Positions 1 through 64,000 of a DNA stretch of 64,000 nt are shown in pieces (the stretch's first letter is position 1; the number at the start of each line of letters is the position of its first letter). The stretch spans positions 1 through 64,000 of the forward strand of contig JBBPIG010000009.1 in the NCBI GenBank assembly GCA_038040445.1, written 5' to 3'. A program made the position numbers and the translations under genes. The stretch comes from Acidobacteriota bacterium (GTDB lineage: Bacteria; Acidobacteriota; Blastocatellia; UBA7656). Below the pieces are notes generated by a model that ran no database searches, was not told the origin of the DNA, and saw nothing but the letters and a program-made list of their open reading frames with translations.

Positions 1-2
1 TT

Positions 3-1178
3 GAGTACGATGGTGAGAACCGCCAAACGAAATTCAATAGCACGGTTGGGCAGTACTTCTATGATGGCGACGGGCGTCGGGTGAAAAAGATCGACGGGTC
101 TGGAACGACTGTGTTCGTGTACAATGTCGGAGGTCAGTTGATAGCTGAATATCACAACGACCCGGTGCCTGCACCTCCGGGTGGAGGCGGCACGAGCTAT
201 TTGACAAGCGATCATCTCGGAAGCACTAGAGTAGTGACGAAGTCCGATGGGAGCGTGAAGGCGCGTTATGATTATCTGCCCTTTGGTGAGGAATTGGGCG
301 CGACGATCGGCGGTCGGACGGTTGGGACCGGCTACGGAGCTGCTGATGGCACGAAACAGAAGTTCACCCAAAAAGAAAGAGACAGTGAATCGGGCCTCGA
401 CTACTTCCTTGCGAGGTACTACTCGTCGGCGCAGGGAAGATTCACAAGCGTCGATCCCCTTATGGCGAGTGCTAGTGTCACCGCGCCGCAAAGCTGGAAC
501 CGATATGCTTACGCGTTTAATAATCCTCTAAGGTTCATTGATCCGGATGGCCAAGAGGTAAAGGTGTTAGATGAAAAGGCGTTGGAGTACATCAGGAGCA
601 CATTGCCAAAAGCGGTAAGGGATCGAGTGAAGCTCGACAAGAACGGAATGATCGATAGAAAGGCCCTGAATGGAATCAAGAGCAAGGACAAAAACGTTCT
701 CGATTTGAAGGCGTTGGCTAACTCATCTAGCGTCATCGAGGCCGCGACCGGGAAGGGCGTTTCTGGCCAGCCTGAGTTCTCATACACGTCAGTCGAGCAA
801 GTAAGAAAAGAGGTAATTGACGCGCTCGTCAAGCGAGGTGAGGACCCGAAAGACGCAGCTGAAGTAGCAAAGGAAGTCAGTCTGCCGACCGAGTTCCTTG
901 GGCGCACTCAGACTGCGAATGAGAGTGGATCGGGAAATCCGCGGGTCGTAGTCTCGGACGGTACTGGAGCGGCGGCTACCGCCCCGATGCAGGAACTCGT
1001 TGTCACTATGGCACACGAGCTTTACGGACACGGGTTGCCTTTGACTAAAGGGAAACCTTGGGGGCACGACAATGGTGGTCCTGTGGACGTGAACATCAGA
1101 CGAATTGAGCAGCAAACAAAGCGCAACTTTCCAGGACCGCAGGCCACGCCACAAAGTCCTCGGCCTAAGAAACCCTGA
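3..1178 (+). CDS. Rhs/YD-repeat protein, C-terminal part with metallopeptidase-like toxin tip (5' end outside window)
   Basis: The reading frame is open from the window edge, so the gene starts upstream. The first residues show YD repeats (EYDGENRQTKFN, YDGDGRRVKK). The Rhs-associated core follows, with DHLGSTRVV, GLDYFLARYYSSAQGRF and a final NPLRFIDPDGQ, about residues 150-160 counted from the internal Met at 81. Beyond that junction the sequence is unlike a core and should be the variable toxin tip. It carries MAHELYGHG, an HExxxH-type motif, followed by a conserved-looking GKPWGHDNGG stretch, which suggests a zinc peptidase-like toxin. Rhs proteins are large surface or secreted filaments whose tip is delivered into rivals. 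The next gene (1232-1717) lies where an immunity gene is expected. The Rhs call is firm; the peptidase activity is inference. Confidence 0.9.
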   Translation, partial: EYDGENRQTKFNSTVGQYFYDGDGRRVKKIDGSGTTVFVYNVGGQLIAEYHNDPVPAPPGGGGTSYLTSDHLGSTRVVTKSDGSVKARYDYLPFGEELGATIGGRTVGTGYGAADGTKQKFTQKERDSESGLDYFLARYYSSAQGRFTSVDPLMASASVTAPQSWNRYAYAFNNPLRFIDPDGQEVKVLDEKALEYIRSTLPKAVRDRVKLDKNGMIDRKALNGIKSKDKNVLDLKALANSSSVIEAATGKGVSGQPEFSYTSVEQVRKEVIDALVKRGEDPKDAAEVAKEVSLPTEFLGRTQTANESGSGNPRVVVSDGTGAAATAPMQELVVTMAHELYGHGLPLTKGKPWGHDNGGPVDVNIRRIEQQTKRNFPGPQATPQSPRPKKP

Positions 1179-1231
1179 GACAGCGAGTTTCTAAGTCAGA
1201 GTCTTTAACGCAGCCTACCAAGGAGAAACGT

Positions 1232-1717
1232 ATGTTTATACTCCCGATGTTGTTAGTTATTTATGGGATCTTCCTTGACAATCCAGCGACAGAGAAAGTC
1301 GCAATAGAGCTTAGTTTCTGCAACTTCGAGCTTCCCGACTCTGTGAAGATTAGCAATGCCAGCTTTGATGTCATTTACTCCTTTGAGATCGGTGATGACG
1401 GACGCCCTGCTAGAATTGCCAAAGTGTTGGATGATTACGTAGGTAAAGAACGGGTTTCTAGTTGTCTGGCAGACTGGCGCTTTCAAGGTGTACAAAGAGG
1501 CCTACGAATGATCGCGCTCTTTCGCTGGCAACACGGAGAGGGATGGGTGCACGCCAGTGCATCTGGCCCGGGGTTGTCTCAACGAGTGAAGATCACAGGA
1601 GAGCGCTGTCCTTATCAACGTCCGCAATCACGAGACCTTAAACGGACCACGATTACTCACCGAAGGAAAGCCGCAAGACGGCAGGCACTTGAGCGCGCGT
1701 TCTCTCCCCTTGTGTAA
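1232..1717 (+). CDS. Hypothetical exported protein downstream of Rhs, immunity candidate
   Basis: A 161-residue protein starting at an ATG preceded by AAGGAG at a normal distance. The N-terminus (MFILPMLLVIYGIFL) looks like a signal peptide or membrane anchor. The central part, FEIGDDGRPARIAKV followed by VSSCLADWRFQG, has the rhythm of a TonB C-terminal-like fold (strand, DG turn, helix, WRF), but this is a weak resemblance. The last 40 residues are basic and may be disordered. It sits 53 bp after the Rhs gene on the same strand, the usual place for a cognate immunity protein. If the Rhs tip is a peptidase acting in the periplasm, an exported immunity protein would make sense. I do not recognise the family. 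Confidence 0.6.
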   Translation: MFILPMLLVIYGIFLDNPATEKVAIELSFCNFELPDSVKISNASFDVIYSFEIGDDGRPARIAKVLDDYVGKERVSSCLADWRFQGVQRGLRMIALFRWQHGEGWVHASASGPGLSQRVKITGERCPYQRPQSRDLKRTTITHRRKAARRQALERAFSPLV

Positions 1718-1757
1718 ATCACAAAAAGATATCAGTGCCATCCCCCTGTGGGGCGTC

Positions 1758-1830
1758 GGCGCAAGGGGGGATGAACCGCAGCGCGCGGCGGCGGTGTCGT
1801 TTCCGCCGCAAGCGCGAGGAAGATATTGGA
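1758..1830. repeat. Repeat A, copy 1 (hairpin-forming, non-coding)
   Basis: About 70 bp that recur at 4260-4333 with a handful of differences. Both copies hold GCGGCGG, an 8-base loop and CCGCCGC, a 7 bp GC stem, followed by AAGCGCGAGGAAGATAT. The copies lie near the outer limits of the orphan Rhs-cassette region. No gene is visible in either. Confidence 0.75.
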
Positions 1831-1944
1831 GGACCTCAAGCGCGTAATCGAGCACGGCACCTCGGAGCTTTCGTCCGAGAGTTGAATAGTGAGCATTGAC
1901 CTTGGAGCATCGGCGATGCGGGCTTGATCGCGGCACTCATCCGG

Positions 1945-2160
1945 CATATGCTGAGCGTGAGTTGCTTCTCTCTTTAGCCGCTTCTTAGTTGCGTTTTGAG
2001 AGGCCCTGATCTTTGACAACTTGCACACGCGGCGGGGGTTGGCGGGAGTCACTGCGCGTTCTTAACCCAAAAAGAAAGAGACAATGAATCGGGGCTGGAT
2101 TACTTTCTTGCTAGGTACTACTCATCGCCGCAGGGGAGATTCACATCTCCTGATGAGTTT
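1945..2160 (+). repeat. Repeat B, copy 1: non-coding lead plus Rhs core-end sequence
   Basis: This stretch aligns with 3385-3600. The first ~115 bp are non-coding (shared words include TATGCTGAGC, CCTGATCTTTGACA and TTGGCGGGAGTCACTGCGCG). The remainder encodes the Rhs core end QKERDxESGLDYFLARYYSS, which also matches the main Rhs gene at about 368-440. The shared part with the main gene begins abruptly at ACCCAAAAAGAAAGAGA, so that point looks like the recombination edge. Confidence 0.8.
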
Positions 2161-2922
2161 AACGGGGGACCCGTCGAATTCTTTGCGGCAGCCGCATCAG
2201 CTAATCCGACCTTCTATGCTGACATAGTCGACCCGCAGACTCTCAATAAGTATCAGTATTGTCTCAACAACCCGCTGAAGTACGTTGATCCTAATGGACA
2301 TCAAGAAAAGAAGAGTTTGACGGAGCAGCTGAAAAACTCCATGAGGGCCGTTGCCGAGTATTTTGGAGTATCAAGTAAGCCCGTCAAAACTGAGGATGAT
2401 GCTAATCCGAACAACCCAGAGAATAAGAATTATGGTCCCGGTGGTGTCCTGCCAAGCAGCAGCGATGTAGCTGGAAAGACCTTTGAGACATACGCAAAGG
2501 CTGTAGACAAGTACACCGACGTTCTTGAGTTTCTAGACCCTGTAGGCGGCGCCAGCTTTGTCCGAGCCTTTATGAAGGGGGATGCCGGAGGCGCGACGTT
2601 AGCAGGGGCGGGAATTGTTTTCGGTAGTAAAGCGTCTGTAGAGGCGCTCAATATTCTAAGAACGGCCGGGACTCATGAGGTTTTGGAAGTTTCGGGACGC
2701 TTCGGAATTCAGAAACTAATTCCGACCCGGCAAGAAGCTGAGAAGTTGATTGCAGCTGCAGGCGGACGTATCCAGAGGATAGAGAAGGCTCATAAAGGAG
2801 AGGGCCACGCATACGCACACATCAATTACTACCTTGGTGGCGATCCAAAAAAGACGGCAACCATTCGGGTTCAAAGCGTGGGTAAAGAATTCCACCGAAC
2901 GCCAAAAAAGATAGTCGACTAG
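2068..2922 (+). CDS. Orphan Rhs C-terminal cassette 2 (5'-truncated, probably silent)
   Basis: The frame encodes the end of the Rhs core (QKERDNESGLDYFLARYYSS, then NPLKYVDPNGHQ) fused to a new tip of about 210 residues. There is no start codon with a ribosome site; the frame is open from 2017 and the first plausible initiator, TTG at 2317, has no Shine-Dalgarno. It is best read as a displaced tip that could be swapped into the full gene upstream by recombination over the shared core. The tip has a glycine-rich hydrophobic middle (GGATLAGAGIVFGS) and a C-terminal HAYAHINYYLGG segment that could hold catalytic histidines of a small nuclease-type toxin. The toxin activity is not recognised. The next gene, 2973-3362, is its likely immunity partner. 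Confidence 0.75.
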   Translation, partial: QKERDNESGLDYFLARYYSSPQGRFTSPDEFNGGPVEFFAAAASANPTFYADIVDPQTLNKYQYCLNNPLKYVDPNGHQEKKSLTEQLKNSMRAVAEYFGVSSKPVKTEDDANPNNPENKNYGPGGVLPSSSDVAGKTFETYAKAVDKYTDVLEFLDPVGGASFVRAFMKGDAGGATLAGAGIVFGSKASVEALNILRTAGTHEVLEVSGRFGIQKLIPTRQEAEKLIAAAGGRIQRIEKAHKGEGHAYAHINYYLGGDPKKTATIRVQSVGKEFHRTPKKIVD

Positions 2923-2972
2923 AGTAGCCTCGAAGTTGCCCAAGGTCAGTGCGGTCGACCGGGGGATATAAA

Positions 2973-3362
2973 ATGAACTACCGAGTCCCGACCAAGGAAT
3001 TCATCCGAGCGTGGTACGAATGGCAACATACGCCGGAGCCTGTTTCCAATTTTAGGCGTCGTCGCGCAGCCGCACCCACGTACCAGATTGAGTGTGACTT
3101 GGACCATCTGGCAAGCAGCATATACTCACTTGGTAGTGGGGTGATTGGCCGGGCAAGTTGGGATCCTGCCGAGCTTGCTTCTGAGCAAATCCTTGAACTC
3201 GAGAGGATAGGTTCTGAACTAGAAGGTTGCGCAATATCGGATACCGACAGGGACCAGTTCACGAATTATCTGTCGGTTACAATCGCTCTGCTCGAAGAGT
3301 TGATGAAGCTTGGCGGAGGAGACGAAAAGGTTCCCAGCCACCCGACCGAAGGAACAGGATAG
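2973..3362 (+). CDS. Hypothetical protein, candidate immunity partner of Rhs cassette 2
   Basis: A 129-residue soluble, acidic, mostly helical protein. I chose the ATG at 2973 (MNYRVPTKEF) because GGGGGAT lies just upstream; a GTG at 2949 in the same frame has no such signal. It begins 50 bp after cassette 2 and is followed by the second copy of repeat B, so toxin tip and this gene appear to travel as one unit. No family was recognised. The immunity role rests on position only. Confidence 0.65.
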   Translation: MNYRVPTKEFIRAWYEWQHTPEPVSNFRRRRAAAPTYQIECDLDHLASSIYSLGSGVIGRASWDPAELASEQILELERIGSELEGCAISDTDRDQFTNYLSVTIALLEELMKLGGGDEKVPSHPTEGTG

Positions 3363-3384
3363 CTAGCCCGATCCGGTTGAACTT

Positions 3385-3600
3385 CCTATGCTGAGCAACT
3401 TGGTCGCTTCTCGCTTTAACCGCCTTTTGGTAGTTGCTTTTTGGGCGACCCTGATCTTTGACAGCTTGCACAACCAGCCGGGGTTGGCGGGAGTCACTGC
3501 GCGTTCTTAACCCAAAAAGAAAGAGATAGTGAATCGGGGCTGGATTACTTCCTCGCGAGGTACTACTCATCGGCTCAAGGGAGGTTCAATAGTCCTGATG
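3385..3600 (+). repeat. Repeat B, copy 2
   Basis: Second copy of the ~215 bp unit described at 1945-2160. The match is strongest from TTGGCGGGAGTCACTGCGCG through the Rhs core-end coding part and falls off once the variable tip begins. Its presence in front of cassette 3 shows the same junction was used twice. Confidence 0.8.
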
Positions 3601-3986
3601 AACCACTCGTCGGCCAAGACGAGGAAGATCCCCAGACCTGGAATCTGTATGCCTACACATCAAACAATCCAATAAACCGGGATGATCCAGATGGCCTGTG
3701 GGAAGTTGTCTGGGGTCTTCATAATCTCTTGCCGGACAGCGGAGAATCAGAGCTAAGGAGTGTTGCCGAAAGAGAGATAAGGGAACTCTTGGCGAAAGGC
3801 CGGGTATCTCTGTTTCGACGTAACGGAGTCGAAGGCGAAGAAAGACCGCTTCCGCCGGATGAGGTAGCGTCTGCACTCTCGGACCAGAAAAACTGGGAAG
3901 AACCGAAGGCTAATTCGATGCAAATTCTCATAGGCGCTACGGAAGAAGGAGAACGTGTTTACTACTCGTTGGAGACGGGACCATAA
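3513..3986 (+). CDS. Orphan Rhs C-terminal cassette 3 (5'-truncated, probably silent)
   Basis: The frame encodes QKERDSESGLDYFLARYYSS, then QTWNLYAYTSNNPINRDDPDG, the standard Rhs core end, followed by a short tip of about 100 residues ending in ILIGATEEGERVYYSLETGP. There is no proper start codon; the first ATG in frame (3729) is inside the tip and lacks a ribosome site. The tip is short for an Rhs toxin and may be truncated or an inactive remnant. No partner gene follows: the next 145 bp hold no convincing reading frame, and then a MITE-like element begins. Confidence 0.7.
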   Translation, partial: QKERDSESGLDYFLARYYSSAQGRFNSPDEPLVGQDEEDPQTWNLYAYTSNNPINRDDPDGLWEVVWGLHNLLPDSGESELRSVAEREIRELLAKGRVSLFRRNGVEGEERPLPPDEVASALSDQKNWEEPKANSMQILIGATEEGERVYYSLETGP

Positions 3987-4259
3987 TGTAATCTACTGTC
4001 GCAGAGGAACCCCAGGGAGCCGACCCGCAAATTACGCCTACAGAGTTCAATCCGTGTGATCGTCTGGCTCTTGAGCATCCGTGCTGGCTGTTTATGATTG
4101 GCCATCGGAGGCGTCAAGGGTAAAGAGAGATCGGAAGGTCATCCGATAACCGTGGCTTATAACTCCGAAGACAACCGAGCGCGCCACTAGAAAGTAGTGT
4201 CACGCCGGTTGCGTCGTCGTCATACTACGCCAGACCCTTCGAGACGCAGCGACCAGAAT

Positions 4260-4333
4260 GGCGCAAGGGGGGAGCCAACCGGAGCGCGCGGCGGCGGTGT
4301 AGTTTCCGCCGCAAGCGCGAGGAAGATATCGGG
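4260..4333. repeat. Repeat A, copy 2
   Basis: Near-identical to 1758-1830, including the GCGGCGG/CCGCCGC stem and GAGGAAGATATC. It sits inside the MITE-like element, while copy 1 lacks the flanking inverted repeats. Confidence 0.75.
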
Positions 4334-4338
4334 GCGTA

Positions 4339-4432
4339 CGATAACGCGTATTGTGTTGTCGTGCAGCGCAAGTGCCACTGGCTTTTTTTAGTGGCACGCG
4401 CGCTGCGTCGACGAACATAATGCCGCGTTATC
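4339..4432. repeat. Long bulged hairpin, ~94 nt
   Basis: Outer arms CGATAACGCG (4339-4348) and CGCGTTATCG (4423-4432) pair perfectly. GCAGCGC (4363-4369) pairs with GCGCTGC (4400-4406), and GTGCCACT (4372-4379) with AGTGGCAC (4390-4397). The inter-arm segments are partly complementary. Together they make one long stem with bulges and a T-rich loop. It forms the right end of the element at 4132-4446. Confidence 0.75.
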
Positions 4433-4541
4433 GGATGACCCTTCCGGTTAGACAAACTCTCTCGCCACGAGGGGACTTCGGACTACGACGCGCGGTTCTA
4501 ATCGATTGAAGGGGAGGTGGTCAGGATCGCCCTTACATTGA

Positions 4542-7500
4542 TCATCGCGCGGCACCGCTGGCCCGCTGAACTACAAGCTCGACGTTGCAGTCGGCTATGA
4601 TTTCTTTTATCGAATTGGTTAGAGCGGCTGTGACCTTAACCCGAACATGTTGATTCGGCTGTACGCGAGCGATGCTGCCGTCGGCAAGTTTCACTTCAAA
4701 GATGATTCCGCATTCACCGCGGTTGTTGTCGAGCAACCAATGCAGGCGCTCCAATCTTTTTTCATCGACCGAATCGACATCGAAGTGCAGCACCACAGTT
4801 CGCGCGGCTCGCTCGCGAATGTTCTCGAGCGGTTGGACCTCATCGGCGATAATGGTAATCGAGCCGCCGTCATCTATCTCGAGCCGGCCGCGCACCAGCA
4901 CAGGGGTGTCACTCTGCATCACGCCGTTCGCCTTGCTGAACACGTCGGGCCATGCGACGACCTTGACCGATCCGAATTGATCTTCGAGTTGAAACAAACC
5001 GAAGCGGTCTCCCTTCTTCGTCGTGCGCACGTTGAGGTCCATCACCACGCCGCCGAGCGTCACCACGGAACCATGACTGAGACCGGACAACCGATCGACG
5101 TCCGCATCGGCGAAATCCTTGAGCGCTGCTTCGTAGTTGGACAGCGGGTGACCGGAAATGTAAAAGCCGAGTGTTTCCTTCTCGCCTTTTAGGAGTTCGT
5201 GATGCTGCCACTCCGGAACATCGGGGAGCGGGGGCTCAACGGCCGGCATCGAGGCGCCGAGCGCGCCAAACAGATCGGTCTGCCCGCTTGCACGCGAGCG
5301 TTGAACGCGCTGGCCGCTTTCAATAGCCGAGTCACTCGCTGCGAACAACCGCGCGCGGCTCTGTTGTACCGAATCAAACGCGCCGGCGCGAATCAGGCCC
5401 TCGAGCACTCGTTTGTTGACGGCTCGGGAGTCGACGCGTTCGGTGAAGTCGAAGCTCGACGAGAAAGGCCCGCCGGCATTGCGGGCATCGACAATCGAAG
5501 AGACTGCCGACTGACCTATACCTTTGATCGCGGCAAGCCCGAATCGAATCGAGTTACCGGCGGCGGTGAAATTGTCGAGGCTCGCGTTCACATCCGGCGG
5601 GAGAATCTGGATGCCTTGTGACCGCGCTTCGTTGATGTACCTTACGACCTTGGCGGTGTTGTTCAATTCGTTCGAAAGCACCGCCGCCCAGAAGTGCGTC
5701 GGATAGTGCGCTTTCAGATATGCGGTCTGATAAGCAAGGTACCCGTATGAAAATGAATGCGCGCGGTTGAAAGCGTAGTCGGCGAATCCTTCAAAGCTTT
5801 GCCACAATTTTTCAAGCCTGCCTGCGTTGTGACCGCGCTCTATCGCTTGCCTCAGAAACTTTTCCTTGTGCTTGTCGAGTTCCTCACGCTTCTTCTTGCC
5901 CATCGCGCGGCGTACAAGGTCCGCTTCGCCTAACGAGTAGCCTGCGAGCTTTTGGAATACTGCCATTAGCTGTTCTTGATACACGCAAATCCCAAGCGTG
6001 TTGCCCATGATCTCTTTTAGCTCGGGGAAGTCGTAGCGCACCTGGCGGCGCCCGTGTCTGCGCTCGATGTAATCGTCCACCCAACCGCTGTCGATCGGTC
6101 CGGGCCGGAAAAGCGCGTTGAGCGCGGACAGGTCTTCAAGCCCCTCAGGTTTGAGTCTGCGGCAGAGGTCTTTCATGCCGCCGGATTCAAACTGAAAGAT
6201 CGCTTCGGTCTTGCCTTCGGCGAACAGTTGCAGGGCGCCGCGATCATCGAGCGGGATCTTTGTGAGATCAACCGTCGTGCCCGTTTCGCGCGCGATCGAT
6301 TTCAGGCAGTCGTCGATGATCGTCAACGTAGTCAGCGCCAGGAAATCCATCTTCAGCATCCCGGTCTTCTCGAGATCGTTCATCGGAAACTGGGTCGTTA
6401 TTTCATCGCGCGCCGTCTTCGAGATTGGCACAAGCTCGTATAGCGGCTTTGGCGAGATCACCACGCCTGCTGCGTGAACCGAAGCGTGACGCGAGCAGCC
6501 TTCGAGCCGTTGGGCTATCTCGATGACTTCGCGCACTCGCTCGTCGGTGTCTATGGCTTTCCTAAGATCGGGGTTCTGTTTGATTGCGTCTTCGATCGAA
6601 ACGTTGCGCCCGCGCACCGGCGGTGGAATCATCTTGGCTATCTTGTCTACCTCGGAGTAGGGCATCTCGAGCGCGCGGCCGACGTCTTTGATGACCGCCT
6701 TCGAAGCCAGGGTGCCGAATGTGCTAATCTGCGAGACGTGATCGCGGCCGTAATAGTCGGCTACGTAATCGATCACCTTCTGACGGCCGCGCACGCAGAA
6801 GTCGATGTCGATGTCGGGCATCGACACGCGCTCCGGGTTCAGGAACCGCTCAAAGAGGAGGTCGTACTGAAGCGGGTCAAGATCGGTGATCCTCAGGCAA
6901 TAAGCCACAAGCGAGCCGGCCGCCGAGCCTCGCCCCGGCCCGACCGGGATTTTGTTCTGTCGCGCATAGGCGATGAAGTCCCAAACGATCAGGAAGTAGC
7001 CTGCGTAGCCCATCTTCATTACCACGGCGATCTCTTGTTCGAGCCGCGCGCGGTAGTCATCGAGACCGCATTTGCGGTCGGGCCGGTCCTTGAGATCAGC
7101 CCATCTTTCTTCAAGCCCGGCCCGCGCGCGCTTGGTGAAGTAGCTGTCGGCGGTTTCGCCCTCCGGCACCCGGTACACGGGCAAATGGTTCTGGTCCTTT
7201 GGCAGCTCGAGCTCGCACATCTCGGCGATGGCGACAGTGTTCAAAAGCGCTTCCGGCAGATCACCACCGAAGATTCCCCACATCTCCGCAGCCGATCTGA
7301 CGTAGAACTCGCCTTCCTTGTACTTGAGCCCGCGCTTCTCGTTCACCGTCTTGCCGGCGCCGATGCACACAAGGATGTCGTGCGCGCGCCAGTCGTCCTG
7401 CATCAGGTAATGACAATCGTTCGTCGCGGCCAGCGGTATCCCCGTCTTCTTCGACAGCGCGATCATCCCCGGAATGACTGTCTGTACCTCTTGTTCGAGG

Positions 7501-8045
7501 CCGTGGTTTTGAACTTCGAGGTAATAGTTGCCTTTGCCCAGAATGTCTTCGAACTCTTTGGCCTGGCGGGCGGCTTCATCGAACTTGTCGGAGAGAAGGA
7601 GCGATGACGGCACACCCGAAAGACAGGCAGAGAGGGCGACAATCCCCTCGCTGTGCGCGGCCAGCAGTTCTTTGTCGATGCGCGGTTTGTAGTAGTAGCC
7701 CTGGGTGAATGAGAAGGACGACAGCTTCGCGAGATTGTGATAGCCCTGCAGATTCTTGGCGAGCAAAATGATGTGGTTCGTGCCCTTCTCCCCGGATGCG
7801 TCGCCGCGATCAGTGTGCTTGCCCTTGGCGATGTAGGCTTCCATGCCGATGATGGGCTTGATGCCCGATGACTTCATCTGATTGTAGAAGGAGATCGCGC
7901 CGTACAGGTTTCCGTGATCGGTGACGGCTACGGCGCGCGCGCCAAGTTCCTGGGCGCGCTGAGCGAGTGGCTTGATTTTGATTGCCCCGTCCAAGAGACT
8001 AAAATCAGTGTGCAGATGAAGGTGTACAAAGTCTTTTTCGTTCAT
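4542..8045 (-). CDS. dnaE: DNA polymerase III subunit alpha
   Basis: This is the replicative polymerase catalytic subunit, 1167 residues from the chosen start, the usual DnaE1 length. The N-terminal PHP domain begins at once with HLHLHTDFSLLDGA (residues 8-21) and VTDHGNLYG. The polymerase core shows GRGSAAGSLV (371-380) and PDIDIDF (410-416), whose aspartates bind the catalytic metals. A C-terminal OB-fold (TLGGVVMDLNVRTTKKGDRF) precedes a tau-binding-like tail. I chose the ATG giving MNEKDFVHLHLHTDF because the family starts there; an in-frame ATG 51 bp upstream would add an unlikely 17-residue leader. It is transcribed alone, divergent from the beta-propeller gene at 8459. A large open frame on the opposite strand is an antisense shadow. 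Confidence 0.97.
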   Translation of the reverse strand: MNEKDFVHLHLHTDFSLLDGAIKIKPLAQRAQELGARAVAVTDHGNLYGAISFYNQMKSSGIKPIIGMEAYIAKGKHTDRGDASGEKGTNHIILLAKNLQGYHNLAKLSSFSFTQGYYYKPRIDKELLAAHSEGIVALSACLSGVPSSLLLSDKFDEAARQAKEFEDILGKGNYYLEVQNHGLEQEVQTVIPGMIALSKKTGIPLAATNDCHYLMQDDWRAHDILVCIGAGKTVNEKRGLKYKEGEFYVRSAAEMWGIFGGDLPEALLNTVAIAEMCELELPKDQNHLPVYRVPEGETADSYFTKRARAGLEERWADLKDRPDRKCGLDDYRARLEQEIAVVMKMGYAGYFLIVWDFIAYARQNKIPVGPGRGSAAGSLVAYCLRITDLDPLQYDLLFERFLNPERVSMPDIDIDFCVRGRQKVIDYVADYYGRDHVSQISTFGTLASKAVIKDVGRALEMPYSEVDKIAKMIPPPVRGRNVSIEDAIKQNPDLRKAIDTDERVREVIEIAQRLEGCSRHASVHAAGVVISPKPLYELVPISKTARDEITTQFPMNDLEKTGMLKMDFLALTTLTIIDDCLKSIARETGTTVDLTKIPLDDRGALQLFAEGKTEAIFQFESGGMKDLCRRLKPEGLEDLSALNALFRPGPIDSGWVDDYIERRHGRRQVRYDFPELKEIMGNTLGICVYQEQLMAVFQKLAGYSLGEADLVRRAMGKKKREELDKHKEKFLRQAIERGHNAGRLEKLWQSFEGFADYAFNRAHSFSYGYLAYQTAYLKAHYPTHFWAAVLSNELNNTAKVVRYINEARSQGIQILPPDVNASLDNFTAAGNSIRFGLAAIKGIGQSAVSSIVDARNAGGPFSSSFDFTERVDSRAVNKRVLEGLIRAGAFDSVQQSRARLFAASDSAIESGQRVQRSRASGQTDLFGALGASMPAVEPPLPDVPEWQHHELLKGEKETLGFYISGHPLSNYEAALKDFADADVDRLSGLSHGSVVTLGGVVMDLNVRTTKKGDRFGLFQLEDQFGSVKVVAWPDVFSKANGVMQSDTPVLVRGRLEIDDGGSITIIADEVQPLENIRERAARTVVLHFDVDSVDEKRLERLHWLLDNNRGECGIIFEVKLADGSIARVQPNQHVRVKVTAALTNSIKEIIADCNVELVVQRASGAAR

Positions 8046-8458
8046 AGTCCCGTTTCCGGAGCCTCTGTTTTTGATAAGAGACTCAGCTATATGCACTGCC
8101 GGACCGTGGTTGTGGAAGCGTGTTCAGATGATAGCGAACTCGGCTCTACGGTTCGGGAGTCTAGCACAGTCGGCATAAGGTGTATACCGCAAGTTGTAGG
8201 GGGAAGAGAGCGACGTACAATATATTGACAAAAGTCGCTTGATCGGAAATGAATATCGAGATACGCTTTCCGTCTGTTGCTGCCGCCGTAGAGAGTACAG
8301 TCACAATCCCTTCTATGCGGCGCAGTGCCATCGTTGATGACTTCAGACACGCTTCGGGAGTATGCTATCGGGAAAGGGCTGTTTAATTGGTGGACGCGAT
8401 TGTCTCCGATTCTTTTGAATACCGATAACCGAATCGCCGGTTACAAAGGAGTGATGCG
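8046..8458. promoter_or_regulatory. Divergent intergenic region between dnaE and the beta-propeller gene
   Basis: This 413 bp contains no convincing gene. On the minus strand GTGCTAGACT at about 8167-8158 resembles an extended -10 box for dnaE, and the same word occurs before rpmB. On the plus strand TTGACA (8225-8230) is a good -35 but is followed only by a weak AATGAATAT. AAGGAG just before 8459 is the ribosome site of the next gene. Confidence 0.35.
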
Positions 8459-10915
8459 GTGAAGACGAGACGTTACAAGATCCAACGCGCAGTTTTAGTT
8501 CTTGCAGTCGCTTCTCTGGCCTCTGCTGTGTTTCCAAACACTCGGCCCGGAGTCGAGCCGGCAATTGATAAGGCTCGCGCCGCGTTGCGCGATGAGGGCC
8601 CTGTCCAATTCGCCACGTCCGCTTTGAATGAAGCCCGCGATTGCTTGCCGATGATCTTCGAGTCCAATCGCGGACAGGCCGAAGCCGATGTGAAGTTCGT
8701 CGGCCGCGGAGACGGCTTCGCTCTGCTTCTCAAACCGCGCGAAGCGGTGATGGCATTGCGCAAACTAAAGCCGAGCTTCGCAAGCCGGGTGAAGGCGGAT
8801 GGCCAGCCCTCAAACGGTGAACTCTCTTGGCAACGGCTGAGCATGAAGCTCGAGGGCGCTAATCCGGCGCCGCTGGTTTCCGGGATCGAACAGCAGCAGG
8901 CTCGAGCGAACTACTTCATCGGCAGTGATTCGACCAAATGGATTCGAGGAGTGGAAACCTATTCTCGTGTCTCGTATTCGGGAGTGTATCCCGGCGTCGA
9001 CTTGATGTTTTATGGCGATCAACGCCAGCTCGAATATGATTTCACATTGGCCCCGGGCGCCGACTGCCACGTAATAAAGCTCCGCTTCGAAGGCGCAAAT
9101 GATCTCGAATTGAATCCGGAAGGGGCGTTGATCCTGCACACGGCCGCCGGCGAAGTGAGACACGAGCGCCCGGTGGCGTACCAGGAGACCAACGGCGCGC
9201 GGCTTCAAATACAGGCCGACTTCAAGCGAATGGATGACGGCACGATCGGCTTCGAGGTTGGTGACTACGACCCAACGCTGCCGCTTGTCATTGACCCGGT
9301 GCTCGTCTACTCAACCTACGTGGGCGGCAGCGCAGCCGACGCTGGCAGAGGCATAGCAGTGGATTCCGCGGGTAATGCATATCTGGTCGGCGATTCATTT
9401 TCTTCTGATTTCTTATTCCGGGCTTCAACGACCAACTCCGATATCTTCATTGGGAAGCTGAGTTCGAACGGGTCGTTACTCACCTACACCTTTTTCGGCG
9501 GAATGAAGAACGACTTTGCGACAGGGCTGGCGCTTGACGGTTCGGGCAACGTCTATCTATGTGGGGAGACCGAGTCGGGGGACTTCCCGCAGCTAAACTC
9601 AATTGGTTTGGCTCTACGTGGCGTGTCCGACGCATTTGTGGTCAAGCTGACCCCCATGAATACGGCTCCGGATAATCTTCTATTCGAGTATTCGAGTCTG
9701 GTGGGGGGTAGCGGCGAAGAAGGAGGAGCAAGCATTGCCATCGATGGCGCGGGCAGCGCCTATCTCACCGGACGAACTTCGTCGCAGGATTTTCCCACCG
9801 TAGCCGCGATCCAGCCGTCCTACGGGGGCGGCGACTCGGACGCCTTTGTCTCAAAGCTGGCGCCCGATGGAAAGTCGCTCGTCTACTCGAGCTTCCTGGG
9901 CGGCGGTGGCACAGAGAATTCGATCCGCAGAACCGGAATAAGCGTTGACGCCTCCAGGAATGCTTACGTTGCCGGTGATACGCAATCGAGTGATTTCCCG
10001 ACCAGGAACGCCCTCCGTGCGGCCAAGACCGGCTCGGCGGCGTCGTTCGATGGTTTTGTCGCCAAGATCAACGCCAGCGGGTCCGACTTTGTTTACTCCA
10101 CATATCTGGGCGGAAGCGACGATGACTCTGCTCTGGCCATCGCCAGTGATCAAGCTGGCAGCGGCTACGTTACCGGGCGAACGAGATCGATCACTTTTTC
10201 GGGGTCCACATCCACTCGTCCTTCGTCCGCGACGACCGATGCTTTCGTAGCCAAGCTCAACGCATCCGGGTCGGCGCTCTCCTATCTCACCTTTATCGGA
10301 GGCAACAACGGTGACGAGACCGGAAACGCGATCGCGGTGGATACGGCAAACAATGCCGCGATAGCGGGCACCGCTGGCCTTGGATCCCCGACGGTCGATG
10401 CGATCCAGTCGTTCTTCAAGGGAGGTGCGAACGACGCTTTTATCGCGAAGCTGGGAACAACCGGCGCCGTTTCTTTCTCGACCTACCTTGGCGGCAGCGG
10501 CGATGATGTAGCGCTGGCCGTCGGCCTGGACCCGGCGGGCGGGATTTACGTCACGGGGTTTACAGATTCAACGGACTTTCTGACAGTTGCACCGCTGGTA
10601 CGCGACAACGCCGGAGGGCGGGACATTTTCATCGCAAAGATCGACCCTAACACGAATCCCAATCGCCCTGTCTTGCTTCAGGCCTTGATAAGCGGGAAGC
10701 ACTTGATCCTATTCGGACAGAACTTCGCCCCGGGCGCCGTGCTGCGAATCAATGACGAGCCGACCAAGACTAGAAACGATGATCCGGACCAATCACAAAT
10801 ACTGTTTGCCAAGAAAGCCGCCAAAAGGATCGGGGCTGGTCAGACTGTTCAGTTGCAGATCGAGAATCCGAACGGCAAGAGATCTAATTTTCTGTTCTTG
10901 ACGAAACCACTTTAG
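8459..10915 (+). CDS. Secreted SBBP-repeat beta-propeller protein
   Basis: An 818-residue exported protein starting at GTG, eight bases after AAGGAG; an ATG five bases upstream is followed by a stop in its own frame. The signal peptide is about residues 1-25 (VLVLAVASLASAVFP). Next comes a domain seen at the front of SBBP proteins, with MIFESNRGQAEADVKFVGRG near residue 60 and a beta-rich region up to about 280 (LVIDPVLVYSTYVGGS). At least seven SBBP repeats follow, each like YSTYLGGSDDDSALAIA...GYVTGRT...FVAKL. The last 80 residues (LLQALISGKHLILFGQNF) look like an IPT/TIG-type beta domain. Such proteins are common in Acidobacteriota and are probably cell-surface or extracellular; no enzyme activity is apparent. 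Confidence 0.88.
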   Translation: MKTRRYKIQRAVLVLAVASLASAVFPNTRPGVEPAIDKARAALRDEGPVQFATSALNEARDCLPMIFESNRGQAEADVKFVGRGDGFALLLKPREAVMALRKLKPSFASRVKADGQPSNGELSWQRLSMKLEGANPAPLVSGIEQQQARANYFIGSDSTKWIRGVETYSRVSYSGVYPGVDLMFYGDQRQLEYDFTLAPGADCHVIKLRFEGANDLELNPEGALILHTAAGEVRHERPVAYQETNGARLQIQADFKRMDDGTIGFEVGDYDPTLPLVIDPVLVYSTYVGGSAADAGRGIAVDSAGNAYLVGDSFSSDFLFRASTTNSDIFIGKLSSNGSLLTYTFFGGMKNDFATGLALDGSGNVYLCGETESGDFPQLNSIGLALRGVSDAFVVKLTPMNTAPDNLLFEYSSLVGGSGEEGGASIAIDGAGSAYLTGRTSSQDFPTVAAIQPSYGGGDSDAFVSKLAPDGKSLVYSSFLGGGGTENSIRRTGISVDASRNAYVAGDTQSSDFPTRNALRAAKTGSAASFDGFVAKINASGSDFVYSTYLGGSDDDSALAIASDQAGSGYVTGRTRSITFSGSTSTRPSSATTDAFVAKLNASGSALSYLTFIGGNNGDETGNAIAVDTANNAAIAGTAGLGSPTVDAIQSFFKGGANDAFIAKLGTTGAVSFSTYLGGSGDDVALAVGLDPAGGIYVTGFTDSTDFLTVAPLVRDNAGGRDIFIAKIDPNTNPNRPVLLQALISGKHLILFGQNFAPGAVLRINDEPTKTRNDDPDQSQILFAKKAAKRIGAGQTVQLQIENPNGKRSNFLFLTKPL

Positions 10916-11085
10916 TGAACTTCGCCGACGTACCTGGAAGCAACTACGTGTCTGATTCTCAACACGGCGAGGCGTTCACTTGTGCCACAAACGTAGGTCG
11001 CCCCCGGTCGGCGCGGGTCACATTGCGGCGGGCTCGCCCTTTCGAGGGACCCGTCGAGGGACTCGCGAGAGGTATCCCGTCCTGA

Positions 11086-12966
11086 TCATTTGGATGTGGT
11101 TGCCGCAGCCTGCCACTCTTTATAAAGCGCGTCAAGCAGTGACGCGATCTCTTCTTGCCGGCCCCCGATTTGAGTGTACTGCTCGGGGCGCCAATCCGAT
11201 GACGCGCTGGAGAGCGCCTCGGTAAGCTCGGTCAACTCATTCTCCAATATCCTTATCTCCTCTTCTATCTCTTCGACCGAACGGCGTCTGTGGTTAGGAG
11301 ACAATCTCCCGGAAGACCTGGCAGGTTTCCCGGGCTGACGCTTCCGTAGGGCAGGCTCCCTGGGCGCTGGCTGCCGGACGTGGTGGACCGCGTAGAAGTC
11401 GGAATAGGCGCCGGTGTGATAAGTTGCGATGCCTTCTTCGAAATGCAGTATCTCGGTTGCGAGCTTGTCGAGAAAATAACGGTCGTGCGAAACGGCTATG
11501 ATGGTGCCCGTATACTCAGCAAGCGCGCGTTCGAGCGCCTCGCGAGAAGGAATGTCGAGATGGTTCGTTGGCTCGTCCATCACCAGAACGTTTGCCCGGC
11601 TGTAGATTAGCTTCGCGAGCGCGAGCCTGCTCTGCTCGCCGCCCGATAACGCAACCACGGGTTTCCCTATGTCGTCGCCGGTGAAAAGAAACTTCGCCAG
11701 GTAGCCTCGCAGCTCACCGGGAGTCGCACGCGGAGCTACCGAGGCGATTTCTTCGATGACCGTCGATCCAAAGTCGAGAGACGAGAGCTCTTGATCGAAG
11801 TACTCGATGTTGACGTTGGCGCCCCACGTCAAGCCGCCGCTGATCGGCTTAAGCTCGCCAAGGATTGTCTTCAACAGGGTCGTCTTGCCGGAGCCGTTGG
11901 GGCCGATGATTCCAAGCCGCTCTCCTCGCCTGAGCAAGAACGAAACTCCGCTCGCAAGTATTTTCTCATAGCCGATTGAAAGATCCGCCACCGCGAGCAC
12001 GTTGTCACCTGCCCGGGCTACGCTCTGAAGCCGAAAGTCGCCGACTCGTTCGTCACGTACTGCCTGCACCCTCTCGATTCGTTCGAGCATCTTGCGGCGG
12101 GACTTGGCCTGCTTGGTTTTCTGACCAGCGATGTTCCGGCGTATGAAGTCTTCCGTGCGAGCGATCAGCTCTTGCTGCTCCTCGTACTCGCGCGTCTGGG
12201 TGAGACGCCTTTCCTCGCGTTGCCTGGTGTACGCGGTGTAGTTCCCCGGGTAGACCGTGGCGTCCCCGCCGTCAATCTCGATTATCTTGATGGCGGTGCG
12301 ATCGAGCAGGAACCTGTCGTGCGAGATGATCACGAACGAAGACTTGTACTCGGATAAGAAGTCTTCCAGCCATTCGACGGCATTGACGTCAAGGTGATTG
12401 GTCGGCTCGTCGAGAAGGAGAAGGTCAGGCTCGGAGAGCAGCAGCTTCGCGAGCGCGAGCCTGGCTCTCTGTCCGCCGCTTAGTTGTTCGGGCCGTTTGT
12501 CCGTTTGATCGTCCTTGAACCCGAGTCCGGCAAGTACGGCTTCGGCCTGCGCGTGATAGCTGAAGCCCCCTGCAATTTCGTATGCGTGCCGCAGATCGCT
12601 GTAAGTGTGCATTGCCTGGTCAAGAGTCTCGCCGGCCGCCTCGGACATCGCGCGTTCGAGACGCGTCATCTCCGCTTCCATCGCCTGCATCTCGATGAAT
12701 ACCGAAAGCGCTTCTTCACGCACGCTCCGCTCACCGCTAAAGATTGGTTGTTGTTCGAGAAGGCCGACTCGAAGTCCTCTAAGCAGGACGACCTCGCCGC
12801 GGTCGGTTTCTTCTTGACCGGTGACCAGACGAAAGATGGTTGTCTTGCCCGCGCCGTTACGGCCTACAAGCCCCGCGTGCTCGCGCGGGTTGATCTGGAA
12901 GGTCACGCCTCGCAGCACCTCGGCGGCGCCGTAGGACTTGAACACGCCGTCTAGCCTGAAAAGCAT
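11086..12966 (-). CDS. ABC-F family ATP-binding protein
   Basis: A 626-residue soluble protein with two ABC cassettes and no membrane domain, the ABC-F layout (translation factors and ribosome-protection proteins). Cassette 1 has Walker A GRNGAGKTT near residue 38, signature LSGGQRARLALAKLL and Walker B LLLLDEPTNHLD. The linker (ARTEDFIRRNIAGQKTKQAKSRRKML) is the P-site tRNA-interaction motif region. Cassette 2 has GPNGSGKTT, LSGGEQSRLALAKL and VLVMDEPTNHLD. The C-terminus is a charged helical hairpin like that of Uup. The exact subfamily (Uup, YheS or EttA type) cannot be fixed by eye, so no symbol is given. It follows the SurA-like gene on the same strand with a palindrome between them. Confidence 0.93.
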   Translation of the reverse strand: MLFRLDGVFKSYGAAEVLRGVTFQINPREHAGLVGRNGAGKTTIFRLVTGQEETDRGEVVLLRGLRVGLLEQQPIFSGERSVREEALSVFIEMQAMEAEMTRLERAMSEAAGETLDQAMHTYSDLRHAYEIAGGFSYHAQAEAVLAGLGFKDDQTDKRPEQLSGGQRARLALAKLLLSEPDLLLLDEPTNHLDVNAVEWLEDFLSEYKSSFVIISHDRFLLDRTAIKIIEIDGGDATVYPGNYTAYTRQREERRLTQTREYEEQQELIARTEDFIRRNIAGQKTKQAKSRRKMLERIERVQAVRDERVGDFRLQSVARAGDNVLAVADLSIGYEKILASGVSFLLRRGERLGIIGPNGSGKTTLLKTILGELKPISGGLTWGANVNIEYFDQELSSLDFGSTVIEEIASVAPRATPGELRGYLAKFLFTGDDIGKPVVALSGGEQSRLALAKLIYSRANVLVMDEPTNHLDIPSREALERALAEYTGTIIAVSHDRYFLDKLATEILHFEEGIATYHTGAYSDFYAVHHVRQPAPREPALRKRQPGKPARSSGRLSPNHRRRSVEEIEEEIRILENELTELTEALSSASSDWRPEQYTQIGGRQEEIASLLDALYKEWQAAATTSK

Positions 12967-12990
12967 TGTTAGGAAGAAGCAGGGTCAAAA

Positions 12991-13076
12991 TTTTCCATTT
13001 TCCATTTAGGATTTGTCATTTGTTATTGAATGGCTGGATGACAAATAGAAAATGGAAAATGGAAAATGGAAAATGG
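12991..13076. repeat. Intergenic palindrome built from AAAATGG words
   Basis: The left arm reads TTTTCCATTTTCCATTTAGG then ATTTGTCAT. The right arm has ATGACAAAT followed by four or so tandem AAAATGG units. The arms pair with each other around an ~18-base loop. It fills the gap between two same-strand genes. Confidence 0.75.
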
Positions 13077-13081
13077 CGTCG

Positions 13082-14269
13082 TTATCGCTTATTGCCGTTC
13101 GACGTTGCGGCTTTGTTCGAATTTGACGGAGCCGGACGATTGGAACTCGGCGCTGGCTGAGCGGCGCGATTCTCATTCTCAATTCGCGGCTGTGCCTGCT
13201 GCTGCTGAGCCGCCTGCTGCAACAACTGCGACGGGCGCATCTCGACGATCGTCTGTGGATTCTGGACGATGCGTTCAGCAAGGTAGTTCTTGGTCGTGGT
13301 CTCGGAAAGTGTCACCAACACGAGCGCGTTCAACAGCACTTGCTGACGCTGCTGGGTGATCGTGTTTATTATGTCTGCGCGAACACGGTCGAGGGTCAGG
13401 TTCTCTGGCTGTTCCTGTTTTCGGTTGAGTTTGAAAATGTACCACGCGCCAGACAAGTTGTCTTTGACGGGCTCTGTGTACTGGCCTACGTTTAGCGCCA
13501 TTAGTTTTGCGGGCATATCCGGGCGGCTGGGGAACGTCTGTCTAAGCTGAGCCTCGGTGGCGAACCCCAGGCTACCGCCTCGAAGCGCCGAAGCCTGGTC
13601 CTCGGATTTCTGTGCCGCGACCGTCGCAAAGTCCGAATTACCGCGGAGCTGTTCATAGATGGCTTTTATCTTCTGCTCGGCGCCTGCCTCGCCCCCGTTG
13701 TTGGCGGGGCTCACGACGATCATCGATATGTCAGTGCCTCGTTGGGCTACGAACTCAGCTTTGCGATCAGCGAAGTACTTTTCGATTTCGGAGTCGGTCG
13801 GTGCGCTGACCCGAGTGCGCTCGCGCTCTCTGAGCGCATTGATTGCAAGCTCGCGGCGAATCTTGTCGCGGATCTCTTGCTCGGTAAACCCGGCTTGCTT
13901 GATCTGGGCCTGGTATTGCTCTTCAGTCATCTGGGCTTCTTGCTTGCGCTTCTGAACTTCCTGATTGACCTTTGTGTCGTCCGGGCCAAGATTTTCCTTC
14001 TCAGCCTTTTGGAAAAGAGCTTCCTCCTGAATCAGGTTATCAAGCACGCTCAGCCGCGCCGCGACCAGCTCCGCGGGTGTCAACGGCGCCCCGGCGCCGT
14101 TCGCATCGAGTTGCTGTTTGATGGTGCTGTCGACCTGCTTCAATGTGATCTCACGCGAGCCAACTTTCGCCGCTACTTCAAGCGTTGACGGGTCCGCCGC
14201 GCTCTTGCACGCGGCGATCAGCAGTGAGCAGAAAAGAACTAAAGTGATTGGTTTGAGGGAACGAAACAC
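13082..14269 (-). CDS. SurA-like peptidyl-prolyl isomerase lipoprotein
   Basis: A 395-residue periplasmic chaperone/isomerase. I chose the GTG at 14269 because AAGGAG lies seven bases before it and it places the lipobox correctly (MFRSLKPITLVLFC, then LLIAAC); a longer frame upstream lacks a ribosome site. After the lipid-anchored Cys comes a helical SurA N-terminal domain (VGSREITLKQVDSTIKQQLD; LDNLIQEEALFQKAEKENL). A parvulin-type PpiC domain covers about residues 175-285 (SMIVVSPA, LRGGSLGF, PVKDNLSGAWYIFKL). The tail is low-complexity, rich in Q, A, N and P. The role, inferred from family, is folding of outer-membrane proteins. Confidence 0.9.
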   Translation of the reverse strand: MFRSLKPITLVLFCSLLIAACKSAADPSTLEVAAKVGSREITLKQVDSTIKQQLDANGAGAPLTPAELVAARLSVLDNLIQEEALFQKAEKENLGPDDTKVNQEVQKRKQEAQMTEEQYQAQIKQAGFTEQEIRDKIRRELAINALRERERTRVSAPTDSEIEKYFADRKAEFVAQRGTDISMIVVSPANNGGEAGAEQKIKAIYEQLRGNSDFATVAAQKSEDQASALRGGSLGFATEAQLRQTFPSRPDMPAKLMALNVGQYTEPVKDNLSGAWYIFKLNRKQEQPENLTLDRVRADIINTITQQRQQVLLNALVLVTLSETTTKNYLAERIVQNPQTIVEMRPSQLLQQAAQQQQAQPRIENENRAAQPAPSSNRPAPSNSNKAATSNGNKR

Positions 14270-14346
14270 GGTGATGCTCCTTAGTAAAGAGTCCGACAAA
14301 AATTCGGTTTGTCGTTGATTGTCTAATGCGCTCCATTGCGAACCAG

Positions 14347-14408
14347 CGACAAACTGAGGTTTGTCGGACGAAATGGTTTGACGGACAGCGATCTGCCCGT
14401 GCTAGACT
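14347..14408 (+). promoter_or_regulatory. Palindrome and likely promoter of rpmB
   Basis: CGACAAAC, TGAG, GTTTGTCG (14347-14366) is a perfect 8 bp palindrome, and GTTTGTCG also occurs just upstream near 14306. TTGACG (14378-14383) and TAGACT (14403-14408) with a 19-base gap make a plausible promoter; the ATG of rpmB is 45 bases on. The palindrome would overlap the upstream side of that promoter and could be an operator, but no regulator is known. Confidence 0.45.
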
Positions 14409-14453
14409 GTCGCTTTGCTTTCATAGTGAAATTCTCATCGGAGGTACGTAACA

Positions 14454-14645
14454 ATGTCAAAACGATGCGAGGTCTGCGGCAAGGGGCCTCAGTTTGGCCA
14501 CCGCGTGAGCCACGCCAACAACCGCACCAACCGACGCTTCAATCCAAACCTGCAGGCGGTCCGCGCTCTCATCAGCGGCCGCGCACAGCGCCTTCGGGTG
14601 TGCACGCGCTGCCTGAAAGCGGGAAAGGTCGTCAAAGCCGCCTAA
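14454..14645 (+). CDS. rpmB: 50S ribosomal protein bL28
   Basis: A 63-residue basic protein that begins [20 protein letters not shown] and ends with [17 protein letters not shown]. Two CxxC pairs (CEVC and CTRC) mark the zinc-binding form of bL28. The order and length match the family closely. GGAGG lies about ten bases before the ATG. It stands alone here between divergent and convergent minus-strand genes. Confidence 0.97.
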
Positions 14646-14646
14646 C

Positions 14647-14720
14647 CCATTTTGGATTTTGGATTTGCGATTTTGGATTACGATGTCTTCTGTAAATCCA
14701 AAATCCAAAATCCAAAATCT
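14647..14720. terminator. ATTTTGGATTT palindrome between convergent genes
   Basis: The left arm has TTTTGGATTTTGGATTTGCG. The right arm has TAAATCCAAAATCCAAAATC. The arms pair around a short loop and lie between the stop codons of rpmB and ridA, so a bidirectional terminator role is likely. The word-repeat structure matches the other palindromes in the window. Confidence 0.6.
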
Positions 14721-14733
14721 CTTCCGGCCCCTT

Positions 14734-15114
14734 CTACCCAGCCAAAGCGATTACATCGATCTCGACGCGCACATCGCGCGGCAACCGCGATACCTGGACT
14801 GTTGATCTGGCCGGAGGCGCCTCTCCGAAGAATCGTCCGTAGGTCTCGTTCATATCGGCGAAGTCTCCGAGATCAGCCAAAAACACGGTTGTCTTGACCA
14901 CGCGGTCCAACGAGCTGCCGGCGGCCTGAAGAACGGCGCTCAAGTTGTTCATCACTCTTTCGGTCTGTTCGCGTATTCCGCCTTCAACGATCTGCATGGT
15001 TGCCGGATCGAGCGGAATCTGACCCGAAGCAAAAATGAGCCCGCTCGCCCGGATCGCCTGCGAATATGGTCCGATGGCTTTAGGCGCGCTGTCAGTCTGA
15101 ACGCGTTCTTTCAT
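14734..15114 (-). CDS. RidA family deaminase
   Basis: A protein of about 126 residues in the YjgF/YER057c/UK114 family, which hydrolyses reactive enamine/imine intermediates from PLP enzymes. Hallmarks are APKAIGPYSQAI, FASGQIPLDP, EQTERVMNNLSAVL and a C-terminal PPARSTVQVSRLPRDVRVEIDVIA, whose Arg is the usual substrate-binding residue. I prefer the ATG at 15114 (MKERVQTDSAP); an in-frame GTG five codons upstream is possible. It follows rel on the same strand, with a palindrome between them. Confidence 0.93.
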   Translation of the reverse strand: MKERVQTDSAPKAIGPYSQAIRASGLIFASGQIPLDPATMQIVEGGIREQTERVMNNLSAVLQAAGSSLDRVVKTTVFLADLGDFADMNETYGRFFGEAPPARSTVQVSRLPRDVRVEIDVIALAG

Positions 15115-15200
15115 GCTGACCTGACTCACAGTCGGGAATCAAGCACTGGGCTGAAACTCCGAATTATCCCAGATGGGCGTGTGGTTGTCCACCGGAGGGA

Positions 15201-15287
15201 ATTGCGGAATGCCGATTTCGCAGTGCGGATGTGAAGTGCAGGAGGCTTTGAAGCTTGCGCGTGCTTCAAATCCGCATTCCGCAATCA
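15201..15287. repeat. Palindrome ending at the rel stop codon
   Basis: ATTGCGGAATGC plus GCGGAT on the left pair with ATCCGCATTCCGCAAT-type sequence on the right (AATCCGCATTCCGCAATCAC). The right arm begins at the TGA of rel, so rel translation ends right at the palindrome. It may act as a terminator or RNA-stability element. Confidence 0.6.
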
Positions 15288-17468
15288 CACCTGCACGGGC
15301 TCGCCGCTGATGCGCTCGACATCCATAACGCCGCGAACCGACTTGAGCGCGCCGGTTATTTTTTCAAGATGCTTTAGGTCGAAAATCTCGGCAGTCAGCA
15401 CGAGTTGGCCGCGGCCCTCCTCGTCCAACGACGCGTGTATGTCGCGAATGTTAGTGCCGACCCCTGCAATCGCCTGCGTCACGTCGGCCACCATTCCAGG
15501 CCGGTCCTCGGTTACAAGCTTCATCGTCACCGGGTAAGCTGACTCGTGCTTTGCGTCTGACTTCATCCATTCAACTTCGATCAGCCGCTCAGGGTTAACC
15601 AACAAGCCCGGCATGTTCGGGCAGCGGTTCGAGTGAACGGCGACGCCCTTGCCGCGAGTGATGTAGCCGAGGATCTCCTCGCCGCGAATCGGGTTGCAAC
15701 AGCGTGCCCGGTACACCATTACGTCGTCGATGCCTTTGACTACGATTCGGTCCTGCAACCCAAGGGCGCGCTTGACGACCTGCTTAAGAGTGGGCCGCTT
15801 CTCTTGCTCGATCTCGGCGGCGCGGTCCGGCGGCAAGAGCTTAGCGATCACGTTGCGGGGAAGCACCTTGCCGTACCCGATCGCCGCCAGCAGGTCATCT
15901 GCGCGGGCCGTTCCGTAGTCGGCGGCCACGCGGTCGAGGTCGCCGTTGGAAAGCATCTTCCTGGTGTTTAACCGAAATCTGTCTGCTTCCTTTTCGAACA
16001 GCTTCTTGCCAAGCTCGATTGCGGTCGTACGCTCGCTTTCGGCCAGGTAATGACGAATCTTGGATCGCGCCCGCGAGGTCTTGGCGAAGTTCATCCAGTC
16101 GCGAGACGGGTGCGCGGCGGGTGAGGTCATTATCTCCACAACGTCGCCGTTGCGAAGCTGATACTTCAGCGGCACTATCCGTCCATTGACCTTCGCCCCG
16201 ATGCAGGCGAGACCCACCTGTGTGTGGATAAGGAAGGCAAAGTCCACCGGTGTTGCTCCCCGGGGCAATTCGATCACCTTGCCCTTGGGGGTGAAGCAAT
16301 AGACTTCCTTCGGATAAAGATCGAGTTTGAGTGAATCGAGGAATTCGCGCGAATCTTTTACTTCCTGTTGCCACTCGACCAATCGCTTGAGCCACACGAA
16401 GGCTTCGTCTTCATCAGTGTGAGTGCCGCGGCGTCCCTCTTTGTACTTCCAGTGGGCTGCGATGCCCTCTTCGGCGATCGACTGCATCTCGCGCGTGCGG
16501 ATTTGCACTTCAAAGGACTGGCCGCCGTCGCCCACGACCGATGTATGCAAAGATTGATAGAAGTTCTCTCGCGGTATGGCTATCCAATCCTTGAAGCGCC
16601 CTGGAATCGGCTTCCATGCTGTGTGGATCACGCCCAACGCACCATAGCAATCCTTCACCGATTCGGTGATGATGCGAATGGCAACGAGATCGTAAACCTG
16701 ATCGATGTTGATGTGCTGGCGCCGGAGCTTCTGATAAATCGAAAACAACCGCTTGATTCGACCTTCGATGTAAACGACTTCGATAATAGAGGTCGCCATC
16801 ATATCGAGTATCCGCTGCTTCACCTCTTCGAGGAACGCTTCCAGCCGGGATCGCCGGCTGTCGACCAGCTCCTTAAGCTTCTGGTACTCCTCGGGCTCGA
16901 GATGCTTGAACGCCAGGTCCTCGAGTTCACCTCGCACGCGCGCCATACCAAGCCTGTGTGCGATCGGAGCGTAGACATCGAGCGTCTCCTGGGCGATTCG
17001 CCGGCGCTTCTCGCCGGGAAGGTATTCGAGCGTGCGCATGTTGTGAAGCCGGTCGGCGAGTTTGACCAGAACCACTCGCACGTCGTCAACCATCGCCAAT
17101 AGCATCTTGCGCATATTGAGCGCCTGACGCTCTTCTGAAGAGGCGTGGTCGAGCTTTGATATCTTGGTGAGTCCGTCCACCAGATGTGCTATTTCCGGGC
17201 CGAAGTACTCTTCGATCTCTTCGGCTGACGTTTCGGTATCTTCGACGATGTCGTGCAGCAATCCCGTCGCTACGCAGATCGGATCGAGGTTAAGGTCGGC
17301 CAGAATGTTCGCGACTTCTAGCGGGTGCACAAGGTACGGTTCGCCGGACTGTCGAGTCTGCCCGCGATGCTGGCGCGCGGAGAACAGATACGCGCGGCGC
17401 AGCAGCTCCTCATCGACATTGGGATGGTTCTTCCGAAGCTTTTCTATTATCGTCTCGAACCTGATCAT
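15285..17468 (-). CDS. rel: Bifunctional (p)ppGpp synthetase/hydrolase (RelA/SpoT homologue)
   Basis: A 727-residue stringent-response enzyme that makes and degrades (p)ppGpp. The N-terminal HD hydrolase has HPLEVANILADLNLDP and intact HDIVEDT. The synthetase region has YQKLRR, GRFKDWIA and NFYQSLHT. RFKD is the form seen in bifunctional Rel/SpoT enzymes. Next come TGS (YCFTPKGKVIELPRGATPVD), a conserved Cys-rich zone (RCCNPI) and a C-terminal ACT domain (TEDRPGMVADVTQAIAGVG). I chose the ATG giving MIRFETIIEKL; an in-frame extension upstream would run through a terminator-like hairpin. It lies downstream of the TPR/exbD/exbB/tonB genes but appears to have its own promoter. Confidence 0.96.
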   Translation of the reverse strand: MIRFETIIEKLRKNHPNVDEELLRRAYLFSARQHRGQTRQSGEPYLVHPLEVANILADLNLDPICVATGLLHDIVEDTETSAEEIEEYFGPEIAHLVDGLTKISKLDHASSEERQALNMRKMLLAMVDDVRVVLVKLADRLHNMRTLEYLPGEKRRRIAQETLDVYAPIAHRLGMARVRGELEDLAFKHLEPEEYQKLKELVDSRRSRLEAFLEEVKQRILDMMATSIIEVVYIEGRIKRLFSIYQKLRRQHINIDQVYDLVAIRIITESVKDCYGALGVIHTAWKPIPGRFKDWIAIPRENFYQSLHTSVVGDGGQSFEVQIRTREMQSIAEEGIAAHWKYKEGRRGTHTDEDEAFVWLKRLVEWQQEVKDSREFLDSLKLDLYPKEVYCFTPKGKVIELPRGATPVDFAFLIHTQVGLACIGAKVNGRIVPLKYQLRNGDVVEIMTSPAAHPSRDWMNFAKTSRARSKIRHYLAESERTTAIELGKKLFEKEADRFRLNTRKMLSNGDLDRVAADYGTARADDLLAAIGYGKVLPRNVIAKLLPPDRAAEIEQEKRPTLKQVVKRALGLQDRIVVKGIDDVMVYRARCCNPIRGEEILGYITRGKGVAVHSNRCPNMPGLLVNPERLIEVEWMKSDAKHESAYPVTMKLVTEDRPGMVADVTQAIAGVGTNIRDIHASLDEEGRGQLVLTAEIFDLKHLEKITGALKSVRGVMDVERISGEPVQV

Positions 17469-17498
17469 GGCTGTTAAGAGGCCGGGATGTGCCCAAAC

Positions 17499-17545
17499 TA
17501 AAAAAGGTGACCACCCGTTGAAGGGCGTCACCTGAATTCTAGCAC
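17499..17545 (-). promoter_or_regulatory. Promoter-like box and hairpin with T-run in front of rel
   Basis: On the minus strand GTGCTAGAAT (about 17545-17536) resembles the extended -10 boxes near dnaE and rpmB. It is followed directly by AGGTGAC (17533-17527), a 15-base loop and GTCACCT, then TTTTT. The hairpin looks like an intrinsic terminator. It could end the tonB-exb-TPR transcript, or, if the box is a real promoter, act as an attenuator in the rel leader. Confidence 0.5.
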
Positions 17546-17560
17546 AGGAGGGAAGCTACT

Positions 17561-18370
17561 TCATTTCGGAGCCGATGCCGCCTCGGCGGCAGCTTGCTGC
17601 TGTTGCTGCTTCTGCATAGCCATGTACTTGTCTTGCATTTCCATGGCTTTCTTCGTCAATTCTTCCTTTCGCCCGGGTTCGCGCTTCATGTCTTCAATGT
17701 AGACCAGCTTTTCATAGAACCAGGCATTGGCGTAGTGTTCGTCGACTGATATCGCCTTTTGCAGGTACCGGTGCGCCTTCAGAACGAGATCCTTCATCTC
17801 GTCGAGGATGTTCTGCGGTACGGTTCTGTTCTTCGATACGTAACCGGCGTTCAGATCGTAAGATTCCTGCCAGTAGCCCACCCCCAGAGTGTAGTAAACA
17901 TCAGCCTTGGTCTTGGCCGTAGCGGACGGCAGTGTCGCCCTTTTCTCCAGAGTCTCGCGCTGAGCCGCTCTGTACTCAGCCGCCCTGGCGGGGTTGACTC
18001 GAGTGAGCTGGCTATAGATGTTTGCTTTGAAGGCAAGCGCCTGATCTATTGCCTCGGCGTTGTCAGGATTCTTCCGGATGATCTCATCGTAAGCGTCGAT
18101 CGTTTTCTTGCCGAGCTCGTCGGTGAGGCTCTGGTCAAACTGGGCATTAAGCGCGCGAGCATAAAACAGTTGCGCGTTCGTCAAATCAGGGCTCAGATCC
18201 AGCGCTCGCGCGAACTGCTCTTCGGCCAATTGATATTTGCCCTTGTTGAACTCGCGCACGCCATCGTTGAGGCTGTTCTTGGCACGCAGGCTGTTGACGA
18301 CTCCACAACCTGGCATCGTTAGCGCAACCGCCAGCAACACTAGAAGGACAGGTCTATTCTTCTTGTTCAA
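17561..18370 (-). CDS. TPR-containing lipoprotein
   Basis: A 269-residue lipoprotein. It starts at TTG, eight bases after a clear GGAGG, with a lipobox in LLAVALTMPGCGVV. The mature part has tetratricopeptide-like helices (FNKGKYQLAEEQFARALDLSPDLTNAQLFYARAL, here split as FNKGKYQLAEEQFARALDLS and DLTNAQLFYARAL; later AHRYLQKAISVDEHYANAWF) and ends in a Q/A-rich tail. It is the last gene of the tonB-exbB-exbD-exbD run, 60 bp after the second exbD. A role in assembling or sensing the envelope energy-transducing complex is only inferred from position. Confidence 0.8.
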   Translation of the reverse strand: MNKKNRPVLLVLLAVALTMPGCGVVNSLRAKNSLNDGVREFNKGKYQLAEEQFARALDLSPDLTNAQLFYARALNAQFDQSLTDELGKKTIDAYDEIIRKNPDNAEAIDQALAFKANIYSQLTRVNPARAAEYRAAQRETLEKRATLPSATAKTKADVYYTLGVGYWQESYDLNAGYVSKNRTVPQNILDEMKDLVLKAHRYLQKAISVDEHYANAWFYEKLVYIEDMKREPGRKEELTKKAMEMQDKYMAMQKQQQQQAAAEAASAPK

Positions 18371-18429
18371 GGCTCGTACCTCCGGTTCTTGATCCGCGCC
18401 CCTTTTTCGATTTGGCGGGGCGAGCCCGT

Positions 18430-18885
18430 CTACTGCAAGTAGTCTATCTGGAGCCCAATGGGAAGTGCGCCCGCTCCCTTGACAGCGTCGATGACCGAAA
18501 CAATGTCGCCGTACTGTTTGTCCTTCGGCGCTTTGATGAACACGGTTTTGTCGGGCCGCTGTTCGAGCAGGTCCTTGAGCGTGGTAGATAGTTCCACCAG
18601 GGTCATGGGCTTGCTGTTCAACTCGACCTGCTGATCCAGCCCAGCGCCCTGCATCTTGACGTCGACCATCAGCAAGTCCGATGGCGGCACCAGTGAGTCC
18701 TTCGTCTCTTGCGGCTTCTGCGGGATTAGCGATTCGAACTTCGCTTCCTTCTGTGGCTGGATGACCATGAATATGATCAGCAGCACAAGCAATACGTCAA
18801 TCAGCGGGGTGACGTTGATGTTCGGGGGCGCAAGTCCCAGCCCTCTCGAATGATGGACTCCTTCGTCAACTTCTCCGTATGCCAT
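18430..18885 (-). CDS. ExbD/TolR family biopolymer transport protein (second copy)
   Basis: About 151 residues from the ATG giving MAYGEVDEGVHHSRGL; the upstream in-frame extension runs into the previous intergenic space and lacks family similarity. One membrane helix carries NINVTPLIDVLLVLLIIFMV, whose Asp is the proton-coupling residue of ExbD/TolR. The periplasmic domain has VELNSKPMTLVELSTTLKDL and KTVFIKAPKDKQYGDIVSVI. It differs clearly from the ExbD directly upstream, so the two may form a mixed dimer or serve different TonB partners. Confidence 0.92.
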   Translation of the reverse strand: MAYGEVDEGVHHSRGLGLAPPNINVTPLIDVLLVLLIIFMVIQPQKEAKFESLIPQKPQETKDSLVPPSDLLMVDVKMQGAGLDQQVELNSKPMTLVELSTTLKDLLEQRPDKTVFIKAPKDKQYGDIVSVIDAVKGAGALPIGLQIDYLQ

Positions 18886-19000
18886 GTTTGTTAAAGCTGC
18901 CGTGTGTGAAGCAGCATCCTCCCTGGTGTTTGATGCACAAATCCGGCGGGCGCTCGCAGGGAGCACCCGCAACCAATGCTACTTGCAAAGGGCGTTCTCG

Positions 19001-19453
19001 TTACTGGCCGCCGGCCGCGCCCGGACTCGTCTTCTCTTTTTCGGCGACCAAGCCTATACGGTCGAAGCCCGCGTCGCGAATCGAATCGATCACGGACACG
19101 ACTGTCCCGTACTTCACGAGCGTGCCGCTCTTGATGTACACGACCTGATCAGGCACTGGCTTGTCCTTGAGGATTGTCCTGATCCTCGTAGGAATATCTG
19201 CCATCGCGACCTTCTCGCGGCCAATATAAAACTCGCCGTCGTTTGGTATGGCGACAACCGCCGACGTTTCCTTGATGATGTTCGGGTCCGGGTCTGGATA
19301 CTTCGATTTGGGCAAGGCGACGCTGACACCGCTTTGCAACATAGGCGCAATGACCATGAAGATGATCAAAAGCACCAGCATCACGTCCACCATCGGTGTG
19401 ACGTTGATATCGGCGACGTAGCCACCTTCGCCGCTGCCTACTGCCATTGACAT
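19001..19453 (-). CDS. ExbD/TolR family biopolymer transport protein (first copy)
   Basis: A 150-residue protein with a short cytosolic N-terminus and a single membrane helix in ADINVTPMVDVMLVLLIIFM, including the conserved Asp that couples proton flow. The periplasmic domain contains FYIGREKVAMADIPTRIRTI and DQVVYIKSGTLVKYGTVVSV, typical of ExbD. It starts 9 bp after the exbB gene ends and works with ExbB to energise TonB or TolA. Confidence 0.93.
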   Translation of the reverse strand: MSMAVGSGEGGYVADINVTPMVDVMLVLLIIFMVIAPMLQSGVSVALPKSKYPDPDPNIIKETSAVVAIPNDGEFYIGREKVAMADIPTRIRTILKDKPVPDQVVYIKSGTLVKYGTVVSVIDSIRDAGFDRIGLVAEKEKTSPGAAGGQ

Positions 19454-19462
19454 AGCGTTACC

Positions 19463-20242
19463 TCACTTGAGTTCGCGGCGTTTGATGAAGTAGTCGATGA
19501 GTTCCGATGACGAGTTGTCCATCTCGATCTGGAAGCCCTCGACTTTGTTGGTGAAGATGTTGAAGGCCCACACCGCAGGAATCGCCACCAGCAGTCCGAA
19601 CGCAGTTTCGATCAGCGCCTCGGAGATGCCGCCCGCGACCGCCGCGATGCCGGTCCCTTCAGCCGCCTTCATTCCCTGGAATGCGCCGATGATCCCGATG
19701 ACCGTTCCGAGCAATCCCACGAACGGAGCCGTCGATCCGATGGTCGCCAGACCCGAAAGACCGCGCTTCAGCTCGGCGGTCTTCAACGCCGTCGAGCGTT
19801 GCAGTGCTCGCCGCGCGGCATCCATCGTGGTTCCCGATATGTCGGCGCCCCCCTGATGAGCCTGAAACTCCTGCAGCCCGGCATTGACTACCATCGCGAG
19901 ATGCGACTTCTTGTGGCGATCGGAAATAGCAATCGCCTCGTCAATGCGGTTATCGCGAAGCGCGGCCGCGACCTTGGGCGCGAACTGTCGCGATTGGTTG
20001 CGGGCGGCGTTGAAGGTGAGCCAGCGCTCGACCATAACGGCAATCGAGTACATGCTCATGATGGCCAGCACGACTGCAATGAGCAGCGCGGGCCATTTCA
20101 TCTTCTGGATCATGCCCCAGAGCGAAAAGTCCTCGGTTCCGCTAGCCGCGCCCTTGTCAACGGCTGCCTCTTCGGCCGCTTGGAGCAAAAAGAAAGCGAG
20201 CTTGTTGCCCGCCAGCCAGATGTTCGATAGAAGAAGTAGCAT
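19463..20242 (-). CDS. exbB: ExbB/TolQ/MotA family proton channel protein
   Basis: A 259-residue inner-membrane protein. It has an N-terminal hydrophobic stretch (about residues 1-25), a first core helix ALLIAVVLAIMSMYSIAVMV, a cytosolic helical loop, and the paired helices with GLATIGSTAPFVGLLGTVIG and ALIETAFGLLVAIPAVWAFN. The last two motifs are the family signature. Together with the two ExbD proteins and TonB it forms the proton-driven complex that powers outer-membrane receptors. The gene lies between tonB and exbD in one direction. Confidence 0.94.
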   Translation of the reverse strand: MLLLLSNIWLAGNKLAFFLLQAAEEAAVDKGAASGTEDFSLWGMIQKMKWPALLIAVVLAIMSMYSIAVMVERWLTFNAARNQSRQFAPKVAAALRDNRIDEAIAISDRHKKSHLAMVVNAGLQEFQAHQGGADISGTTMDAARRALQRSTALKTAELKRGLSGLATIGSTAPFVGLLGTVIGIIGAFQGMKAAEGTGIAAVAGGISEALIETAFGLLVAIPAVWAFNIFTNKVEGFQIEMDNSSSELIDYFIKRRELK

Positions 20243-20326
20243 TGGTAGAAACCCTCCAAAGTCAAATTAGGATCGTTGTACAGTGAGGCTGCGACTCGGA
20301 GCGCTCGCAACCTCATACCATATTGT

Positions 20327-21088
20327 TCACAGGTTGAAGTTGAACGTGATCGTGCCAATCACTTTGACTGGCACCCCGGTTAACATTGTCGGGCTGAACT
20401 TCCAACCTCGTGCCGCATTGACTGCCGCGTCCTTAAGCAGTGGGTGACCCGAAATTGCGCGTGCTGAAATCACGCTCCCTTGTTCGTCAACGGTTACTTC
20501 TACGACCACCGCCCCGTTAACCCGCGCGGCTTTTGCCAGCGGCGGATAGGTCGGCTCAACGCGTCTGGTGGCGGACCCCTGAAACACGCCTCCCGATTTT
20601 CGGATGATCTTGGGCGGCTCAGGTTTCTTTTCCTCCGGTGGAGGCGGAGGCGGCTCTGCCGGGCCCGTCGGACCAATTCCACCGGGCACGCCACCTGGTA
20701 CGCCACCCGGCACGCCCCCGGGAACCCCGCCCGGCTGACCGCCAACGTCGCCGATGTTGCTGCTCACGAACTGCGGTGGCTTGGGTGACGGCGCCTTGAT
20801 TTCTTTTGGCGGCTCTTTAGCAGAGACGAAACCAGTGGGCGCGTCCGGTTTGAGTTGCTTGACGGGCGCTGCCGCAGGCGGGGGAGGAGGCGGAGGAGGC
20901 GGTGGTGGTGGTGGCGCCAGCAGTGTCAGTGCGTTGAATTGTTCGTTCAGCTTGGCGTCGTAGGCCACGATACCCCACACGATCACCGCCGTTAAAACCG
21001 ACACCCAGATTGCCGCAGTCACCGTGAAGTAAACCCACCGCTCGGATCGTCTCCTCGTCGCCGACGACTCTACTAGTTGGTCAAACAT
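20327..21088 (-). CDS. tonB: TonB family energy transducer
   Basis: A 253-residue protein with a cytosolic N-terminus, one membrane helix near residues 22-45 (YFTVTAAIWVSVLTAVIVWG), and a long proline-rich periplasmic spacer. The spacer includes a run of 13 prolines and four or so PGGV repeats, then another proline block. The C-terminal TonB domain runs from about residue 165 (FQGSATRRVEPTYPPLAKAA) to AARGWKFSPTMLTGVPVKV. It opens the tonB-exbB-exbD-exbD run, with TGGAGG before the ATG. It transfers energy from the ExbB/ExbD motor to outer-membrane transporters. Confidence 0.94.
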   Translation of the reverse strand: MFDQLVESSATRRRSERWVYFTVTAAIWVSVLTAVIVWGIVAYDAKLNEQFNALTLLAPPPPPPPPPPPPPAAAPVKQLKPDAPTGFVSAKEPPKEIKAPSPKPPQFVSSNIGDVGGQPGGVPGGVPGGVPGGVPGGIGPTGPAEPPPPPPEEKKPEPPKIIRKSGGVFQGSATRRVEPTYPPLAKAARVNGAVVVEVTVDEQGSVISARAISGHPLLKDAAVNAARGWKFSPTMLTGVPVKVIGTITFNFNL

Positions 21089-21457
21089 TGAACTAAACCT
21101 CCAGTTATTGCGATGGGTCGGAGAAGCACCTTATTGAGCGCCAGTCTGCATCCGGTTGCAATCCATTGAATGAGGCGCTCGCTTCGAACGTGCCCGATAG
21201 ACGTCGCCACCGTCTCTCTGGAGAGACAGGTAAAGCATGCAGACAGAAGTACGATTAATAAAAAGCACTTATTCTGCTGAAAGTCTGGCTGAAAACCGGC
21301 TGAGTCTACACTTGCCTTCCCATCTAGTCAAGAAGTTTTCAAGCTTCCAACAAGTTAGACACCGGCAATTCCGGCTTTGTTCCCGCCAGTCGATCGCGCA
21401 CCGAAGAGAGCGGCTACGCTCCGAGGCCGGCGATCGCCGCTCCGCACTCCAAGAGGG
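21089..21457. other. Intergenic region between secF and tonB
   Basis: These 369 bp separate the secF stop from the tonB start on the same strand. I see a short palindrome GTCTCT-CTGG-AGAGAC (about 21213-21228) and AT-rich sequence near 21255-21275 that could hold the tonB promoter. No gene, RNA gene or recognised riboswitch is visible. Confidence 0.4.
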
Positions 21458-22951
21458 TTACACCTTCGCCAGAGTTCGCTCGGCAGCGCGTGCCTTCGTT
21501 TCAACGGATCTACCGCGCCCTTTATTGCGGCCGGTCACATATTCCCACCAGAGCATCACCGGGCTCGCAACCGCGATAGTAGAATAGCAGCCGACGATTA
21601 TGCCGATCGTCAGAGCGAGCGCAAAACCCCTCAGCACTTCGCCTCCAAACAGAACTATCGCAACAACAGAAAGGAACGTCAGCCCGGAGGTGATGACCGT
21701 TCGCGAAAGAGTCTGATTGATCGCGTCGTTGGCGAGCTGGACGAGGCTATCCCTTCGACGCAGCCTGGTGTTCTCGCGTATGCGGTCGAAGATGACTATC
21801 GTGTCGTTCATCGAGTAGCCTACTAGCGTGAGCAACGCGGCAATAACCGTCAGGCTGATCTCCCACTGGAACAAGGCGAAAATCCCGAGGGTGACCAACA
21901 CGTCGTGAAAGACCGCAAGCACCGCCGCCACTCCATAGATCCACTCGAAGCGGAACGCGATGTACACAAGCATTCCTGCCAGCGCCGCAAGCGTCACGTA
22001 AATCGCTCGGTTGCGCAAGTCCCGCCCCACCACCGCGCCAACCACGTTAGCAGAAATCACGGCGAAGGAGCCTTCCGTGAAGTACGGCTTCATTTTGTCT
22101 AGCAACTCTGCCGACACGTCTTGGGTTTGAAGCAGGCCGATGTCGGTTATGACTCCGCTACTATTCTTGCGATAGTCGGCGATGGCTTGCGCCGCCTTCG
22201 AATAGGTGTCAGATCCAGGGCCAACACCAAGCGGGTCGATGCGTCCCAGCGCGTCTTCGATCTCGCTCTTTCCAGCCAGGTTCAAGTCGATCTTACCTGC
22301 GAAGAACCGGTCGAGAATCACCTGGTTGACCTTGTTCTGATCGAAGTTGGCCAAATCCTTCACGTCCAGAGTCAGACCCCGTAGCGCGCTGATGTCTTGA
22401 AGGAACCCCTTGTTCGGCCCGTCGCGGAAAGAGATGATCTGATCGCCGACCTGACGATAGGGATGGTCAGTAGGGAAGTACTGCGCCTTTATTTCAAGCG
22501 GATCAATCTGACGCAATTCTGCTTCGATTCCCGCGGCGTCAATACTGTTGATGTTGACAACGCCCGCGGCAATATCGCCGGAGGGATTGAGCCGTTGTAA
22601 CGCCCCAATAATAGCGCGCTTGTCCTCGTCAACGCGGCGCTCAGCCTCCGTCCCGATGCCAAGCTGCGGAGAATGGATGATCAGCTCATTATGCCGGCTC
22701 GTTACCGGCTGAAGTGTCACCTTCTGCGTGTCGATGCCAGCCGAGCCGAGAGCCGTGCGAATCTGGTCGAGCGAGGGCGACTCTCTGAATCGCACGTGCA
22801 TCATCGTGCCGCCGGTGAAGTCGACTCCCAGATTGAACCCGCGAATCTGGACCGCGGCTGCGCCCAACAACAACAGGAAAATCGTGATGCCGATGAAGAA
22901 CTTCTTCGCTTTGATCCAGTCGATCTTAGGATTCCTGAATAGCTCTACCAT
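21458..22951 (-). CDS. secF: Protein translocase subunit SecF with large periplasmic insertion
   Basis: A 497-residue protein from the ATG giving MVELFRNPKIDWIKAKK; an in-frame extension upstream comes from a palindromic repeat. It has TM1 at about 17-36, then NLGVDFTGGTMMHVRF. The usual SecF end is intact: VVGAVVGRDLRNRAIYV, AFRFEWIYG, FALFQWEISLT, SMNDTIVIFDRIRENTRLR and the last helix. Typical SecF is about 300 residues. Here the first periplasmic domain is enlarged by nearly 200 residues with repeated RxIDPL-type helices (ELRQIDPLEIKA, LGRIDPLGVGPG). SecDF uses proton flow to pull exported proteins. It follows secD, yajC and tgt in one transcript direction. Confidence 0.94.
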   Translation of the reverse strand: MVELFRNPKIDWIKAKKFFIGITIFLLLLGAAAVQIRGFNLGVDFTGGTMMHVRFRESPSLDQIRTALGSAGIDTQKVTLQPVTSRHNELIIHSPQLGIGTEAERRVDEDKRAIIGALQRLNPSGDIAAGVVNINSIDAAGIEAELRQIDPLEIKAQYFPTDHPYRQVGDQIISFRDGPNKGFLQDISALRGLTLDVKDLANFDQNKVNQVILDRFFAGKIDLNLAGKSEIEDALGRIDPLGVGPGSDTYSKAAQAIADYRKNSSGVITDIGLLQTQDVSAELLDKMKPYFTEGSFAVISANVVGAVVGRDLRNRAIYVTLAALAGMLVYIAFRFEWIYGVAAVLAVFHDVLVTLGIFALFQWEISLTVIAALLTLVGYSMNDTIVIFDRIRENTRLRRRDSLVQLANDAINQTLSRTVITSGLTFLSVVAIVLFGGEVLRGFALALTIGIIVGCYSTIAVASPVMLWWEYVTGRNKGRGRSVETKARAAERTLAKV

Positions 22952-22965
22952 AGTGACTCGTGATG

Positions 22966-23008
22966 CGTGAACCGTGATGCGTGACCGGATCACGCATCAG
23001 GTTCACGT
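22966..23008. repeat. GATGCGTGA palindrome between secD and secF
   Basis: CGTGAACCGTGATGCGTGA pairs with TCACGCATCAGGTTCACG with one unpaired base and a 5-base loop. It fills the gap between the secD stop and the secF start. Related words occur at 44950-45020. Confidence 0.75.
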
Positions 23009-23009
23009 T

Positions 23010-24668
23010 TCATATACTCAATGTCTCCACTCTTGCGCTGCGGTTGAGATGCCACATGAAAATCGTCCTCGACACGAACACCGCCGTGAACAGGTTCGCC
23101 AAAAGACCGACAACCAGTGTGACCGCGAAGCCACGAATCGGACCTGTGCCGAACACGAACAGGAAAACCGCTGAAACGATCGTCGTCACGTGCGTGTCTA
23201 TGATCGTCAGGAAGGCCTTGTTAAACCCGACGTCTACGGCCGACGCGACTACCTTGCCGCTTCGCATCTCATCGCGTATGCGCTCGAAAATCAGCACATT
23301 CGAGTCAACCGCCATGCCTATCGTCAAGATCACCCCGGCGATACCGGGCAAGGTCAGCACCGCTTCAAACATGACCAGCGCCGCAACCAGCAAAATAAGG
23401 TTAAGAATGAGCGCCAGCACTGCGTTGATCCCCGATCCGCGATAGTAGAACAGCATGAACGCTACTACCGCGAGCAGTCCGGCTATCGAAGCGGTCACGC
23501 CTTGCCGTATCGAATCGGCGCCAAGCGATGGACCTACGGTACGTTCCTCCAGGTACACGGCCTTCGCCGGCAGCGCCCCTGACCGCAGAATCAGCGCCAG
23601 GTCCTCGGCTGCTTTTTTCGTGAAGGTACCGGTTATCTGGCCCCGGTCGCTGATCTGGCCATTAATTGAGGGCGCTGATTTGACTTCGTTATTTAGGACG
23701 ATCGCGAGGTGATCCTTTATATGTTTCCCGGTGGCGTCCGAGAATCGTCTTGCGCCCTCGGGCAATAGCGTGAAGTCAATCTCGTAGGACGCGCCCCCAT
23801 ATTCAGAAGATCTCGCAGATGCGTCGCGCATGTCGAGCCCGGTGATCACCGAATTCTTTCCTACGACCACCCACCCTTCCTGAGCCGCTCCGCCTGAATC
23901 GGGACGGTCCCGATAGAAGAGAACTTCGTACTGGCTGGTGTACGGGTCGTTACCCGGCGGAGTCGATTTGGCGATCGCCTCCGCCTGCTCCTTTGTGGGG
24001 TACGGAATCTCCGTCCCCGGCGCCACAAGCTTCAGCTCGAGATTGGAGTCGGCGTTGAGCGTGTTCTTCACTCGTTCAGGGTCGTCGACTCCGGGCATCT
24101 GAATCACGATCTGATATGTTCCCTCGCCGCCCTGCCGCTGAATCGTAGGCTCGGTAACGCCGAACGCGTTGACCCGATTCTCGATGATCGCCTTCGCCTG
24201 CTCCGTCGCCTTTTCGCGCAACTCGTTCTGCTTGGTTTCGGAAAGCGACGCTATTACTGAGTTGCCCTTCTCGCTGATGCTCCAATCTAGTCCGAAATCG
24301 TTCTCCAGTTCCCTCACTATATCCGAGTTCTTCGTGCTGTCGGGGACTTCCACGGCCACCTTGCCAGGCGTATCGCCGTTCACAGTCGTAAAGGGCAGGT
24401 TCTTCTCTTGCAGCTTGACGGCGGCCACCTCCGCATTGCGCTGAGTAACCTTCCGTATGACCTCGTCGGTCTGCACCTGCATCACCAGGTGGCTGCCGCC
24501 GCGAAGATCGAGACCCAGGTGGATGTTCTCCGAAAGATTCTGTTTGATCTGCGACCAACTGGTGAAGTCTTTGATCGTGGGTTTGTGATGCGGCTTGAAG
24601 ACTATCGCGATTCCGGCCAGTGTTACGATCACTATTATGATGACCCTGTTTCTAATCTTGCTTTGCAT
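23010..24668 (-). CDS. secD: Protein translocase subunit SecD
   Basis: A 552-residue partner of SecF. TM1 is VIIIVIVTLAGIAIVF. The P1 domain starts with LGLDLRGGSHLVMQVQTDEV and holds ATEQAKAIIENRVNAFGVTE and QIVIQMPGVDDPERVKN. The conserved base includes GGASYEIDF and LAIVLNNEVKSAPSINGQIS. Five more helices follow, with SIRQGVTASIAGLLAVVAFM, DSNVLIFERIRDEMRSGK and DTHVTTIVSAVFLF, all standard for SecD. It sits 19 bp after yajC and before secF, a conserved operon order. Confidence 0.96.
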   Translation of the reverse strand: MQSKIRNRVIIIVIVTLAGIAIVFKPHHKPTIKDFTSWSQIKQNLSENIHLGLDLRGGSHLVMQVQTDEVIRKVTQRNAEVAAVKLQEKNLPFTTVNGDTPGKVAVEVPDSTKNSDIVRELENDFGLDWSISEKGNSVIASLSETKQNELREKATEQAKAIIENRVNAFGVTEPTIQRQGGEGTYQIVIQMPGVDDPERVKNTLNADSNLELKLVAPGTEIPYPTKEQAEAIAKSTPPGNDPYTSQYEVLFYRDRPDSGGAAQEGWVVVGKNSVITGLDMRDASARSSEYGGASYEIDFTLLPEGARRFSDATGKHIKDHLAIVLNNEVKSAPSINGQISDRGQITGTFTKKAAEDLALILRSGALPAKAVYLEERTVGPSLGADSIRQGVTASIAGLLAVVAFMLFYYRGSGINAVLALILNLILLVAALVMFEAVLTLPGIAGVILTIGMAVDSNVLIFERIRDEMRSGKVVASAVDVGFNKAFLTIIDTHVTTIVSAVFLFVFGTGPIRGFAVTLVVGLLANLFTAVFVSRTIFMWHLNRSARVETLSI

Positions 24669-24686
24669 ACTGCCTCGCCTTAGACG

Positions 24687-25040
24687 TTACTTGCTCGCTT
24701 CGACTTCCTTCTCCGAGTCCTGTAATCGGGCTATTGCGCTGCGTTCGGCTTCGATTGAGACAGACTGGGCGATTCTCAACTGAACCGTGTCGTCCTTCTC
24801 GCGCACCGCGACGATCGTCCCGTAGATTCCTCCGGTGGTCACTACCTTGTCGCCGGCCTTCAGCGCTTTCAACAGATTCTGTCGTTCCTCCTGCGCCTTA
24901 CGCTGCTTCTTTTGCTGCGGTCGTATGAGCAGGAAGTAAAAGATGACAAAGATCAGGATGAATGGCAGCAGACCAGCCAATCCACCCAATCCACCTGGTT
25001 GAAGAAAAGCCAAAGAACCGAAATTCATGGTTGTAGTCAT
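24687..25040 (-). CDS. yajC: Preprotein translocase subunit YajC
   Basis: A 117-residue inner-membrane protein. It has a single helix (GLLPFILIFVIFYFLLIRPQ) followed by the family signature RPQQKKQRKAQEERQNLLKA and a small beta domain LKAGDKVVTTGGIYGTIVAV. It is an accessory of the SecDF complex. It lies between tgt and secD, as in many bacteria. Two in-frame ATGs four codons apart are possible starts. Confidence 0.95.
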   Translation of the reverse strand: MTTTMNFGSLAFLQPGGLGGLAGLLPFILIFVIFYFLLIRPQQKKQRKAQEERQNLLKALKAGDKVVTTGGIYGTIVAVREKDDTVQLRIAQSVSIEAERSAIARLQDSEKEVEASK

Positions 25041-25111
25041 TGATGACGTTTTGGCACTTCCAGTGGGAGGGTTCGCCCGCGGGGGCTGCGGTCCGAAATC
25101 CTTTGGTAGGC

Positions 25112-26287
25112 TCAGTCCTGTCCGCGTGCTAGGCCGCTCAGAAAAGAATCACGAAACTCGTTAAAAGTGCCAAGCAAAATAGATTGCCTCAACATACCCA
25201 TCATGTCAAGGTAGAAGCTCACGTTGTGAAGCGAGCTTAGCACTGATCCGAGTATCTCGCCGCTCATATACAAATGCCGCACGTAAGCTCGCGAATATCT
25301 TGCGCACACGGCGCACCGGCAAGCTCCATCAATAGGCCGCGAGTCATCTCGATAGCGCGCGTTCTTTATGTTGAGCTTCCCGCTGCTGGTGAAGAGCTGA
25401 CCGTTGCGCGCGTTTCGGGTTGGCATCACACAATCGAACATGTCGACGCCCAGCGCAACCGCTTCGACGATGTCCTCAGGTGTGCCAAATCCCATCAAAT
25501 AGCGAGGCCGGTCCTCAGGCATTAGCGGCGCGATGTGAGAAACCACTTCGAACATCGCGCTCTTCTCTTCGCCGACCGACAGCCCGCCAATCGCATATCC
25601 GTCGAAGCCTATCTCGACCAGCCCGGCAAGGCTCTGCTCTCGAAGGTCAAGGAATGTGCTTCCTTGATTGATCCCGAACAAGGCTTGAGTGGGATTGACT
25701 ATAGTGATCGCGGCGCTTTCAGCAGAAGCGGGCTCGGAGTGTAGCTCGTGGAGCCGCTCCTTGGATCTTCTAGCCCAACGTTGGGTGAGATCGAGAGACG
25801 CGAGCGCTTCTTCTCGAGTTGCGGGAAACGAGGTGCACTCATCAAAGGCCATCACGATGTCCGACCCGAGCGCCGATTGAATCTCCATCGATTTTTCGGG
25901 TGACAAAAAGTGCGTCGAGCCGTCCAGATGAGATTGGAACTCGACACCTTCCTCGCTGATCTTTCGAAGGGCAGTCAAGCTGAAGACTTGAAACCCGCCG
26001 CTGTCGGTCAAGATCGGGCGCTGCCAGGACATGAACCGATGCAAGCCGCCGAGCTGATTGATGGTCGGGTGGCCCGGCCTCAAGTAAAGGTGATAGGTGT
26101 TGCCAAGGATGATCGAGGCTCCAGCCTCTTCGAGCATTTGCTGGGTTAGAGCTTTGACCGTTCCTTGTGTGCCGACGGGCATGAAAACAGGCGTGTCAAT
26201 CGAGCCGTGAGGGGTCGTGACGCGCCCGACGCGTGCTCGCGTGCCGGCGTCGGTTGCGATCTTCTCGAATGAGAACTGGTTGTTCAT
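25112..26287 (-). CDS. tgt: tRNA-guanine transglycosylase
   Basis: A 391-residue enzyme that swaps guanine 34 for the queuosine precursor preQ1 in tRNAs with GUN anticodons. I chose the ATG giving MNNQFSFEKIATDAGTRARV; a longer frame adds an unsupported 17 residues. Landmarks are TPVFMPVGTQGTVKALT, the catalytic region ILTDSGGFQVFSL, GYAIGGLSVGEEKS and the second Asp in GVDMFDCVMPTRNARNG. The zinc site is CRCAVCARYSRAYVRHLY plus the downstream His. It leads the tgt-yajC-secD-secF cluster. Confidence 0.96.
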   Translation of the reverse strand: MNNQFSFEKIATDAGTRARVGRVTTPHGSIDTPVFMPVGTQGTVKALTQQMLEEAGASIILGNTYHLYLRPGHPTINQLGGLHRFMSWQRPILTDSGGFQVFSLTALRKISEEGVEFQSHLDGSTHFLSPEKSMEIQSALGSDIVMAFDECTSFPATREEALASLDLTQRWARRSKERLHELHSEPASAESAAITIVNPTQALFGINQGSTFLDLREQSLAGLVEIGFDGYAIGGLSVGEEKSAMFEVVSHIAPLMPEDRPRYLMGFGTPEDIVEAVALGVDMFDCVMPTRNARNGQLFTSSGKLNIKNARYRDDSRPIDGACRCAVCARYSRAYVRHLYMSGEILGSVLSSLHNVSFYLDMMGMLRQSILLGTFNEFRDSFLSGLARGQD

Positions 26288-26368
26288 TTCAGTAGCGATC
26301 TTGCCCGCGCAGGGTAAGTCCCGCAAGCCGGCACGCACGTTTGTCGCGATCAGCGGCTTGTGCTACAA

Positions 26369-26402
26369 GTTCGTAGTCCCGCCTTTAGGCGGAAGTTTGT
26401 AT
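26369..26402. repeat. REP-type palindrome (GTTCGTAGT family), copy 1
   Basis: GTTCGTAGTCCCGCCTTTAG followed by GCGGAAGTTTGT; CCGCC-TTTA-GGCGG forms the stem. The complement of 28813-28846 is the same sequence with a few changes, and a partial copy lies at 55123-55136. Confidence 0.7.
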
Positions 26403-26429
26403 CCGGTTTGCACGAGGACACAAATTCGA

Positions 26430-26529
26430 TGAAGGACTTCTTCATCAGCTATGGGCGACGATCATCCAAGTACCAGAACGGTTGAAGGGAATTTGAGGCT
26501 GCTCGAGGAAAAACTGAAGAATGCGTAAT
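26430..26529 (+). pseudogene. Deletion remnant of a TIR-domain/TPR protein
   Basis: The ATG at 26430 opens with MKDFFISYG, the characteristic first strand of bacterial TIR domains. After GGGCGACG the frame shifts by one and continues as GDDHPSTRTVEGNLRLLEEK then LKNA and a stop, which is the typical last repeat of kinesin-light-chain-type TPR proteins. Start and end of one long gene have been joined, with everything between lost. TIR-TPR genes are frequent in this group of bacteria. The product is certainly not functional. Confidence 0.6.
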
Positions 26530-26585
26530 AGCCACCAGCAGCGAATACCTTCACGACCCAAGCATCCTTCTTCACAACGATCAGC

Positions 26586-27230
26586 TCAACCCGTGGCGGG
26601 AGTCGGTTCGTCATCCGGGAGGCCAGCGAAAACTATTCGGTCGTAGACCTCGCTCAACCGTAGCGTGCAGCCGATTGAGCTGAGTACCACGCTCTCTGAG
26701 AGGTCTGTGGCAGTCGCCGCAATCACCCATTGACCGTTTGGCTGACGCGCGAAGTGCTCGACCAGCGGCCGGTTCTGAGCCACAACGACGTAGTCGGTCA
26801 GCGAATCGAGGTGCGTGCGATAGCGCAAGAACTTCTCACCTCGGTCAAAGGCTTCGGTGGACGGGGATAAGACTTCGATGATGACTCTCGGATTGACGAG
26901 CACGTCGCGGTGTTCGTCGAGGAATTGCGGCTCACCGCATACGACTACCAGATCGGGAAACGAATACAGTCCTTTGGTGTAGTAACGCGACATCGGGATC
27001 GGGCCGCTGCACACCTTCGTGTCTTTAGAAAAAACCTGGCACGGACCTCCCCTCAATTGACTATAGAGCTGGCCTCCGCTATTGGTGCAGATGGCTCCGT
27101 GTTCAGGGCTTTCGCCCGCCATCAGATAAATCCTTCCGTCGAGATATTCGTGACGTTCTTCTGACTCGCGTTCCTTCGCGAGATACTCTTCAACCGTGGA
27201 GAGAGTTGCTGTCGTCGGTAAGCTCGCCAT
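26586..27230 (-). CDS. Uma2 family (DUF820) putative restriction-fold endonuclease
   Basis: A 214-residue protein. MSxEEYL-like N-terminus ([20 protein letters not shown]), [26 protein letters not shown] and [20 protein letters not shown], with the D...ExL pattern of the PD-(D/E)XK fold, then [20 protein letters not shown]. This family is widespread in Cyanobacteria, Acidobacteriota and Chloroflexota and its role is not settled. GGAGG precedes the ATG and a good promoter lies at 27264-27292. It stands alone, opposite the CoA transferase gene. Confidence 0.9.
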
Positions 27231-27263
27231 CTTTAACCTCCGTTGCCCGCATCGACTGCCCCG

Positions 27264-27292
27264 ATTATAATCCGGTCGCGTCGACTAACCAA
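27264..27292 (-). promoter_or_regulatory. Promoter of the Uma2 gene
   Basis: On the minus strand TTGGTT (27292-27287), 17 bases, then TATAAT (27269-27264). The -10 is perfect and the spacing ideal; the start codon is about 34 bases downstream. Confidence 0.6.
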
Positions 27293-27466
27293 GGCTCACG
27301 CGCGTCGCTCTTGCGGTTATCGGTAAACGGATCTGCAGTGTATTGCCGAGAATTCTCGACCGAGCGGTACGCATTGCGATGTCGCATCAAGCATCGTAGG
27401 ATTGGAGCCGATCAAATTCGATTTCGTGATGGAACTTTCGATTGGTGGGCGGTTTTGGGTGAGCCT

Positions 27467-28645
27467 ATGACGAACGCACTGCAAGGCATCCGGGTATTGG
27501 ACCTCTCGCGCATGCTGCCCGGGCCCTATTGCTCGATGATGCTTGCCGATCTCGGCGCTGAAGTGATCAAAGTAGAAGAACCCAAAATCGGGGACCCCAC
27601 GCGCCATAGCCCACCGATGATCGACGGTCAAAGCGCGCCGTTCAATCAAGTCAATCGCAACAAGAAATCCATCGCAATCGACTTGAAGCAAGCCGAAGGT
27701 CGCGACATCTTTTTGGAGCTCGCTTCCACAGCCGATGTCGTGTTGGAGCAGTTTCGGCCGGGAGTCGTCGAGCGCCTAGGCATCGGCTACTCGAACGTCG
27801 CCGAAGTTAATCCTCGAATCGTCTACTGCTCGCTTACCGGTTTCGGTCAGGACGGCCCTCATCAAAAACGAAGCGGACACGATCTCAACTATCTCGCGTT
27901 ATCCGGCGTGCTCGGGCTGACAACGGACGAGCGTGGCAAGCCGGTGATTCCCGGCGTGCAGGTCGCAGACCTTGCAGGCGCGATGATCGCTGGGTTTGCA
28001 ATACTCGCCGCGCTGTTAGCGCGCGAGCGCACAGGTCGCGGGCAATATCTCGACGTGTCGATGTTCGACGTGATGCTTTCGATGTTGCCGATTCCGGCTG
28101 CGCATCATTTCGCGGGCGCCACGATCCCGGTTGGCGGCAAGTATGTGCTGTCGGGCGCGTATCCTTTCTACAACGTCTACGAGACAGGCGACGGCAAGTT
28201 CATGACGCTTGGAGCGCTCGAGCCGAAGTTCTGGGCTAACTTCTGCCGCAAGGCCGGCCGCGATGATCTGGTCGCGCGCCAGTTCGATTCGGGCGCGCAG
28301 CGTGACACCTTGTTTGAAGCCGTGCGCGCGATCTTCAAATCTAGAACGCAGTCTGAATGGGTCGAGCTGATGCGCGACGCGGATTGTTGCTGCGAGCCTG
28401 TGCTCTCAATGACCGAGGCGTTCGAGCACCAGCAGACTCGCGCTCGTGAAATGGTAGGCGAAGTCGACGGTGCTCGGTTTAGGCAACTCGGCTTTTCGTA
28501 CAAGATGAGCGATACTCCGCCGCGCGATAAGAACGCGGCGCCTGCGCTCGGGGAAAACACGGCAGAACTCTTGGCGGCTGCCGGGATATCTAAGGAAGAA
28601 CGCGATCGACTCAGCAAAGCGGGGATCATAGTCGTTCGCGAATAA
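27467..28645 (+). CDS. CaiB/BaiF family CoA transferase
   Basis: A 392-residue type III CoA transferase that moves CoA between carboxylic acids. The chosen ATG gives MTNALQGIRVLDLSRMLPGP, the normal family start; the longer open frame upstream has no similarity. Further marks are LADLGAEVIKVEEP, RNKKSIAIDLKQAEGRDIF, GFGQDGPHQKRSGHDLNYLA and IPGVQVADLAGAMIAG, in which the Asp is the catalytic residue. The tail DTPPRDKNAAPALGENTAEL is also typical. The substrate cannot be told. It lies before an acyl-CoA dehydrogenase on the same strand, which hints at fatty or branched-acid degradation. Confidence 0.94.
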   Translation: MTNALQGIRVLDLSRMLPGPYCSMMLADLGAEVIKVEEPKIGDPTRHSPPMIDGQSAPFNQVNRNKKSIAIDLKQAEGRDIFLELASTADVVLEQFRPGVVERLGIGYSNVAEVNPRIVYCSLTGFGQDGPHQKRSGHDLNYLALSGVLGLTTDERGKPVIPGVQVADLAGAMIAGFAILAALLARERTGRGQYLDVSMFDVMLSMLPIPAAHHFAGATIPVGGKYVLSGAYPFYNVYETGDGKFMTLGALEPKFWANFCRKAGRDDLVARQFDSGAQRDTLFEAVRAIFKSRTQSEWVELMRDADCCCEPVLSMTEAFEHQQTRAREMVGEVDGARFRQLGFSYKMSDTPPRDKNAAPALGENTAELLAAAGISKEERDRLSKAGIIVVRE

Positions 28646-28713
28646 AGCGAGTTCGCGCTAATCGCGGACAGTTTCCGGGCGGCGATCTGAGACGGGCGCA
28701 GAAACGATGAAGC

Positions 28714-28850
28714 GTTCGTAGTTACGGCCTTCTGGGTTCAGAGTTCAAGCTTCAGCTTGCGTGATTCGATCTTGTTAGGCCCTGGAAGCAAGCTGAAGCT
28801 TGAACTCTGAACGACGAACTTCCGCCTGAAGGCGGTACTACGAACTCTTT
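28714..28850. repeat. Compound palindrome: 25 bp perfect arms plus REP copy 2
   Basis: GTTCAGAGTTCAAGCTTCAG then CTTGC (28736-28760) pairs perfectly with 28788-28812. Outside it, GTTCGTAGT (about 28714) pairs with ACTACGAAC near 28846, and the right side holds a full REP unit (CCGCCT-GAA-GGCGG) missing from the left arm. It lies between the CoA transferase and the acyl-CoA dehydrogenase and ends just before the latter's AGGAGG. Confidence 0.8.
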
Positions 28851-28864
28851 CAGAGGAGGCAACA

Positions 28865-30007
28865 ATGGACTACACATTAACCGAAGACCAGGAACAACTG
28901 CGGCGGCTGGTCGAAGACTTCGTAACGCGAGACGTGAAGCCATACTGGGAGAAGCACGGCTACGAAGACTTTCCCTGGCCGCTGTTTCGCAAACTCGGAG
29001 AACTCGGCCTCGCCGCCATTCCGTTTCCCGCTGAGTACGGCGGCGGCGGTTTGGATTATTCGGCATACATCACCGTGCTCGAAGAACTCAGCCGGCTGGG
29101 CAGTCATCTCGGCAGCGTGCTCTCGGTTCACGGGCTTCCTCAGTTGATCATCAATCATTTCGGCACGGTAACTCAAAAGCAAAAGTATCTGCCCGCGATG
29201 GCCCGCGCTGAGTTGCTGGGAGCTTTCGCGCTCACGGAGCCACACGCCGGATCGGACGCTGCGAACATCAACACTCGAGCCGAGCTTCGAGGCGACAAGT
29301 ACATTCTGCGCGGCCAAAAAATCTGGATCACTCACGGCGGCGAAGCGGATGTTTACATCGTGATGGCCGTGACCGAGAAGGGCAAAGGCGCCAAAGGCGT
29401 CAGCTCGTTCATAGTCGAGAAGGGAACAGCGGGTCTTGCGTTCGGCAAACGCGAGCGGCCGATGGGCTTGCCGCATCACACCCGCGAGGTCTTCTTCGAG
29501 GACTGCGAGATCCCGCGAGGGAACTTGATCGGCCGCGAGGGCGAAGGCTTCAAAGTCGCGATGACCGCGCTCGACTCAGGGCGCATCACCGTCGCGGCCA
29601 CGTCGATCGGCACTGCGCAGCAAGCTTTCGATCATGCGCTTCGATATTCGACCGAGCGCAAGGCATTCGGCCAGGCGATCGGCGACTTTCAAGGCATTCA
29701 GTTCATGCTTGCCGATATGGCTGCGGCGATCGAAGCTGCACGATTGGTGATGAAGAAAGCCGCGTGGCTTCGCGATCGAGGTTTGCCGTTTAACATTGAG
29801 GCGTCGATGGCGAAGTTGCTGGCGACCGACACGGCGATGAAGGTGACCACCGACGCTGTTCAAATCTACGGCGGCTACGGCACCAGCGAGGACTATCCGG
29901 TTCAAGCCTTGATGCGCGAAGCGAAGATCGGTCAGATAGTCGAGGGAACAAACCAGATTCAGCGAATGATCATAGCTCGCGAGCTGCTAAAGAAGCTGAG
30001 GCAGTGA
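28865..30007 (+). CDS. Acyl-CoA dehydrogenase
   Basis: A 380-residue FAD enzyme that introduces the alpha-beta double bond into acyl-CoAs. Signs are GAFALTEPHAGSDAANINTR, IWITHGGEADVYIVMAV, ERKAFGQAIGDFQGIQFMLA, the QIYGGYGTSEDYPVQALMRE motif and IVEGTNQIQRMIIAREL, whose Glu is the catalytic base. Length is normal. AGAGGAGG precedes the ATG. The chain-length preference (short-chain, isovaleryl or similar) cannot be read from sequence by eye. Confidence 0.96.
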   Translation: MDYTLTEDQEQLRRLVEDFVTRDVKPYWEKHGYEDFPWPLFRKLGELGLAAIPFPAEYGGGGLDYSAYITVLEELSRLGSHLGSVLSVHGLPQLIINHFGTVTQKQKYLPAMARAELLGAFALTEPHAGSDAANINTRAELRGDKYILRGQKIWITHGGEADVYIVMAVTEKGKGAKGVSSFIVEKGTAGLAFGKRERPMGLPHHTREVFFEDCEIPRGNLIGREGEGFKVAMTALDSGRITVAATSIGTAQQAFDHALRYSTERKAFGQAIGDFQGIQFMLADMAAAIEAARLVMKKAAWLRDRGLPFNIEASMAKLLATDTAMKVTTDAVQIYGGYGTSEDYPVQALMREAKIGQIVEGTNQIQRMIIARELLKKLRQ

Positions 30008-30109
30008 TACTGACTCTAAAACAAAGACAGAGGATAGAAAAAACAGCGCCCGAGCAAGACCAGTCGCTTTTCATCAGTTCACCAAACGGCTGGCGGTCAG
30101 AACCTATGT

Positions 30110-30219
30110 GTCAAGTTCGCGGTCGGGAAGGTTGGCTTGCCCCCGGCTGGTCCTAAGGTGAACTCTCCTGTCATTCAACTCAGCGGGGGCAAGCCAACCT
30201 TCCCGACCGCGAGCTTGAC
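30110..30219. terminator. 35 bp-arm palindrome between convergent genes
   Basis: Left arm 30110-30144 and right arm 30185-30219 pair with a single mismatch (GGTCGGGAAGGTTGGCTTGC is the core of the left arm). The loop is about 40 bases. It lies between the stops of the acyl-CoA dehydrogenase and mqnD genes; nothing else is visible in this 300 bp gap. It may terminate both transcripts, but the unusually long, near-perfect arms also suggest a mobile palindrome. Confidence 0.65.
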
Positions 30220-30307
30220 GAGGTTGCTGATTCCTCACTCCACCAGAATGGAGGTAATCCTCGACGAAGGATGACTCTCACTAAAGGAGGCGGGGAGCGG
30301 CGCAGTT

Positions 30308-31141
30308 CTAGGCAAACTCGAGCCGCACAGGCCGCGGAATAATCCCGGCTTGGTGACCGCGCTCTAATAGGAGTCTCACTCCTGCGCGTCCTCGCTCGCC
30401 ATAGTCAATCGTGTAGTCGTTCACGTACATCCCGACAAACTTATCTGTCAACGATTCCGCCATCCCGCGGCCGTACTTCATCGAGTGCCTCACGGCGACC
30501 TCGCGGTGCTCCAAGCCGTACTCGATCGACTCGCGCAGCAGCTTCGACACTTTCGAGATAAGCTCTGGGCCCAGAGACTTCTTGATCGCGTTGCCGCCAA
30601 GCGGGAGAGGCAGGCCTGTCTGGGACATCCACCACTCGCCGAGGTCGATAACCTTGTTGAACCCACGCGCCGAGTACGTCAACTGGCCTTCATGAATCAG
30701 CAGCCCCGCGTCTACGTCGCCCCGTTCGACCGCGTCCATGATTTGATCGAAGGGGACAACAACCGTATTCACGTCGCCCACGCACAACCGCAACGTAAGG
30801 TAAGCCGTAGTCATCAGGCCCGGCACGGCGATCGTCGCGCTTCGAAGCTGGTCGAGGCTCATCGGCTCGCGCGAGATCACCAGAGGGCCGTAGTCGTCGC
30901 CCATCGAAGCTCCAGACGTCAGCAGCGCGTATTGATCGAGCACGTATGCGTACGCGTGAATCGAGACCGCAGTCACATCCAGCTCGGCGTTCATCGCTCG
31001 GCGGTTGAGCGTTTCGATGTCTTGAATGACGTGGCTGAAGGTTAAACCCTCGGTGTCAATCTTGTCGGCGGCGAGTGCGTAAAACATGAATGCGTCGTCG
31101 GGGTCCGGGCTGTGTCCGAGTGTGATTTCTGTTTTGTTCAT
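30308..31141 (-). CDS. mqnD: 1,4-dihydroxy-6-naphthoate synthase (MqnD family)
   Basis: A 277-residue periplasmic-binding-fold enzyme of the futalosine menaquinone pathway, which turns cyclic dehypoxanthinyl futalosine into 1,4-dihydroxy-6-naphthoate. The N-terminus LGHSPDPDDAFMFYALAADK and the segment ALLTSGASMGDDYGPLVISR are MqnD hallmarks, with further GLMTTAYLTLRLC and AGLLIHEGQLTY. No signal peptide, as expected for this cytosolic family. It is transcribed away from eno. MqnA is a related family but lacks the PDPDDAFMF start. Confidence 0.9.
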   Translation of the reverse strand: MNKTEITLGHSPDPDDAFMFYALAADKIDTEGLTFSHVIQDIETLNRRAMNAELDVTAVSIHAYAYVLDQYALLTSGASMGDDYGPLVISREPMSLDQLRSATIAVPGLMTTAYLTLRLCVGDVNTVVVPFDQIMDAVERGDVDAGLLIHEGQLTYSARGFNKVIDLGEWWMSQTGLPLPLGGNAIKKSLGPELISKVSKLLRESIEYGLEHREVAVRHSMKYGRGMAESLTDKFVGMYVNDYTIDYGERGRAGVRLLLERGHQAGIIPRPVRLEFA

Positions 31142-31174
31142 TAAAAGATGTTATCTCTTGCGAAGGTCGATTAG

Positions 31175-32560
<1,386 letters not shown>

Positions 32561-32668
32561 GCAGAAGGCTTTCTCAGGGAGTGCGTCAACTGCCTTGGTG
32601 GGATTCTAGCGAACTCTTCCGTCAGCGATCTCAGTAGCTTGTTAGATGTAAGCGACAACGAAGACACC

Positions 32669-33739
32669 ATGCACGACTTGAAGTCACTCGGGTGGACCGA
32701 GTTCTTTGAGATTCAGTTTGAACCGTATCGCGAGCGAGGCCACTTCGCTGGAAGAGTCGCGCTCGAGGAGCGGGGCGCGTACCGGCTCTACACCGAACTG
32801 GGCGAACTGAGTGCTGGCGTCCGGGGCAAGCTGAGGTTTGACAGCGAGAGCGCCGCAGATTTTCCGGCCGTCGGAGACTGGGTGTCGGTTTCGAAACGCG
32901 AGCGCGACGGTCTCGCTCAAATTCACGCCGTGTTACCGCGCCGCAGCAAATTCTCACGCAAAGCCGCCGGCTCGAGCGCGGTCGAACAAGTTGTAGCCGC
33001 AAACGTCGACACTGTATTTCTGGTTCAAGGTCTCGACCACGACTTCAATCTGCGCCGCCTCGAACGCTATCTCGTAGCCGCTTTCGAAAGCAACGCCGCT
33101 CCGGTTGTCATACTCAGCAAAGCTGACCTTTGCGAAGACGTGGAGAAGAAGAAGGCCGAAGCCGAGTCGGTTGCCCCTGGCACACCGGTTCACGCCATCA
33201 GTTCAGTTTCAGGTCACGGTTTGGACGAAGTCGATCAATACATACGGCCCGGTCTGACCGTCGCGTTCCTGGGTTCGTCGGGCGCCGGCAAATCTACTTT
33301 GATCAACCGAATCGTCGGAGAAGAGATTCAGAAGACGGCCGAGGTGCGCGAGCATGATAGCCGCGGACGGCACACCACTACGCATCGCGAGCTGATCGTT
33401 CTGAAGACCGGCGGCCTATTGATCGACACGCCGGGCATGCGCGAGCTTCAGTTCTGGGACGCTAGCGGCTCGTTGGGCGAAGCGTTCTCGGATATTCAGT
33501 CGATCGCAGCGACTTGCTACTTCAGCAACTGCAGTCATCAGAACGAACCTGGCTGTGCGCTGAGGGAAGCGCTCGAGGACGGCTTGCTCGACAGAGACAG
33601 ATACGAGAGCTATGCGAAGATGGAAAAAGAGATGGAGTATCTGGATTCGAGGATGGACACCAAGCTCCATTTGAAACGCAAGAGCCGGGAAAAGAAGATC
33701 CATCGGGCATTTCGGACTATCAAGCCCAAACGGACTTGA
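32669..33739 (+). CDS. rsgA: Ribosome small subunit-dependent GTPase A
   Basis: A 356-residue circularly permuted GTPase that matures the 30S subunit. An OB-fold N-terminus (FPAVGDWVSVSKRE) is followed by the permuted G motifs: G4 VILSKADLC first, then G1 FLGSSGAGKSTLINR, then G3 LIDTPGMRELQ. The C-terminal zinc knuckle is CYFSNCSHQNEPGCAL. Starts at TTG 32639 and ATG 32669 are both possible; neither has a strong ribosome site, and I prefer the ATG (MHDLKSLGW). The next gene starts 17 bp after the stop. Confidence 0.95.
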   Translation: MHDLKSLGWTEFFEIQFEPYRERGHFAGRVALEERGAYRLYTELGELSAGVRGKLRFDSESAADFPAVGDWVSVSKRERDGLAQIHAVLPRRSKFSRKAAGSSAVEQVVAANVDTVFLVQGLDHDFNLRRLERYLVAAFESNAAPVVILSKADLCEDVEKKKAEAESVAPGTPVHAISSVSGHGLDEVDQYIRPGLTVAFLGSSGAGKSTLINRIVGEEIQKTAEVREHDSRGRHTTTHRELIVLKTGGLLIDTPGMRELQFWDASGSLGEAFSDIQSIAATCYFSNCSHQNEPGCALREALEDGLLDRDRYESYAKMEKEMEYLDSRMDTKLHLKRKSREKKIHRAFRTIKPKRT

Positions 33740-33756
33740 ATCCAACGGCATTTCTC

Positions 33757-34353
33757 ATGAGCAGAATGGAGACGAGAGCCGAGCCGCTGATCGATTCGCG
33801 CAAGCCGCGAGTGTTGGACATTGGCTGCGGAACAAACAAGGTTGCGGGCGCAATCGGCATGGACGTCAACCCGCGGACCGCGGCTGATGTGATTCACGAT
33901 CTAGACGACCTGCCGTATCCTTTCGCCGATGACGAATTCGACGAAGTGATCGGCCGCCACGTCATCGAACACGTCCGCGACCCGATGGCCGTTATGTGCG
34001 AGCTTCATCGGATCACTCGAAATGGCGGCATAGTCAGGCTCGTCGCGCCTCACTGGACTAATCCGGATTTCGCGACTGACCTGACTCACCGGAATCATCT
34101 GAACAGCTACTCGTTTCGCAATCTGACGGATGATCGAGCTGTCTTTCCCTTCTACACTGAGGTCCGCTTCCGCCAGCTCCGGGCGCGAGTGACGCTGCTG
34201 AATCTGTGGAAGCTCACCGGGCTCGAGTTCTTGATCAACCTCGATCACCGCTTCCCCTCGTTGAGGTTCATCCGAAAATTCTGGGAGCAGTATCTCAACG
34301 CGGTAATCAGAGGGAAGGAGATTCACTTCGAGCTCGAGGTGGTGAAGAAGTAA
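33757..34353 (+). CDS. Class I SAM-dependent methyltransferase
   Basis: A 198-residue protein with motif I RVLDIGCGTNKVAGAIGMDV, the acidic loop DVIHDLDDLPYPFADDEFDE and VIGRHVIEHVRDP, the usual methyltransferase-11 pattern. I chose the ATG giving MSRMETRAEPL because the longer open frame overlaps the end of rsgA in another frame. The C-terminal half is basic and aromatic and may bind a lipid or sugar substrate. The substrate is unknown. It probably shares a transcript with rsgA. Confidence 0.88.
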   Translation: MSRMETRAEPLIDSRKPRVLDIGCGTNKVAGAIGMDVNPRTAADVIHDLDDLPYPFADDEFDEVIGRHVIEHVRDPMAVMCELHRITRNGGIVRLVAPHWTNPDFATDLTHRNHLNSYSFRNLTDDRAVFPFYTEVRFRQLRARVTLLNLWKLTGLEFLINLDHRFPSLRFIRKFWEQYLNAVIRGKEIHFELEVVKK

Positions 34354-34412
34354 GGGGCTCGGCGCGCGGACCGCGAGCGCCGAACCCGAAAGGTCTATGA
34401 GGTTTGCCGGCC

Positions 34413-34736
34413 TTACTTTCTGCGCTTCAAATAGAATGTCGGGTCAGCAGGGGAACCGGACACCGTCACCAGTTCCCAACCCTTCGCCCCGAGCTTGTCG
34501 AGATTCTTTTCCAGAGGGAACGACTCGCGGCTGAAGGCACCCGGCTCCTTGCGCATACTCCCACTGTCGGACGGCGTCAGGTTGGTGCTTCCACCTTGCA
34601 CTACAAGATACTCCCAACCTCCCGCGCCTTGTTCGTCGTTTGCTCGGCTTCGGTCGCTAAAGCCCGAACGAGCTTCGACCGCAACGATCGAAGCTATCAA
34701 AGCCGTCGCAATCGAGATAAATATCGTGCGTTTCAT
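34413..34736 (-). CDS. Small secreted DUF4177-like protein
   Basis: A 107-residue protein with a signal peptide (MKRTIFISIATALIASIVAV). The mature part has GGWEYLVVQGGS and later NLDKLGAKGWELVTVSG, the pattern of DUF4177-type small domains, and ends in YLKRRK. GGAGGAAGT precedes the ATG. It is about 100 bp downstream of the PQQ dehydrogenase gene on the same strand. Function unknown. Confidence 0.75.
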   Translation of the reverse strand: MKRTIFISIATALIASIVAVEARSGFSDRSRANDEQGAGGWEYLVVQGGSTNLTPSDSGSMRKEPGAFSRESFPLEKNLDKLGAKGWELVTVSGSPADPTFYLKRRK

Positions 34737-34835
34737 ACTTCCTCCTCTTCCGTTTGCCTGAAGACTCAGCCTGGAGCGATCTCCGCGATCTTGGTCCTTG
34801 GTCGAACGCGCTTGGTGCCGCTCGCGGTGCGTTGA

Positions 34836-36431
34836 TCATCGCAAGCCGAACACAAACAATGAGTGGCCCGCAGCGATCGCGACATGCTGCTTGCCGTCTA
34901 TCAAGAAGCTGATCGGATTGGCGGCCATCGCTCCGCCTGTTTGAAAATCCCACAGCGGCTTCCCACTCAACCCATCAAGCGCATAGAAGTTCCCTTCGTC
35001 TGAGCCGCCGAACACAAGGCCTCCCGCCGTAGCCAACACTCCAGCCCAGGGCGGCGATTGAAGGCGGAATTCCCACTTCATCTTTCCGGTCTCGACTTCA
35101 AGCGCGCGGATCGCCCCGGAAGCCTGATCGCCGGCGAGCGCCCGTTCGCCCCCGCCGGCAAAGAATGTCCCCGGTTTGTATTCGGCTTCGCCCTTGTAGT
35201 AGTAGGCACCCATCTCGCGAACAGCAACGTAAAACAGCCTGGTCGCCGGGCTGTACGAAGGGCTGAACCAGTTAGTCGCGCCTTGCAGGCTCGGCCAGAC
35301 GAGATTGCCCTCGACCGTAGGCTCAGTGTTGGGAAGCACGATCGGGCGGCCGCGCGCGTTGAGTCCCTTGGCCCACGTCTGCTTCGCGTAGGGAGTTCCA
35401 AGTATGAATTCACCGGTTGCGCGATCGAGCAGGTAATAGAACGCGTTGCGGTTGGCCATCGCAACCAGCTTGCGCGTCCGTCCTCCGATGCTGGCATCAA
35501 GCAGCACCGGAATCTCCGTCGCATCCCAGTCATGCACGTCGTGCGGCGTGAACTGAAAATACCATTTGAGCTTTCCAGTGGAAGCATCGACAGCAAGGAG
35601 CGAACACGAATACAGATTGTCCCCGGGACGAACGTCTCCGTTCCAATCCGGTCCCGGATTTCCCGTTCCCCAGTAAATCAGATTCAACTCGGGATCGAAT
35701 GAGCCGGTCACCCAGGTCGGCGCGCCGCCGGTTTTCCAACTGTCGCCGCTCCAAGTGTCGTGACCCGGCTCACCCGGAGCTGGAACCGTCCACAACCGCC
35801 AGGCGAGCTTGCCTGTCTTCGCGTCATAGGCGTCGAGGAACCCGCGTATTCCGGCTTCGCCGCCGGAGATGCCGACGATGATCTTTCCATCAATCGCCAG
35901 CGGGGCCGCGGTGATTGAGTGCCCGGTCGTGTTGTCGGCGACTTTCGTCGCCCAGCGAACGGCTCCCGACCTGGCGTCCAGCGCGATTAGATGACAGTCG
36001 AGCGCCCCGACGTAGAGGGTGTCATCGAGAATCGCAACGCCTCGGTTTGTCGGTCCGAAACCAATCGTTCTGACCACAAGCGGCATAGCTCGTTGCCACG
36101 TCCACAACCGCCGGCCCGTGCGCGAGTCCAGCGCGGTGACCTTAGTCGGCGGCTCGGTGACATACATGATTCCGTCCACCACCAGCGGCGACGTTTCAAA
36201 TCTGCTGCGGGCCGCAATCTGGTAAACCCATGCCGGTTTCAAACGGGCGACGTTTTGAGGATTGATCTCCGTGAGCGGCGAGAAGCGATGCGCTTGATAG
36301 TTGCCTGAATAAGTAAGCCAATTGCCGGGTTCGCTCGCGGCGTTGACGATTCTCTTATACGGGACCTGTGCCAGAACAAATGCGGGGAAGAGAAGGCTAC
36401 AGGCTGTCACCAGGAAACGGAGGCTCTTCAT
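34836..36431 (-). CDS. PQQ-dependent (quinoprotein) alcohol dehydrogenase-like protein
   Basis: A 531-residue exported beta-propeller. Signal peptide FLVTACSLLFPAFVLAQ, then WLTYSGNYQAHRFSPLTEIN, the normal opening of quinoprotein dehydrogenases. Tryptophan-docking type repeats follow (LWTWQRAMPL, GKLAWRLWTV, GKLKWYFQFTPHDVHDWDAT, GKPLWDFQTGGAM). HDVHDWDATEIPVL contains the Asp pair typical of the active site, and GNPGPDWNGDVRPGDNLYS resembles the metal/PQQ pocket. A disulfide-forming CC pair, usual in methanol dehydrogenases, is not evident. It overlaps the cytochrome c gene by four bases (ATGA), so the two are co-translated and the cytochrome should accept the electrons. Confidence 0.9.
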   Translation of the reverse strand: MKSLRFLVTACSLLFPAFVLAQVPYKRIVNAASEPGNWLTYSGNYQAHRFSPLTEINPQNVARLKPAWVYQIAARSRFETSPLVVDGIMYVTEPPTKVTALDSRTGRRLWTWQRAMPLVVRTIGFGPTNRGVAILDDTLYVGALDCHLIALDARSGAVRWATKVADNTTGHSITAAPLAIDGKIIVGISGGEAGIRGFLDAYDAKTGKLAWRLWTVPAPGEPGHDTWSGDSWKTGGAPTWVTGSFDPELNLIYWGTGNPGPDWNGDVRPGDNLYSCSLLAVDASTGKLKWYFQFTPHDVHDWDATEIPVLLDASIGGRTRKLVAMANRNAFYYLLDRATGEFILGTPYAKQTWAKGLNARGRPIVLPNTEPTVEGNLVWPSLQGATNWFSPSYSPATRLFYVAVREMGAYYYKGEAEYKPGTFFAGGGERALAGDQASGAIRALEVETGKMKWEFRLQSPPWAGVLATAGGLVFGGSDEGNFYALDGLSGKPLWDFQTGGAMAANPISFLIDGKQHVAIAAGHSLFVFGLR

Positions 36432-37210
36432 TTGCCACCTCGCAGGCCCGAAAGGTAAGCGACCAGATCGTCGAGCTCGGAGGCAGAAAGAGCATCGCGA
36501 TAGGCCGGCATCATAGAGGACCCGAATTCTTTCTTTAACTCCGCAAGATCGAGCTTGCGGAAGGAGTGGAAGACGCCCGCCGCGTCTCGAAGTTGTATGG
36601 TGAATGAATCCTCGTTCGCGCGCATGCCTCTCACTTTATGACCGTCACGTGTGACGATGCTGACGACGAGAAACCCATCCGGGACCGACGCGCCTGGATC
36701 AGTCAAGGCTTCGCGCAAGTAGGCCGCGCTGCGTCGAGCGCCGATGTCAGTGAGCTTGGGGCCGAGACTTCCACCTCTCCCGCTTACGATGTGACACGCC
36801 GCGCACGCTCCCTTCGAGTCGTAGATCGCTTTGCCTCTAGATGTATCTCCGGGAAGTTTGACGACGGCAGTTCCGCCAAGCGACCTCACGTAGCCGGCGA
36901 CTTGCCAGATTTCGCGATCGGTCATTTGCCATGCGTCTGGCATCTCGGTTTCAGGGATGCCGTTCTTGATGATTTGAAACAAGGCGCTGTTGTCCGCGGC
37001 CCGAGGGAGATCCGGTTGGTTTAGCGCCGGACCGCGGCCGCCGGTTGCGCCGATTCCATGACACAACGCGCACTGCCCAACGAACATTTGTTTGCCGCGC
37101 GCCAGATCGTCCGCCGTCAGCCTCGAGACCGGGTCTTGATTCGGCGGGGTCATCCCCAGCGAGATGACCGCGGCGGCCATCAGCGTCACCATCTGCCAAC
37201 CCAATTTCAT
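36428..37210 (-). CDS. Di-haem cytochrome c
   Basis: A 260-residue exported protein with two c-type haem sites, CALCHG near residue 50 and CAACHI near 138. Likely axial methionine segments are ETEMPDAWQM and SSMMPAYRDALS. The start is the ATG giving MKLGWQMVTLMAAAV, five bases after AGGAGG; two extra residues from an upstream GTG are less likely. A DUF-like beta segment (FLVVSIVTRDGHKVRGMRAN) links the second haem to the tail and is also seen in haem-binding proteins of Acidobacteria. It forms an operon with the PQQ dehydrogenase. Confidence 0.92.
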   Translation of the reverse strand: MKLGWQMVTLMAAAVISLGMTPPNQDPVSRLTADDLARGKQMFVGQCALCHGIGATGGRGPALNQPDLPRAADNSALFQIIKNGIPETEMPDAWQMTDREIWQVAGYVRSLGGTAVVKLPGDTSRGKAIYDSKGACAACHIVSGRGGSLGPKLTDIGARRSAAYLREALTDPGASVPDGFLVVSIVTRDGHKVRGMRANEDSFTIQLRDAAGVFHSFRKLDLAELKKEFGSSMMPAYRDALSASELDDLVAYLSGLRGGK

Positions 37211-37273
37211 AGGCACCTCCTAACTGGATCAGGTTGCGAGAATGTAGTCGACTTCGGGTGGAGTTTCAAGGAA

Positions 37274-38221
37274 CTACTTTATTTCAATGTCTTCTTTGGT
37301 TCCAGTGAGCGCCTGCTGTCTGAATGCCGCTGCGCCGAGCAGACCGCCCATGCTCATCGATTCGACTGCCGAGCTCGGCACAAGCATCAACGCGCCCTTC
37401 TCCTTCAAGCCTTCGTACAGCATGTTCATCGCGCGCAGGTGAAGCGCTGTTGGGTTTCCCATGTAAGACTCAGCCGCTTTAGCAAAGAGGTGCGCGATCT
37501 CTACTTCAGCCTGGCCCAGGATGATGCGCGCTTGCTTCTCGCGAGAGGCCTGGGCCTCGCGCGACATCGCGTCTTGCAGGGCGTCCGGGATTACAACGTC
37601 TCGCATCTCGACCGATTGAACAGTCACGCCCCAGGGATTCGAGCGTTCGTCGATCAACTTCTGTAACTCTTCCTCAATGCGCTCGCGGCCTCTCAACAGC
37701 TCAGTAAGGGCTGTGCGGCCGATGATGTCGCGCAGCGCGGTTTGCGACGCCCAACTCACCGCTTGCTGATAGTCCTGCACTTCGAGTGCGGCCTTCTCGG
37801 GATCGTAGACCATCCAGAACAACACAGCGTCCACGTTGACCGGCACGGTGTCCGAGGTGAGCGTTTGCTCCGCTACGAAGTTGGTAGTGATGATGCGTTG
37901 ATCGATCCACGAAGATACCGTGTCGATCAACGGCACGATCCAGAACAGACCGGGGCCCCTGATGCCGACGTAGCGACCGAGTCGAAGCACTACGGCTTTC
38001 TCCCATTGCTTGGCGACCTTGGGAGCCTGCGCCAGCAACAGTCCGATGACCAGGCCGATGATCGGGCCGATCGGGTTGTTAAACATGACCGCGGGGATCA
38101 CACCGAGGAGCAATGGAAACAAAAAAAGCATCGCAGCCACGATGTTCAAACGCGGTGCGTTTGGAATGGGGAGTGCTGGTTTGGTTTGCGCCAGTTGAGT
38201 GTCCTTATTGGTGAGTCCCAT
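37274..38221 (-). CDS. Slipin/stomatin-like SPFH (band 7) membrane protein
   Basis: A 315-residue protein with two N-terminal hydrophobic stretches (IVAAMLFLFPLLLGVIPAVM; IGPIIGLVIGLLLAQ) and a full band-7 domain: VLRLGRYVGIRGPGLFWIVP, VNVDAVLFWMVYDPEKAAL and LRDIIGRTALTELLRGRERI. These scaffold proteins organise membrane patches. The gene lies 25 bp after a GntR-family regulator in the same direction, and AGGAG precedes the ATG. The pair is likely autoregulated through the operator at 38649-38670. Confidence 0.92.
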   Translation of the reverse strand: MGLTNKDTQLAQTKPALPIPNAPRLNIVAAMLFLFPLLLGVIPAVMFNNPIGPIIGLVIGLLLAQAPKVAKQWEKAVVLRLGRYVGIRGPGLFWIVPLIDTVSSWIDQRIITTNFVAEQTLTSDTVPVNVDAVLFWMVYDPEKAALEVQDYQQAVSWASQTALRDIIGRTALTELLRGRERIEEELQKLIDERSNPWGVTVQSVEMRDVVIPDALQDAMSREAQASREKQARIILGQAEVEIAHLFAKAAESYMGNPTALHLRAMNMLYEGLKEKGALMLVPSSAVESMSMGGLLGAAAFRQQALTGTKEDIEIK

Positions 38222-38246
38222 GATTCAATTCTCCTTTTCAATGCTC

Positions 38247-38633
38247 TCATTTCTTCTTCTTGAGCCGATCCCTCAGATGTTCGAGGGCTTCTTTAGCCGA
38301 GAAGCCCAGGTGAGCCGCCGTCGAAAGAAAATGGTCTTCGAGTTCGCGCAACTCATGCTCGCGATCTTTTTCGTGAGCCGCTGCAAGGGGGCGTGCCCTT
38401 ACAAAAGTCCCCACACCTCGTCTGGTTTCGACTACGCCTGCCCGTTCAAGCTCCAGGTATACCTTAGCGACAGTGTTGGCATTAATTCGCAGGTCCACGG
38501 CGAGTTGTCGGACAGTAGGCAACTGATCGCCTACCCCCAATTTGCCGGTAGCAATCGCAAACCGGATCGCCCGCTCGAGCTGATGGTAGAGCGGCGTCGG
38601 ATGCGCGGTGTCAATGTTGAACGGAACGCTCAT
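38247..38633 (-). CDS. GntR family regulator, YtrA-type
   Basis: A 128-residue repressor-like protein. The winged helix has PLYHQLERAIRFAIATGKL, LPTVRQLAVDLRINANTVAK and GVGTFV. The C-terminal part is only about 45 residues, the short form seen in the YtrA subfamily, which has no large effector domain. It starts 15 bp downstream of a palindrome fitting the subfamily's operators and precedes the slipin gene, suggesting a stress-responsive membrane operon. The effector is unknown. Confidence 0.92.
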   Translation of the reverse strand: MSVPFNIDTAHPTPLYHQLERAIRFAIATGKLGVGDQLPTVRQLAVDLRINANTVAKVYLELERAGVVETRRGVGTFVRARPLAAAHEKDREHELRELEDHFLSTAAHLGFSAKEALEHLRDRLKKKK

Positions 38634-38648
38634 TGTCCCTTTGTCCGC

Positions 38649-38670
38649 TTGTACTACGACAATAGTACAA
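38649..38670. promoter_or_regulatory. Candidate GntR operator
   Basis: TTGTACTA (38649-38656), CGACAA, TAGTACAA (38663-38670): perfect 8 bp arms with a 6-base spacer, placed just upstream of the regulator's start codon. It lies in the region shared with the divergent rhodanese gene at 38818, where TAGAAT (38732-38737) may be a -10 box. Confidence 0.7.
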
Positions 38671-38817
38671 GGGAAGTTCGAAGAGTCAACTGCTCTTGTG
38701 CTTCACCGTGACTTAACGATCAAGCGAATGGTAGAATCGTGGTCTCAGGCAATCTTAAGACTGCGCGACGGTGTTAAGCCGGTGAGTGGTTCACCAAGGA
38801 ATTCAGGGAGGGACATA

Positions 38818-39279
38818 ATGCGATTCAGAAACTCTATACTGGCGGCGATTCTTACGATGGCACTTGCGGGGGCGGCATTCGCTCAGACAAGTAAACATAC
38901 CCACGAGCACGACTCAGATAAGGCGGCAGACTCGAAGGCTTCAGCCGATGACGCCAAACCTAAAATAACGGCGAAGGATCTCAAGCAACGGCTCGACAAG
39001 GGCGAGAAAATCACAATCCTCGACGCGCGCTCCAACCTCGGCGGGCAGATTCTAAAGGGCGCGCTTCACGTCCCGATGGATAAACTGGAAGAGTGGGCGA
39101 AGGACGTTGCCAAGAACGCGGTAATAGTCACCTACTGCACATGCCCAAACGACGAATCGGCGGACAGCGAAGTGCAAAAGCTGCGTGAGATGGGATTTAA
39201 GAATGTTTATGCGCTCAGCGGCGGTCTGGATGCCGCGCGTGCGGCGGGGCTCGAGGTGGTGACCCCGGCCGACAAGTAA
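38818..39279 (+). CDS. Exported rhodanese-like protein
   Basis: A 153-residue protein with signal peptide ([15 protein letters not shown]) and a His/Asp-rich linker ([15 protein letters not shown]). The rhodanese domain runs from about residue 55: [30 protein letters not shown] and the active-site loop [12 protein letters not shown], where the first Cys is the likely sulfur carrier. [18 protein letters not shown] closes the domain. The ATG has GGGAGGG upstream; the longer open frame covers the promoter. It precedes the exported peroxidase gene by 46 bp, so both may handle thiol or oxidative stress outside the cytosol. Confidence 0.88.
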
Positions 39280-39325
39280 AAACTCAGCCGTGTCAAACGG
39301 CTACAAACTCAGCCTGGAGGAATCG

Positions 39326-39922
39326 ATGAAAGCAAAGCTCACTTTCGCATTCGCAGTAACGGTTGTTTGCGCCGCGCTCTTCGCCATTTCTATTTCGAGT
39401 CGCGAGAGCAGCGCGGCGAGCAGTGGGGAAAAAATGAACTCGATTTACGACTTCTCGCTAAAAGATATCGATCACAAGGAAGTCAGCCTGAGCCAGTATC
39501 GCGGCAAAGTTGTGATGGTCGTCAACGTTGCCAGCAGGTGTGGCTACACTCCTCAATACGAAGGCCTGCAGAAGGTCTACATGAAATACAAGGATCGGGG
39601 ATTTGTGATTCTCGGATTCCCGGCGAACAACTTCATGTCTCAGGAACCCGGCACTGATGAGGAGATAAAGACGTTTTGCTCGACGAAGTACAGCGTAACC
39701 TTCCCCATTTTTTCAAAGATTTCGGTAAAAGGCGACGACATCCATCCGCTGTACAAGTTTCTTACCGGCAAGGAAACGAACCCCGATTTTGGCGGCGACA
39801 TAAAGTGGAACTTCAGCAAGTTCCTGGTGGACAAGAGCGGGAAGATCATTGCCCGATTCGAGCCGAAGGTGACGCCCGAGAGCGATCCGGTGATTCAAGC
39901 AATCGAGAAGGCGCTACAGTAA
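39326..39922 (+). CDS. Exported glutathione peroxidase-family thiol peroxidase
   Basis: A 198-residue protein with signal peptide ([18 protein letters not shown]). The GPx fold shows [40 protein letters not shown] with the peroxidatic Cys, [18 protein letters not shown] and [12 protein letters not shown]. Cys replaces selenocysteine, as in most bacteria. The second Cys in [12 protein letters not shown] is placed as the resolving Cys of thioredoxin-dependent enzymes. GGAGG precedes the ATG at a normal distance. A strong terminator follows at 39953. Confidence 0.94.
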
Positions 39923-39952
39923 ACGCGATCCAATAGGCTGACATTTGTGTGA

Positions 39953-39977
39953 AGGGGGCGAAGGCGCCCCCTTTTTG
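39953..39977 (+). terminator. Rho-independent terminator after the peroxidase gene
   Basis: AGGGGGCG (39953-39960), loop AAGG, CGCCCCCT (39965-39972), then TTTT. A compact GC stem with a T-run, 31 bases after the stop codon. Confidence 0.85.
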
Positions 39978-40083
39978 ATTGCCCGCGTAGCGTAGTGCTC
40001 TCAGACGGTATGATCGCAACTTGTACGCCTGAGGCGCGCGCCTGTAATCTGTAGCTTCCTTTTTTTGACGGAGACAATTCTCG

Positions 40084-41658
40084 TTGACCAAAGTTAAGAA
40101 TGCGCCTCTTGTGTTGATAGTTCTCGACGGGTTCGGGTACTCGGCCAAACGAGAAGGCAACGCGATTGCTCTTGCCCGGACGCCGCATTTCGATGAGTGG
40201 TACAAGCAGTATCCCAACACGCTCGTCGAAGCTTCCGGACAATACGTCGGCCTGCGCGCCGGGCAAATGGGTAACAGCGAGGTAGGGCATCTGAACATCG
40301 GCGGCGGGCGGATCGTGCGAATGGACACTTCGCGCATCGACCACGCGATTGAGACGGGTGAGCTCTTTCACAACGACGCGCTCATACAAGCGATAGAACA
40401 CGCGAACAGCCGCAAGTCGGCTTTGCACCTGATGGGCCTCGTCTCTCACGGTGGAGTTCATTCTTCGCAAGAGCACCTGTATGCGCTGCTGCGAATGGCC
40501 GGGGAGCGAAACCTCGAACGAGTCTTCGTGCACGCGTTTCTTGACGGCCGCGACACCGCACCCGATTCAGGAGCCGGCTTTATCGCCGAGCTTATCGACA
40601 AGACGGGCGAATATGCCCTCGGCCGAGTAGCTACGGTTGTCGGGCGCTACTATGCGATGGACCGGGACAAGCGATGGCAGCGCACGGAGAAGGCTTATCG
40701 GTTGATGCGCTGCGGCGAGGGACGCGCCCGGCGAGATCCGGTTGCGGCGATTCGCGAGTCCTACAGCGAAGGCGTCACCGACGAGTTCGTGAAGCCGATC
40801 GTGATTGTCGATGACGGCGGCAAGCCAATCGCGACCATTCGAGACGGAGACAGCGTGATCTTCTTCAACTTCCGTTCGGATCGCGCGAGACAGATCACGC
40901 GCGCGTTCACCGAGGATGACTTTACTTTCTTTGATCGAGGACCGAAGCCGGAGATACGGTTCACTTGCATGACCTATTACGATCGCCAGTTTGCTTTGCC
41001 CGTAGCGTTCGGGCCGGAGCATCTCGATCACATACTCGCCGACGTGTTTGCCGAAGCCGGGCTCAAAAACCTGCGCATAGCCGAGACGGAAAAATACGCG
41101 CACGTAACCTTCTTTTTCAACGGCGGAGTCGAGCCCCCGTTTCCCGGCGAGGAGCGAATCTTGATCCCGTCTCCGAAGGTGGCCACTTATGACTTGAAGC
41201 CGGAGATGAGCGCGCACGGCATAACGGATGAAGTGGTGAACCAAATCGAAAGCGGCCGATTCGACGTGGTGATAATGAACTACGCGAACGCGGATATGGT
41301 GGGTCACACCGGAAACCTTGAGGCAACGATTAAGGCGATCGAGGTGATCGATGAATGTCTTGGCCGAGTAGTCGGCGCGACGCGTGCGAAAGGCGGCTCG
41401 GTGATCATCACGGCTGATCACGGCAACGCCGAGCAGATGATCGATCTCGCGACCGGGCAGATCTTCACGGCGCACACCACGAATCCGGTGCCCGCCATTT
41501 TGATTGGCGATCATCGCTGCCGGCTGCGCGAGGGTGGATCGTTGAGAGACATCGCGCCGACGATGTTGGGCATCCTGGGCCTCAAGAAGCCTACGCAGAT
41601 GACCGGGCAGGATTTGAGGATAGAAGATAGAGGATCGAGGATAGAGGATAGAGGATAG
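40084..41658 (+). CDS. gpmI: 2,3-bisphosphoglycerate-independent phosphoglycerate mutase
   Basis: A 524-residue glycolytic enzyme. It appears to start at TTG (TKVKNAPLVLIVLDGFGYS), with GGAG ten bases upstream. Metal and Ser sites are seen in VLDGFGYS, GNSEVGHLNIGGGR (phosphoserine), HAFLDGRDTAPDSGAGF, GRYYAMDRDKRW, FRSDRARQI and the C-terminal MNYANADMVGHTGN and TADHGNAEQM. The last ~14 residues (RIEDRGSRIEDRG) are coded by the tandem words of the adjoining intergenic repeat and are unlikely to matter for catalysis. Confidence 0.95.
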   Translation: MTKVKNAPLVLIVLDGFGYSAKREGNAIALARTPHFDEWYKQYPNTLVEASGQYVGLRAGQMGNSEVGHLNIGGGRIVRMDTSRIDHAIETGELFHNDALIQAIEHANSRKSALHLMGLVSHGGVHSSQEHLYALLRMAGERNLERVFVHAFLDGRDTAPDSGAGFIAELIDKTGEYALGRVATVVGRYYAMDRDKRWQRTEKAYRLMRCGEGRARRDPVAAIRESYSEGVTDEFVKPIVIVDDGGKPIATIRDGDSVIFFNFRSDRARQITRAFTEDDFTFFDRGPKPEIRFTCMTYYDRQFALPVAFGPEHLDHILADVFAEAGLKNLRIAETEKYAHVTFFFNGGVEPPFPGEERILIPSPKVATYDLKPEMSAHGITDEVVNQIESGRFDVVIMNYANADMVGHTGNLEATIKAIEVIDECLGRVVGATRAKGGSVIITADHGNAEQMIDLATGQIFTAHTTNPVPAILIGDHRCRLREGGSLRDIAPTMLGILGLKKPTQMTGQDLRIEDRGSRIEDRG

Positions 41659-41750
41659 AGGATAGAAGATAGAAGATAGAGGGTCGCGATCGACGATTCG
41701 TAAAGCTATCCCCGATCCTCGATCCTCTATACTCGATTCTCGATTCTCAA
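41616..41750. repeat. GATAGAGGAT word-repeat palindrome, overlapping the gpmI 3' end
   Basis: Left part: about seven variants of GGATAGA(G/A)GAT. Right part after ~45 bases: ATCCTCGATCCTCTATACTC and CGATTCTCGATTCTC, roughly the reverse complement. The left arm overlaps the last codons of gpmI and the right arm ends about 15 bp before the next gene. Confidence 0.75.
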
Positions 41751-41764
41751 GCAATGGGTGAATA

Positions 41765-42826
41765 ATGAAAGTGGGATTAGTAGGTTTTGCAGGATCGGGA
41801 AAGACGACGATCTTCAATACGCTCACCGGGCTCACCGCCGAGGTTGGTGGCTACGGCGCGCGCGAGAAGGCTAACGTCGGGGTGATAAAAGTGCCCGACC
41901 ATCGGGTCGACAAGCTCGCCGAGATCTTCAAACCGAAGAAACAGACTTATGCGGAGATCAGCTTCGTCGACGTCGCCGGTCCGCAAGCCGAAGACGCCGA
42001 GCGGGTCCAATCGGGACTTGACCCGAAACTCGTTCAACACATGCGCGAAGCCGATGCGTTGGTTCACGTCGTCCGCACGTTCGACAATCCGGTGCTGTTG
42101 CAAGGCGCCGATCCGGCGCGTGATATTCGCGGGTTCGACGATGAGTTGATGCTGACCGACCTGGTGCAGATCGAGAACCGAATCTCGCGGCTAAAGAAAG
42201 AGAAAGACTCGGCGCGCGAGAGCGAGATGATGGAGCGATTGAAGGCGGCGCTCGAAGGCGAACAACCCCTTCGCGATTTGGACCTCGCGCACGAAGATTT
42301 GGCGATCATCGCCGGGTTCCGGTTCCTAAGCCTGAAGCCGCTGCTCGTATTGATCAATCAGCCCGAGGAAGCGGCGGGAGCCGGGGCGCCCGGCGGCGTC
42401 GGCGAGCTGGCCGAATCGAAGAAACTCAGCGTTATTGCAATGTCAGGGAAGGTCGAAATGGAAATCGCGCAGCTTGCGCCCGAAGACCAGCGCGAGTTCC
42501 TTCAAGATGTAGGAATCGCGGAACCGGCGCGCGATCGATTCATCCGCGCGGCATACTCGCTGCTCGACCTCATAAGCTTTCTGACGTCGGGTGAAGACGA
42601 ATGCCGGGCCTGGTCGATCAAACGAGGAACCACCGCGCACAAGGCGGCGGGCGTAATTCACTCGGACATCGAGCGGGGCTTCATAAAAGCTGAAGTTATT
42701 CGATTCGACGACCTCGCGGAATTGGGCAGCGAAGCGCGATGCCGCGAGCACGGCAAACTCAAGGTTGAAGGCAAAGACTACGTTGTGCAGGACGGCGATG
42801 TAGTTCACTTCAGGTTTAATGTCTAA
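41765..42826 (+). CDS. YchF/Obg-related P-loop NTPase with TGS domain
   Basis: A 353-residue protein of the YchF-like group. G1 is GFAGSGKTTIFN rather than the usual NVGKST form, G3 is FVDVAGPQ where YchF has DIAGLV, and the G4 position shows LLVLINQPEE, consistent with the ATP-preferring YchF type. A coiled-coil insert follows (ISRLKKEKDSARESEMMERL). The C-terminal TGS domain has LISFLTSGEDECRAWSIKRG, HSDIERGFIKAEVI and KDYVVQDGDVVHFRFNV. Canonical YchF has NVGKSTLFN, so this may be a separate subfamily; I give no symbol. Confidence 0.85.
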   Translation: MKVGLVGFAGSGKTTIFNTLTGLTAEVGGYGAREKANVGVIKVPDHRVDKLAEIFKPKKQTYAEISFVDVAGPQAEDAERVQSGLDPKLVQHMREADALVHVVRTFDNPVLLQGADPARDIRGFDDELMLTDLVQIENRISRLKKEKDSARESEMMERLKAALEGEQPLRDLDLAHEDLAIIAGFRFLSLKPLLVLINQPEEAAGAGAPGGVGELAESKKLSVIAMSGKVEMEIAQLAPEDQREFLQDVGIAEPARDRFIRAAYSLLDLISFLTSGEDECRAWSIKRGTTAHKAAGVIHSDIERGFIKAEVIRFDDLAELGSEARCREHGKLKVEGKDYVVQDGDVVHFRFNV

Positions 42827-42830
42827 GAGA

Positions 42831-42990
42831 AGTCCGTTGTCCGTAGTGCGTAGTCCGTTGTCCCTTGACGGCGGGCATCCGCGCGAAGGTGCATCCTCCA
42901 ACGACGGCCACTATCCCGCATCAAACGATCGTCGACGGACTGTTGACGACAGCCTACGGACTACGGACCACGGACTACGGACTATGGACT
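42831..42990. repeat. GTCCGTAGTCC word-repeat palindrome, copy 1
   Basis: Left arm AGTCCGTTGTCCGTAGTGCG then TAGTCCGTTGTCC; right arm CCTACGGACTACGGACCACG then GACTACGGACTATGGAC. About 90 bases lie between. The right arm supplies the ATG of the next gene. A larger copy is at 51041-51212. Confidence 0.8.
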
Positions 42991-43688
42991 TCCGCGTAGT
43001 CCTTTTCGACATCGACGGCACGTTGATCAAGACCGTTCGGCGGGGCGAGTATCGCGGACTCATACACGCGATGCTGTTAGACGTCTTCGGGACGTGCGGG
43101 CAAATCGCTCAGGTCGATTTCGCCGGCAAGACCGATCTTGCGATTTATCGAGAGGCGCTCGAGTGTGAGGGTGTCACTCCGGCGCAGATACGCGAGCGGC
43201 TTCCGCTGGTCGAAGCGGCAACGGTCGAAATCTTGAATCATCTCGCGGCGACCGGCGACGTGTTTCGACTTTGCCCCGGCGTCCGAGACTTACTTGAAAA
43301 GCTTGCCCTCGATTCGCGATTCCTGCCGAGCTTGCTCACGGGCAACGTCGAGAAGCTCGCAGAAGCCAAGCTGCGAGTCGCCGGAATCTGGCACTACTTC
43401 AAAGGGCGCGGCGCGTTCGGCAGCGATGACGAGGATCGCGACCACCTGCCTGCGATCGCCGCTGAGAGACTCAACGCTCATCTAGGACGAGCCCTCGCGC
43501 CCGATCGATTTATCATAGTCGGCGACACGCCTCGCGACATATCGTGCGCTCGCCATTTCGGCGCGCGGGTGCTTGCGGTGGCTTCGGGAGCACACACGGT
43601 CGAGCAACTGGAACCCTTCGCTCCCGATGCCCTGCTGGCAGACTTGAGCGATACCTCATCAGTGATTCGGCTGCTGACAGAGATCTGA
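42984..43688 (+). CDS. HAD family hydrolase (phosphoglycolate phosphatase-like)
   Basis: A 234-residue HAD phosphatase. Motif I is VVLFDIDGTLIKT, motif II LPSLLTGNVEKLAE, motif III area AKLRVAGIWHYF and motif IV FIIVGDTPRDISCARHFGAR. A helical cap lies between motif I and II. The chosen ATG lies inside the word-repeat palindrome (GGACTATGGAC) and has no ribosome site; the longer open frame would be entirely repeat-coded. Substrate unknown; such enzymes often clean up phosphoglycolate or nucleotides. Confidence 0.9.
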   Translation: MDFRVVLFDIDGTLIKTVRRGEYRGLIHAMLLDVFGTCGQIAQVDFAGKTDLAIYREALECEGVTPAQIRERLPLVEAATVEILNHLAATGDVFRLCPGVRDLLEKLALDSRFLPSLLTGNVEKLAEAKLRVAGIWHYFKGRGAFGSDDEDRDHLPAIAAERLNAHLGRALAPDRFIIVGDTPRDISCARHFGARVLAVASGAHTVEQLEPFAPDALLADLSDTSSVIRLLTEI

Positions 43689-43886
43689 ATTCAGGGCTTC
43701 CAATCAAGAAAAGCGATGCTAGAAGTAAGAGCCGGTCGTAAAGGCGTAAGAAGCGCGGTCCTTGCTAGTGGCATTGCCGCCCGAACAGCGACCCATGATC
43801 GCCAGGACTGTAGCACGCGATCGGTGGGATCAAAAAAAGAGGAAGCGCAGCTAAACGTGAGGTGCGGCTCTTCAGCTAGTGTGTCC

Positions 43887-44318
43887 TTAATTGATGAAGG
43901 GAACGCTAGGTTTTACTTCTATTTCTACCTGCTTTTTGTACTCCTCAAACTTGATCATAAAGTTACAAAAAAATCCGTATCGCCCTAATATTGTCATATC
44001 CGGATATCTTTCTGAGTCAGTAAACGCAACAAGGGTGTCTACACTTCCCACGTCCTTGATTGCTATGTTCACCTGATGTAGATAGCCAGCAAATTCGTTT
44101 CCTTCCATAACCCCAGCGAGGCGGAGCTTCTTGCCCTTCTTGAGATCCACGTTGAATATCTGAGCAAAAGAGGCATTCAATACACTGTAATCTGCACCGG
44201 AATCTATCAGAGCCCACACTGGTAATACTATCTTGTTACACGTAATGCGGACTGACACAATCGGTAATTGTACGAGATTGCCATCTGGGTCTTTATACTT
44301 GCGGTACGGAATGATCAT
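43887..44318 (-). CDS. Retropepsin-like aspartic protease (clan AA)
   Basis: A 143-residue single-domain protein. The catalytic signature is PVWALIDSGADYSVLNASFA, with the DSGAD core, and the C-terminal ILGRYGFFCNFMIKFEEYKK matches the ILGR.GFF partner motif of bacterial retropepsin-like proteins. Active enzymes are homodimers, each giving one Asp. It overlaps the start of nothing downstream but its ATG overlaps the TGA of the DUF5678-like gene (ATGA), so both are co-translated. Codon use and base composition are clearly more AT-rich than the neighbours, a sign of transfer. Confidence 0.88.
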   Translation of the reverse strand: MIIPYRKYKDPDGNLVQLPIVSVRITCNKIVLPVWALIDSGADYSVLNASFAQIFNVDLKKGKKLRLAGVMEGNEFAGYLHQVNIAIKDVGSVDTLVAFTDSERYPDMTILGRYGFFCNFMIKFEEYKKQVEIEVKPSVPFIN

Positions 44319-44524
44319 AAGAACGCATACACATAAGATTTTCCAAACGGTCGAACCTTGAATAGGGCCGCTTCGCTATATCCATTTGCATCCGCTTGGA
44401 CTTTGGCCTGATAAGCGGTATCTCCACTTCCGACAACCCTATCTTCACTCTCAAGGATTGCAACCCACTTATTCTCATAGTTCCTGAGATCGTCTTCTAG
44501 CGGTCCTCTTTTCTCTTCAGCCAT
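44315..44524 (-). CDS. Small DUF5678-like protein paired with the aspartic protease
   Basis: About 69 residues from the ATG giving MAEEKRGPLEDDLRNYENKW. YENKWVAILESEDRVVGSGD followed by a helix YQAKVQADANGYSEAALFKV is the pattern of DUF5678-type proteins. An upstream in-frame ATG exists, but it lies within the boundary repeat. Small proteins of this kind regularly sit next to retropepsin-like genes, which suggests substrate, regulator or antitoxin-like partner. The role is not known. Confidence 0.7.
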   Translation of the reverse strand: MAEEKRGPLEDDLRNYENKWVAILESEDRVVGSGDTAYQAKVQADANGYSEAALFKVRPFGKSYVYAFL

Positions 44525-44789
44525 AATCACTCTCCCAGGGGAGATTCTACCGTAAAAGACCAATATTAGGGACACTTTCTTGTCGTCAATGCCTGATCAT
44601 TTTAGTAATGAGCTAAGAAATGAACTGCCAAACCTGCACCGCCGATGGAAGATGAAATTACAGATCATTTTCTGCGATTGCACCGTGCTTGGCAGATGCA
44701 ACCGCTTCTTCGATCCAGTCTGTACATACCGGCGTTTGTATCACGCCCCGTTCTGAGCCGCAAGTGCAGTCTAGTTGCACGCTTCACCT

Positions 44790-44936
44790 GCGGCAACACA
44801 CTGTGACGCCACTACCCGGTTGGGAGACGACCTGGCGCCCGGTGACTACATCTTACAGATCATCGTCACAGACAAGCGGGCGAAAGAGAAATACCGCTGG
44901 GCTACGCAGTGGATGGATTTCGAGATAGTGAAGTGA
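44790..44936 (+). pseudogene. 3' remnant of a secreted Acidobacteria-type protein
   Basis: In one frame the sequence ends GDDLAPGDYILQIIVTDKRA, KEKYRWATQWMDFEIVK and a stop. This is the kind of beta-sandwich ending found in VWA-related or GWxTD-type secreted proteins of Acidobacteriota (LAPGDY.LQI.V.D). Nothing upstream continues the gene. The rest of the 44576-45023 gap shows only fragments and a palindrome. Confidence 0.5.
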
Positions 44937-44949
44937 AGAGTGATGGGCC

Positions 44950-45020
44950 AGTGATGCGTGAAGTGATTCGTGATGCGTGAAAAGCAAACCCGAATGCGGT
45001 CACGCATCACGTTTCACGCT
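44950..45020. repeat. GATGCGTGA palindrome, second location
   Basis: GTGATGCGTGAAGTGATTCG then TGATGCGTGA on the left; TCACGCATCACGTTTCACGC on the right. It lies just beyond the antiporter stop codon and could terminate it. Confidence 0.7.
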
Positions 45021-45023
45021 TCC

Positions 45024-46265
45024 TCAGCTTATCTCGTCTTGTAGCTCTGAAACGTACTCTGAGGGTTGAGTGGCTGCTTGCTCGCCCGCGAAAGCGAGCT
45101 TTAGGAAGGGCGGAGCGGCGAGCGTGGTTATCACCGCCATCGCCAGCACTACCCCGTATACCGTGTCGCTGATGACCGCCATCGCGACTCCGATCTGGGC
45201 TACGACAATTCCGACTTCTCCGCGCGGAATCATTCCGACTCCAACTTGAATAGCTCGCCGCCGGCCCATTCCAATGGCGCCAAGTCCGCAGCCGACTAAC
45301 TTGGTCAAGATCGCCAATACGATGACCACCGCGGAGAGCACCACGACATCTGATGACAGGAATATCGCCAGGTTGAGCTTCATTCCTATGGTTATGAGGA
45401 AGAAAGGTGTGGTGAACTCCGTGAGCGCTTGAGACTGTTGATGCAGTCTGGTTCCGTCGGTAGCTTCTGAGAGTGCGACTCCCGCCAAGAACGCGCCGAT
45501 GATTCCGGCTATTCCTATCAGGTTGGCAACCGCAGCCAGTCCAAAGCACAGCACGAGCGCGAACATCAGCAGCGAATGATCGATCTTCAAGTTTCTGACC
45601 GGGTGTTTGACTCGATTGACCACTCGCGAACCGAACGCGACCACTAGCAGGGTAAATCCGATAGCCAGAAAGGTGATGAGTCCAATGTGGAAATAGTTCA
45701 CGCTCCCCTCTGCTAGGCTGCTCGCTACGGCCAGAACCAACAGGCCAATCACGTCATCGATCACGGCAGCGGCAAGGATCACCCGGCTGGCTTCGGCAGT
45801 TATCAAACCCATTCCGGACAGCACTCGCGCGGTTATGCCGACGGAGGTCGCTACCATCGCCGCGCCCAGAAAAATCGCTTCAATCGACGAATATCCGGGC
45901 CACAAGGAAAGCAAGCCCCATCCGGCAAGAAACGGGACCACCACCCCGAGCACTGCGACGATCGTGGCCGTTCCCCCAACCTTGAAGATTTCACTCGGGC
46001 GAGTCTCGAGCCCGACGGTGAAAAGCAAAAAGATCACGCCGATCTCGGCGAGGGCTTCCAGCACATCGGTAGGCTGCACGAAATTGAGCACCGATGGACC
46101 GATGATTATGCCGGCAATTATCTCGCCGACCACGGCGGGCTGGCGGATTCGCTCGAACAGCTCCGCCGCAAGCTTGGCCGCAAGCAGCGCAATAAAAAGT
46201 GCAAGCAAGATTCGTCCGTGATCCGCGGATGCGAGCAACAATGCGTGAAATCCCGTTGCGATCAA
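45024..46265 (-). CDS. Kef-type cation:proton antiporter (CPA2 family)
   Basis: A 413-residue inner-membrane protein with about 12 hydrophobic helices. Family signs are EIIAGIIIGPSVLNFVQPTD, the proton-path region VILAAAVIDDVIGLLVLAVA with adjacent aspartates, GAFLAGVALSEATDGTRLH, and GMIPRGEVGIVVAQIGVAMA. It lacks the C-terminal TrkA-N domain of KefB/KefC, so it is the short form that may exchange Na+ or K+ for H+. The 199 bp in front contains no gene. Confidence 0.94.
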   Translation of the reverse strand: MIATGFHALLLASADHGRILLALFIALLAAKLAAELFERIRQPAVVGEIIAGIIIGPSVLNFVQPTDVLEALAEIGVIFLLFTVGLETRPSEIFKVGGTATIVAVLGVVVPFLAGWGLLSLWPGYSSIEAIFLGAAMVATSVGITARVLSGMGLITAEASRVILAAAVIDDVIGLLVLAVASSLAEGSVNYFHIGLITFLAIGFTLLVVAFGSRVVNRVKHPVRNLKIDHSLLMFALVLCFGLAAVANLIGIAGIIGAFLAGVALSEATDGTRLHQQSQALTEFTTPFFLITIGMKLNLAIFLSSDVVVLSAVVIVLAILTKLVGCGLGAIGMGRRRAIQVGVGMIPRGEVGIVVAQIGVAMAVISDTVYGVVLAMAVITTLAAPPFLKLAFAGEQAATQPSEYVSELQDEIS

Positions 46266-46449
46266 GTCTCAACTCCTGAAAACAAAGTCCTATGGTGTTA
46301 CAGATGGACGAGGCGGCGCAAGGCTCGGGAGCGCCGGCAACCCTGCCTGCCGTGGGTGGTATTCCCTGAGTTTCATAGTCTCCGTCAGAGGTGATGCGCG
46401 AAACCCTGACGCGCCCCGCACGACGCTGCCGCAGCAGAGAATCAAGCTG

Positions 46450-46455
46450 TATAAT
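46450..46455 (+). promoter_or_regulatory. -10 box very close to a start codon
   Basis: TATAAT with no strong -35. The first ATG of the next gene is only ten bases away, so the mRNA would be leaderless if that ATG is used; an ATG at 46489 would leave a short leader. Confidence 0.4.
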
Positions 46456-46464
46456 GCTCCATTC

Positions 46465-47481
46465 ATGCCTTACCCTGCGCACTCGATCATGGCAATGGAC
46501 CTGTCGCCTTTCGGGCGGTCGATTGCGCTGTTGCCTGCGATGAGGGCGCTCCGGACTTCATATCCAGAAGCAGTTCTTGTAGCTGCCGCACCGAACGGAA
46601 CATGCGAGTTGCTGAGTGGCTGCGGGCTCGTCGATGAAACCATCGGGCTCGGTGTCATCAAGCTGCCGGACCGCGCGTACGCGGGCGCGCTGAAAAGGCT
46701 GGTGAGCTTGCTGAGGCGCTCGCGACGCTACAACTTCGATCTCGTGCTGGATTTTTCACCACGGCTTGAAACGCAGATAGTCTCACGAATGATATTGCGA
46801 GCTCGCGTGTTCGCCCCGTCCAGGCTTCCGCGCGTGATAGAGACGCTTCTGGGGTTGGGCGGAATGCCACGCTCCGCCGGTCACTCAGGTCTTTCAGATT
46901 ACTCGAACGTCTTGCGCAAGGCCGGCGTCGAAATGATTGACGAGCGGCTCAGGATCATTCCGCCAGTCGAAGAGGATGCGCGATTCGAGCACCGGCTTGC
47001 GAGCAGCGGGTCGCGCGGAGGCGAGCTGATTGTATTGCTTTACGCGTCGAATTCTGGGAGCCGGCGCGGCTGGCCGGTCGCTTCCTTTGGAGAGATTGGG
47101 ATGAGGCTCGCGAACAATCTTGGCGCGCGGATAGTTGCGGCCGATGAGCCTTCGGATGGGGCTTTTACTAACGATGTGAGTGCGCTCCTACCGCCGGGTG
47201 CAATCAAGCTCGCTGAGCCGCGCGCGCTTGAGCTGGCAGCCGCAATCGCCCGTGCCAGCATCGTTATCACCGATGAGCGGGCGATTGCGCAGATCGCCTC
47301 AGAGCTGAATACACCGGTCATCGAGGTAGCCGACACGGTCACACTGGAAGCCGCCTCGTCCGGGACTCATCGAATCGCGCAGGCTTCCCCGGCGAGCCAC
47401 GTCTCGACCGATGAGGTCTATGAGATAGCTTGTGAGATCATTCAGGAGAGCCGGAGCGCGTCGCTTTTTCAGCGCCGTTGA
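46465..47481 (+). CDS. Glycosyltransferase family 9-like (heptosyltransferase) protein
   Basis: Up to 338 residues. The N-terminus MDLSPFGRSIALLPAMRALR fits the first motif of ADP-heptose LPS heptosyltransferases, although the conserved LGD is replaced by FGR. The C-terminal half has LLYASNSGSRRGWPVASFGE (the usual GxR.. W...F motif), ARIVAADEPSD, and AAAIARASIVITDERAIAQI, in place of the classic SDSGPMHLA. The active-site residues are therefore only partly kept, and it may be a divergent or inactive relative. Starts at 46465 or 46489. Confidence 0.8.
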   Translation: MPYPAHSIMAMDLSPFGRSIALLPAMRALRTSYPEAVLVAAAPNGTCELLSGCGLVDETIGLGVIKLPDRAYAGALKRLVSLLRRSRRYNFDLVLDFSPRLETQIVSRMILRARVFAPSRLPRVIETLLGLGGMPRSAGHSGLSDYSNVLRKAGVEMIDERLRIIPPVEEDARFEHRLASSGSRGGELIVLLYASNSGSRRGWPVASFGEIGMRLANNLGARIVAADEPSDGAFTNDVSALLPPGAIKLAEPRALELAAAIARASIVITDERAIAQIASELNTPVIEVADTVTLEAASSGTHRIAQASPASHVSTDEVYEIACEIIQESRSASLFQRR

Positions 47482-47574
47482 ATCGGTCTAATAGTCTACG
47501 GTTGCCAGACCGAGATTGTCCTCCCCGGCCAGCGGAGGGTATGCCGTTCTCAGCGAATCCGTCGGGTAGGGTTC

Positions 47575-47601
47575 TTGACAGAAATGGATTTCGTGTATAA
47601 T
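47575..47601 (+). promoter_or_regulatory. Promoter with consensus boxes
   Basis: TTGACA (47575-47580) and TATAAT (47596-47601), both perfect, with a short 15-base spacer. The small membrane protein gene starts 80 bases downstream. Confidence 0.65.
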
Positions 47602-47681
47602 CGGTGTCGCACGGCAGTAGAATCCACACGCACCGCAGTTGAAAGCTTATAGTCTGATGCTTTTTCCTAACTGGAGGGGCC

Positions 47682-47897
47682 ATGAAGAATGTGCTTTTGC
47701 TTGTGGCAGTGATCGGCCTGGGGGCAGGGGCTTGGTTTCTCTATCAGTTTCTGTACCAGCCGGCGAACGACCCCGACAAATCGAACCTGATCCTGGGCGG
47801 AGTCTTCTTCTTAGCCGCGCTAGTCTGCTTTGCCTTCTTCTTCTTCATGAAGTTCAGAGATGAAGGGGACCAGGACATAAGCATCACGAAGTTCTGA
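47682..47897 (+). CDS. Small two-helix membrane protein
   Basis: A 71-residue protein with TM helices at about 3-23 (NVLLLVAVIGLGAGAWFLYQ) and 36-56 (NLILGGVFFLAALVCFAFFF), a short loop rich in Asp/Pro, and a charged tail ending ISITKF. GGAGG is seven bases before the ATG and a consensus promoter lies upstream, so it is a real gene. Family not recognised. The 174 bp after it contain nothing I can name. Confidence 0.8.
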   Translation: MKNVLLLVAVIGLGAGAWFLYQFLYQPANDPDKSNLILGGVFFLAALVCFAFFFFMKFRDEGDQDISITKF

Positions 47898-48071
47898 CCC
47901 TGGCAGATTCTGGCGTTTGAAGACTTGCAGCAGGAACTCCTCGATTAGCGCGGCAGTCCCGGGCTCCTGCTTTCTAGCCTGGGGCTGGACCGTTTTGTTT
48001 GGTCGATTCGTTTGGTCGAAGCGAGAAAAGAGCGTCGATCGCCCGTATAGGGCAGCGGCGGGGGTTGAAAT

Positions 48072-49274
48072 CTATTCTTCGGCTAGTGCCCTTGCAACCT
48101 TGGCGATTCTACGCACGCCCTCCTGAATTGCCTCGAGTGAGTTGGCGTACGAGATCCTAAGGTAGCCTTCGATCCCGAAAGCTGAACCCGCAGTCACGAC
48201 TACCCGCGATTCCTCAAGCAGCAGTTTTGAAAGCTCGATCGAGTCGCGCACACGCCCGCCCAACAAGCGCTTCACGTTTGGCATCACGTAGAAGGCGCCC
48301 TCAGGCATCGCGCACTCGATGCCTTCGATCCCATTAAATGCCGGAACCACCCAATCGCGCCGGCGCATGTACTCGCTTATCATCGAGCGCACCGAGTCCT
48401 GAGGACCGATCGCCGCCTCGACGGCGGCTTTTTGGGTTATCGAATTAGCGTTCGAGGTGGAATGACTCTGCACTTTGAGCATCGCCTGAATCCACTGCTT
48501 CGGCCCCAGCCCAAAGCCCAATCGCCATCCGGTCATCGCGTGAGTTTTGGAGAACGACCCGCAGATCATCACACGCGAACGCAGCGCTTCCGGTAACTGA
48601 CCGGCGGTGAAGAGTTCGGCGGGAGGATAAGCAAAATACAGATAGCACTCGTCGCTGATCACCCAGATGTTGTTGGCAGCAGCGACTTCCACGATTCTGT
48701 GAAACTCCGCCGGTGGAACTATGCGGCCGGTCGGGTTGTTCGGCGAGTTGATGATCAGCAGCCTGGTGTTTGGTGTGATGGCGCTGCTGACCGCGTCGGC
48801 CGTCAACAGAAACTCGTTCGGCTCGGTGTCGATGAAGACCGGACGCGCGCGTAAGAACTTGACGATCTCAGGAAATGTGACCCAGTAAGGCGACGGAATC
48901 AACACTTCGTCGCCCGGGTTGAGCAGCGTTGCCATCGCATTGAAGAGGGCCTGTTTGCCCCCCATTGTGACAACCACTTCGGATGGATCGTAGTTTGCGC
49001 CGAAGTCGCGGCGCATCATCTCGGTGATCGCCGTGCGCAGCGGAGCGATTCCGCTGGTAGCCGTGTAGCGCGTGAAATTAGTTTCGATGGCTAGCTCGGC
49101 AGCGTCTTTCACGTTGCGCGGGGTAGGGAAGTCGGGCTCTCCAGCTCCGAGGTCAATCAGATCGACCCCTTCAGTTCGAAGCCGCTCCGCTTCCATCAAA
49201 ACGGCCAGCGTGGAAGAGACTTCCATGCCGGCCACATTTTCTGACTCTTTGAATACGGCTTTGCTTGTTGTCAA
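48072..49274 (-). CDS. Class I/II PLP-dependent aminotransferase (aspartate aminotransferase-like)
   Basis: A 400-residue enzyme. DLGAGEPDFPTPRNVKDAAE opens the fold, with NSPNNPTGRIVP, SDECYLYFAYP and the PLP-lysine motif SFSKTHAMTGWRLGFGLGP. The Arg in LRISYANSLEAIQEGVRRIA binds the substrate carboxylate. It matches bacterial subgroup Ib aspartate/prephenate aminotransferases. The frame begins at TTG overlapping the previous stop (TTGA), with GGAGGAGG just upstream, so translation is coupled to the coiled-coil gene. Confidence 0.94.
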   Translation of the reverse strand: MTTSKAVFKESENVAGMEVSSTLAVLMEAERLRTEGVDLIDLGAGEPDFPTPRNVKDAAELAIETNFTRYTATSGIAPLRTAITEMMRRDFGANYDPSEVVVTMGGKQALFNAMATLLNPGDEVLIPSPYWVTFPEIVKFLRARPVFIDTEPNEFLLTADAVSSAITPNTRLLIINSPNNPTGRIVPPAEFHRIVEVAAANNIWVISDECYLYFAYPPAELFTAGQLPEALRSRVMICGSFSKTHAMTGWRLGFGLGPKQWIQAMLKVQSHSTSNANSITQKAAVEAAIGPQDSVRSMISEYMRRRDWVVPAFNGIEGIECAMPEGAFYVMPNVKRLLGGRVRDSIELSKLLLEESRVVVTAGSAFGIEGYLRISYANSLEAIQEGVRRIAKVARALAEE

Positions 49275-49639
49275 CCGCCTCCTCCCGGAATCTCGTTTGA
49301 GTTGTTCTGTAAGCCGCTCTTCTGTCCGTCGCTGAAATACCGCTCGACTACCTCGATTAGTGAGTTAAGGCGCACGTCCGTCTCCTTTCCGCTCGCGGCC
49401 AGTTCAGCGATTCGCCTGTCAGTTTCCTTTCCGTGTTCGATCAACTCGGCAATCTGACGGCTGTTTTCCTGAACAGGGAGGGTCAGGTTCATGATGGCGC
49501 CCACGAGCTTGACGATGTCTTCCGTGTTCTGCCGCTGCTTCTCTTCTATCTCGAGCATTTTTTCATCGAACCTCGCATCGAACTTCGCTTGCTGCTCGAG
49601 GATGAAGTCTATTTGCCTTTGTATCTGGTCGCTGCTCAT
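49271..49639 (-). CDS. Hypothetical coiled-coil protein
   Basis: A 122-residue, highly charged helical protein. MSSDQIQRQIDFILEQQAKF opens a long coiled coil with repeating EKQRQNTEDIVKL and REIxELxxxGKETD units (AELIEHGKETDRRIAELAAS), ending in a glycine stretch. Proteins like this often occur in Cyanobacteria and Acidobacteriota, with no known role. It overlaps the aminotransferase start by four bases. Confidence 0.75.
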   Translation of the reverse strand: MSSDQIQRQIDFILEQQAKFDARFDEKMLEIEEKQRQNTEDIVKLVGAIMNLTLPVQENSRQIAELIEHGKETDRRIAELAASGKETDVRLNSLIEVVERYFSDGQKSGLQNNSNEIPGGGG

Positions 49640-49701
49640 TTCTTCCGCTCCGCTTTAGTCGAGTTGTATGTATCTCGCAACGGCCCCTCGCCGTGAAGCC
49701 T

Positions 49702-50187
49702 TCACCCGTTTGCAATCTTATCGCGCATTCGTTTTTCCACCGATTCCGGCACGAGGTCTTTGATCGAGCCGCCCAGTTTGAAGACTTCCTTGATCAGCCG
49801 CGAGCTGATGTAAGAATACGCTTCTCCCGCCATCAGGAAGACCGTTTCCACGTTATGCTCGAGGCGCCGGTTCATCAACGCCATCTGAAGCTCGTACTCG
49901 TAGTCGGAAATAGCGCGAATGCCGCGAACCACGAACTGGGCCTGCTGCTGGACCGCGTAGTGGACCAGCAACCCTTCGAAAGTGCCGACTCGCACGTTCT
50001 TCCACGGAATGACCTCGCCGATCATCTCGACGCGCTCTTCGGTCGTGAACATCGGTTGCTTTTCTACGTTGAGGAGGAGAGCGACGATGACTTCATCGAA
50101 AAGCCTGGCTGATCGTTCGATGATGTCGAGGTGACCCATCGTTATGGGGTCGAATGACCCCGGGTAGATTGCGCGACGCATCACCAT
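49702..50187 (-). CDS. coaD: Pantetheine-phosphate adenylyltransferase
   Basis: A 161-residue enzyme of coenzyme A synthesis that adenylates 4'-phosphopantetheine. [20 protein letters not shown] includes the (T/H)xGH nucleotide motif; the usual second motif is [39 protein letters not shown] is the substrate-binding loop. AGGAG lies before the ATG. Two ATGs two codons apart are possible. Confidence 0.96.
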
Positions 50188-50399
50188 TTATCTCCTGGAG
50201 ATTTCTGATAGCAAGAATCGCACTTAAGGCGAGCGATAGTAGCATGGAAAGAGATGAGTAGCCAGTAGCCTCAAGCCAGGATTGCATTTGGACTATGCCG
50301 CACTCTAGCGACGAATTGCCTAACCATTACCTGAGACGTAGCTAGTGGCGGGCGGCGCACTTGCAAAAAAATCCAGGCGCGGCGAGCTGCTCTAGAAGC

Positions 50400-50993
50400 T
50401 CAGTCAGGGAGTGTTTCATAAAACGCCAGCCCGGATTCTCCCTGCTTCACTTCGCGGAATATTCGCAGCTTCTCGTACTCCGGCGCAGGAGGAGTCTTAG
50501 CTCGGTGCTCGACGATGACGAGACCCTCGTTCGCCAGCAGATTCCCCGAGCCGAGTTGGTTCATTACTTGAATGTAGAGCTGCGAGGCGTACGGCGGATC
50601 AAAAAAAATTATGTCGAATCGTCTGGACTCCCGATCGAGCCGTTTGAGGGACGCCGTGGCTTCGCGGTTGACGATCATTGTTTCTGGGGTTTCTGGGGTT
50701 TCTGGGGTTTCTGGGGTTTCTGGGTCAATCCCAAGCGAGGCGAGGTTGGCGTCAATCGCCGCGCATGCGTAGCGCGAGCGTTCGATGAACGTGACCTCAC
50801 TGGCGCCACGGCTGAGCGCTTCAATGCCGACGGCTCCCGAGCCTGCGCAGATGTCCAGGAAGCGGCTGCCATCGATCCGCGGAGCGAGGATGTTGAACAA
50901 CGTTTCTCGAAGGCGGTCCGATGTGGGCCGCACGGCCAGCCCCCCGACCGTGCGCAGTGTTCTCCCGCGATGAATTCCGCCAATCACTCTCAT
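50400..50993 (-). CDS. rsmD: 16S rRNA (guanine966-N2)-methyltransferase
   Basis: A 197-residue methyltransferase modifying helix 31 of 16S rRNA. MRVIGGIHRGRTLRTVGG, RPTSDRLRETLFNIL, FLDICAGSGAVGIEALSRGA and the catalytic FDIIFFDPPYASQLY are all diagnostic. Near residue 93 it carries a GIDPETPETPETPETPET insertion coded by five 9-bp tandem repeats, in the loop before the strand that leads to FDPPY. It precedes coaD in the same direction, a common arrangement, though a 212 bp gap separates them. Confidence 0.95.
   Translation of the reverse strand: MRVIGGIHRGRTLRTVGGLAVRPTSDRLRETLFNILAPRIDGSRFLDICAGSGAVGIEALSRGASEVTFIERSRYACAAIDANLASLGIDPETPETPETPETPETMIVNREATASLKRLDRESRRFDIIFFDPPYASQLYIQVMNQLGSGNLLANEGLVIVEHRAKTPPAPEYEKLRIFREVKQGESGLAFYETLPD
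50681..50724. repeat. In-gene tandem repeat (TTTCTGGGG, about five units)
   Basis: Five 9-bp units in frame inside rsmD, giving (ETP)n on the coding strand. The unit length is a multiple of three, so changes in copy number would keep the frame. Confidence 0.9.
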
Positions 50994-51040
50994 TTCGGCA
51001 ACGTGATCATAGAGAATCCTCCTGCAGGCCTCAATGTGAA

Positions 51041-51212
51041 TAGTCCGTGGTCCGTAGTCCGTGATCCGTAGTCCGTAGTCAGTGGTCCGTCGTAACTGTT
51101 AATCGAGCGCCAAAGCGCTACGGACTACGGACTACGGACCACGGACTACTACGGACTACGGACTACTACGGACCACGGACTACGGACCACGGACCACGGA
51201 CCACGGACTTCC
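51041..51212. repeat. GTCCGTAGTCC word-repeat palindrome, copy 2
   Basis: Left arm has AGTCCGTGGTCCGTAGTCCG then four further variants; right arm has over ten units like CGGACTACGGACCACGGACTACTA. The arms pair around CGTAACTGTTAATCGAGCGC. It lies between the divergent rsmD and the Cna-B-like gene and is the largest palindrome of the window. Confidence 0.85.
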
Positions 51213-51308
51213 GCCAACTTGCTAGTTGACTTTTCCCAGACCAGAACCGCAAAATCAGAATCACTCAACTAAAGCAATACTCTCGATTGAATGTTTAAGA
51301 GAAAGCTG

Positions 51309-51950
51309 ATGAATAGAGTCTTCATAAGCGCTCTGTTTGTGTTCTGCCTGGCGAGTGTCGTCCTAGCTGTTCCGCAAGGGACCGGAACTCTCAAAGGCAA
51401 GATCGAGAGCGAAAAGGGCAAGCCGATTGCCGGTGCTGAAGTTCGGGCTACGCGCAGCCGCGACCGGTCAGTCAAAGAAACAAAGACGGACGAAGCCGGC
51501 AATTATTCTTTTGAGCTCCTGCCAGATGATTACACTGTGAGCTTCGACGCCGAAGGGTACCAGGGTGGAACGCTTGTCCAGATGCAGCAAGTCGAAGAAG
51601 GAAAAGAAAACACCGTCAAGACCATAAGGCTCGGAAAGGCCAGGAATCGCACTTCGCTTATACGCGGGGCCGTGTTTGAGTCGAGAGGCGCTTCGCTGGC
51701 CGGCGTGCACCTGAAGCTCGAACGAGTGCCCACCGCCGACGAAGAGAAGGATCATAAGCGCTTCCATTCAATTTCGATGAGCTACACGAGCAACAGTCGC
51801 GGAGAGTTCGCGTTTCGAGTACCGGCCGCTCGCGCCAGATATAAGATTACGGCCACGCTCGGCGGCTATAAGCCGGAAACCAAGATGGTTGAGGTAAGCG
51901 AGGGCGAGGCTGTTCCTTTAGCATTTTCACTTGAACCGGTGAAAAATTAA
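51309..51950 (+). CDS. Exported carboxypeptidase-regulatory-like protein
   Basis: About 213 residues. The signal peptide is MNRVFISALFVFCLASVVLA; an ATG six codons upstream is possible, but GAGAAAG lies before this one. Two beta-sandwich CarboxypepD_reg-like units are seen: GTLKGKIESEKGKPIAGAEV...TKTDEAGNYSFELLPDDYTV and RGAVFESRGASLAGVHLKLE...TSNSRGEFAFRVPAARARYK. Such domains are adhesion or structural units. The next gene follows at once (TAAGTG). Confidence 0.85.
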   Translation: MNRVFISALFVFCLASVVLAVPQGTGTLKGKIESEKGKPIAGAEVRATRSRDRSVKETKTDEAGNYSFELLPDDYTVSFDAEGYQGGTLVQMQQVEEGKENTVKTIRLGKARNRTSLIRGAVFESRGASLAGVHLKLERVPTADEEKDHKRFHSISMSYTSNSRGEFAFRVPAARARYKITATLGGYKPETKMVEVSEGEAVPLAFSLEPVKN

Positions 51951-52307
51951 GTGCCAGCAGAGCGACAAAAACACCACGCGAAAGCCGGCGAAGCCATCAC
52001 GCCGGAACAGCCAAAGGACAAACGCGCCGACTACCTGACCGCCCGCCAGCTTGCCGACGTTCTGCAGGTTAGCGAAGCAACCATCCATCGCCTTCGCCGC
52101 GCAGGACGCATCCCGGCAGTGCTGCTCACCGATAGGTTGATTCGGTTCAACTTGCGCGATGTGCAAAAGGCGCTGCGGCCACAGTCCGCGTCTCATTCTT
52201 TGGACGGCAGTGAGGCTGAGCAGGAGCAAGAGCCAAGCCCGCAATTGTCATTTGAGGATCTCCTCTCCGATTCAGGCAAGACCGAGACGGCCCCAAGCGC
52301 CGATTGA
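51951..52307 (+). CDS. Excisionase/MerR-type helix-turn-helix protein
   Basis: A 118-residue protein beginning with GTG right after the previous stop. The DNA-binding part is YLTARQLADVLQVSEATIHR then LRRAGRIPAVLLTDRLIRFN, typical of excisionase-family HTH_17 domains. The rest is acidic and glutamine-rich, probably disordered. No integrase is nearby, so a simple regulator is more likely than an excisionase. Confidence 0.85.
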   Translation: MPAERQKHHAKAGEAITPEQPKDKRADYLTARQLADVLQVSEATIHRLRRAGRIPAVLLTDRLIRFNLRDVQKALRPQSASHSLDGSEAEQEQEPSPQLSFEDLLSDSGKTETAPSAD

Positions 52308-52380
52308 ACTGGCTGATCGCTTCTGACCCTCACACAACGAACGATTGCTGCGCAACTTGTCAGTCTGAGAAGATACCGAG

Positions 52381-52755
52381 GTGGATCGCAGGCGACGAAA
52401 CGTATGGTTGACTGGTCTCATCCTCTCGGCTTTGATGGTGCTTTTTCCTCCCTGGCTTTACTACGACGGGAACACATCCAACCAGAGATCAGCGGGTTAT
52501 CATTTTCTTTTCAGCCCTCCACACATTAAGACCTACGACGAGATGTTTGGCTTCGACGATGACATGCCGACGCAATATGTTCGCGTGCGCTTAAACGTCA
52601 TACGCCTGATAACTCAGCTTTTGACTCTCGCGTTCTTGGTTATGGGACTCGACCTGAAGCTACAGAGAGACAGTCCCGGGTTGTCGGGTTGTTTGCTGGC
52701 TCAAGGAACCTGCGGGATTCTGCTGCTGATTCTGCTGATGTCGTCAAAGTTCTGA
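52381..52755 (+). CDS. Hypothetical membrane protein
   Basis: A 124-residue protein starting at GTG. Hydrophobic helices are at about 9-26 (WLTGLILSALMVLFPPWLYY), 70-90 (VIRLITQLLTLAFLVMGLDL) and 100-120 (LLAQGTCGILLLILLMSS). The loop after the first helix is rich in aromatic and charged residues. It overlaps the 3' end of hom by 12 bp on the opposite strand. No family recognised. Confidence 0.65.
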   Translation: MDRRRRNVWLTGLILSALMVLFPPWLYYDGNTSNQRSAGYHFLFSPPHIKTYDEMFGFDDDMPTQYVRVRLNVIRLITQLLTLAFLVMGLDLKLQRDSPGLSGCLLAQGTCGILLLILLMSSKF

Positions 52756-53763
52756 TGTGATTCTCGCGATGTCATTCATTATCGTCTGCGAAATTGCGTC
52801 GCGTCCCGATTGACCTAGAGCCAACACGTCGCCCTGAGTTTCTGACCGGAAGACCGCCGCTTTAGACGTACCCGACACAGCATAGAAGGGGGAATCAGGC
52901 GCAACCAGTTTGGGCGCGACGCTCACGCGCACTCGCCCCTGCCAAATCCGCGCGCGGCCGACCAGTCTAACCACGCGGTCGCTTTCACCCGCGATTCTGA
53001 TCAGAGACTCAGTTTGCAACCCAATGCCCGTGCGCGACACTTCCGCTATAGTAGCGTCCGCTCCCATCAATGACTTTGCCAGGATCAGAATCTTGAACGC
53101 GGTGTCCCATCCTTGCACATCGAGAGAGGGATCGGGCTCGGCGATGCCTTCAGCCCGAGCCGTTGCCAGAGCTTCATCAAAGGACTGGTGATGGTGTTGC
53201 ATCTGGGTTAGCACGTAGTTGGTTGTGCCGTTCAACACGCCGCGTATTTCCAGAACGCGATCGGTTAAGACTTCTTCGGGGATGCTGACGCCAGTCGTGC
53301 CGCCGTAGCAAATTCGAACGCCACCGTTTCGCGCCGCTTCCTTGAGCGAATCGAACCCGTGCACGAGTGGTCCCTTGTCCACGGTGACGACGTTCGTCCC
53401 TTGTGCGAGCGCGGCAACGATCCCATCCAGCGCGGGTTGTCCGTTGGTGGTGTTTGTCGGGAGTGATTCAACCAGGATTGAGACGCCTGCCGATGGCAGC
53501 GCTCGAATAAACTCGTCAGTGCCGAGGATCGGTTCGCTCGATGCAAACTCGCGCAAGCTGCGACCCGACTCTTTGTGAGCAATAACGCGCTCGATAGTAG
53601 AGCCCTGCTTCAAGATCAAACCGCCGCTGCTGTCGGCGACTGCCCCGAAATGAATGCGGAGCGGGCGCCCATCAGCAGTGGCCTCAACGTATCGAACGAA
53701 GGCGCGGCCCACGTTGCCCAGTCCGAGAAGCGCGACGTTTACTTGTGCCCGCGGAGGTAGCAT
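52744..53763 (-). CDS. hom: Homoserine dehydrogenase
   Basis: A 339-residue enzyme that reduces aspartate semialdehyde to homoserine, for threonine and methionine synthesis. The NAD(P) loop is VALLGLGNVGRAFVRYVEAT. The substrate region contains KIxYGGTTGVS (ICYGGTTGVSIPEE), RGVLNGTTNYVLTQM and EPDPSLDVQGWDTAFKI. There is no ACT regulatory domain, giving the short form. The only suitable start is the ATG inside the palindrome at 53754-53834, giving MLPPRAQVNVALLG; it has no ribosome site. Confidence 0.95.
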   Translation of the reverse strand: MLPPRAQVNVALLGLGNVGRAFVRYVEATADGRPLRIHFGAVADSSGGLILKQGSTIERVIAHKESGRSLREFASSEPILGTDEFIRALPSAGVSILVESLPTNTTNGQPALDGIVAALAQGTNVVTVDKGPLVHGFDSLKEAARNGGVRICYGGTTGVSIPEEVLTDRVLEIRGVLNGTTNYVLTQMQHHHQSFDEALATARAEGIAEPDPSLDVQGWDTAFKILILAKSLMGADATIAEVSRTGIGLQTESLIRIAGESDRVVRLVGRARIWQGRVRVSVAPKLVAPDSPFYAVSGTSKAAVFRSETQGDVLALGQSGRDAISQTIMNDIARITSEL

Positions 53764-53834
53764 AGACTTTAGTCTGTGTCCGGGTTTGCTCAGTCTCGGA
53801 GCCGCAGTACACAGACTAAAGTCTATGCTACCTC
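53754..53834. repeat. 26 bp-arm palindrome, copy 1, joining two genes
   Basis: GAGGTAGCATAGACTTTAGT then CTGTGT (53754-53779) pairs perfectly with 53809-53834. The right arm contains the TAG stop of the membrane protein gene and the left arm contains the ATG of hom. Copy 2 is at 63223-63303. Confidence 0.9.
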
Positions 53835-54839
53835 TGCCGGCAGCAAGCCTTTGATGTCGCGCACCACGCGGGCGACGTCTTTTTGATCGCCGAGCGCCAT
53901 CATGAAGAACTTGTAGCCGTTGTAGAAGCAAACCAGCCCGTTGCCGAATAGCCAGATGCTCGAGAGCATCGGGTTGCCGCCGAGCACTATATTGATCGGA
54001 AACCCGGCAACCGCCCCGCCGGTGAACGCTTCGAAGACCAGGCCGGCGCCTGCCGCTACGCTGAACGCCCCAAGCAATGGAGCGCCGACGTACTTCGCCG
54101 CGTCGCGTTGAAACTTGACTCGATCGCGCTCGGCTTCTGTGAGCTTGCCGTCGCGGATCAGTTCTTCCTGGCGGTTCAAGTAGGCTTCGTACTTCTGGGA
54201 CAGCTTTCTCAGACCGTAAGGCGCGATGGCAGAATGGAAAAACCAGTTGCCGGCGCCGCCCGCTCCGAGCAAGACGACGTCAAGCGACGAAAAAGCAGCG
54301 CCGGCACGCGCGCCGGCGATAAAGGCGAGTGAGACAGCAGCAGCTTTGCCGGGGTTCTTCTTTGCCCATCGGCGCGCGCTTGCCAGCGTACTGACGAGTG
54401 ACGATGGCAGCCGCGCGGCAGACACACTCGCGCGCGCGGCCCCGGTCGCGTTCTCGTAGTAGCGTCGAGCTTCACCGAAGACGTCCGACGCTGTCTGCTT
54501 CGCATCGTTGACCACCTCACTGGCTTTTTGGGAGGCGTCGCTTGCGGCTTCAGCAGCTTTGTCCTTGATGCCCGAACGCCGCAGCGCGTCTTCGGCGGCA
54601 TCGGCCGCTCGCCGAGCGTGGTCACTTACCCGCTCGCTGACCTTATGTTCGCGGTCGAGCCGGGAGACCTCTTCGCGCGCGGCGTCAAAAGTCGATGAAG
54701 CGGCCTCGGCCCCCTTGCGCAATGCGTCGGTAGTTGCGCGCGCACCCTTATCGAGCTTCGATTTGATCTCGAACTTTTCGTCGATTTGACGAGCCGCTTC
54801 TTCGGCTCGCCGCCTCAATTCATCAAGCTTGCTGGACAT
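53823..54839 (-). CDS. Coiled-coil protein with C-terminal membrane part
   Basis: A 338-residue protein. I chose the ATG at 54839 because AGGAG lies eight bases before it. The first ~170 residues are an Ala/Lys/Glu-rich coiled coil (MSSKLDELRRRAEEAARQID; DASQKASEVVNDAKQTASDV), similar in style to LEA or apolipoprotein-like proteins. The C-terminal half has hydrophobic segments (KAAAVSLAFIAGARAGAAF; GAFSVAAGAGLVFEAFTGGA; SIWLFGNGLVCFYNGYKFFM). It ends in LLPAEVA, where the last residues and stop come from the palindrome. No family recognised. Confidence 0.75.
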   Translation of the reverse strand: MSSKLDELRRRAEEAARQIDEKFEIKSKLDKGARATTDALRKGAEAASSTFDAAREEVSRLDREHKVSERVSDHARRAADAAEDALRRSGIKDKAAEAASDASQKASEVVNDAKQTASDVFGEARRYYENATGAARASVSAARLPSSLVSTLASARRWAKKNPGKAAAVSLAFIAGARAGAAFSSLDVVLLGAGGAGNWFFHSAIAPYGLRKLSQKYEAYLNRQEELIRDGKLTEAERDRVKFQRDAAKYVGAPLLGAFSVAAGAGLVFEAFTGGAVAGFPINIVLGGNPMLSSIWLFGNGLVCFYNGYKFFMMALGDQKDVARVVRDIKGLLPAEVA

Positions 54840-55147
54840 GACTGTTACTCCTGATTTGAATCTTACTCTGAATGCAACGTGGTCAGCTACCGATGATTCA
54901 TACGCGCGGGGTTGATCGTCAGTTCCTTGGTGAGCGGGCGCTGATGTATTTGGAGTAGAGGTGGTCGAAGATTTCCGATTGCCGATTGCCGATTGGGGAT
55001 GCCAGGGTGCGGATGCAGAGATTGACGTTTGAGATTGGTACGACTGGCGGCGAAATGTAAGGGAACTGCGAACACTGGTCAATCACCTCATGAAGCAGGC
55101 CCGGCTCGATTTCGCCTAACTAAAGGCGGTACTCTCAGCTTTGAGTC
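54840..55147. other. Intergenic region, no gene seen
   Basis: Contains ATTTCCGATTGCCGATTGCC then GATTGGGG (about 54977-55002), one arm of an A+T-type word repeat without its partner, and AACTAAAGGCGGTACT (55121-55136), a partial REP unit. Promoters for the two divergent genes must lie here but are not obvious. Confidence 0.4.
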
Positions 55148-55174
55148 TTGGCGTCTTTGTGTTTAAGTCTTGAT

Positions 55175-55612
55175 GTGATCGAAGACGAAAGGCTCGCGGC
55201 CGGTGGATTAGTGATTGATAACGGGACTGGTACGCCGCGCGTGTTGCTTGTGCATCGCCCGCTATATGACGACTGGTCTTTCCCAAAAGGAAAGTTGGAC
55301 CCGGGCGAGACCGTAGAAGAAGCCGCATTGCGCGAAGTGAGAGAAGAAACCGGGCTCGAGTGCCGCATCATCCGCAAGCTTGCGACCACGCGTTACCGCT
55401 ATCGAACGCGCAGTAAAGGGCGGCTCAGACCGAAGGCTGTCCACTACTTTCTGATGGAGCGCGTGAACGGCGAGATCCAGGCGCCGGGTGAAGAAGTCGA
55501 CCGCGCCGAGTGGTTTGAATTTGACGAAGCCGCCCGCAAACTCAGCTACGAGCAGGACGGCAAGCTCCTTCGCTTCATTTTGACCGGCGAGGACTATTGC
55601 TTGTGGTTATAG
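55175..55612 (+). CDS. NUDIX hydrolase
   Basis: About 145 residues. The Nudix box [20 protein letters not shown] is complete ([10 protein letters not shown]). [20 protein letters not shown] precedes it and [11 protein letters not shown] leads in, similar to MutT-like and diadenosine-polyphosphate hydrolases. The start is unclear: GTG at 55175 gives [12 protein letters not shown]; a TTG at 55148 would add nine residues derived from repeat-like sequence. The exact substrate is unknown. Confidence 0.88.
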
Positions 55613-55654
55613 AATAGTTGTGCCTCCTTAACATCCCGCCCGTTGGAGCATTCG

Positions 55655-56452
55655 ATGGCTGAAAAGAAAACGCTCATAACAATGACCACAGACTTCGGCG
55701 AAGCCGACTACTTCGTCCCGGCGATGAAAGGCGTGATTTATTCGATCAATCCTGCGGTTGAAATCGTCGACCTCACGCATCAGATACCCGCCCACGATAT
55801 CTATGCCGCCGCCTTCACGCTGATGTGCTGCTACAAGGATTTCCCCGGGAACACGATTCATCTGACGGTTGTGGATCCCGGCGTGGGATCGGCCCGCCGC
55901 CCGATAATGGTGATGATCGACGACTACAACTTCATCGGTCCCGACAACGGAGTGTTCAGCTACATCTACCAGCGAGCTCATGTAAATCGAGTTGTGCACT
56001 TCACGGCGGAGCATTATTTCCGCCAACCCGTTTCGAGCACTTTTCATGGCCGCGACGTCTTCGCTCCCTGCGCGGCTTATGTGTCCAAGCTTGTTGACTG
56101 GCGAATGATGGGAGAGGAGATCAGCGATCCGGTTCGTTTCAACACTCCAACCCCGACTGTTGTTGCCGGCCAGATTCGGGGAACTGTGATTCACATCGAC
56201 CGCTTTGGCAACCTGATAACTAACATAACAACCGCGGAGCTGACCGAAGATCTCATTCGTGCCGGCGCCCGCGTGCGAGTTGGGAAGCACGAGGCGACGC
56301 GAGTGCTGGCTAATTTTGCTGAAGCAAATCAGAACGAACTATTCGCCTACTTCGGCAGCGCCGGCTTCCTGGAACTCGCGGTGCCGCGCCAGTCGGCGGC
56401 GCGGGTTGTCGAAGCCCGGCGGGGAATCGAGGTCGAGGTAGGTGTGCCCTGA
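55655..56452 (+). CDS. SAM hydroxide adenosyltransferase (SAM hydrolase family, DUF62)
   Basis: A 265-residue enzyme of the fluorinase/SAM-hydrolase family. ITMTTDFGEADYFVPAMKGV opens the fold; VEIVDLTHQIPAHDIYAAAF and VVDPGVGSARRPIMVMIDD give the Asp-Arg-His set found in SAM hydroxide adenosyltransferases. FIGPDNGVFSYI and THIDRFGNLITNIT-like IHIDRFGNLITNITTAEL are further signatures. I chose the ATG with GGAG six bases upstream; a TTG four codons earlier is less likely. It would split SAM to adenosine and methionine. Confidence 0.92.
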   Translation: MAEKKTLITMTTDFGEADYFVPAMKGVIYSINPAVEIVDLTHQIPAHDIYAAAFTLMCCYKDFPGNTIHLTVVDPGVGSARRPIMVMIDDYNFIGPDNGVFSYIYQRAHVNRVVHFTAEHYFRQPVSSTFHGRDVFAPCAAYVSKLVDWRMMGEEISDPVRFNTPTPTVVAGQIRGTVIHIDRFGNLITNITTAELTEDLIRAGARVRVGKHEATRVLANFAEANQNELFAYFGSAGFLELAVPRQSAARVVEARRGIEVEVGVP

Positions 56453-56482
56453 GTTGGGCGCCGTCGGGCTCTTCGTTGGGTC

Positions 56483-56737
56483 GTGTCCTAATCTTGTGTT
56501 GGTCGACTAGGACACTATCGGGCGACCGCGTATCTGGACTGCGGTGGCGTCTTTGCGTTGCCACCGCTTTCTGTCGTTTCGTGGGCGATAACCAAAAGCG
56601 GCGGCAACGCACAAAGGCCGCCGCAGTCCAAATACTCCGTCGCTCGTCATAGGTCGTGCGTCAGGGCACCTGCAAATATCAACATAAGACTAGGACACTA
56701 CCCTTCGTTGACACGCCTGCACTCGTGTCCTATTCTT
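56483..56737. mobile_element. Nested inverted repeats with GTGTCCTAATCTT ends
   Basis: GTGTCCTAATCTT (56483), GACTAGGACACTA (56505), AAGACTAGGACACTA (56686) and GTGTCCTATTCTT (56725) are copies of one end sequence in alternating directions. GACTAGGACACTA occurs as an exact direct repeat on both sides of an inner palindrome whose arms (56533-56570 and 56594-56631) pair at about 90 percent. No gene is present in this 348 bp gap before citrate synthase. Confidence 0.6.
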
Positions 56738-56800
56738 CAATATTGACCGGGCGAACAGAAAAATCGCAAAAAGCAATGACCGACTGAAAGGAAGAGTAAG

Positions 56801-57940
56801 ATGCCGGGTGAAGCCAACGTAGCCAAGGCTGGCCTCGAAGGAATAGTTGCTGCCGAGTCTCGAATCAGCGACGTAAACGGCGACGAAGGTAAGCTCATCT
56901 ATTGCGGGTACGATATTCACGACCTCGCCGAGCACTCGACTTTTGAAGAGGTTGTGTATCTGCTTTGGCATGGTCAGCTTCCCACTCGCGCCGCGCTTGA
57001 CGAGCTCAAGCAGCAACTCAGCCGCGAAACAAGCCTCCCAGTTCAAATTCAAGAGCTGATTGTTAGCGCGACTCCTAAGAACGCGAACCCGATGGACATG
57101 CTGCGCACGGTCGTCTCCGCGCTGGCGCTCTACGATCCGGACGGCCCGGATATGTCGGAAGAGGCAAACCAGCGCAAGGCTATTCGATTGACGGCCAAGT
57201 TCCCGACCATAGTCACGACTTTCCAGCGAGTGCGCAACGGGCTGGAGCCGGTCGAGCCGCGCAAAGACCTATCACTGGCCGCTAACTTTCTTTTCACACT
57301 ACGCGGCGAGGAACCCGATGAGGTTTCGACTCGCACGATGGATTTAGCTTTTGTCTTGCACGCCGATCATGAGCTGAACGCTTCGACCTTTGCCGCGCGA
57401 GTCACCGCCGCAACGTTGTCCGATATGTACTCGGCGATCGTGTCGGCGATCGGCACGTTGAAGGGCCCGCTGCACGGGGGCGCAAATGAAGGAGTGATCA
57501 AGAACCTGCTTGAAATCGGCTCGGTCGACAATGTCGAAGCCTGGGTGAAGAAGGCCCTTGTCGAAAAGAAGAAGATCATGGGATTCGGTCACAGGGTCTA
57601 TCACACAGAAGATCCTCGGGCGACTCATCTCCGCGAGATGTCCGGGCTTCTGGGCGAGCGCACCGGCGAGAAGAAATGGTACGAGATGTCGCGCAAGATG
57701 GAAGAAGTGATGATGCGCGAGAAGCACTTGAACCCGAACGTGGACTTTTACTCGGCTTCGACCTACTACGCGCTCGGTATTCCTACCGACCTGTTCACGC
57801 CGATTTTCGCTTGCAGCCGCATCTCCGGGTGGACAGCGCACGTGCTCGAACAGTACAGGAACAACCGGCTGATTCGGCCACGAGCTGAGTACATTGGCCC
57901 GCGCGGATTGAAGTACATTCCTATTGAACAGCGTGACTAA
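56801..57940 (+). CDS. gltA: Citrate synthase
   Basis: A 379-residue enzyme, the short bacterial type. AAESRISDVNGDEGKLIYCG, YLLWHGQLPT, LHADHELNASTFAARVTAAT, GPLHGGANEGVIKNL and MGFGHRVYHTEDPRATHL hold the catalytic histidines; FYSASTYYALGIPTDLFTPI carries the Asp. 2-methylcitrate synthase has the same layout, so it could use propionyl-CoA as well, but no prp genes are nearby. AAGGAAG precedes the ATG. Confidence 0.95.
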   Translation: MPGEANVAKAGLEGIVAAESRISDVNGDEGKLIYCGYDIHDLAEHSTFEEVVYLLWHGQLPTRAALDELKQQLSRETSLPVQIQELIVSATPKNANPMDMLRTVVSALALYDPDGPDMSEEANQRKAIRLTAKFPTIVTTFQRVRNGLEPVEPRKDLSLAANFLFTLRGEEPDEVSTRTMDLAFVLHADHELNASTFAARVTAATLSDMYSAIVSAIGTLKGPLHGGANEGVIKNLLEIGSVDNVEAWVKKALVEKKKIMGFGHRVYHTEDPRATHLREMSGLLGERTGEKKWYEMSRKMEEVMMREKHLNPNVDFYSASTYYALGIPTDLFTPIFACSRISGWTAHVLEQYRNNRLIRPRAEYIGPRGLKYIPIEQRD

Positions 57941-57999
57941 AAGTGAGTCCTCGACGAAGTTGATGGAGCTCGATTCTTCCTGGTCCCCTCGCAACTTGC

Positions 58000-58028
58000 C
58001 TGACATCACGCGCATTTAGTCGTATAAT
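58000..58028 (+). promoter_or_regulatory. Promoter of the small secreted protein gene
   Basis: CTGACA (58000-58005), 17 bases, TATAAT (58023-58028). The ATG at 58142 lies about 110 bases downstream, leaving a long leader without an evident structure. Confidence 0.6.
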
Positions 58029-58141
58029 CCACGCGAGTGGACTGCAGCCCGGGAGACTATGAGATTAGTCCTTCCTAAATGTTTGCCTTCCCCAAGGTCG
58101 CGAAGCTTACGCGATCAACGTACATTAACGGAGGTCCCCAT

Positions 58142-58648
58142 ATGAGAGCGAAACTCGTGACGTTCGGATTCACCGCAGCCGCAATTCTAGCGCTAGTGCT
58201 TCAGGCTTCATCGCAGGCTATCGCACAAGGAAACGCCAACAAACCTGCCGCCGCAAAGAAGGCGAAGCCGGCGCCTAAACCCCCTGAAGCTAAACCAGCT
58301 CCACCCGCCCCTGCCGCCGGGGAGGCAACGATGGCTGCCAAACCGAAGCCCAAACCGAAGCCAAAACGAAAAGCCTCGATGGCGATGGCGGGCGTCCCCA
58401 TGGGCGCGCCAGCTTGCATTAAGCACCTGACCAAGATGGCGGAAAAGGATCCCTTGATCGACTACGACGGGCATCCGTCGGAGATCATCAACGGCGGCCT
58501 GCTCTGGAACGACCCCAAGTCCCGCTGCTCAATTGCCGGCGACGAAGCGACGAAGAAGAAGGTGGTCGAGCTGGCAATCGCGTGGCGGAGCAAGGACGCC
58601 TCGAAGGTGCGCTCGCTTCTCCAGGAGCTCGAAGGTATGGCCAAGTAG
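58142..58648 (+). CDS. Small secreted Ala/Pro/Lys-rich protein
   Basis: A 168-residue protein. Signal peptide LVTFGFTAAAILALVLQASS, then a long low-complexity segment (AAAKKAKPAPKPPEAKPAPP; KPKPKPKPKRK) that could span peptidoglycan. A small C-terminal domain with two Cys (GAPACIKHLTKMAEKDPLID and DPKSRCSIAGDEATKKKVVE) may form a disulfide. GGAGG precedes the ATG; the earlier in-frame ATG lacks a ribosome site. Not recognised. Confidence 0.75.
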   Translation: MRAKLVTFGFTAAAILALVLQASSQAIAQGNANKPAAAKKAKPAPKPPEAKPAPPAPAAGEATMAAKPKPKPKPKRKASMAMAGVPMGAPACIKHLTKMAEKDPLIDYDGHPSEIINGGLLWNDPKSRCSIAGDEATKKKVVELAIAWRSKDASKVRSLLQELEGMAK

Positions 58649-58828
58649 AACTGGCCGATCGCAAAGCGCGGCTGTTCCGGGTGGTGGTGCGAGCTGACAG
58701 GCCCGTGCCACCATTCGGTGCATATAACTTTCCCTTCCTCTATACCCGCCCGCCCGAGCGCAACCATGTCGTTGCTTGACATGCCCAGACACGCTCGGAT
58801 AGGTTCTACTTAACCCAAACCATTTAAG

Positions 58829-59884
58829 ATGCAAAAGACAACAATATCGGTCAAGCGGATTACTGTCGGTTGTGCTGTCGCGCTGGCCAGCTTGTTGATC
58901 GCCGGGTGCGGCTTGCTGTCTTCCGATGCAAAGATCGATGAAGGCATAGTCATCGCTCCGAAGCTGAAGATTCGCTCGTCCACTGCCCTCGCTGCGCTCG
59001 ATCTCGCAGAAGTGAAACGCGGCGACCGACTCGAGATACTCGAGCAGGCCCAGGTGAAGACGCCGACGCGCACCAACGAGTGGTACAAAGTCAGAACGAA
59101 AACCAAAGACGCGACCGAAGGGTGGGTCGAGGCGCGCTACGTCATAAACAAGCCGGTCGTAGACAAAACGCAAGAGCTTTACGAAAAATCGAAGACGATA
59201 TCCTCACAAGCCACCGGCCGCTTGAAGGTTCAGACTAAGCTCAGAGTCGATCCGGGCGGCGACGTTATTACCTACCTGAGTCGCGGGACGATGGTTGACA
59301 TCGTCGGCAAGACTCGCACAACGATCAAGCCTGAAAAGCAACAGGAAGCCGACGACAGCGAAGATACCGACGAGCCTGAAACCCGCACCGTCATCTGGTA
59401 CCAGATTCGTCTCCCCGAAACGGAAGTCCTGCGCGCGGGCTGGGTGGGTGCGCAGCAGGTGCAACTCGATACGCCCGACGAAATACTCTACCTCGAAGGC
59501 GAAGGGCGGCGCTTCACCGGCTGGGTTGTGTTTGATCAGACGAAGACCAAAAAGGGCGAGTTGAAGGACAACTACATCGCTCTGATGAAGAACCTGAGCA
59601 CCGAAGGTCCGATCGATTTCACCCGGCTCTGGGTGTTGATTTACGCGCCGGATCAGGGTCGATACGTGGGCGCGAGAATCGAAGACGGATTACACGGCGT
59701 TCTGCCCGTCGCCATTCACCCCGACCATAAGGGCTTTACCATTCACGAGCTCGACGAGAACGGTAAGCCCGTCGCTGTCGAGTATGAAGCGATTCGCCGC
59801 GATGCCAGTCACTTGACTGTCAACCGCCTCTCACCGAAGTTCGTTTACAAGAAACAACCGGGCAAGCGTAAGGCAAAGAGCTAA
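58829..59884 (+). CDS. Lipoprotein with bacterial SH3-like domains
   Basis: A 351-residue lipoprotein with lipobox VALASLLIAGCGLLSS. Two SH3b-like units follow: APKLKIRSSTALAALDLAEV...EWYKVRTKTKDATEGWVEAR and RLKVQTKLRVDPGGDVITYL...WYQIRLPETEVLRAGWVGAQ. The C-terminal third (DEILYLEGEGRRFTGWVVFD) is a separate alpha-beta region without a name. SH3b domains bind cell-wall peptides. No operon partner is evident. Confidence 0.85.
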   Translation: MQKTTISVKRITVGCAVALASLLIAGCGLLSSDAKIDEGIVIAPKLKIRSSTALAALDLAEVKRGDRLEILEQAQVKTPTRTNEWYKVRTKTKDATEGWVEARYVINKPVVDKTQELYEKSKTISSQATGRLKVQTKLRVDPGGDVITYLSRGTMVDIVGKTRTTIKPEKQQEADDSEDTDEPETRTVIWYQIRLPETEVLRAGWVGAQQVQLDTPDEILYLEGEGRRFTGWVVFDQTKTKKGELKDNYIALMKNLSTEGPIDFTRLWVLIYAPDQGRYVGARIEDGLHGVLPVAIHPDHKGFTIHELDENGKPVAVEYEAIRRDASHLTVNRLSPKFVYKKQPGKRKAKS

Positions 59885-59933
59885 ATGTAAGGGAAGACTT
59901 CGGTACCGGCGGAAGCTGTACGCGTCGGCCGCT

Positions 59934-60713
59934 TTACCTTTTATCCTTGTTCTCCTCTATTGCCCGGATCATTTTCTCGAGCGAGCGCTCGACGGCTTCG
60001 GCTATAAGCTCGACCATCGGTTTTGTGTTCATTCGGATTCCTTCATCAAGCGCGGCGCGATAGGCTGCATGCTTTTCTGGTTTGATGATGATGGGTGGAA
60101 GCTCGCGGCGCAGGGTGAATAGACTTGCGGCCAGCAGCGCGGTCCGCTCGTTCGCCGCCTCGAAGGGCTGCATTTCGATCAGCCGCAGAAAGACGATTGA
60201 AGCCTGCTCGACGGGATGAAGCTCAGTAAAGGAGTCGGCGGTGTACCACTGGCAGGCGCTGTCGATCATCACCGGCAGAGCCTCAGCCGGCGCAGGCTTC
60301 ACGCGCCGAGCCTCACCCGCGCTGCTACGAAACGCCGAGGCTTCTCCGGGTACCTTGTGAAGGCTGAGAAGCAGGTCGGCGGTGAGTCTCGCAGCTTGGC
60401 CCTTCGCGCGAACCAAAGAAGTAACCGTCCGCAGCGACTCGAGCAGAGCCGTCGCCGATCGGTCGCTATCCGTCGCGGCGACAGAAACGGACCCGGCCCG
60501 CGCGACATCCTCGTGCTCCACCGCCACGCCTTCAAGTCTGAGCGTCGAATAGACGAACTCGGTCTCCGCCCACCGCTCGAGCGCTTCTCTCTGCTCCGCC
60601 GAGAGCTGAAGCTCGGTTAGCTGTTTGTGTTTCTGATTCACCCTGCTTATCCACTCGGAGGTGGCTCGAGTGAACAGGATCGTTGGAGTTCTTCTCTCGG
60701 GAGGTTTTGGCAT
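59934..60713 (-). CDS. Fic-like protein with degenerate catalytic motif
   Basis: A 259-residue protein. ETEFVYSTLRLEGVAVEHED resembles the N-terminal helix of Fic proteins of the class-II type. The core shows TELHPVEQASIVFLRLIEMQ and PFEAANERTALLAASLFTLR, aligning with HPFxxGNGR(T)GRLL but with Gln for the catalytic His and with Ala-Asn-Glu-Arg in place of Gly-Asn-Gly-Arg. An AMPylator of this kind should be inactive, so a pseudoenzyme role is likely. It is the third gene of a minus-strand run with the amidohydrolase. Confidence 0.75.
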   Translation of the reverse strand: MPKPPERRTPTILFTRATSEWISRVNQKHKQLTELQLSAEQREALERWAETEFVYSTLRLEGVAVEHEDVARAGSVSVAATDSDRSATALLESLRTVTSLVRAKGQAARLTADLLLSLHKVPGEASAFRSSAGEARRVKPAPAEALPVMIDSACQWYTADSFTELHPVEQASIVFLRLIEMQPFEAANERTALLAASLFTLRRELPPIIIKPEKHAAYRAALDEGIRMNTKPMVELIAEAVERSLEKMIRAIEENKDKR

Positions 60714-60735
60714 GTTGTTCGAGCCGGTGCGTTGC

Positions 60736-61101
60736 TCAGCCCGGAATGCGAGGCACTTCGATTTTCAAATCGGGTTCGTTGTGTATGAAGGTTATTTGCA
60801 ACGTGCCCGCTACGTCGGTTGTCTGAGACCCTTCGCCGGCGGACTCATTGCTCGCGCTGAAGCTTGCGAATGAATCATTGCTTTCCCTGGTCAACCGCAG
60901 ATCGGCAGCCGCCAGCGCTTCGCGAAGCCGCGCCACTCGGTTGCCTGGAATTTCAAAACTGAAGCAGACCGATACATTCGAGAACTGTTTCACGTCAAGC
61001 ACCCACGCGGCGCTGGCGGCTAGCGCAGACCTGACGCGCGCGATCATTTCGCCTCGGTTCGCTCGGGTGACGGCATTAATTCTCAGGAACTGTGGAACCA
61101 C
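60736..61101 (-). CDS. Hypothetical protein between amidohydrolase and Fic-like genes
   Basis: A 121-residue protein starting at GTG, three bases after the amidohydrolase stop. MVPQFLRINAVTRANRGEMI and VLDVKQFSNVSVCFSFEIPG suggest a small alpha-beta fold; IPGNRVARLREALAAADLRL is helical. The C-terminus (LQITFIHNEPDLKIEVPRIP) is a strand pair. Tight spacing indicates co-transcription with both neighbours. Family not recognised. Confidence 0.7.
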   Translation of the reverse strand: MVPQFLRINAVTRANRGEMIARVRSALAASAAWVLDVKQFSNVSVCFSFEIPGNRVARLREALAAADLRLTRESNDSFASFSASNESAGEGSQTTDVAGTLQITFIHNEPDLKIEVPRIPG

Positions 61102-61104
61102 ACT

Positions 61105-62469
61105 TCATTTATAGCGAGTCCCGTGCTTGATCACCATACCGACATTCTGAAGCAGGTCGATATAACGAAGCACGTCGCCGCGCACCGCGATGATGTCGGC
61201 GTATTTTCCTTCGCTGACCGTTCCAACCTGGCTGTCGACTTTCATCAGCACAGAAGGCCAGTAAGTTGCGGCTCGAATCGCGGTCATCGGGTCGACGCCG
61301 AAATGATTGACCCACGCATCAAGCTCGTGCCACGTGCTCTGGCTGTGAAACTTCATCGGTATGCCGCTATCAGTGCCGATCAAAAGCACGACACCTGACT
61401 CGGCGAGTTGCTGAAACTTTCTCTTTAGCGTCGGCCGCCGGTTGGGCGTGATTTGAAAATAAGGAAGCCGGTCCGGATGTTCGAGGGATTGCTTTATGTC
61501 CGCGACAATCGCCTCGGTCAAGCCAACCTGCCAGGACGGATCATCCAATGCTTCGCGGTTTTCGCGCACGTACTCGTAATTCAACAAGCCCTCAATCGTA
61601 GGCGTCCAAAACAGCGGACCGAGGCTCATCTTCGCAGTTCGTTCGCGCAGCAGGGCGACGATGTCCGGCGGGTATTCAGGGGCGGCGGCCAGCCCGGTGT
61701 GTTCGAAGCAATCGACGCCGGCTTGAAGCCCTCGGCGAATCTCTTCCGGGCGATGCGAGTGAGCGACGACCGTCAGCCGATGCTTGTGAGCTTCATCGAC
61801 CACGGCTTGCACTTCTTCCATGGTCATCTGGTCCTGATCGATGAGCTTGATGCAGTTGACTCCCGCTTCGGCCAGCTTGCGCACCTTGTCGCGGGCATCT
61901 GCGGCGCCATTGGTTCCCCATCGAAAATACTCAGTGCCCGGGTACGGCTCGTGTTGAATGAAGGGCCCCGATACATAGAGCGTTGGCCCCGGCAGCTTGC
62001 CCGCGTTGATCCGATCGCGTACGGATAGGCTCTCTTTGAGCGGCCCGCCGAGGTCGCGCGCGCTGGTGACACCGGCCATCAGCAGTTGCTTCGCCGAAGC
62101 CGGCATGATTACGTTTTCGAACTGGGGCGTATAGGTCTTGTCCCAGTGCGCGTAGTCGCTGTGGCCGTTGATCATCAGGTGAACGTGCATGTCCCAAAGC
62201 CCTGGCAGAACGGACATGCCTTCGGTTGAGATGACTTCAGCGCCTTTCGGAATCGCGAGCGAGCCGACTTGCCCGACGGCCTTGATACGCTCGCCATCGA
62301 TAATGATGACGCTGTTGCGAATGGGCTTGCTGCCGAAGCCATCGATGAGCGTGCCGCCGACGAGCGCTTTGATGGTTTGCGATTGGGCCGGCGCCGAAAT
62401 GTTCATCGCCAGAAGAGCGAGCGCGCCAACGAGCGCAAGTGATAACGAGAAACCCCGAGATGTTTTCAT
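61105..62469 (-). CDS. Exported amidohydrolase (imidazolonepropionase-like)
   Basis: A 454-residue protein with signal peptide FSLSLALVGALALLAMNISA. Metal ligands are seen in LWDMHVHLMI, the carbamylated-Lys region GVNCIKLIDQDQMT, TVVAHSHRPEEIRRG, VDCFEHTGLA and the Asp in LIGTDSGIPM. VLKYIDxL-type end (GDVLRYIDLLQNVGMVIKHG) is typical. Such exported enzymes in Acidobacteriota often act as prolidases or on cyclic amides; the substrate is unknown. Confidence 0.92.
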   Translation of the reverse strand: MKTSRGFSLSLALVGALALLAMNISAPAQSQTIKALVGGTLIDGFGSKPIRNSVIIIDGERIKAVGQVGSLAIPKGAEVISTEGMSVLPGLWDMHVHLMINGHSDYAHWDKTYTPQFENVIMPASAKQLLMAGVTSARDLGGPLKESLSVRDRINAGKLPGPTLYVSGPFIQHEPYPGTEYFRWGTNGAADARDKVRKLAEAGVNCIKLIDQDQMTMEEVQAVVDEAHKHRLTVVAHSHRPEEIRRGLQAGVDCFEHTGLAAAPEYPPDIVALLRERTAKMSLGPLFWTPTIEGLLNYEYVRENREALDDPSWQVGLTEAIVADIKQSLEHPDRLPYFQITPNRRPTLKRKFQQLAESGVVLLIGTDSGIPMKFHSQSTWHELDAWVNHFGVDPMTAIRAATYWPSVLMKVDSQVGTVSEGKYADIIAVRGDVLRYIDLLQNVGMVIKHGTRYK

Positions 62470-62551
62470 CCGATTCTCCTCGACCGAATTGTAGTATGAA
62501 GTGCGCGCACACCAAAGTTGCGATGAACCACGGGAAGGCTGAAGTTCAGGG

Positions 62552-63232
62552 CTAGGATTTTCTCGCCGTCAATACCAACAGCACTGGAAAGCCCAGATAT
62601 TTCGCCGCCGCGTGAACCGACGCGGCCAGTTCTTCGTCGCCAGTGAACTCGCGCACCTCGACGTCAACGAACCCAGCGTCTTCGAAGATATCGACGTGCT
62701 CCCGGACTGTGTAGTGAAATGCGCCCAGCCGATACTCAACCCCTTCTTGCTCGAAGTTCGCTTCGATTCCAGCCGCCGACATCTGCGGATGGTAGACAGA
62801 GAAGACCAACCTGCCGCCTGGTTTCAGCACCAGATAGAACTCGCGCGAAACTGCGCCAAGGTCGCTCAAGTGCTCGCCTATTAGGGCGCACAGGGCCGCG
62901 TCGAAGGTTCCAGGCTTGAAGGGCAGCGGGCGCTCAAGGTCCGCTAACGCAAGAGGCGCGTTTGGGTAGTGGCGATGCGCGACCTTCAACATGCCGGGCG
63001 CGAAGTCGATTCCAATCGGCATGGTTCCCGCCGAAAGCAGTTGCCTTAAATGTCTTCCAGTACCGCAGCCGGCGTCGAGTATCAGTTCGCCGCCCTGCGC
63101 TGCGAGCGCCTTGCTAGTATGTCGCGAATCCATCGACACCACCGGGTTGGGCGTCGAGTCATAGGTTTTTGACCAGAGGTCATACCCCTGGCGCGCGCTA
63201 ACTCTCTCGATCTTCCTTCCAGGAGGTAGCAT
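62552..63232 (-). CDS. Class I SAM-dependent methyltransferase (UbiE-like)
   Basis: A 226-residue methyltransferase. ARQGYDLWSKTYDSTPNPV opens it, motif I is LILDAGCGTGRHLRQLLSAG, post-I GIDFAPGMLKVAHRHYPNAP, and FDAALCALIGEHLSDL continues the fold; LVLKPGGRLVFSVYHPQMSA is motif III. The ATG lies inside the palindrome at 63223-63303 and gives MLPPGRKIERV, the same first four residues as hom. Substrate unknown. Confidence 0.9.
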   Translation of the reverse strand: MLPPGRKIERVSARQGYDLWSKTYDSTPNPVVSMDSRHTSKALAAQGGELILDAGCGTGRHLRQLLSAGTMPIGIDFAPGMLKVAHRHYPNAPLALADLERPLPFKPGTFDAALCALIGEHLSDLGAVSREFYLVLKPGGRLVFSVYHPQMSAAGIEANFEQEGVEYRLGAFHYTVREHVDIFEDAGFVDVEVREFTGDEELAASVHAAAKYLGFPVLLVLTARKS

Positions 63233-63303
63233 AGACTTTAGTCTGTGTCTCGTGATTACCGTACAAGAAGAATCACCCGGACACAGACTAAAGTCTATGC
63301 TAC
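63223..63303. repeat. 26 bp-arm palindrome, copy 2
   Basis: Left arm GAGGTAGCATAGACTTTAGT and CTGTGT (63223-63248); right arm ACACAGACTAAAGTCTATGC and TAC (63281-63303). The arms are the same as in copy 1, while the loop sequence is different. The left arm supplies the methyltransferase ATG. Confidence 0.9.
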
Positions 63304-63414
63304 GAGGCTTCCGCGCTTGACAGCAACTCGGATAGCACGTGACACTTTGAGGCGCTTACCAGGATTGATACAATCGATCGTTGGTAAGTTGTTCTCCGCA
63401 GGTAAGCAGCAACA

Positions 63415-64000
63415 ATGCAAACGGAACGCGAACTTAGACAGCAGATCGTCGAGATAGGCCGCCGCATTTACGAGCTAGGATTCGTCGCGGCATCCGATGG
63501 CAACGTCAGCGCGAGGCTTACGGACGGGACGATACTCACCACGCCCACGATGGTGTGCAAAGGGCGTATGACGGAAGACATGCTCGTGCTGGTGGACATC
63601 GACGGCAAAAAACGCCGGCGCGACGAGCGGAATCCTTCGTCCGAGTTCGCGATGCACAAGACAATCTATCAACTGCGTCCGGATGTTCACGCGGTGGTAC
63701 ACGCGCATCCCCCTTTCGGGACGGGCTTCGCGGTAGCGAATGTTCCGCTCGATAAGCCGTTGCTGTCCGAGGTTATACTGACCCTTGGATGCGTGCCGCT
63801 AACGGGTTACGGCACGCCCTCTACAGACGAGCTGCCTGCGTCGCTGGCGCCGTTCATTCCACATCACGATGCGTTATTGTTAGCGAACCACGGCGCGGTC
63901 GCGTACGGGCCGGATCTCGAGCTGGCATTCGCGCGGATGGAAACGCTCGAGCATTTTGCAAAGATAACCCTGGTCGCTCGATTAGTCGGGAAACCGCGCG
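63415..64000 (+). CDS. Class II aldolase/adducin family protein (3' end outside window)
   Basis: The frame MQTERELRQQIVEIGRRIYE is open to the window edge, 195 codons so far. AASDGNVSARLTDGTILTTP and PSSEFAMHKTIYQLRPDVHA precede VVHAHPPFGTGFAVA, the His-x-His zinc site; LLANHGAVAYGPDLELAFAR holds the third His. This matches L-fuculose-phosphate aldolase-like proteins, which cleave sugar phosphates. The catalytic Glu is probably that in NPSSEFAMHK. AGGTAAG before the ATG is a weak ribosome site. Confidence 0.9.
   Translation, partial: MQTERELRQQIVEIGRRIYELGFVAASDGNVSARLTDGTILTTPTMVCKGRMTEDMLVLVDIDGKKRRRDERNPSSEFAMHKTIYQLRPDVHAVVHAHPPFGTGFAVANVPLDKPLLSEVILTLGCVPLTGYGTPSTDELPASLAPFIPHHDALLLANHGAVAYGPDLELAFARMETLEHFAKITLVARLVGKPR

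Follow-up and report, generated by a model that had tools for sequence, protein, structure and literature searches.

A conserved gene pair of a DUF5678 protein and a retropepsin-like protease in Acidobacteriota, possibly a toxin-antitoxin-like module

Introduction

The window analyzed here, a stretch of 64,000 nt at the start of contig JBBPIG010000009.1 from an acidobacterial genome assembly (class Blastocatellia), contains two small overlapping genes, one for a retropepsin-like aspartic protease and one for a 69-residue protein of the DUF5678 family, and it raises the question of what such a protease does in the company of so small a partner. An original prediction, made from the letters of the DNA, read the two genes as a mobile, toxin-antitoxin-like (TA-like) and undescribed module bounded by GTGTCCYTAAT inverted repeats; it called for a survey of the neighbors of such pairs and a comparison with empty sites, and named as evidence against itself the absence of the repeats at other copies or the loss of the catalytic aspartate in most of them. 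Prokaryotic single-domain proteases of clan AA have been called little known (PMC2642776), and DUF5678 (PF18929) has no function assigned in Pfam. We ask in turn whether the two genes belong together, what each protein resembles, whether the partner may restrain the protease, and how the pair came to lie where it does.

Two overlapping genes that recur together

Both predicted open reading frames are real (Table 1): the stop codon of the DUF5678 gene and the start codon of the protease gene overlap as ATGA, and the protease exceeds the Pfam cut-off for Asp_protease_2 (25.6 bits against 24.3), with the partner scoring slightly below that for DUF5678 (21.9 bits against 23.2). L014, a close relative of the window partner, matches DUF5678 with 32.7 bits, and 132 of 134 partner proteins do so at E 0.01 or better. 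The deviant base composition claimed for the pair is likewise present (43.4% GC, compared to 56.8% in the window). Promoter-like matches of the kind found 5' of the DUF5678 gene are no commoner than in shuffles, and the right arm of the inverted repeat falls inside the listed match.

Table 1. Positions of the features discussed, in window coordinates
Feature	Position	Strand	Remarks
Left repeat arm, GTGTCCTTAAT	43881-43891	plus	Overlaps the stop codon of the protease gene; read as chance
Retropepsin-like aspartic protease, second gene of the pair	43887-44318	minus	143 aa; motif L-I-D-S-G-A-D (DSGAD)
DUF5678 protein, first gene of the pair	44315-44524	minus	69-aa ORF
Promoter-like match, TTGACG-16-AATATT, 5' of the DUF5678 gene	44562-44589	minus	Consensus scan only
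Right repeat arm, GTGTCCCTAAT	44565-44575	minus	Judged a chance match
3' remnant of a VWFA-related gene	44800-44936	plus	A same-genus genome has this gene intact and in tandem behind the same HAD gene; marks the replacement in which the pair lies

We collected 143 loci, which were searched with profiles from members like the window's own (window-type) and from the main type of the family. DUF5678 genes occur patchily, in 50 of the 147 genomes of the class, with a maximum of 12 copies per genome. Among 136 distinct DUF5678 genes, a protease gene lies directly downstream on the same strand at 102, is convergent at 7, stands one gene further at 2 and is missing at 25; if only the loci ascertained through DUF5678 are counted (n = 112), the corresponding numbers are 87, 0, 1, and 24. 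Starting from the protease, we found DUF5678 at 21 of the 22 loci ascertained in this way, and the one without it ends at a contig edge; a second, profile-based sample held 60 proteases with DUF5678, 4 without it, and 2 at contig edges. The four comprise two truncated remnants, one locus with a frame-broken DUF5678 gene, and one with a PDC-M52A partner (see below). The neighbor survey that had been called for thus brought out recurrent linkage in both directions, forward at 87/112 and reverse at 60/64 testable loci. The pair also appears in all five of the DUF5678-bearing genomes found outside the class (5/5), and the named relatives are mostly metagenome-assembled genomes of Acidobacteriota, with one from Methylomirabilota. 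These data establish the DUF5678-retropepsin pair as a conserved two-gene module.

The two proteins have also diverged together, partner and protease distances being correlated with a Mantel r of 0.79 (null maximum, 0.24) and of 0.48 in 42 main-type pairs. Given the paralogues, this co-divergence is more than a signal of species, yet linkage alone could produce such a correlation. No natural DUF5678-protease fusion was present among the 143 loci. The seven convergent, tail-to-tail pairs all belong to the window-type subfamily (L017, L018, L019, L023, L024, L025, and L033), and in six of them the 3' ends overlap by 2 to 23 nt. A plasmid collection and a phage collection, in both of which Acidobacteriota are poorly sampled, gave no match to the pair, nor did a DUF5678 scan of viral contigs or a first contig scan with the window protease as query give any match. 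Two contigs classed as viral (L144 and L145) each carry a DUF5678-retropepsin pair.

The protease and its relatives

The window protease bears the D-[ST]-G-[AS] catalytic motif of clan AA in the form DSGAD, and far from being lost in most copies, the catalytic aspartate has been retained by 117 of the 120 proteases aligned. A histidine in the predicted flap region, H81, is present in 12/12 window-type members and kept in at least 90% among 63 proteases. The AF2 model has a retropepsin fold (pLDDT 93, pTM 0.85), whose best solved match is APRc of Rickettsia conorii (5c9f; Z 13.5 over 118 residues), although APRc has only 15% identity to the window protease. Fold and D-[ST]-G-A motif are shared with the bacterial retropepsins used for comparison, namely, the Pseudomonas osmotic-stress proteases (PMC12239564), the RimABK-linked protease (PMC11957791), and the COG5550 and COG3577 families (PMC2642776); the available portions of the descriptions of these proteins and of APRc contain no DUF5678 pairing. 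Read by eye, neither sequence of the pair has an obvious signal peptide, and we therefore assume that both proteins act in the cytoplasm.

The protease gene is often found decayed. At least nine loci have a split protease frame beside an intact DUF5678 frame, though assembly error may account for some of them. In the window's own genome, the protease frame of two paralogous pairs (L008 and L009) is disrupted right at the catalytic aspartate, in one through a deletion and in the other apparently through a single base, where assembly error is again possible. At a further locus, L264 (G005:C164:56000-59400), about 950 nt separate the two halves of one protease, which looks like the result of an insertion.

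Among the PADLOC families, the window protease matches PDC-M52B (PDLC04692) nearly end to end (E 2e-7, residues 7 to 137), and 21 of 63 family proteases match PDC-M52B and 7 of 63 match PDC-M08B. The PDC families are phage-defense candidates found by guilt-by-embedding and are mostly unvalidated (PMC12988326). The protease is, then, of a kind already catalogued as an unvalidated phage-defense candidate. In a literature search that covered neither preprints nor most subscription papers, we found no DUF5678 function, no retropepsin-type TA system, no account of PDC-M52, and no DUF5678-retropepsin pair. The claim of an undescribed system does not hold in full, since the protease is homologous to PDC-M52B and PDC-M08B.

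The DUF5678 partner, on the other hand, matches no PADLOC family, PDC-M52A included, and the PDC-M52A model finds nothing in the window's genome. A profile comparison of PDC-M52A, an 86-position family, with DUF5678 and its N-terminal segments returned a probability of 2.8%, that is, no detectable homology, and the idea that PDC-M52A is related to the DUF5678 N termini was dropped. PDC-M52 resembles the window pair in having two small genes, a small partner and then a retropepsin-like protease, and differs in that the two partners are not homologous. At four loci of the class (L208, L209, L210, and L211), a PDC-M52A-like small gene stands directly before a retropepsin-like gene, which indicates that proteases of this lineage have no fewer than two kinds of small partner, unrelated to each other. 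PDC-M08A was rejected as a partner, since its two matches do not adjoin such a protease.

The partner protein

The AF2 model of the 69-aa partner (pLDDT 84) has the order helix-strand-strand-helix-strand and ends in a tail, SYVYAFL, that is modeled with low confidence (low pLDDT, residues 60 to 69). A Foldseek comparison of the model with the PDB gave no significant match, which does not make the fold new. The pattern of the tail varies by type, with GGW or similar in the main type and [FY][IV]P in most window-type members. Relatives carry additional segments fused to the N terminus of DUF5678: ribbon-helix-helix (RHH; 5 proteins), RelB/Phd-like (5), swapped-hairpin-like (4, assigned by pattern only; the two that were scanned did not match Pfam), and an LPxxE segment that is short and helical (60). 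By Pfam, the window partner consists of the DUF5678 domain only, without a recognizable DNA-binding domain. In the searched library, the sole paper naming the family is on a plant-parasite topic. The DUF5678 profile also gives a weak match (E 4e-4) to PurF, a large enzyme of which it covers only a part, the PRPP region; this is possibly a chance resemblance of strand-loop-helix segments.

Does the partner restrain the protease?

In type II TA systems, antitoxins typically place interchangeable DNA-binding domains before a constant domain that binds the partner. The pair shares with such systems (of the RelB/Phd and RHH types) its gene order, small size, and ATGA overlap, and its relatives share the modular DNA-binding N termini and the orphan partner genes. 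It differs from them in having a predicted aspartic protease in the place of the toxin, in that the window partner has no DNA-binding domain, and in the 7 convergent pairs (compared to 102 co-directional ones), at which a classical TA co-transcription is impossible. Orphans are distributed asymmetrically: 24 of 112 DUF5678 genes stand without a protease, compared to at most 1 of about 61 full-length proteases without DUF5678 (Fisher p = 1.8e-4).

Taken together, the conserved linkage, the intact aspartate, the co-divergence, the partner-first order with its ATGA overlap, and the fused antitoxin-type N termini argue for a TA-like design, as do the orphan asymmetry, the split protease frames, the many paralogues, the patchiness, and the homology to a phage-defense candidate. 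Against it count the convergent pairs, the lack of matches in the plasmid and phage collections, the genes around the window pair, which to judge from their ORF translations are housekeeping genes and form no defense island, the lack of a DNA-binding domain in the window partner, and the fact that an antitoxin-like N-terminal domain is recognizable in only about 14 of 136 relatives. On balance, we favor the reading that the pair is a TA-like module in which DUF5678 restrains the protease, and give it a probability not far short of even. The original proposal of a mobile TA-like module is thus kept in one half, the recurrent two-gene TA-like anatomy with a protease in second place, and lost in the other, mobility, as its repeats are absent elsewhere.

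Under such a design, the protease would be a small retropepsin that acts in the cytoplasm as a homodimer and damages the cell when left unrestrained. Produced first from the shared mRNA, the DUF5678 protein would bind the protease and keep it inactive, probably by means of the flexible, conserved tail at the C terminus of DUF5678; if DUF5678 were lost, for example under stress or on infection by a phage, the protease would be set free. In many relatives, fusion of DUF5678 to an antitoxin-type DNA-binding domain could allow autoregulation of the operon, a domain that the window copy does not have. Should the partner indeed restrain the protease, DUF5678 would gain a function, aspartic proteases would join the toxin-like effectors, and the PDC-M52-type candidate would become a testable two-gene design, of which a genome of Acidobacteriota can hold as many as 12 copies; to enzymologists, a protein that naturally inhibits a retropepsin would be of interest as well. 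We consider it rather doubtful that the pair stands for a new class of TA or abortive-infection systems, with a retropepsin as toxin and DUF5678 as a dedicated inhibitor bearing interchangeable antitoxin DNA-binding domains; if that class were true, the DUF5678 family would consist of natural inhibitors of bacterial retropepsins.

The orphan asymmetry follows equally if DUF5678 is an obligate activator, and so does not separate inhibition from activation. A two-subunit regulatory or defense protease, in which DUF5678 serves as obligate activator or substrate adaptor and toxicity is not the default of the pair, is unlikely in our estimate, although several findings suit it: linkage, co-divergence, and the absence of protease orphans fit it equally, convergent pairs exist without co-transcription, and in the homologous PDC-M52 pair the small partner is an unrelated protein, so that the general scheme may be a protease with some small helper. 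The 24 of 112 DUF5678 genes without a protease speak against such a role, and antitoxin-type N-terminal domains would be unexpected in an adaptor.

The flexible conserved tail could also be read as a target of the protease. If the DUF5678 protein were a dedicated substrate, cleavage would remove this tail or free an N-terminal regulator and so act as a regulatory switch, a possibility consistent with the co-divergence and with the varied N-terminal DNA-binding domains of relatives. We judge it quite unlikely, because members like that of the window have no N-terminal domain to release and no shared cleavage site was identified.

Improbable, finally, is a housekeeping pair, for example for stress or quality control, that has no toxin role and spread by duplication and lateral transfer. 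The genomic surroundings of the window pair would suit it, and such roles are reported for bacterial retropepsins already described (PMC12239564 and PMC11957791), but the distribution is patchy (50/147 genomes of the class) with many paralogues, the protease is often decayed, and it is homologous to defense candidates.

The inverted repeats and the insertion site

The repeats had been taken to bound the segment and make it mobile. In the 6.75-Mb genome, these two are the only exact copies of GTGTCCYTAAT, and one-mismatch copies are not in excess (20, compared to 20 for a reversed control pattern). An equally good repeat arises in 79 of 1,000 dinucleotide shuffles (7.9%; two 100-nt end zones). 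Some repeat of this kind is found at 9 of the 87 pairs with flanks examined, all of them different, and GTGTCC occurs at the window's pair only, its absence from all others being what the original prediction had named as evidence against itself. Neither do the arms bound the segment: the left arm overlaps the stop codon of the protease gene, and beyond the right arm the sequence stays AT-rich to about position 44724. No target duplication or transposase was seen at the pair. Given the shuffle frequency, the absence at other pairs, the stop-codon overlap, and the lack of a target duplication, the repeat is best read as a chance-level match that delimits no mobile element. The comparison with empty sites yielded neither a clean empty site nor a clean junction, as relatives carry VWFA genes at that place (G001, for one). 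A repeat-bounded element of the MITE or cassette type, for which one could cite the confinement of the repeat to both ends of the pair in this genome, the AT-richness, and a location that is a lineage-specific replacement, was therefore rejected as highly improbable, considering also that none of the other 86 pairs has GTGTCC, that terminal repeats are not shared between pairs, and that the stretch without homology (about 43701 to 44820) is larger than the repeat-to-repeat span.

The neighboring HAD gene has one ortholog in each of the 7/7 family genomes searched. In the same-genus genome, two VWFA-related genes follow it in tandem, and in G004, a VWFA 3' end likewise lies downstream of it; the window retains a 3' remnant of such a gene (Table 1). 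From our reading of the search result, the nearest relative of the window pair that the same-genus genome holds is at another place, with an unrelated long gene on one side and a probable serC on the other. In this lineage, the gain of the pair thus went along with the loss of the VWFA genes, in an event that ignored the repeats. Since relatives have VWFA-related genes at that place, we infer that the pair is a recent local gain through some recombination event and not through repeat-bounded transposition. Short intergenic repeats are also seen near gene ends in the vicinity, at 44928-45020 and at about 42830-42990 (GTGATGCGTGA; CGGACTAC-type).
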